Shown here: positions 1-12,962 of the stretch, piece by piece
Position numbering within the stretch: the first letter of the stretch is position 1
Layout of the letters: each line of letters begins with the position of its first letter
Source of the DNA: Bacteroidota bacterium
GTDB lineage: Bacteria; Zhuqueibacterota; JdFR-76; DREG01
NCBI GenBank assembly: GCA_030624545.1
Contig: JAUXJX010000012.1
Location: forward strand, 1 to 12,962
Reading direction: 5' to 3'
Length of the DNA stretch: 12,962 nt
Translations under genes and position numbers: made by a program
Notes under the pieces: model-generated
The model's input: only the letters and a program-made list of their open reading frames with translations
Told to the model about the DNA's origin: nothing
Database searches by the model: none

Positions 1-150
1 ATCCTCGAGCTTTTCGTGAAGAAAGCTGTAGAGGGCTTTTTCATAGGCTTTTTCGGTCTTACAGCCTCTAGGCTTCCATTTCTCAACCAAAGATGCGATC
101 ATTCCCGTGCCATCCCACAAATGAAATTGCAGCTTTTCCAAAAGTCCCAT
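1..150 (-). CDS. Unrecognised protein, N-terminal 50 residues only (cut by window edge)
   Basis: An open frame begins with ATG at 150-148 and runs off the left edge of the window without a stop. A good ribosome binding site (GGGGAG, about 8 bases before the ATG) supports the start. The peptide begins MGLLEKLQFHLWDGTG and continues with a basic, aromatic stretch (VEKWKPRGCKTEKAYEKALY) and FLHEKLED. It has no signal peptide or membrane segment, so it is probably cytoplasmic. It lies 67 bases after the TonB-like gene on the same strand with no hairpin terminator between them, so it could be co-transcribed. The start vaguely recalls small nuclease-like proteins, but too little is visible to name a family. 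Confidence 0.6.
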   Translation of the reverse strand, partial: MGLLEKLQFHLWDGTGMIASLVEKWKPRGCKTEKAYEKALYSFLHEKLED

Positions 151-217
151 GCTAAAACCACTCCCCTATTTTGTTCTTGGCAGATTAGAGATACTTACTT
201 TACTTTTTGGACTTTAA

Positions 218-1345
218 TCAATAGCCAAAGATGTAATCCTGCCGGAAGACGGCATCTCCCCTGGAGCGATCGATGGGGCCAAAATCGCGCCATCTGCGCA
301 TTTTGGATATGATGCATTTTTCAACCGATGGATTGTTCAAAGTGGAGGCAAACACCTTGGCGTCGGATATGCTGCCATCGGGGCGGATGACAAAACGGAT
401 GGACACCTTGCCCTTCAGATTCGGGTCTCGCCGCAGCGCACGCTGGTAGCAATATTCAATGGCCGAGCGATGGGAGTTGATGACTTTCATTACATCTTCG
501 GGAAGGCGGCCGGCGGTTCTGCCTTCTTCCGCCTCGGCGTCCGAATTGGTGAAAACCAGGCTTCCGCTCTTCTTGCCGAAATTCGAAGACTTCGCCTCGG
601 TCAGTGCGGCCACGCCTATGCCGCCGCCATGATCGGTTATCCTGGAGCCGCGGGCGCCGGCGCTTTTTATTTCCGATGCGCTACCCGCGCTCTTAATACC
701 GTCTATTTCCGAGAGCACCTTATCCAGGTTTGACGAAGCGCCATTCCCTGACTCACCCAGCAGGTCTACTACGCCCTCGCCCTGGGCAGCGCTCCCGGTG
801 CCGCTCAGCAGAGCGAGAAGGCCTTTGCTGCTGGCTGCGGCGGCGATATCCGCCGTGCTCCTCGTGTAGGCCTCTCGTCTGGCACGCGCCTCCGCTGCCG
901 GCGCTTCAGAACTGGGAACTTCCGCCATTTTCTCTTCCGGCGTCTTCTTTTCCTCTTCCTCCTTTACCGTGCCCCCCGTCGGGTCAGCGTCCTCATTGTC
1001 GTCTTTCTTCGGCTTAATTTTGGTTACGAGGGCGGACTCTGGTTCTTTTTCATAGATGAAGTTAGCATAGTGCTCCTGGATCTTCTTCATGGTCTCGAGG
1101 GACATTTCAAACGGAATGCTGGAAACATAATAAGCCAGGATCGCATGGAAGAAAAACGTAATCAAAAAGATCGACGCAAAACGGCGGTCAACATTCTCGC
1201 CCAGGCGTTTCTTATACCTTGAGGGATCAATCACAAATTCAACATTTGCGCCAAACCCGCCGTTGCCTGGAAGAGGGACTTTTGCTTCCCTCGATTTCAA
1301 GTTCTTGCCGCTTTCTTCCTGAAGATTTGCCTGTTTCATATCCAT
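218..1345 (-). CDS. TonB-like protein with AgmX/PglI-type C-terminal domain
   Basis: This is a single-pass inner-membrane protein of about 375 residues, likely to span the periplasm and transmit force from the neighbouring TolQ/ExbD motor. A cytoplasmic N-terminus of about 57 residues is followed by one membrane segment (about 57-76, ASIFLITFFFHAILAYYV). A long acidic, Lys/Glu- and Ala/Gly/Ser-rich linker (about 100-280) includes a KGLLALLSG motif and a LDKVLSEIDGIKS segment. The C-terminal domain (about 283-375) has the order seen in AgmX/PglI-type TonB-like domains: AIEYCYQRAL, LKGKVSIRFVIRPDGSI, VEKCIISKMRRW and a final aromatic strand. Two cysteines (near 299 and 344) could form a disulfide. 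A TTG at 1348 is in frame, but the ATG at 1345 is preferred because GAG sits seven bases before it. The gene is 43 bases after the second ExbD gene. Closest functional models are Myxococcus GltJ/GltG; equivalence is inferred. Confidence 0.88.
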   Translation of the reverse strand: MDMKQANLQEESGKNLKSREAKVPLPGNGGFGANVEFVIDPSRYKKRLGENVDRRFASIFLITFFFHAILAYYVSSIPFEMSLETMKKIQEHYANFIYEKEPESALVTKIKPKKDDNEDADPTGGTVKEEEEKKTPEEKMAEVPSSEAPAAEARARREAYTRSTADIAAAASSKGLLALLSGTGSAAQGEGVVDLLGESGNGASSNLDKVLSEIDGIKSAGSASEIKSAGARGSRITDHGGGIGVAALTEAKSSNFGKKSGSLVFTNSDAEAEEGRTAGRLPEDVMKVINSHRSAIEYCYQRALRRDPNLKGKVSIRFVIRPDGSISDAKVFASTLNNPSVEKCIISKMRRWRDFGPIDRSRGDAVFRQDYIFGY

Positions 1346-1388
1346 CAATCAACTCGGGATTTTGTTAGACTCTAGCCAGTGATTCCTT

Positions 1389-1883
1389 CTAGCTTTCATT
1401 CTGATAAACGAGGAATCTCATATTGGGGTATTTGGATCTCCCGCACGTAGCCATTACTTTCACAAGGGCCCGGTAGGGCAGCTCCTTGTCGCCCTGGATT
1501 GTAATCGACCCGGAAAAACGTTGGCCGTATTTCTCCTGCATCTTCTCCGCCTCGTTGGCATATCTCAATAATTCGTTTTGAAGAGCCGGAATGATAAACT
1601 GTTGCGAAGCCAGCAGGTCATTTACCTTCATGACCGGCTTGTCATTCAGGATCAGCCAATCCTTTGATATGGCCAGATCCAGGGACATCTCGGGCACCTT
1701 TTCCATTGTGGAATTCGGCAAAGTGAGGTCATCAGATGGGTTCACCAGGTGTCCCTCCGTCGAATAAACCTTCAGCAGAAAGAGCAGGATAATGGTGAAC
1801 ATGTCCATCATTGAATTCAGGTTTAGCTTCAATGATCCGGGATCTGTGATATGTCTTTTCGAACGAGTTGGAATAAACGCCAT
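1389..1883 (-). CDS. ExbD/TolR-family protein 2 (canonical Asp retained)
   Basis: A 164-residue biopolymer-transport protein expected to form the stator rod with the TolQ-like channel. It has a short basic cytoplasmic N-terminus (MAFIPTRSKRH) and a single membrane helix (about 24-40, SMMDMFTIILLFLLK). D27 matches the proton-carrying aspartate of ExbD (D25) and TolR (D23). The periplasmic part follows (STEGHLVNPSDDLTLP and onward) and ends MRFLVYQNES. A predicted helix at about 100-120 (LQNELLRYANEAEKMQEKYG) is inserted in the periplasmic domain. The ATG has a clear GGAG site six bases upstream. It sits 34 bases after the first ExbD gene. A paired arrangement with two ExbD-like subunits recalls AglQ and AglS, whose membrane aspartates are needed for motility in Myxococcus. 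Confidence 0.9.
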   Translation of the reverse strand: MAFIPTRSKRHITDPGSLKLNLNSMMDMFTIILLFLLKVYSTEGHLVNPSDDLTLPNSTMEKVPEMSLDLAISKDWLILNDKPVMKVNDLLASQQFIIPALQNELLRYANEAEKMQEKYGQRFSGSITIQGDKELPYRALVKVMATCGRSKYPNMRFLVYQNES

Positions 1884-1917
1884 TTCAATCTCCGAATTAT
1901 TCGCTGATAGTCGGCAA

Positions 1918-2451
1918 TCACATCACCGTGGCACTTAGGGAAACAGTGGGAAAAAGCGGCAGCTTTTCCTGATCCGACATGTATGCCCTGGCAGCATCCA
2001 TGGTGCTGACCACAGTCTGGTATTCTATTTCGGGCTCGGCCACGATGATGACTTGATCCACGTCTTTGAAAACTCCGGTGGCTTTCTTTTTGATCTTATA
2101 CAGATTTTTGTTCAGCTCTGCAAAGTCATATTCGCCGGTATCGAGCTTTGGAATTGTCGGACCCTGGCCACTACGGCCGCGGGCGACCGCCAGGCTGCTG
2201 GCAAGATAGAACCCTTCGTCTGTAATGGTCACGGACAAATCCAGTTTCTTTTCTGTCTCTTTTGGCATATTTAGCATTGCATCGGCGCTAATGGCGGGCG
2301 GAAGGTTGATCTCAATCATGCCAAGCTTGATAAATTGCGCCGAAGTCAGAAGCAATGGGATCAAAACCACCATCAAGTTCATGATCGGAGTCAGATCTGG
2401 ATCTGCATCCTGTTTGGGCCGAAGAGTGCGCTGGGAAGGTCTGAACGCCAT
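1918..2451 (-). CDS. ExbD/TolR-family protein 1 (Asn at the usual Asp position)
   Basis: A 177-residue ExbD-like protein with a basic N-terminus, one membrane helix (about 22-40) and a periplasmic domain ending LPLFPTVSLSATVM. The helix region reads DLTPIMNLMVVLIPLLLTSA. Aligned with ExbD (VTPLVDVML), the protonatable aspartate is replaced by asparagine N25, encoded by AAC at 2379-2377. D19 lies six residues earlier, at the membrane edge, and is not an obvious substitute. The periplasmic part has a loop around 90-105 (ARGRSGQGPTIPKLDTGEY) and a conserved-looking VDQVIIVAEPEIEYQTVVSTMDAA segment typical of ExbD folds. The start ATG shares one base with the TAA stop of the TolQ gene (TAATG), so translation is probably coupled. 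It likely pairs with the second ExbD protein in one stator. Confidence 0.9.
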   Translation of the reverse strand: MAFRPSQRTLRPKQDADPDLTPIMNLMVVLIPLLLTSAQFIKLGMIEINLPPAISADAMLNMPKETEKKLDLSVTITDEGFYLASSLAVARGRSGQGPTIPKLDTGEYDFAELNKNLYKIKKKATGVFKDVDQVIIVAEPEIEYQTVVSTMDAARAYMSDQEKLPLFPTVSLSATVM

Positions 2452-3110
2452 TATTGATTCCCCGTAAGTAGGTTAATCAGTTTCACGGAATGCTCGTCGA
2501 TTTCGTCGATAATGCGCATAGTTTTATTATGCACGAAGTTATAGACGAGAATTGCCGGTACGGCAACCGACAATCCCACCAACGTGGTGTTCATAGCGGT
2601 CGATATGCCCGCAGCGAGCAGACGGGATTTTTCCGCAGCGTCGATGCCGGGTGCGGAGACAGAATTAAACGCGAGGATCAATCCGTATATCGTCCCCATC
2701 AGTCCGAGCAGGGTCGCGACATTGCCAATCATTGCGAGATAACCGGTCCGTTCCTGCAATTTCGGAATGGTCTCCAAAGTGCCTTCGTCAACTGCATTCT
2801 GGGCGGTGCGAAAATCTACGCTGCCTTTTTGCCCGATGCGAGACAGGCAGGTGTGTACCACATATGGCAGTGCTTTGTCTTTGGCGCTGGCCGCCAACCC
2901 CAAAGCATCCTTGAATTTGCCCGCCGTCAGCAAGGCCCGTATGTCGCCCATAAATTTGCCGGCGTTGATGTTGGACCGGATGGCAATAAAATAGTATCTT
3001 TCAATGGCCACGGCCAACATGAATACTGCCGTCATGAGCAGCAGCCACATAAAAAACCAGCCGGGGGCTCCAACCTTAAATGCCTGAAAGATTTGCATCA
3101 GCTGTCCCAT
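2451..3110 (-). CDS. MotA/TolQ/ExbB-family proton channel
   Basis: A 219-residue inner-membrane protein of the family whose pentamers surround two ExbD/TolR-type helices and convert proton flow into movement. Three membrane segments are visible: about 17-38 (WFFMWLLLMTAVFMLAVAIE), 124-148 (YLAMIGNVATLLGLMGTIYG) and 168-190 (GISTAMNTTLVGLSVAVPAI). The GLMGTIYGLILAF stretch and the Thr-containing AMNTTLVGLSVAVPA stretch are family hallmarks. The cytoplasmic loop between segments one and two is the usual size. The start is secured by a perfect AGGAGG four bases before the ATG. It is the first gene after a 187-base leader and overlaps the first ExbD gene by one base. AglR, TolQ and ExbB are all relatives; two ExbD partners make AglR the best functional comparison. 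Confidence 0.94.
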   Translation of the reverse strand: MGQLMQIFQAFKVGAPGWFFMWLLLMTAVFMLAVAIERYYFIAIRSNINAGKFMGDIRALLTAGKFKDALGLAASAKDKALPYVVHTCLSRIGQKGSVDFRTAQNAVDEGTLETIPKLQERTGYLAMIGNVATLLGLMGTIYGLILAFNSVSAPGIDAAEKSRLLAAGISTAMNTTLVGLSVAVPAILVYNFVHNKTMRIIDEIDEHSVKLINLLTGNQ

Positions 3111-3297
3111 TTTACCTCCTACGAATTATTGTTATCAAATGGCAATTCCATCTTTCTCTAATTATCGGCAGGCAATTCCGGATATATAAGCCGATCATTT
3201 AATAATTACTCTCTGCGCTCTCTGCGACCTCTGCGGTAAATAATTAAGGTTAAATGCTCTTTACTCTTTGGTTGAAATCTCGCTACTATCAGTCCGC
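3111..3297 (-). promoter_or_regulatory. Leader between the envelope block and the motor block
   Basis: These 187 bases carry no gene. The largest gap around it is otherwise about 180 bases, so this may be where the motor genes acquire separate control. It holds the GCAGAG repeat element (3199-3247), two copies of GGCAATTCC exactly 30 bases apart (3141 and 3171), AT-rich stretches that include TATATA and GATAAT boxes on the minus strand, and the strong AGGAGG of the TolQ-like gene. No -35/-10 pair with good spacing and sequence stands out, so a promoter here is an inference from spacing and composition. Confidence 0.3.
3199..3247. repeat. Three 9-bp GCAGAG-type tandem units flanked by AT-rich inverted arms
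   Basis: On the plus strand three adjacent nonamers read TCTCTGCGC, TCTCTGCGA and CCTCTGCGG (3210-3236), which is GCAGAG at a nine-base period on the minus strand. They are bracketed by an imperfect inverted repeat: TTAATAATTAC (3199-3209) and GTAAATAATTAA (3236-3247). From memory, similar CGCAGAG-periodic short elements are scattered through intergenic regions of many bacterial genomes; I cannot verify this here. It lies within the untranslated leader of the motor genes. Confidence 0.6.
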
Positions 3298-3642
3298 TCA
3301 GTTGCGATCCCGAGCTATCAGCTTCTGCACATCGCGGATTTTGGTGAAACTACGTTTATCTCCCTTCATGCTGAATAGCTCCTCCGGCAGCATTTTCAAT
3401 TCCCGGTCAAAATCCCTGATGATAAATTCAACCTGTTCCAATTCCGGCTTAAGCCTCCTCGGCAGAATCGATACGCTCGGTTTTTCAACGGTTGCATCCA
3501 GGTGGAGGGCGTCTAGCTGAATTTCTTCAACATCCGCTTTCTTAGCCTGTGTTTTGTCCTGTTTTTCTACCTTCTCTTTGTCCTGGGAAAAACCGGGCAC
3601 TGCTATAACCATGAGCGCAATGAAGAAAAGCAGTCTTTTCAT
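3298..3642 (-). CDS. Small secreted protein of unknown function
   Basis: A 114-residue protein with a clear signal peptide (MKRLLFFIALMVIAVPGFSQ, cleavage probably near residue 20), so it should act in the periplasm or be exported. A Lys/Glu/Gln-rich linker (21-40) is followed by a segment that looks like a small conserved module: about 42-62 (LDATVEKPSVSILPRR) leading to KPELEQVEFIIRDFDREL (65-82). The end is basic. An upstream in-frame start at 3705 would bury the signal peptide and overlap the TPR gene, so the ATG at 3642 is chosen; its AAGGA site overlaps the TAA stop of the TPR gene (TAAGGA), ten bases away. I do not recognise a named family. From memory, short proteins with an E-[KR]-P-x-V-x-x-I-x-x-R pattern occur beside TolQ/TPR/AgmX clusters, suggesting an accessory part of the same machine. 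Confidence 0.85.
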   Translation of the reverse strand: MKRLLFFIALMVIAVPGFSQDKEKVEKQDKTQAKKADVEEIQLDALHLDATVEKPSVSILPRRLKPELEQVEFIIRDFDRELKMLPEELFSMKGDKRSFTKIRDVQKLIARDRN

Positions 3643-3652
3643 ATCCAAGTCC

Positions 3653-6600
3653 TTAATGTTCCGGTACAAAATTTCTATTGAAGATAAAATCTTCCATGGT
3701 GGCAATTCCGCCGAGTTCTTTCTTTAACAATTCCTCCTGGTTCTCCACCAGGGCAGCATGATTGATAATCTTCATCTCCAGTAATGGCTGAATGCCATGG
3801 CCGCTGCCATCCGTGTCTTCCAGCTCAATGGCGAGCAGATTTTTACCCGATTTCAGGAACAATGTCAGATCGGTTTCGAAAACACTGCCCCAGCCCAAGG
3901 ATTCGTCATTTTCTTCAAAAACCTTTATTCCATTTAAGAATACTCTCACATTGTCGTCGGCATTCACCTTCAATACTGCCTTCAGCGGAACGTCCACGAG
4001 ATCTATTTCCTTGCGCAACGCATAAACACGTGGCATGCCCTGGTGACCGGCATTTCCAGAGGTCGAGTCCACTGCGGTGGAGTCAATACCGAGGCTAGCC
4101 ATTACAACATCCTGGGCGAGAAGAATCGGATCTTCGCCGGATGAAAAATCTTCCAGGACAGGAGCAGGCTGCCAGTCGGTTGCGTCGAATTCAGGCAAGG
4201 TCCAGGCTGCGCCCCGAACATTAGTGGCATACAACCAGGATTCATCCGGAATGATTACCAAATCCTCCACCGGCAGCTCAAACTCGGCAGCATACGTCTG
4301 CGGATCCAATTCAACCAGCAGATTCACGATCTGCACGAAGTTGGTCGAGCTGAAGCTATACTGTTTTTTCAGATTGTATGTGCTTTCACACAATTCCAGC
4401 GCATTTTCCTGCAGATAGGTTTCGAGATCCGTAAACGTAAATATGGCATCCTCGTAAACCATTTGCGGCGAATTCTGATTCTTCACCCAGAATTGGTCTC
4501 TCATCTGTTTTGCATCTGCGGCAGATTTCTTGAAATTGCCAGCAAGCTCCACCGATGTCTGAGTTAGATCAGAAAAAAGGGAATTGGCAATTGTGTTGCC
4601 GAACGGCTGCATCAGAATGCTTTCAATAGAGATCTTATAACTCTCATTCATATTGGTCGCGTAGTTCTTGCTCAGCTCGACAATGTTGACCAAGATGCCG
4701 GCCAGATCCAGGGTGTTTTCCTGTTCCTCTTCCGTTCCCTCGGTCATGATCTGTCTGTAGCGGTCATATCTGCTGAGATAAGTTCCGGTCGCATCGAGGC
4801 AAAGTTGCTTGTAGCGGCTCGGCAGGACGCTCATCACCTCAAACAGCCGCGACCGTGATTGCGCGACCCAGCGATTCTCTAGCTGAAGCGAATCCGCTTC
4901 CTGGAGACTTCGGATATAAGCCTGGGTGACCTCCTGCACAACCGGAAATACCGCCTTGGAAAGAACCTGGCTGCGATATTCCAATTCGGTGACATCGTCC
5001 AGGCCCCCCGGGATGGGTGCGTTCAAGAGTGGATCGATTGAACCGGCATTGATGTCTGCAACGTTGTATAGCATCTCGGAGATCTTCTCGCCGGTTTTAG
5101 CGATCCAGCGTGCCGCAACACGCAGGGTACTGTCTTCTTCGACGACCCGAATGGATGAATCAGCAGGCGTCGACGTCTCAGTAGGTTGATACGAATCGCG
5201 CAGCGCCAGCAGGGCCTTGTAGCCCGACTTATATGATCCAAATGCTCGATTATAGAGTTGGGCGGATGTGTTGTTGAGATTTTTTTGATGGAAGATCTTC
5301 TCCGTTTCGCTCAATTCGGGTAACTCCTGGCTGCTCCACGTATCCGCGAAGTCCTCATAGACCTGACCGATTTGGAATGTGGCAGTATACAGCCGATTCG
5401 TGCCATAGGCTGCCACATCGGTATATTGCCTTGTCAATTGCTGCAGCAGCGCCTTTTTCTCCGCTTGTGCGGATGCCCTGTTTGCCAGGGTAAACTTGAT
5501 CTTATCGAATTCTTTGTATTGCTCTTCGGTTTTGGCAAACAGGGCCTCGGCCGCGTAAAAATCGTTGGTTTGGAGATTTTTTTGCCCGAGCTCATCATTT
5601 CTGGCCACGGCCTTGTCAAATTCTGCCAGCGCGTCGGCAACTCGACCTTTATTCAGGAAATAATGCCCGCGCATAAAGTGGGTTTGTACGCTTCTGGGAG
5701 AATCGGGAAAACGGGCCGCGAATTCACCGTAGATTTCATTGGCCTGGTCAAACTCATCCAGCTTGAGATGGAATCCTGCCAGGCCATAGAACATATCCTC
5801 CACGTCCGGCGTCTGCGGATAATGATCCACATAGGTGCGGTTAACCCGAATCGCATCACGCCACGCTTCAGCTTTTGCATAAAAATGGCCTGCATTGTAC
5901 AGCGCATCTTGCGCACGGGCGGAATCCGGATGAATTGAGGCCAACCTTTCGTATGTCGCCGCCGCCTGTTGATGGTCGCCGGTCTCCCCATAGTCCAAAG
6001 CAAGGTTATTTACCGCCTTTAGATAATGCTCGGACCCGGGGAAATTGTCGATCAATTCCTGATATGCTTCGATGGCTTGAGCCAATTCCTGGGCAAGATC
6101 GAATTGCAGGCCCGCCTGGAATATGGCTTTATCGGCAAATGGGGCGTCCGGCACCTCGGCATACACTTCTCTGAATTTCAGTGCGGCCGCTATATGGTTG
6201 TTCTCCCCTGCCAGCGCTTCGGCATTTAGGTAAACAGATTCGGCCAGGCGGCCATTAACCTTAGCTCTGATTTCCGGCGGAAGCTCCTCGTCCTGCTGCA
6301 TCAGTTTGGCGGCCATCTCAGCATTGGCAAAATCCTTCTTGCCGAAATAACTTTCCAGCGCGGCAAATTGGACCTCATGAGCAAAGGGGCTGTCTGAAAA
6401 ACGAGCCGAAAGAGTATTGAAGTAACGCAAAGCCGGATCATAGTCTTTTCTGTTATAATACAGCGTTCCGACATTTCGCAAGACCTCGGCGGTTTCTACT
6501 TCATGTGGAAAAAGCTTGATGAAATTGTCATAAGCCTGAATCAGGAACTCCTCGGCTTGAGACACAGGCTTCACCTCAAGAGACGCGACCGAACTCGAAT

Positions 6601-8251
6601 CCGATAATGCATCCGCCTCCATTATATCAGCTATATCTGCGAGCGAAAGGGACCTGTCATTCTCTGCTGGTTGATCCGCAACGACAGCCAATTCTGCGAG
6701 TTCGCGAGCCAACACGACCGCGTTCTCGGCGGCTATTCTGCCGAAATCCGTCTGCAGGTAATCATTACAGACTTTGAGATACTCCCTGTAAGCCTCTTCC
6801 TTCTTATGAAGCTTTGTATCCAGGATAAGCGCCAAATCCCAGTGAATGGCATAAGCGCTTGTATCATACGGAAATTGCTCCAAATATTTTTTCGCCTCCT
6901 GAACAGATCGAACATAGTAGCTGGCATCCAATTTCTCTTCGCCAAGGCGAATGAGAAGATTGACGTTGTCACGCTGTGCCACCTCAGATTTTTCCGTGGC
7001 TTGCTGCAAGGCCATAAGCCGGTCGTACGGCGCCAAATCCAGCTCTTCAATCCTCTTCTGCCATTCGCCATCAGGTCGGTAGGTATCAAAGAGCTTTTGC
7101 CGGGCTAAGTAGATCTCCTCATTGTCTTTGAGCCCTTTGGCGCACAGGATGATCTTCTCCTGGAATTCCGCCGCATTTAGATCGAGCGGGTAGCGCGCCA
7201 ACAATGCCTCATATGAAAACATTGCCTGCACGAACTTCTCATCGTTTTCCCGATACACGTCGCCCATCTTGGTGAGTATTTCCGCGCCGTAGGCCGGCCG
7301 TCCCATTTCGTCCAAATAGGCCAGGGCCGCCGGAAGGCCGCCATGATCTCTGAAACAAACGCCAATATACTCCAGGGCTTCTTCCCGTAAAGTTGGATTG
7401 GTGAATTCCCCGTCTTTGTCAATCTCCTGATATTTTTCAATATCCTCAACGAGCAAGGTAAACATCTCAATCGCAGAACTGTATTCCTCCCGCAGATAGT
7501 GTGACCAGCCCAGTTTATATAATGCCTCATCATACCGGGGTGTGGTTCGGTAATCCATGACGCGGGCAAAATAGTGAATTGCTTTGTCCAGATCGCGGTG
7601 AATCGGATCAAAATAATATTCGCCAAGGCGTATCAAGGCTTCCGGTGTGTAGCGGCTATCGGAATGGTCGTCGATCACCATCTCATAATATGCAAGCGCC
7701 TCTTCTTCCTGGAAATTCTCTTCGAGGGTAAAGCCTAATTGGTAGAGGGCATCATCCCTCAGACCGCTGTTGGGAAAATCCGCAACAACCAACTTATATG
7801 TATCGATTGCGTCGCTAAAATCCGGTTTGGGCTCCTCCGGCGGTTCCGGTCGCTCGCCCGCATCGAATTTGTCGAATTCCTTCTCGTAGTCAGTCATCCG
7901 TGCGAACAGATCGTCTTTCTCTTTTGTGTAGGAGAACTCTGCCAGCCTAAACAAAATCTTATCCATATAGGGATTAGCCGGATTGATTGCGTATATTTTC
8001 TCGCCGTCTTGAATTCCCATGTTCTGAAGCAGTTGGTTCTCCGTCTTTTCCGCATTGACTTCATTGCGATAGAATTCCCGGAATCGAGCCAGCTCGTCGA
8101 GAGAAAACTTCTGCAACAGTGAATCCACGCTCATAACCAGGCCTGACTCGTTCTGGCCCTGACCAAAAACAACGGGGGAGCGAAAAACGGTCAAAAGAAA
8201 GGCCAGCGCCATTGGGAACGAAACAACTGTAAGCTTGAGGTGTCTTCTCAT
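3653..8251 (-). CDS. Giant periplasmic TPR protein with C-terminal beta-sandwich-like domain
   Basis: About 1,532 residues. The N-terminus (MRRHLKLTVV, then a hydrophobic run to VVFG near 30) is a signal peptide. TPR-type helix pairs occur at about 145-360 (for example LRDDALYQLGFTLEE, YDEALYKLGWSHYLREEYSSA), 430-520 and 565-890, many with the P-x-S/D-x-x-A spacing of YbgF/GltE-like repeats. A helical region (900-1330) contains a FQIGQVYEDFADTW stretch like those in large gliding-type TPR proteins. The C-terminus (about 1336-1499) looks like a beta-sandwich: WLYATNVRGAAWTLPEFD, VLKVNADDNVRVFLNG, GKNLLAIELED. An in-frame TTG at 8263 has GGATGG six bases upstream and would add four residues; both starts keep the signal peptide. 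It probably scaffolds the periplasmic or outer-membrane part of the machine, comparable in role to GltD/GltI; that is inference. Confidence 0.9.
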   Translation of the reverse strand: MRRHLKLTVVSFPMALAFLLTVFRSPVVFGQGQNESGLVMSVDSLLQKFSLDELARFREFYRNEVNAEKTENQLLQNMGIQDGEKIYAINPANPYMDKILFRLAEFSYTKEKDDLFARMTDYEKEFDKFDAGERPEPPEEPKPDFSDAIDTYKLVVADFPNSGLRDDALYQLGFTLEENFQEEEALAYYEMVIDDHSDSRYTPEALIRLGEYYFDPIHRDLDKAIHYFARVMDYRTTPRYDEALYKLGWSHYLREEYSSAIEMFTLLVEDIEKYQEIDKDGEFTNPTLREEALEYIGVCFRDHGGLPAALAYLDEMGRPAYGAEILTKMGDVYRENDEKFVQAMFSYEALLARYPLDLNAAEFQEKIILCAKGLKDNEEIYLARQKLFDTYRPDGEWQKRIEELDLAPYDRLMALQQATEKSEVAQRDNVNLLIRLGEEKLDASYYVRSVQEAKKYLEQFPYDTSAYAIHWDLALILDTKLHKKEEAYREYLKVCNDYLQTDFGRIAAENAVVLARELAELAVVADQPAENDRSLSLADIADIMEADALSDSSSVASLEVKPVSQAEEFLIQAYDNFIKLFPHEVETAEVLRNVGTLYYNRKDYDPALRYFNTLSARFSDSPFAHEVQFAALESYFGKKDFANAEMAAKLMQQDEELPPEIRAKVNGRLAESVYLNAEALAGENNHIAAALKFREVYAEVPDAPFADKAIFQAGLQFDLAQELAQAIEAYQELIDNFPGSEHYLKAVNNLALDYGETGDHQQAAATYERLASIHPDSARAQDALYNAGHFYAKAEAWRDAIRVNRTYVDHYPQTPDVEDMFYGLAGFHLKLDEFDQANEIYGEFAARFPDSPRSVQTHFMRGHYFLNKGRVADALAEFDKAVARNDELGQKNLQTNDFYAAEALFAKTEEQYKEFDKIKFTLANRASAQAEKKALLQQLTRQYTDVAAYGTNRLYTATFQIGQVYEDFADTWSSQELPELSETEKIFHQKNLNNTSAQLYNRAFGSYKSGYKALLALRDSYQPTETSTPADSSIRVVEEDSTLRVAARWIAKTGEKISEMLYNVADINAGSIDPLLNAPIPGGLDDVTELEYRSQVLSKAVFPVVQEVTQAYIRSLQEADSLQLENRWVAQSRSRLFEVMSVLPSRYKQLCLDATGTYLSRYDRYRQIMTEGTEEEQENTLDLAGILVNIVELSKNYATNMNESYKISIESILMQPFGNTIANSLFSDLTQTSVELAGNFKKSAADAKQMRDQFWVKNQNSPQMVYEDAIFTFTDLETYLQENALELCESTYNLKKQYSFSSTNFVQIVNLLVELDPQTYAAEFELPVEDLVIIPDESWLYATNVRGAAWTLPEFDATDWQPAPVLEDFSSGEDPILLAQDVVMASLGIDSTAVDSTSGNAGHQGMPRVYALRKEIDLVDVPLKAVLKVNADDNVRVFLNGIKVFEENDESLGWGSVFETDLTLFLKSGKNLLAIELEDTDGSGHGIQPLLEMKIINHAALVENQEELLKKELGGIATMEDFIFNRNFVPEH

Positions 8252-8302
8252 AATTCGTACCAAATCAGACCATCCAAAGAGAAATTCGCATTCCGGTCTT
8301 CC

Positions 8303-11221
8303 CTAATTTTCCTTTTCGGGTTTTTCCGGCTCCTGATTCACAGGAGTGCTTGCGTCAGGTTGCTGCGGCCCTTCTTGAGAACCCACATCCGTTCCGGCAA
8401 AACTGTTGATAAAATACTCCTCGGCAAAATAGCGGTCCCTCTCAGCTTTGAGCTCGTCGAGTCTTGCCTTCTTCTCCTGCCGTTCAAGATCTGTTATTTC
8501 TTCATCAAGGAAGGCTATTTTTACCTGGAGCTGGCTTTCCTTCTCTCTGAACGCATCGTTAATCGCACTCATGTTATTATTGTAGATTTGTATCCCCTGG
8601 CTGATCTCCTGCATGCGGACAAAACCTTCGTCACTCATTCCGAAGCCCGAGAAATCGGCCCAGGCGGTATAGTCCGTCTCAAGCTCTTCCGTCCCGCTTT
8701 CAGCCAATCTCACATTAAATGATTCCAGACGTCCGAACAGATTTTCAAGCTCCCGGGAACGCAGCTCCAGAAGGGCCAAAGCCTCGTGATCCCCGTTCTT
8801 TTCAGCTTTTGCTATCAGGCCCGCGAGTTCTCTCTTATTTCTTCTTAAGGCTTGCTGCTCCAGTTGAACCTGGTTACCAAGGCGGCTGAAGGAATAATTC
8901 TGAGATTTGAGGCCGCTCTCTCTTTTGGCCACCGGATAATCGGTCATGATATCGACTTCACCTGTGGATCTTAGCTTGTTGAGCCTTGCCCAATTCAACG
9001 CAAGTCTCCTGCTGATTTTGCGCAACGATTTGCTGATTTCCGGTCTGCCCAGCGCTGCGGTCAACGAATCATAATCGGCGGCGCTTCCGAGCAGGGCCAA
9101 TAATTTGAGTTCCTCGCTGTCAAGCTCCTTGAGCAATTGCATACCTGGCCCGCCCCAATCGGAGAAAGATTCCGTCGTGTAATCCAAATCCGTCTTGAGG
9201 TTTTTGATGTGCTCAAATGCCAGCAGGTCGCCTTTCGCCACTGCTTTCTCTTCCAATTCCTCCAGTTCTATTTGAATCTGGTTGATTCGCCTATGCTCGG
9301 AATTTAGGCCGTCATCAATCTCCAGCGCCTTTTTCGCATTTTCTACGTAGCGCACTCTTCGCGTCGATTCCTCAACGTTACCCAAAAGAATATTGCAATG
9401 CGCGGCCAGCATCATCGCCTCATAAACATAGCTGGAGTTTAGCTGCTGCCAATACAATCCATCCAAATCCTCTGAGGCGGCTTGCAGCAGTCCCAGACGA
9501 AATTTTGTCCAGGCCTTCGTTAGCAAAACCAAATCGAAATTGTTGAAATGGGGATCAATTCTTTCGAGGGCGCCTAGAGCATTCTCCAGATCATCCTCAT
9601 TGTAATAGAGCATTCCCAATTTTAGCAGGGAGTAGTTCCTGATTGTCCTGGCTTGCCCATCAAGGGCAGAAGATCCTTCGGAACTCAAATTGGATAATAT
9701 GGATTTTGCCTCCTGGCGCCGGTCCAGGTTAACATAGGCCACTGCCTGTAAATATTGGGCGGCACCATAGTAAAGAGAGCGATCATCAACTTTTCCCACG
9801 AACTGTAGAGCCTTGTCAAGATCATTTGCGCTATGCGCCACGTATCCCGCGAATAGCATGGCCTTGTTGACCAATTCGTCTCCGTCTGCTGAGGGGAATT
9901 TGCTCAATTCCTTAGCATAGCTAAAGAGCTCACGATGGCGGCCGAATGTTTCGCTAATAAGCATCAAGCGATAATAGGCAATTGGGGCGTATTCAGACCT
10001 GGGGGCTTCATTCACAACATCCCGAAAGACCGCTTTTGCCCGCGAAAATTGCTGCTGCATCCACAGAGATTCGGCCAGGTAGAACTTGAAATCTTCCATC
10101 CTTTTGTAAGGATAGAACTTGATAATGTCGCTGAACAATAGTCCGGCAATTTCAAAATTTGCAGCATCATATTCAACCACCGCCCGGTTGGCATCCTCAT
10201 CAAACATTCTTTTGACCTGGTGATCTCTGCCAGTTTCGATCAGCTTTTGCTTTATTAGCTCTGCCTGTTTGGCCTTGGTCTGAATCCAAAAAATCCGGCC
10301 AGCCATCCATGAATCAAAATAGGCCTGCATATCATCACTGTCATGACGGAACTGGGCTTCATGATATTCCAATGCAACAAGAGCCTCTAAAGGCACGGCT
10401 TGAAACAGCTTCTCCTTAACTTCGCGAATCCCGAGATGAATATTCAAGTCCTCGAGTGGAAAGTTACGCTCCAGTGCGTCCAACTCACGAAGCGTTTGAA
10501 TTATACTGGTGGTTTCTCGAACATAGTCGTCAATTAAAGGGTCCTTTCTATCGTCTGCTATCTCTCCCAATTCCCGGACAATTCCCTGCCTCACGTGGTC
10601 AACTTCATCCTGGATATCCGGGTCTTGAGGTGAGTCGGAGCCGAGGCGATAAAGGCTTCTTACGACATCGAGTATTCTTTCAAGTTCGTGATTATATTCA
10701 TACAGCATCAGTTCAGCCAATTGCGGAGAAAGGGAACCGGGCTTATCCAAATCACTCTCTTCGATAATCGCTCTGAGGCGAAGTTTCAGATTATGGAGTC
10801 GTTCTTTCGTCTCTTCGTCGGATGAGGCCGTGGGGTTCTGCTGCAATTTGATAAGTTCGTCATGAGCTCTGATCACTCCCAGAAGCTCTTCCCTATATTC
10901 TGAAATCAGCTCCCTTTCCAATCCATAGATTTCGTCCAGATCGGCCTGGGTAAGTCCAGATCCCTCATCTTTTCTCGCCTTCAGTTCATTTTTCACGGAT
11001 TCCAGCGCGTACTGCAGATATTTCTCTTGAATGAGAATATGCTCCAGAATATCCGCGGTTTTATTTTCCATGATCTGCTCGTGACGGGATTTCATCTCTT
11101 TGATGAGCCGTTCTTGACGGGCATCTTGAGACAGGCCCGGGGTTGCTCTGATAAGGAGACTATATGTCAAAGGCAGAAGCGTAAATAAGAGAAGGTAGGT
11201 TCCGATTCGAGTTCTGGGCAT
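8303..11221 (-). CDS. Periplasmic coiled-coil/TPR protein
   Basis: A 972-residue protein beginning MPRTRIGTYLLLFTLLPL with a signal peptide ending near LSQ (about 32). Residues 34-125 and 140-260 are highly charged, coiled-coil-like helices. TPR-type repeats span about 345-620 (AVVEYDAANFEIAGLLFSD, YLAESLWMQQQFSRAKAVFR, LKLGMLYYNEDDLENALGAL). More coiled coil follows at 640-680, 780-840 and 885-935, and the tail (945-972) is Pro/Glu/Gln-rich. A TTG at 11269 is in frame but has no suitably placed binding site and would bury the signal peptide behind 16 hydrophilic residues; the ATG at 11221 has GGA eight bases upstream. It ends 51 bases before the giant TPR gene. The layout suggests an elongated periplasmic scaffold or linker. 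No enzyme motif is visible. Confidence 0.88.
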   Translation of the reverse strand: MPRTRIGTYLLLFTLLPLTYSLLIRATPGLSQDARQERLIKEMKSRHEQIMENKTADILEHILIQEKYLQYALESVKNELKARKDEGSGLTQADLDEIYGLERELISEYREELLGVIRAHDELIKLQQNPTASSDEETKERLHNLKLRLRAIIEESDLDKPGSLSPQLAELMLYEYNHELERILDVVRSLYRLGSDSPQDPDIQDEVDHVRQGIVRELGEIADDRKDPLIDDYVRETTSIIQTLRELDALERNFPLEDLNIHLGIREVKEKLFQAVPLEALVALEYHEAQFRHDSDDMQAYFDSWMAGRIFWIQTKAKQAELIKQKLIETGRDHQVKRMFDEDANRAVVEYDAANFEIAGLLFSDIIKFYPYKRMEDFKFYLAESLWMQQQFSRAKAVFRDVVNEAPRSEYAPIAYYRLMLISETFGRHRELFSYAKELSKFPSADGDELVNKAMLFAGYVAHSANDLDKALQFVGKVDDRSLYYGAAQYLQAVAYVNLDRRQEAKSILSNLSSEGSSALDGQARTIRNYSLLKLGMLYYNEDDLENALGALERIDPHFNNFDLVLLTKAWTKFRLGLLQAASEDLDGLYWQQLNSSYVYEAMMLAAHCNILLGNVEESTRRVRYVENAKKALEIDDGLNSEHRRINQIQIELEELEEKAVAKGDLLAFEHIKNLKTDLDYTTESFSDWGGPGMQLLKELDSEELKLLALLGSAADYDSLTAALGRPEISKSLRKISRRLALNWARLNKLRSTGEVDIMTDYPVAKRESGLKSQNYSFSRLGNQVQLEQQALRRNKRELAGLIAKAEKNGDHEALALLELRSRELENLFGRLESFNVRLAESGTEELETDYTAWADFSGFGMSDEGFVRMQEISQGIQIYNNNMSAINDAFREKESQLQVKIAFLDEEITDLERQEKKARLDELKAERDRYFAEEYFINSFAGTDVGSQEGPQQPDASTPVNQEPEKPEKEN

Positions 11222-11277
11222 CTTAAGATTCCAATTTGCTTCGCTTTCGGTCCGGTCGACTGTAGTCAAAAATCGAA

Positions 11278-11283
11278 ATTATA
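11278..11283 (-). promoter_or_regulatory. Possible -10 box upstream of the coiled-coil/TPR gene
   Basis: The minus strand reads TATAAT exactly at 11283-11278, about 57 bases before the ATG at 11221, inside the 178-base gap after the barrel gene. At 16-18 base spacing no convincing TTGACA-like -35 box is present (GATTTC at 17). It could drive a transcript starting near 11271. In an AT-rich stretch a chance match is quite possible. Confidence 0.28.
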
Positions 11284-11399
11284 CTTCCTTCATTATCGGC
11301 GAAATCGATACAATAGATTAGTTAGGTTCCAGATTAGCAAAGGGTTTATCCTTTGTTATTGAAGACGAGACGCCCCGGATCGCAAATCGATGGTAGAGG

Positions 11400-12554
11400 C
11401 TAAGGCTTTCTTTCTTTTTTCTTACCATCCCCCGCAACGCGCAGGCGCCCTGCTTCCTTTTCACCTTTGAGGCGCTCGGCCACTACTTTTTTCAACTCCT
11501 TCTCGGAATTGTCATTTTCCTGCATTTCTCGAACGAGTTGCTCAAATAGATCTCGCCGAGTTACGACCTTCCCGTTGGCGAGCTCATTGTCGTAAATCCG
11601 ATGCAATAACGATGGAATAATTTCAAACTTTAGTCCAAGGTTGACTCTCCAACCGGAGTAGCTGCCCGGCATTTCCTCCGGAGTCGGGTCAATGAAGCCA
11701 TATTCAGTTTCGTCGGAGTCAGATACCAGGCGGACATCCACGGCAAGATCAAATTGCCATCTGGGAGAAATTCTGTAAGAAAGTCCGGGGGTTAGATAAA
11801 GATAATTCTCCCTGGAGTAGGCCGTGGGAGCTGGCTGCTTGATGAAGTAATTTCCGTTCAGTTCCAAAGCCAGGCCCAGCCTTTCGAAGGGATATCGAAG
11901 TCCGAGGCCATAAGTGAATTCAGACGCGACGCCGGTATTTGACAAGGTGTCCGAAGATAATTCCGTCAGTGTTTTTCCCGCATCGTTATGGGAGAGAAAA
12001 CCCAGGTTAAGATGCAGGTTAAAGGACTCATCAGGGAACAACGCATCCCTGGCGTAGCTGGCGAGGCCGGCGATCCCGATTTCGAGGGTTCCCGCGGAAT
12101 AGGGCTCCAGAACGACGTTGTGGGTGCCGCCAAGCGGAAGCCGCGTCGAAAGAAGGGCTCCATATTTCAGTCTGCTGCCCGGAGAACCCATAGAACCGAA
12201 TTTCAATTTGAGGAACAAGTCATCCGGGAGATTGTAACCTTTTTCGCCTCGGTTTGTATCCTGGTAAACAATGGGCAACAATGACAGTTCGAAGCGGTTC
12301 GTTAGTCCGTAATTTAATGCGAAAGAAGCTTGGACATTCCAGTAAGCGTTCAAAAAATACTGGGGCTGGAATTTCCCCATATCACCAAAAAATCGAGAAT
12401 GAAAGTACGAATGCAAATTCCCTTTTGACAAAGTTCTGGCGGAGTGAACATACATCAAGCCACGCCCACCGGCATGATACTGGGCATTACCGAGGGAAAC
12501 GCTAAGTAAAGTGGTCAGTACTACACATGTGATAGATAATCTAAATCGTTTCAT
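11400..12554 (-). CDS. Outer-membrane beta-barrel protein with charged C-terminal tail
   Basis: A 384-residue protein with a signal peptide (MKRFRLSITCVVLTTLLSVSLGNA, cleavage near 24). Alternating-pattern amphipathic strands run from about 30 to 315: GGRGLMYVHSARTLSKGNLH, NVQASFALNYGLTNRFELSL, LKYGALLSTRLPLGG, YGLGLRYPFERLGLALELNG, YLYLTPGLSYRISPRWQFDL, GWRVNLGLKFEI. Aromatic residues near strand ends fit an outer-membrane barrel. The chain then continues for about 69 residues (11400-11609) as a hydrophilic helix-rich tail ending GKKKERKP, which is unusual because most barrels end in a final aromatic strand. The ATG follows AAAGGA at good spacing. As the first gene of the proposed machine after the ankyrin gene, it may be the outer-membrane anchor, in the role of GltA/GltB. 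No family name is certain. Confidence 0.85.
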   Translation of the reverse strand: MKRFRLSITCVVLTTLLSVSLGNAQYHAGGRGLMYVHSARTLSKGNLHSYFHSRFFGDMGKFQPQYFLNAYWNVQASFALNYGLTNRFELSLLPIVYQDTNRGEKGYNLPDDLFLKLKFGSMGSPGSRLKYGALLSTRLPLGGTHNVVLEPYSAGTLEIGIAGLASYARDALFPDESFNLHLNLGFLSHNDAGKTLTELSSDTLSNTGVASEFTYGLGLRYPFERLGLALELNGNYFIKQPAPTAYSRENYLYLTPGLSYRISPRWQFDLAVDVRLVSDSDETEYGFIDPTPEEMPGSYSGWRVNLGLKFEIIPSLLHRIYDNELANGKVVTRRDLFEQLVREMQENDNSEKELKKVVAERLKGEKEAGRLRVAGDGKKKERKP

Positions 12555-12556
12555 CC

Positions 12557-12573
12557 AGGCATTCCTTTTGCCT
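12557..12573 (-). promoter_or_regulatory. Small hairpin with the ribosome binding site of the barrel gene in its loop
   Basis: On the minus strand AGGCA, AAAGGAA, TGCCT follow in order, two bases before the ATG at 12554. The five-base stem is perfect and the AAGGA binding site fills the seven-base loop. It may affect translation of the barrel gene, but a stem this short can occur by chance. Confidence 0.25.
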
Positions 12574-12577
12574 CAAA

Positions 12578-12616
12578 ATGACAAGCCCCGGTATTTTCAA
12601 CCAGGGCTATAGTCAT
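12578..12616 (-). terminator. Imperfect hairpin between the ankyrin gene and the barrel gene
   Basis: The minus strand has ATGACTATAGCCCTGGT, a seven-base loop and ACCGGGGCTTGTCAT. These pair as ATGAC/GTCAT, AGCCC/GGGCT-like and GGT/ACC blocks with one mismatch and a small internal loop. It sits 25 bases after the ankyrin stop codon. Only a short T run (ATTTTG) follows, so it is a weak terminator at best; it may instead attenuate read-through or stabilise the transcript end. Confidence 0.4.
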
Positions 12617-12640
12617 CCCCAAAATCAACTAGGAGCAGCG

Positions 12641-12962
12641 CTATTCATTTTCGACTGCAACATCAAGCAATCTTGTAATAGTCTTGCTGTCCCGCCTCTT
12701 TGCTAGAGTGGAAGCCGTTTCGCCGTCGAGGTTTTGCAGATCCACTTCTGCGCCTTGGTCCAACAAGGTTTCGACGACCGCAACATAACCGTTTCTTATT
12801 CCCAGCATCAATGCCGTATCACCGTAATTGTTCGTGGAGTTTACATCAGCACCGCTATCCAACAGAAGTCCGGCCATTGAGGTGTTGCCATTGCTTGCCG
12901 CCAACAGAAGCGCTGTGTCGCCGTCATTGTTCCTGGCATTCACATCGGCCCCGGTCTCGAGG
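12641..12962 (-). CDS. Ankyrin-repeat protein, C-terminal part only (cut by window edge)
   Basis: The frame is open to the right edge of the window and ends with TAG at 12641, giving about 107 residues of the C-terminus. Three ankyrin units with an exact 33-residue period are visible: GADVNARNNDGDTALLLAAS, GADVNSTNNYGDTALMLGIR and GAEVDLQNLDGETASTLAKR, each followed by a second helix ending in LLLDS, LLDQ or LLDV. The chain finishes VAVENE. The internal GTG at 12943 lies within a repeat and is not the start. Ankyrin repeats bind other proteins; the partner is unknown. The gene is 86 bases upstream of the barrel gene on the same strand, separated by a terminator-like hairpin, so membership of the same operon is uncertain. 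Confidence 0.88.
   Translation of the reverse strand, partial: LETGADVNARNNDGDTALLLAASNGNTSMAGLLLDSGADVNSTNNYGDTALMLGIRNGYVAVVETLLDQGAEVDLQNLDGETASTLAKRRDSKTITRLLDVAVENE

What the first reader, a model, noticed from the sequence alone, without database searches (positions are those of the whole stretch)
218..12554. Compact Agl-Glt-like trans-envelope machine in one strand-uniform cluster
Seen: eight consecutive minus-strand genes encode an outer-membrane barrel, two very large secreted TPR proteins, a small secreted protein, one TolQ-type channel, two ExbD-type subunits and a TonB-like protein with an AgmX/PglI-type end. Known: Myxococcus gliding and Nfs spore-coat systems use one TolQ-like (AglR) plus two ExbD-like (AglQ, AglS) proteins with TonB-like (GltG/GltJ), TPR and barrel partners. 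Inference: this is a reduced, self-contained relative of that machine. No Ras-like switch (MglA), TolB or Pal is in the window, so gliding is not established; polysaccharide handling or envelope maintenance fits as well.
Basis: partly seen in the sequence, partly recalled or inferred. Interest (0 to 1): 0.75.

Follow-up and report, generated by a model that had tools for sequence, protein, structure and literature searches.

The report
Proton-driven envelope machine, gliding-system core
A row of genes in an uncultured bacterium encodes a probable proton-powered machine spanning the cell envelope; it is a relative of the core of the myxobacterial gliding and spore-coat machines, most searched related genomes keep it, often next to their ATP synthase genes, and what it moves is unknown.

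Summary
In detail: eight minus-strand genes, barrel, two large secreted TPR proteins, a small secreted protein, one TolQ, two ExbD and a TonB/GltG-like protein. The last seven form a conserved operon: 34 of 35 fetched relatives show all seven in one order and strand, the 35th being cut by its contig. Profiles match a Microbulbifer 'core complex' in register for GltG, TolQ, both ExbDs and the larger TPR protein; trees join them apart from Tol and Ton. So the Agl-Glt reading is supported at the level of the ancestral core complex described in 2011 (PMC3169522), not of gliding. The barrel is not part of the conserved unit: absent in 30 of 30 relatives whose contig reaches upstream, although a distant barrel heads the sister operon in 14 of 14 loci. 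New details: the first ExbD has Asn (120 of 120 listed relatives) where the second keeps the proton-binding Asp; the larger TPR protein ends in a glycosidase-type sugar-binding fold not found in the sister system; the operon follows ATP-synthase genes in 16 of 30 loci. Most likely a proton-driven glycan-handling machine; no function was measured.

The parts
218..1348 (-). TonB/GltG-like transducer: one N-terminal membrane helix (by eye), variable periplasmic part, AgmX/PglI C-terminal domain
   Evidence: NF033768 87.1 bits (cut-off 40), NF033760 GltG 120.9 bits over residues 30-354; profile of 36 family-I sequences, window included, hits Microbulbifer GltG at 91 bits
1389..1883 (-). ExbD-type subunit 2 (keeps the proton-binding Asp, D27)
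   Evidence: PF02472 46.4 bits; clade with Microbulbifer second ExbD 100/99; Asp in 35 of 35 family-I ExbD2 rows, 2 of 2 family-II rows and Microbulbifer
1918..2451 (-). ExbD-type subunit 1 (Asn, N25, in place of the Asp)
   Evidence: PF02472 51.8 bits; clade with Microbulbifer first ExbD 99/93; Asn in 120 of 120 listed relatives out of 506 found
2451..3110 (-). TolQ/AglR-type proton channel subunit
   Evidence: PF01618 81.9 bits; clade with Microbulbifer core-complex TolQ 98/96, apart from E. coli TolQ/ExbB and four other own TolQ
3298..3642 (-). small secreted protein with a conserved VEKPxVxIxPKR...RSFxxEL core
   Evidence: signal peptide by eye; found in 24 of 41 loci with the window protein alone, in 35 of 35 family-I loci with a profile; profile match to the sister family's small protein, 95.3%
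3653..8251 (-). large secreted TPR protein ('TPR1536'), in the place of GltD; C-terminal galactose-binding-like beta-sandwich at about 3761-4276
   Evidence: TIGR02795 127 bits; 100 bits and 788 aligned columns to Microbulbifer g977; C-terminal fold
8303..11221 (-). second large secreted TPR protein ('TPR988'), first gene of the conserved operon
   Evidence: TPR_6/YbgF repeats; profile match to the sister family's TPR protein 99.9% and to Microbulbifer g706 83.3%
11400..12554 (-). predicted outer-membrane beta-barrel with a long C-terminal helix; loosely attached part, seen at this place in this genome only
   Evidence: PF13557 32.5 bits; AlphaFold model with 12 strands and helix 315-380, mean pLDDT 71, Foldseek best match FapF 3.8e-9, TM 0.46; relatives in 79 of 82 genomes, elsewhere

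Best explanation
A member of the Agl-Glt/Nfs kind in its ancestral 'core complex' form. Inferred mechanism: a TolQ pentamer around an ExbD1-ExbD2 pair takes up protons through the single Asp of ExbD2 and turns or tilts the pair; the membrane helix of the TonB/GltG-like protein is docked on this motor and passes the force through the periplasm, by its C-terminal AgmX/PglI domain, to the two large TPR proteins on the outer-membrane side; the sugar-binding-type domain at the end of the larger TPR protein holds a glycan (peptidoglycan, surface polysaccharide or lipopolysaccharide), which is moved or kept in place. In this genome a barrel gene stands at the head of the unit and may anchor it. Shown: gene content, conserved order, family relations, the Asn/Asp asymmetry, the predicted fold. 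Inferred: stoichiometry, force path, glycan, envelope role.
Against: No function was measured. One of the 7 fetched exceptions, G055, has the motor but no transducer beside it; G038 was not examined. No GltE-like TPR gene and no counterpart of Microbulbifer g179; TPR988's match to Microbulbifer g706 is weak (83%, 234 columns; by HMM 17 bits, less than the 20 bits to g977). The fold by itself shows no sugar binding, and only 1 of 8 C-terminal stretches passed a Pfam cut-off. The barrel is not conserved at this place. M. xanthus sequences were compared only through NCBIfam models. The profiles were built from the same loci; with the window's proteins alone (41 loci, window included) the loci hit are TPR1536 38, TPR988 37, ExbD2 37, ExbD1 34, TolQ 32, small 24; some true genes were lost there to overlapping frames.
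Confidence: 0.6

Rival explanations
1. It is a true gliding machine of these bacteria, with the missing parts encoded elsewhere.
For: Same core as the Myxococcus machine. The phylum's sister operon has a barrel and a longer transducer; in one of two tested its start resembles an FHA domain, under the cut-off (14.7 against 20.7 bits).
Against: A transducer of either family was found in 80 of 82 genomes, the family-I TPR protein in 61 of 82, often in a housekeeping neighbourhood, unlike a motility island; of the gliding-specific Glt proteins only a tail match to the GltJ model was seen; Luciano et al. hold that the core alone is unlikely to drive motility (PMC3169522, passage). A search for MglA with Pfam Arf was too unspecific to tell.
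Confidence: 0.1
2. It is a divergent Tol-Pal or Ton system.
For: Same protein families; YbgF/CpoB-like TPR repeats.
Against: Separate clades for TolQ and both ExbDs (long branches flagged); no TolB or Pal among the window's proteins; four other TolQ/ExbB loci in the same genome, one of them beside a frame that looks like an outer-membrane receptor and a TonB (by eye); two non-equivalent ExbDs. Whether the own genome has TolB and Pal was not searched.
Confidence: 0.06
3. Envelope maintenance or division machine without glycan transport: the TPR proteins tie the outer membrane to peptidoglycan and the motor relocates them, as Tol-Pal does at the division site.
For: Widely kept, often beside ATP synthase and aspS genes; CpoB/YbgF-type TPR repeats.
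Against: Own genome has other TolQ-type motors; sugar-binding-type domain conserved in the TPR protein.
Confidence: 0.24
4. The barrel is a chance neighbour: a paralogue that landed upstream and has nothing to do with the machine (not exclusive of the readings above).
For: Absent upstream of the operon in 30 of 30 relatives that can be judged; close relatives of the barrel lie on other contigs in the compared lists; own second copy on C274, 53% identical; gap of 178 bp (130 from the alternative start) to the TPR gene.
Against: Same strand; a distant barrel heads the sister operon in 14 of 14 loci.
Confidence: 0.5

Closest known systems
Agl-Glt 'core complex' of unknown function (aglR, Q, S, gltC, D, E, G in one region; Luciano et al. 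2011, PMC3169522), here represented by Microbulbifer L073
   Same: one TolQ, two distinct ExbDs, GltG-type transducer, two large TPR-type proteins in the same order upstream of the motor
   Different: no GltE-like TPR gene (a small secreted protein without TPR stands in its place), no counterpart of the 179-aa gene, larger TPR proteins, a sugar-binding-type C-terminal domain
Myxococcus xanthus gliding machine (AglRQS with GltA-K)
   Same: motor type, GltG-type transducer by NCBIfam model (120.9 bits), TPR proteins
   Different: single gene cluster; the window's transducer matches only positions 312-627 of the 650 of the GltG model; gliding-specific Glt proteins not recognised; the first ExbD lacks the Asp that a review (PMC9389320, passage seen) says is predicted for both AglQ and AglS
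Nfs spore-coat machine of M. xanthus
   Same: same kind of complex, driven by AglRQS, moves glycan (PMC3858216, passages seen)
   Different: Nfs borrows its motor from Agl; here the motor is in the operon; no sporulation is known to me for these bacteria
Sister operon in the same phylum (L071, L072, L102-L113)
   Same: TPR-TPR-small-TolQ-ExbD1-ExbD2-TonB order, Asn/Asp pair
   Different: headed by a barrel in 14 of 14 loci, longer transducer (438-489 aa), no match to the sugar-binding-type domain in 14 of 14

Membership tests
Agl-Glt core complex | one AglR/TolQ-type and two distinct ExbD-type (AglQ, AglS) proteins in one clade with known core complexes | tested here: met
   TolQ clade with Microbulbifer 98/96; ExbD clades 99/93 and 100/99; long branches flagged, midpoint roots, M. 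xanthus not in the tree
Agl-Glt core complex | GltG-type transducer with AgmX/PglI end | tested here: met
   NF033768 over its cut-off; 91 bits to Microbulbifer GltG; the NF033760 equivalog cut-off (650) is not reached, nor by the Microbulbifer protein (53 bits)
Agl-Glt core complex | GltD counterpart | tested here: met
   TPR1536 to Microbulbifer g977, 100 bits, 99.6%, 788 columns; that g977 is GltD is my inference from size, place and Luciano's gene list
Agl-Glt core complex | GltC counterpart | tested here: inconclusive
   TPR988 to Microbulbifer g706 83.3%, 234 columns; 17 bits by HMM against 20 to g977; TPR repeats make such matches easy
Agl-Glt core complex | GltE counterpart | tested here: not met
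   no third TPR gene in the window; the GltE model NF033758 matched Microbulbifer g221 (36.5 bits) and none of the window's proteins at E 0.1
Agl-Glt core complex | all genes in one region, one strand | tested here: met
M. xanthus gliding machine | GltA, B, F, H, I, J, K | tested here: inconclusive
   only NCBIfam models at E 0.1: the GltJ model matched the transducer's tail alone (35.6 bits, cut-off 450); whether models exist for the others was not checked
M. xanthus gliding machine | drives gliding under MglA control | not testable with these tools
   uncultured organism; Pfam Arf search too unspecific
Nfs | moves spore-coat glycan, using the Agl motor | not testable with these tools
   needs experiment
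Tol-Pal | tolB and pal linked to the motor | tested here: not met
   no such family among the window's proteins
Ton (ExbBD-TonB) | one ExbB, one ExbD in an ExbB/ExbD clade, TonB-dependent receptor partner | tested here: not met
   two non-equivalent ExbDs; outside the E. coli ExbB/ExbD branch; no receptor among the window's proteins

The most novel reading that the evidence does not exclude
The machine is an ancestral, vertically kept, perhaps essential glycan-moving motor of this FCB lineage, with an obligate heterodimeric axle in which only one of the two ExbD chains carries the proton-binding acid: a 'single-acid' 5:1:1 motor. If so, a driven step may alternate with an idle one, and gliding and spore-coat machines are late uses of a housekeeping glycan motor set beside ATP synthase.
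Probability: 0.3. Interest if true: 0.75.

Novelty: new variant of a known kind. Interest (0 to 1): 0.55.

Why it matters
The function of the Agl-Glt core complex outside myxobacteria was called unknown in 2011 (PMC3169522), and whether AglQ and AglS form heterodimers was called unknown in 2022 (PMC9389320, passage seen). A version kept by 61 of 82 searched genomes of one phylum, in one operon, with a strict Asn/Asp pair and a sugar-binding-type domain, gives a direct test of both: the make-up of the axle, and the glycan that the machine handles. It would also fit a history in which a general envelope machine came first, and gliding and spore-coat assembly later.

Tried and rejected
tblastn of the sister transducer in plasmids: no match. 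Barrel as a conserved part of the operon: rejected. MglA by Pfam Arf: too unspecific, hits in 82 of 82 genomes and in E. coli. Promoter and terminator scans: 17 against 13.4 expected and 15 against 13.1 expected, nothing above chance. TolB and Pal in the own genome, and a TonB-box in the small protein: not tested. Protein search with the smaller TPR protein reached only 3 proteins.

Literature: searches listed no paper that describes this system in KSB1/Zhuqueibacterota/Calditrichota; the library lacks most subscription journals. The Caldithrix abyssi genome paper (PMC5317091, passages) reports no Bacteroidetes-type gliding machinery; in the Zhuqueibacterota paper (PMC11683472, term search) 'motil', 'gliding' and 'flagell' do not occur; a 2025 paper on periplasmic force transducers (PMC12204202, passages) does not contain 'GltG' or 'AgmX'.

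Weak points of method: the 35 loci are 35 of the 52 non-own transducer matches at E 2.3e-80 or better, picked by me with a preference for longer contigs; the 12 extra sister loci were picked too. The gene choice lost some true genes (the window's own TolQ among them) to overlapping frames; searches use all six frames. One search stopped with an error in its TolQ part after the ExbD parts were done. Translations used in searches start one codon after (8248 against ATG 8251), two codons before (11227 against ATG 11221) and three codons after the listed start (1339 against 1348). Profiles were built from the loci they were then run on.
Full report
WHAT IS THERE. The window is a whole contig (G000:C323) of a draft genome of 2.86 Mb, 77% complete. 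The named nearest proteins are labelled candidate division KSB1, Calditrichaeota, Zhuqueibacterota and Caldithrix, one Bacteroidetes, several just 'bacterium', so the source is an uncultured lineage of that part of the FCB group; the exact phylum name was not established. A ninth frame, with ankyrin repeats, lies upstream.

THE CONSERVED UNIT. An alignment of 28 transducer relatives (A1) matched 80 of 82 genomes searched in the phylum, 49 of 49 among those at least 90% complete and at most 5% contaminated; these matches belong to at least two families. I fetched 40 stretches: 35 of the 52 non-own matches at E 2.3e-80 or better (L033-L067, longer contigs preferred), 3 middling matches (L068-L070) and 2 sister-family ones (L071, L072). 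In the 35, the order TPR988-TPR1536-small-TolQ-ExbD1-ExbD2-TonB, on one strand, shows all seven in 34; L039 lacks TPR988 because its contig begins inside TPR1536, and in some (such as L038 and L048) TPR988 is itself cut by the contig end. L068-L070 have a lone transducer without motor. Because the loci were chosen by the transducer and the profiles were built on them, I also came from the other side: an alignment of the larger TPR protein (A4) matched 61 of 82 genomes, own included, at over 1000 bits. Comparing its list by eye, 53 of the 61 have a transducer match on the same contig. Of the other 8, 7 were fetched: in 6 the contig ends before or inside the transducer gene; in 1 (G055, L129) the motor is there but a frame that looks like a short-chain dehydrogenase stands where the transducer should be. 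G038 was not examined.

THE NEIGHBOURHOOD. 30 of the 35 stretches reach at least 2.6 kb upstream of the first TPR gene; the other 5 (L036, L038, L039, L048, L059) end within about 100 bp. In 10 of the 30 the unit follows atpG-atpD-atpC of an F-type ATP synthase (L033, L035, L037, L042, L047, L050, L055, L058, L060, L064, Pfam for L037). In 6 more it follows genes of a V/A-type ATPase (L045, L049, L053 by Pfam; L051, L054, L056 by weak beta-subunit matches of 45-57 bits and like gene lengths only). In 14 neither was found. aspS was found downstream in 24 of 35; a stricter test, that its stop-to-stop frame begins after the transducer, is passed by 22. A divergent version in G068 (L137) also sits between atpG-atpD-atpC and aspS, with a 289-aa protein without Pfam match in the transducer's place. 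In the window's own genome the ATP synthase contig breaks off inside atpG, and aspS, followed by an inositol-phosphatase-like gene (as in L037; here by eye), begins 494 bp from a contig end; with the 217 bp after the window's transducer this would fit the 676-bp spacing in L037, but the join is not shown. The linkage may reflect descent of a stable neighbourhood rather than shared function.

THE BARREL. A protein search found relatives of the barrel, distant ones included, in 79 of 82 genomes. None lies in the 30 stretches that can be judged, and in the lists no other genome has a barrel match on the operon's contig except G020, where a sister-family barrel lies about 97 kb away; the list is capped at its weak end. 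Of 8 loci fetched around close barrel relatives (L114-L121), Pfam shows a c-di-AMP cyclase gene (cdaA) upstream in the two tested for it: L116, with an SLBB-domain protein and a sugar nucleotidyltransferase in between, and L119, directly; L115 has genes of like length to L116, and others such as L114 differ. The own genome holds a second copy on C274, 53% identical, after a fragment that looks like a nucleotidyltransferase. In the sister operon, however, a distantly related barrel is the first gene in 14 of 14 loci (L071, L072; L102-L113). The model (mean pLDDT 71) has 12 strands and a C-terminal helix of about 65 residues; Foldseek's best matches are FapF, with a COG4313 channel further down. 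So the barrel in the window looks like a late addition that may or may not work with the machine.

WHAT IT IS RELATED TO. Microbulbifer L073 carries, in order, genes of 179, 706, 977, 221 aa, TolQ, two ExbDs and GltG. I take it as a gammaproteobacterial core complex in the sense of Luciano et al. 2011 because of its content and order, a GltE model match on the 221-aa protein (36.5 bits, well under that model's cut-off) and AgmX/GltG model matches on the last. Family-I profiles hit its proteins in register: TonB to GltG 91 bits, TolQ 171, ExbD1 77 on the first ExbD against 13 on the second, ExbD2 97 on the second against 33 on the first, TPR1536 100 on the 977-aa protein; TPR988 gives only 20 bits on the 977-aa and 17 on the 706-aa protein. 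Profile alignment covers 788 columns for TPR1536, and 234 columns at 83% for TPR988 with the 706-aa protein (20% with the 977-aa one). The small protein has no match there, and the 221- and 179-aa genes have none here. In the trees (17 family-I, 2 sister and 8 other TolQ) family I, the sister family and Microbulbifer TolQ form one clade (98/96), apart from E. coli TolQ and ExbB, four other TolQ of the own genome and one other TolQ of G063; the first and the second ExbDs form separate clades (99/93, 100/99), each with its Microbulbifer counterpart. Several branches are long, long-branch joins are flagged, and roots are midpoints.

HOW IT PROBABLY WORKS. Shown by others in Myxococcus: AglR binds GltG in a two-hybrid test, and AglRQS drives both gliding and the movement of spore-coat glycan by Nfs (PMC3169522: abstract, passages, sections 7 and 13; PMC3858216: passages). 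Inferred here: proton uptake by TolQ-ExbD1-ExbD2, force through the TonB/GltG-like protein, output on the TPR proteins at the outer membrane, and a glycan as the thing held. Gliding is less well supported, because a system of this kind was found in nearly all searched genomes and gliding-specific parts were not seen.

NOVELTY. The kind is known. Its spread in this lineage, its neighbourhood, the Asn/Asp pair and the sugar-binding-type domain were not found in print by searches (listings, and passages of the papers named). I call it a new variant of a known kind.

Noticed in passing
G000:C165, C219, C450, C515 (L074, L075, L076, L078): Four further TolQ/ExbB loci in the same genome; by eye C219 has a receptor-like frame upstream and a TonB downstream, C450 and C515 each have two ExbDs, all six ExbDs with Asp.
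   Followed up: partly
L105-L108, L111, L112: In 6 of 12 newly fetched sister operons the first TPR gene is read as two frames of 196-245 aa; two genes or a frameshift was not settled.
   Followed up: no
L137 (G068:C8): A third, divergent version of the operon between ATP synthase and aspS, with a 289-aa protein without Pfam match in the transducer's place.
   Followed up: partly
L129 (G055:C97): Motor and TPR genes but a short-chain-dehydrogenase-like frame (by eye) where the transducer should be.
   Followed up: partly
L116, L119: Close relatives of the barrel lie after a c-di-AMP cyclase gene (cdaA), in L116 with an SLBB-domain protein and a sugar nucleotidyltransferase: a possible polysaccharide link.
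   Followed up: partly
window 3209-3239: A short repeat of the form cgcagag in the 187-bp gap between the small gene and TolQ.
   Followed up: no
window 12584-12961: Ankyrin-repeat frame running off the contig, same strand, with a hairpin-like sequence (12584-12608) between it and the barrel gene; such hairpins are no more frequent in the window than by chance.
   Followed up: no
L043:15202-17532: A neighbouring gene with matches to a type IX secretion-type sorting domain (under its cut-off), a FlgD Ig-like domain and a fibronectin-type domain.
   Followed up: no
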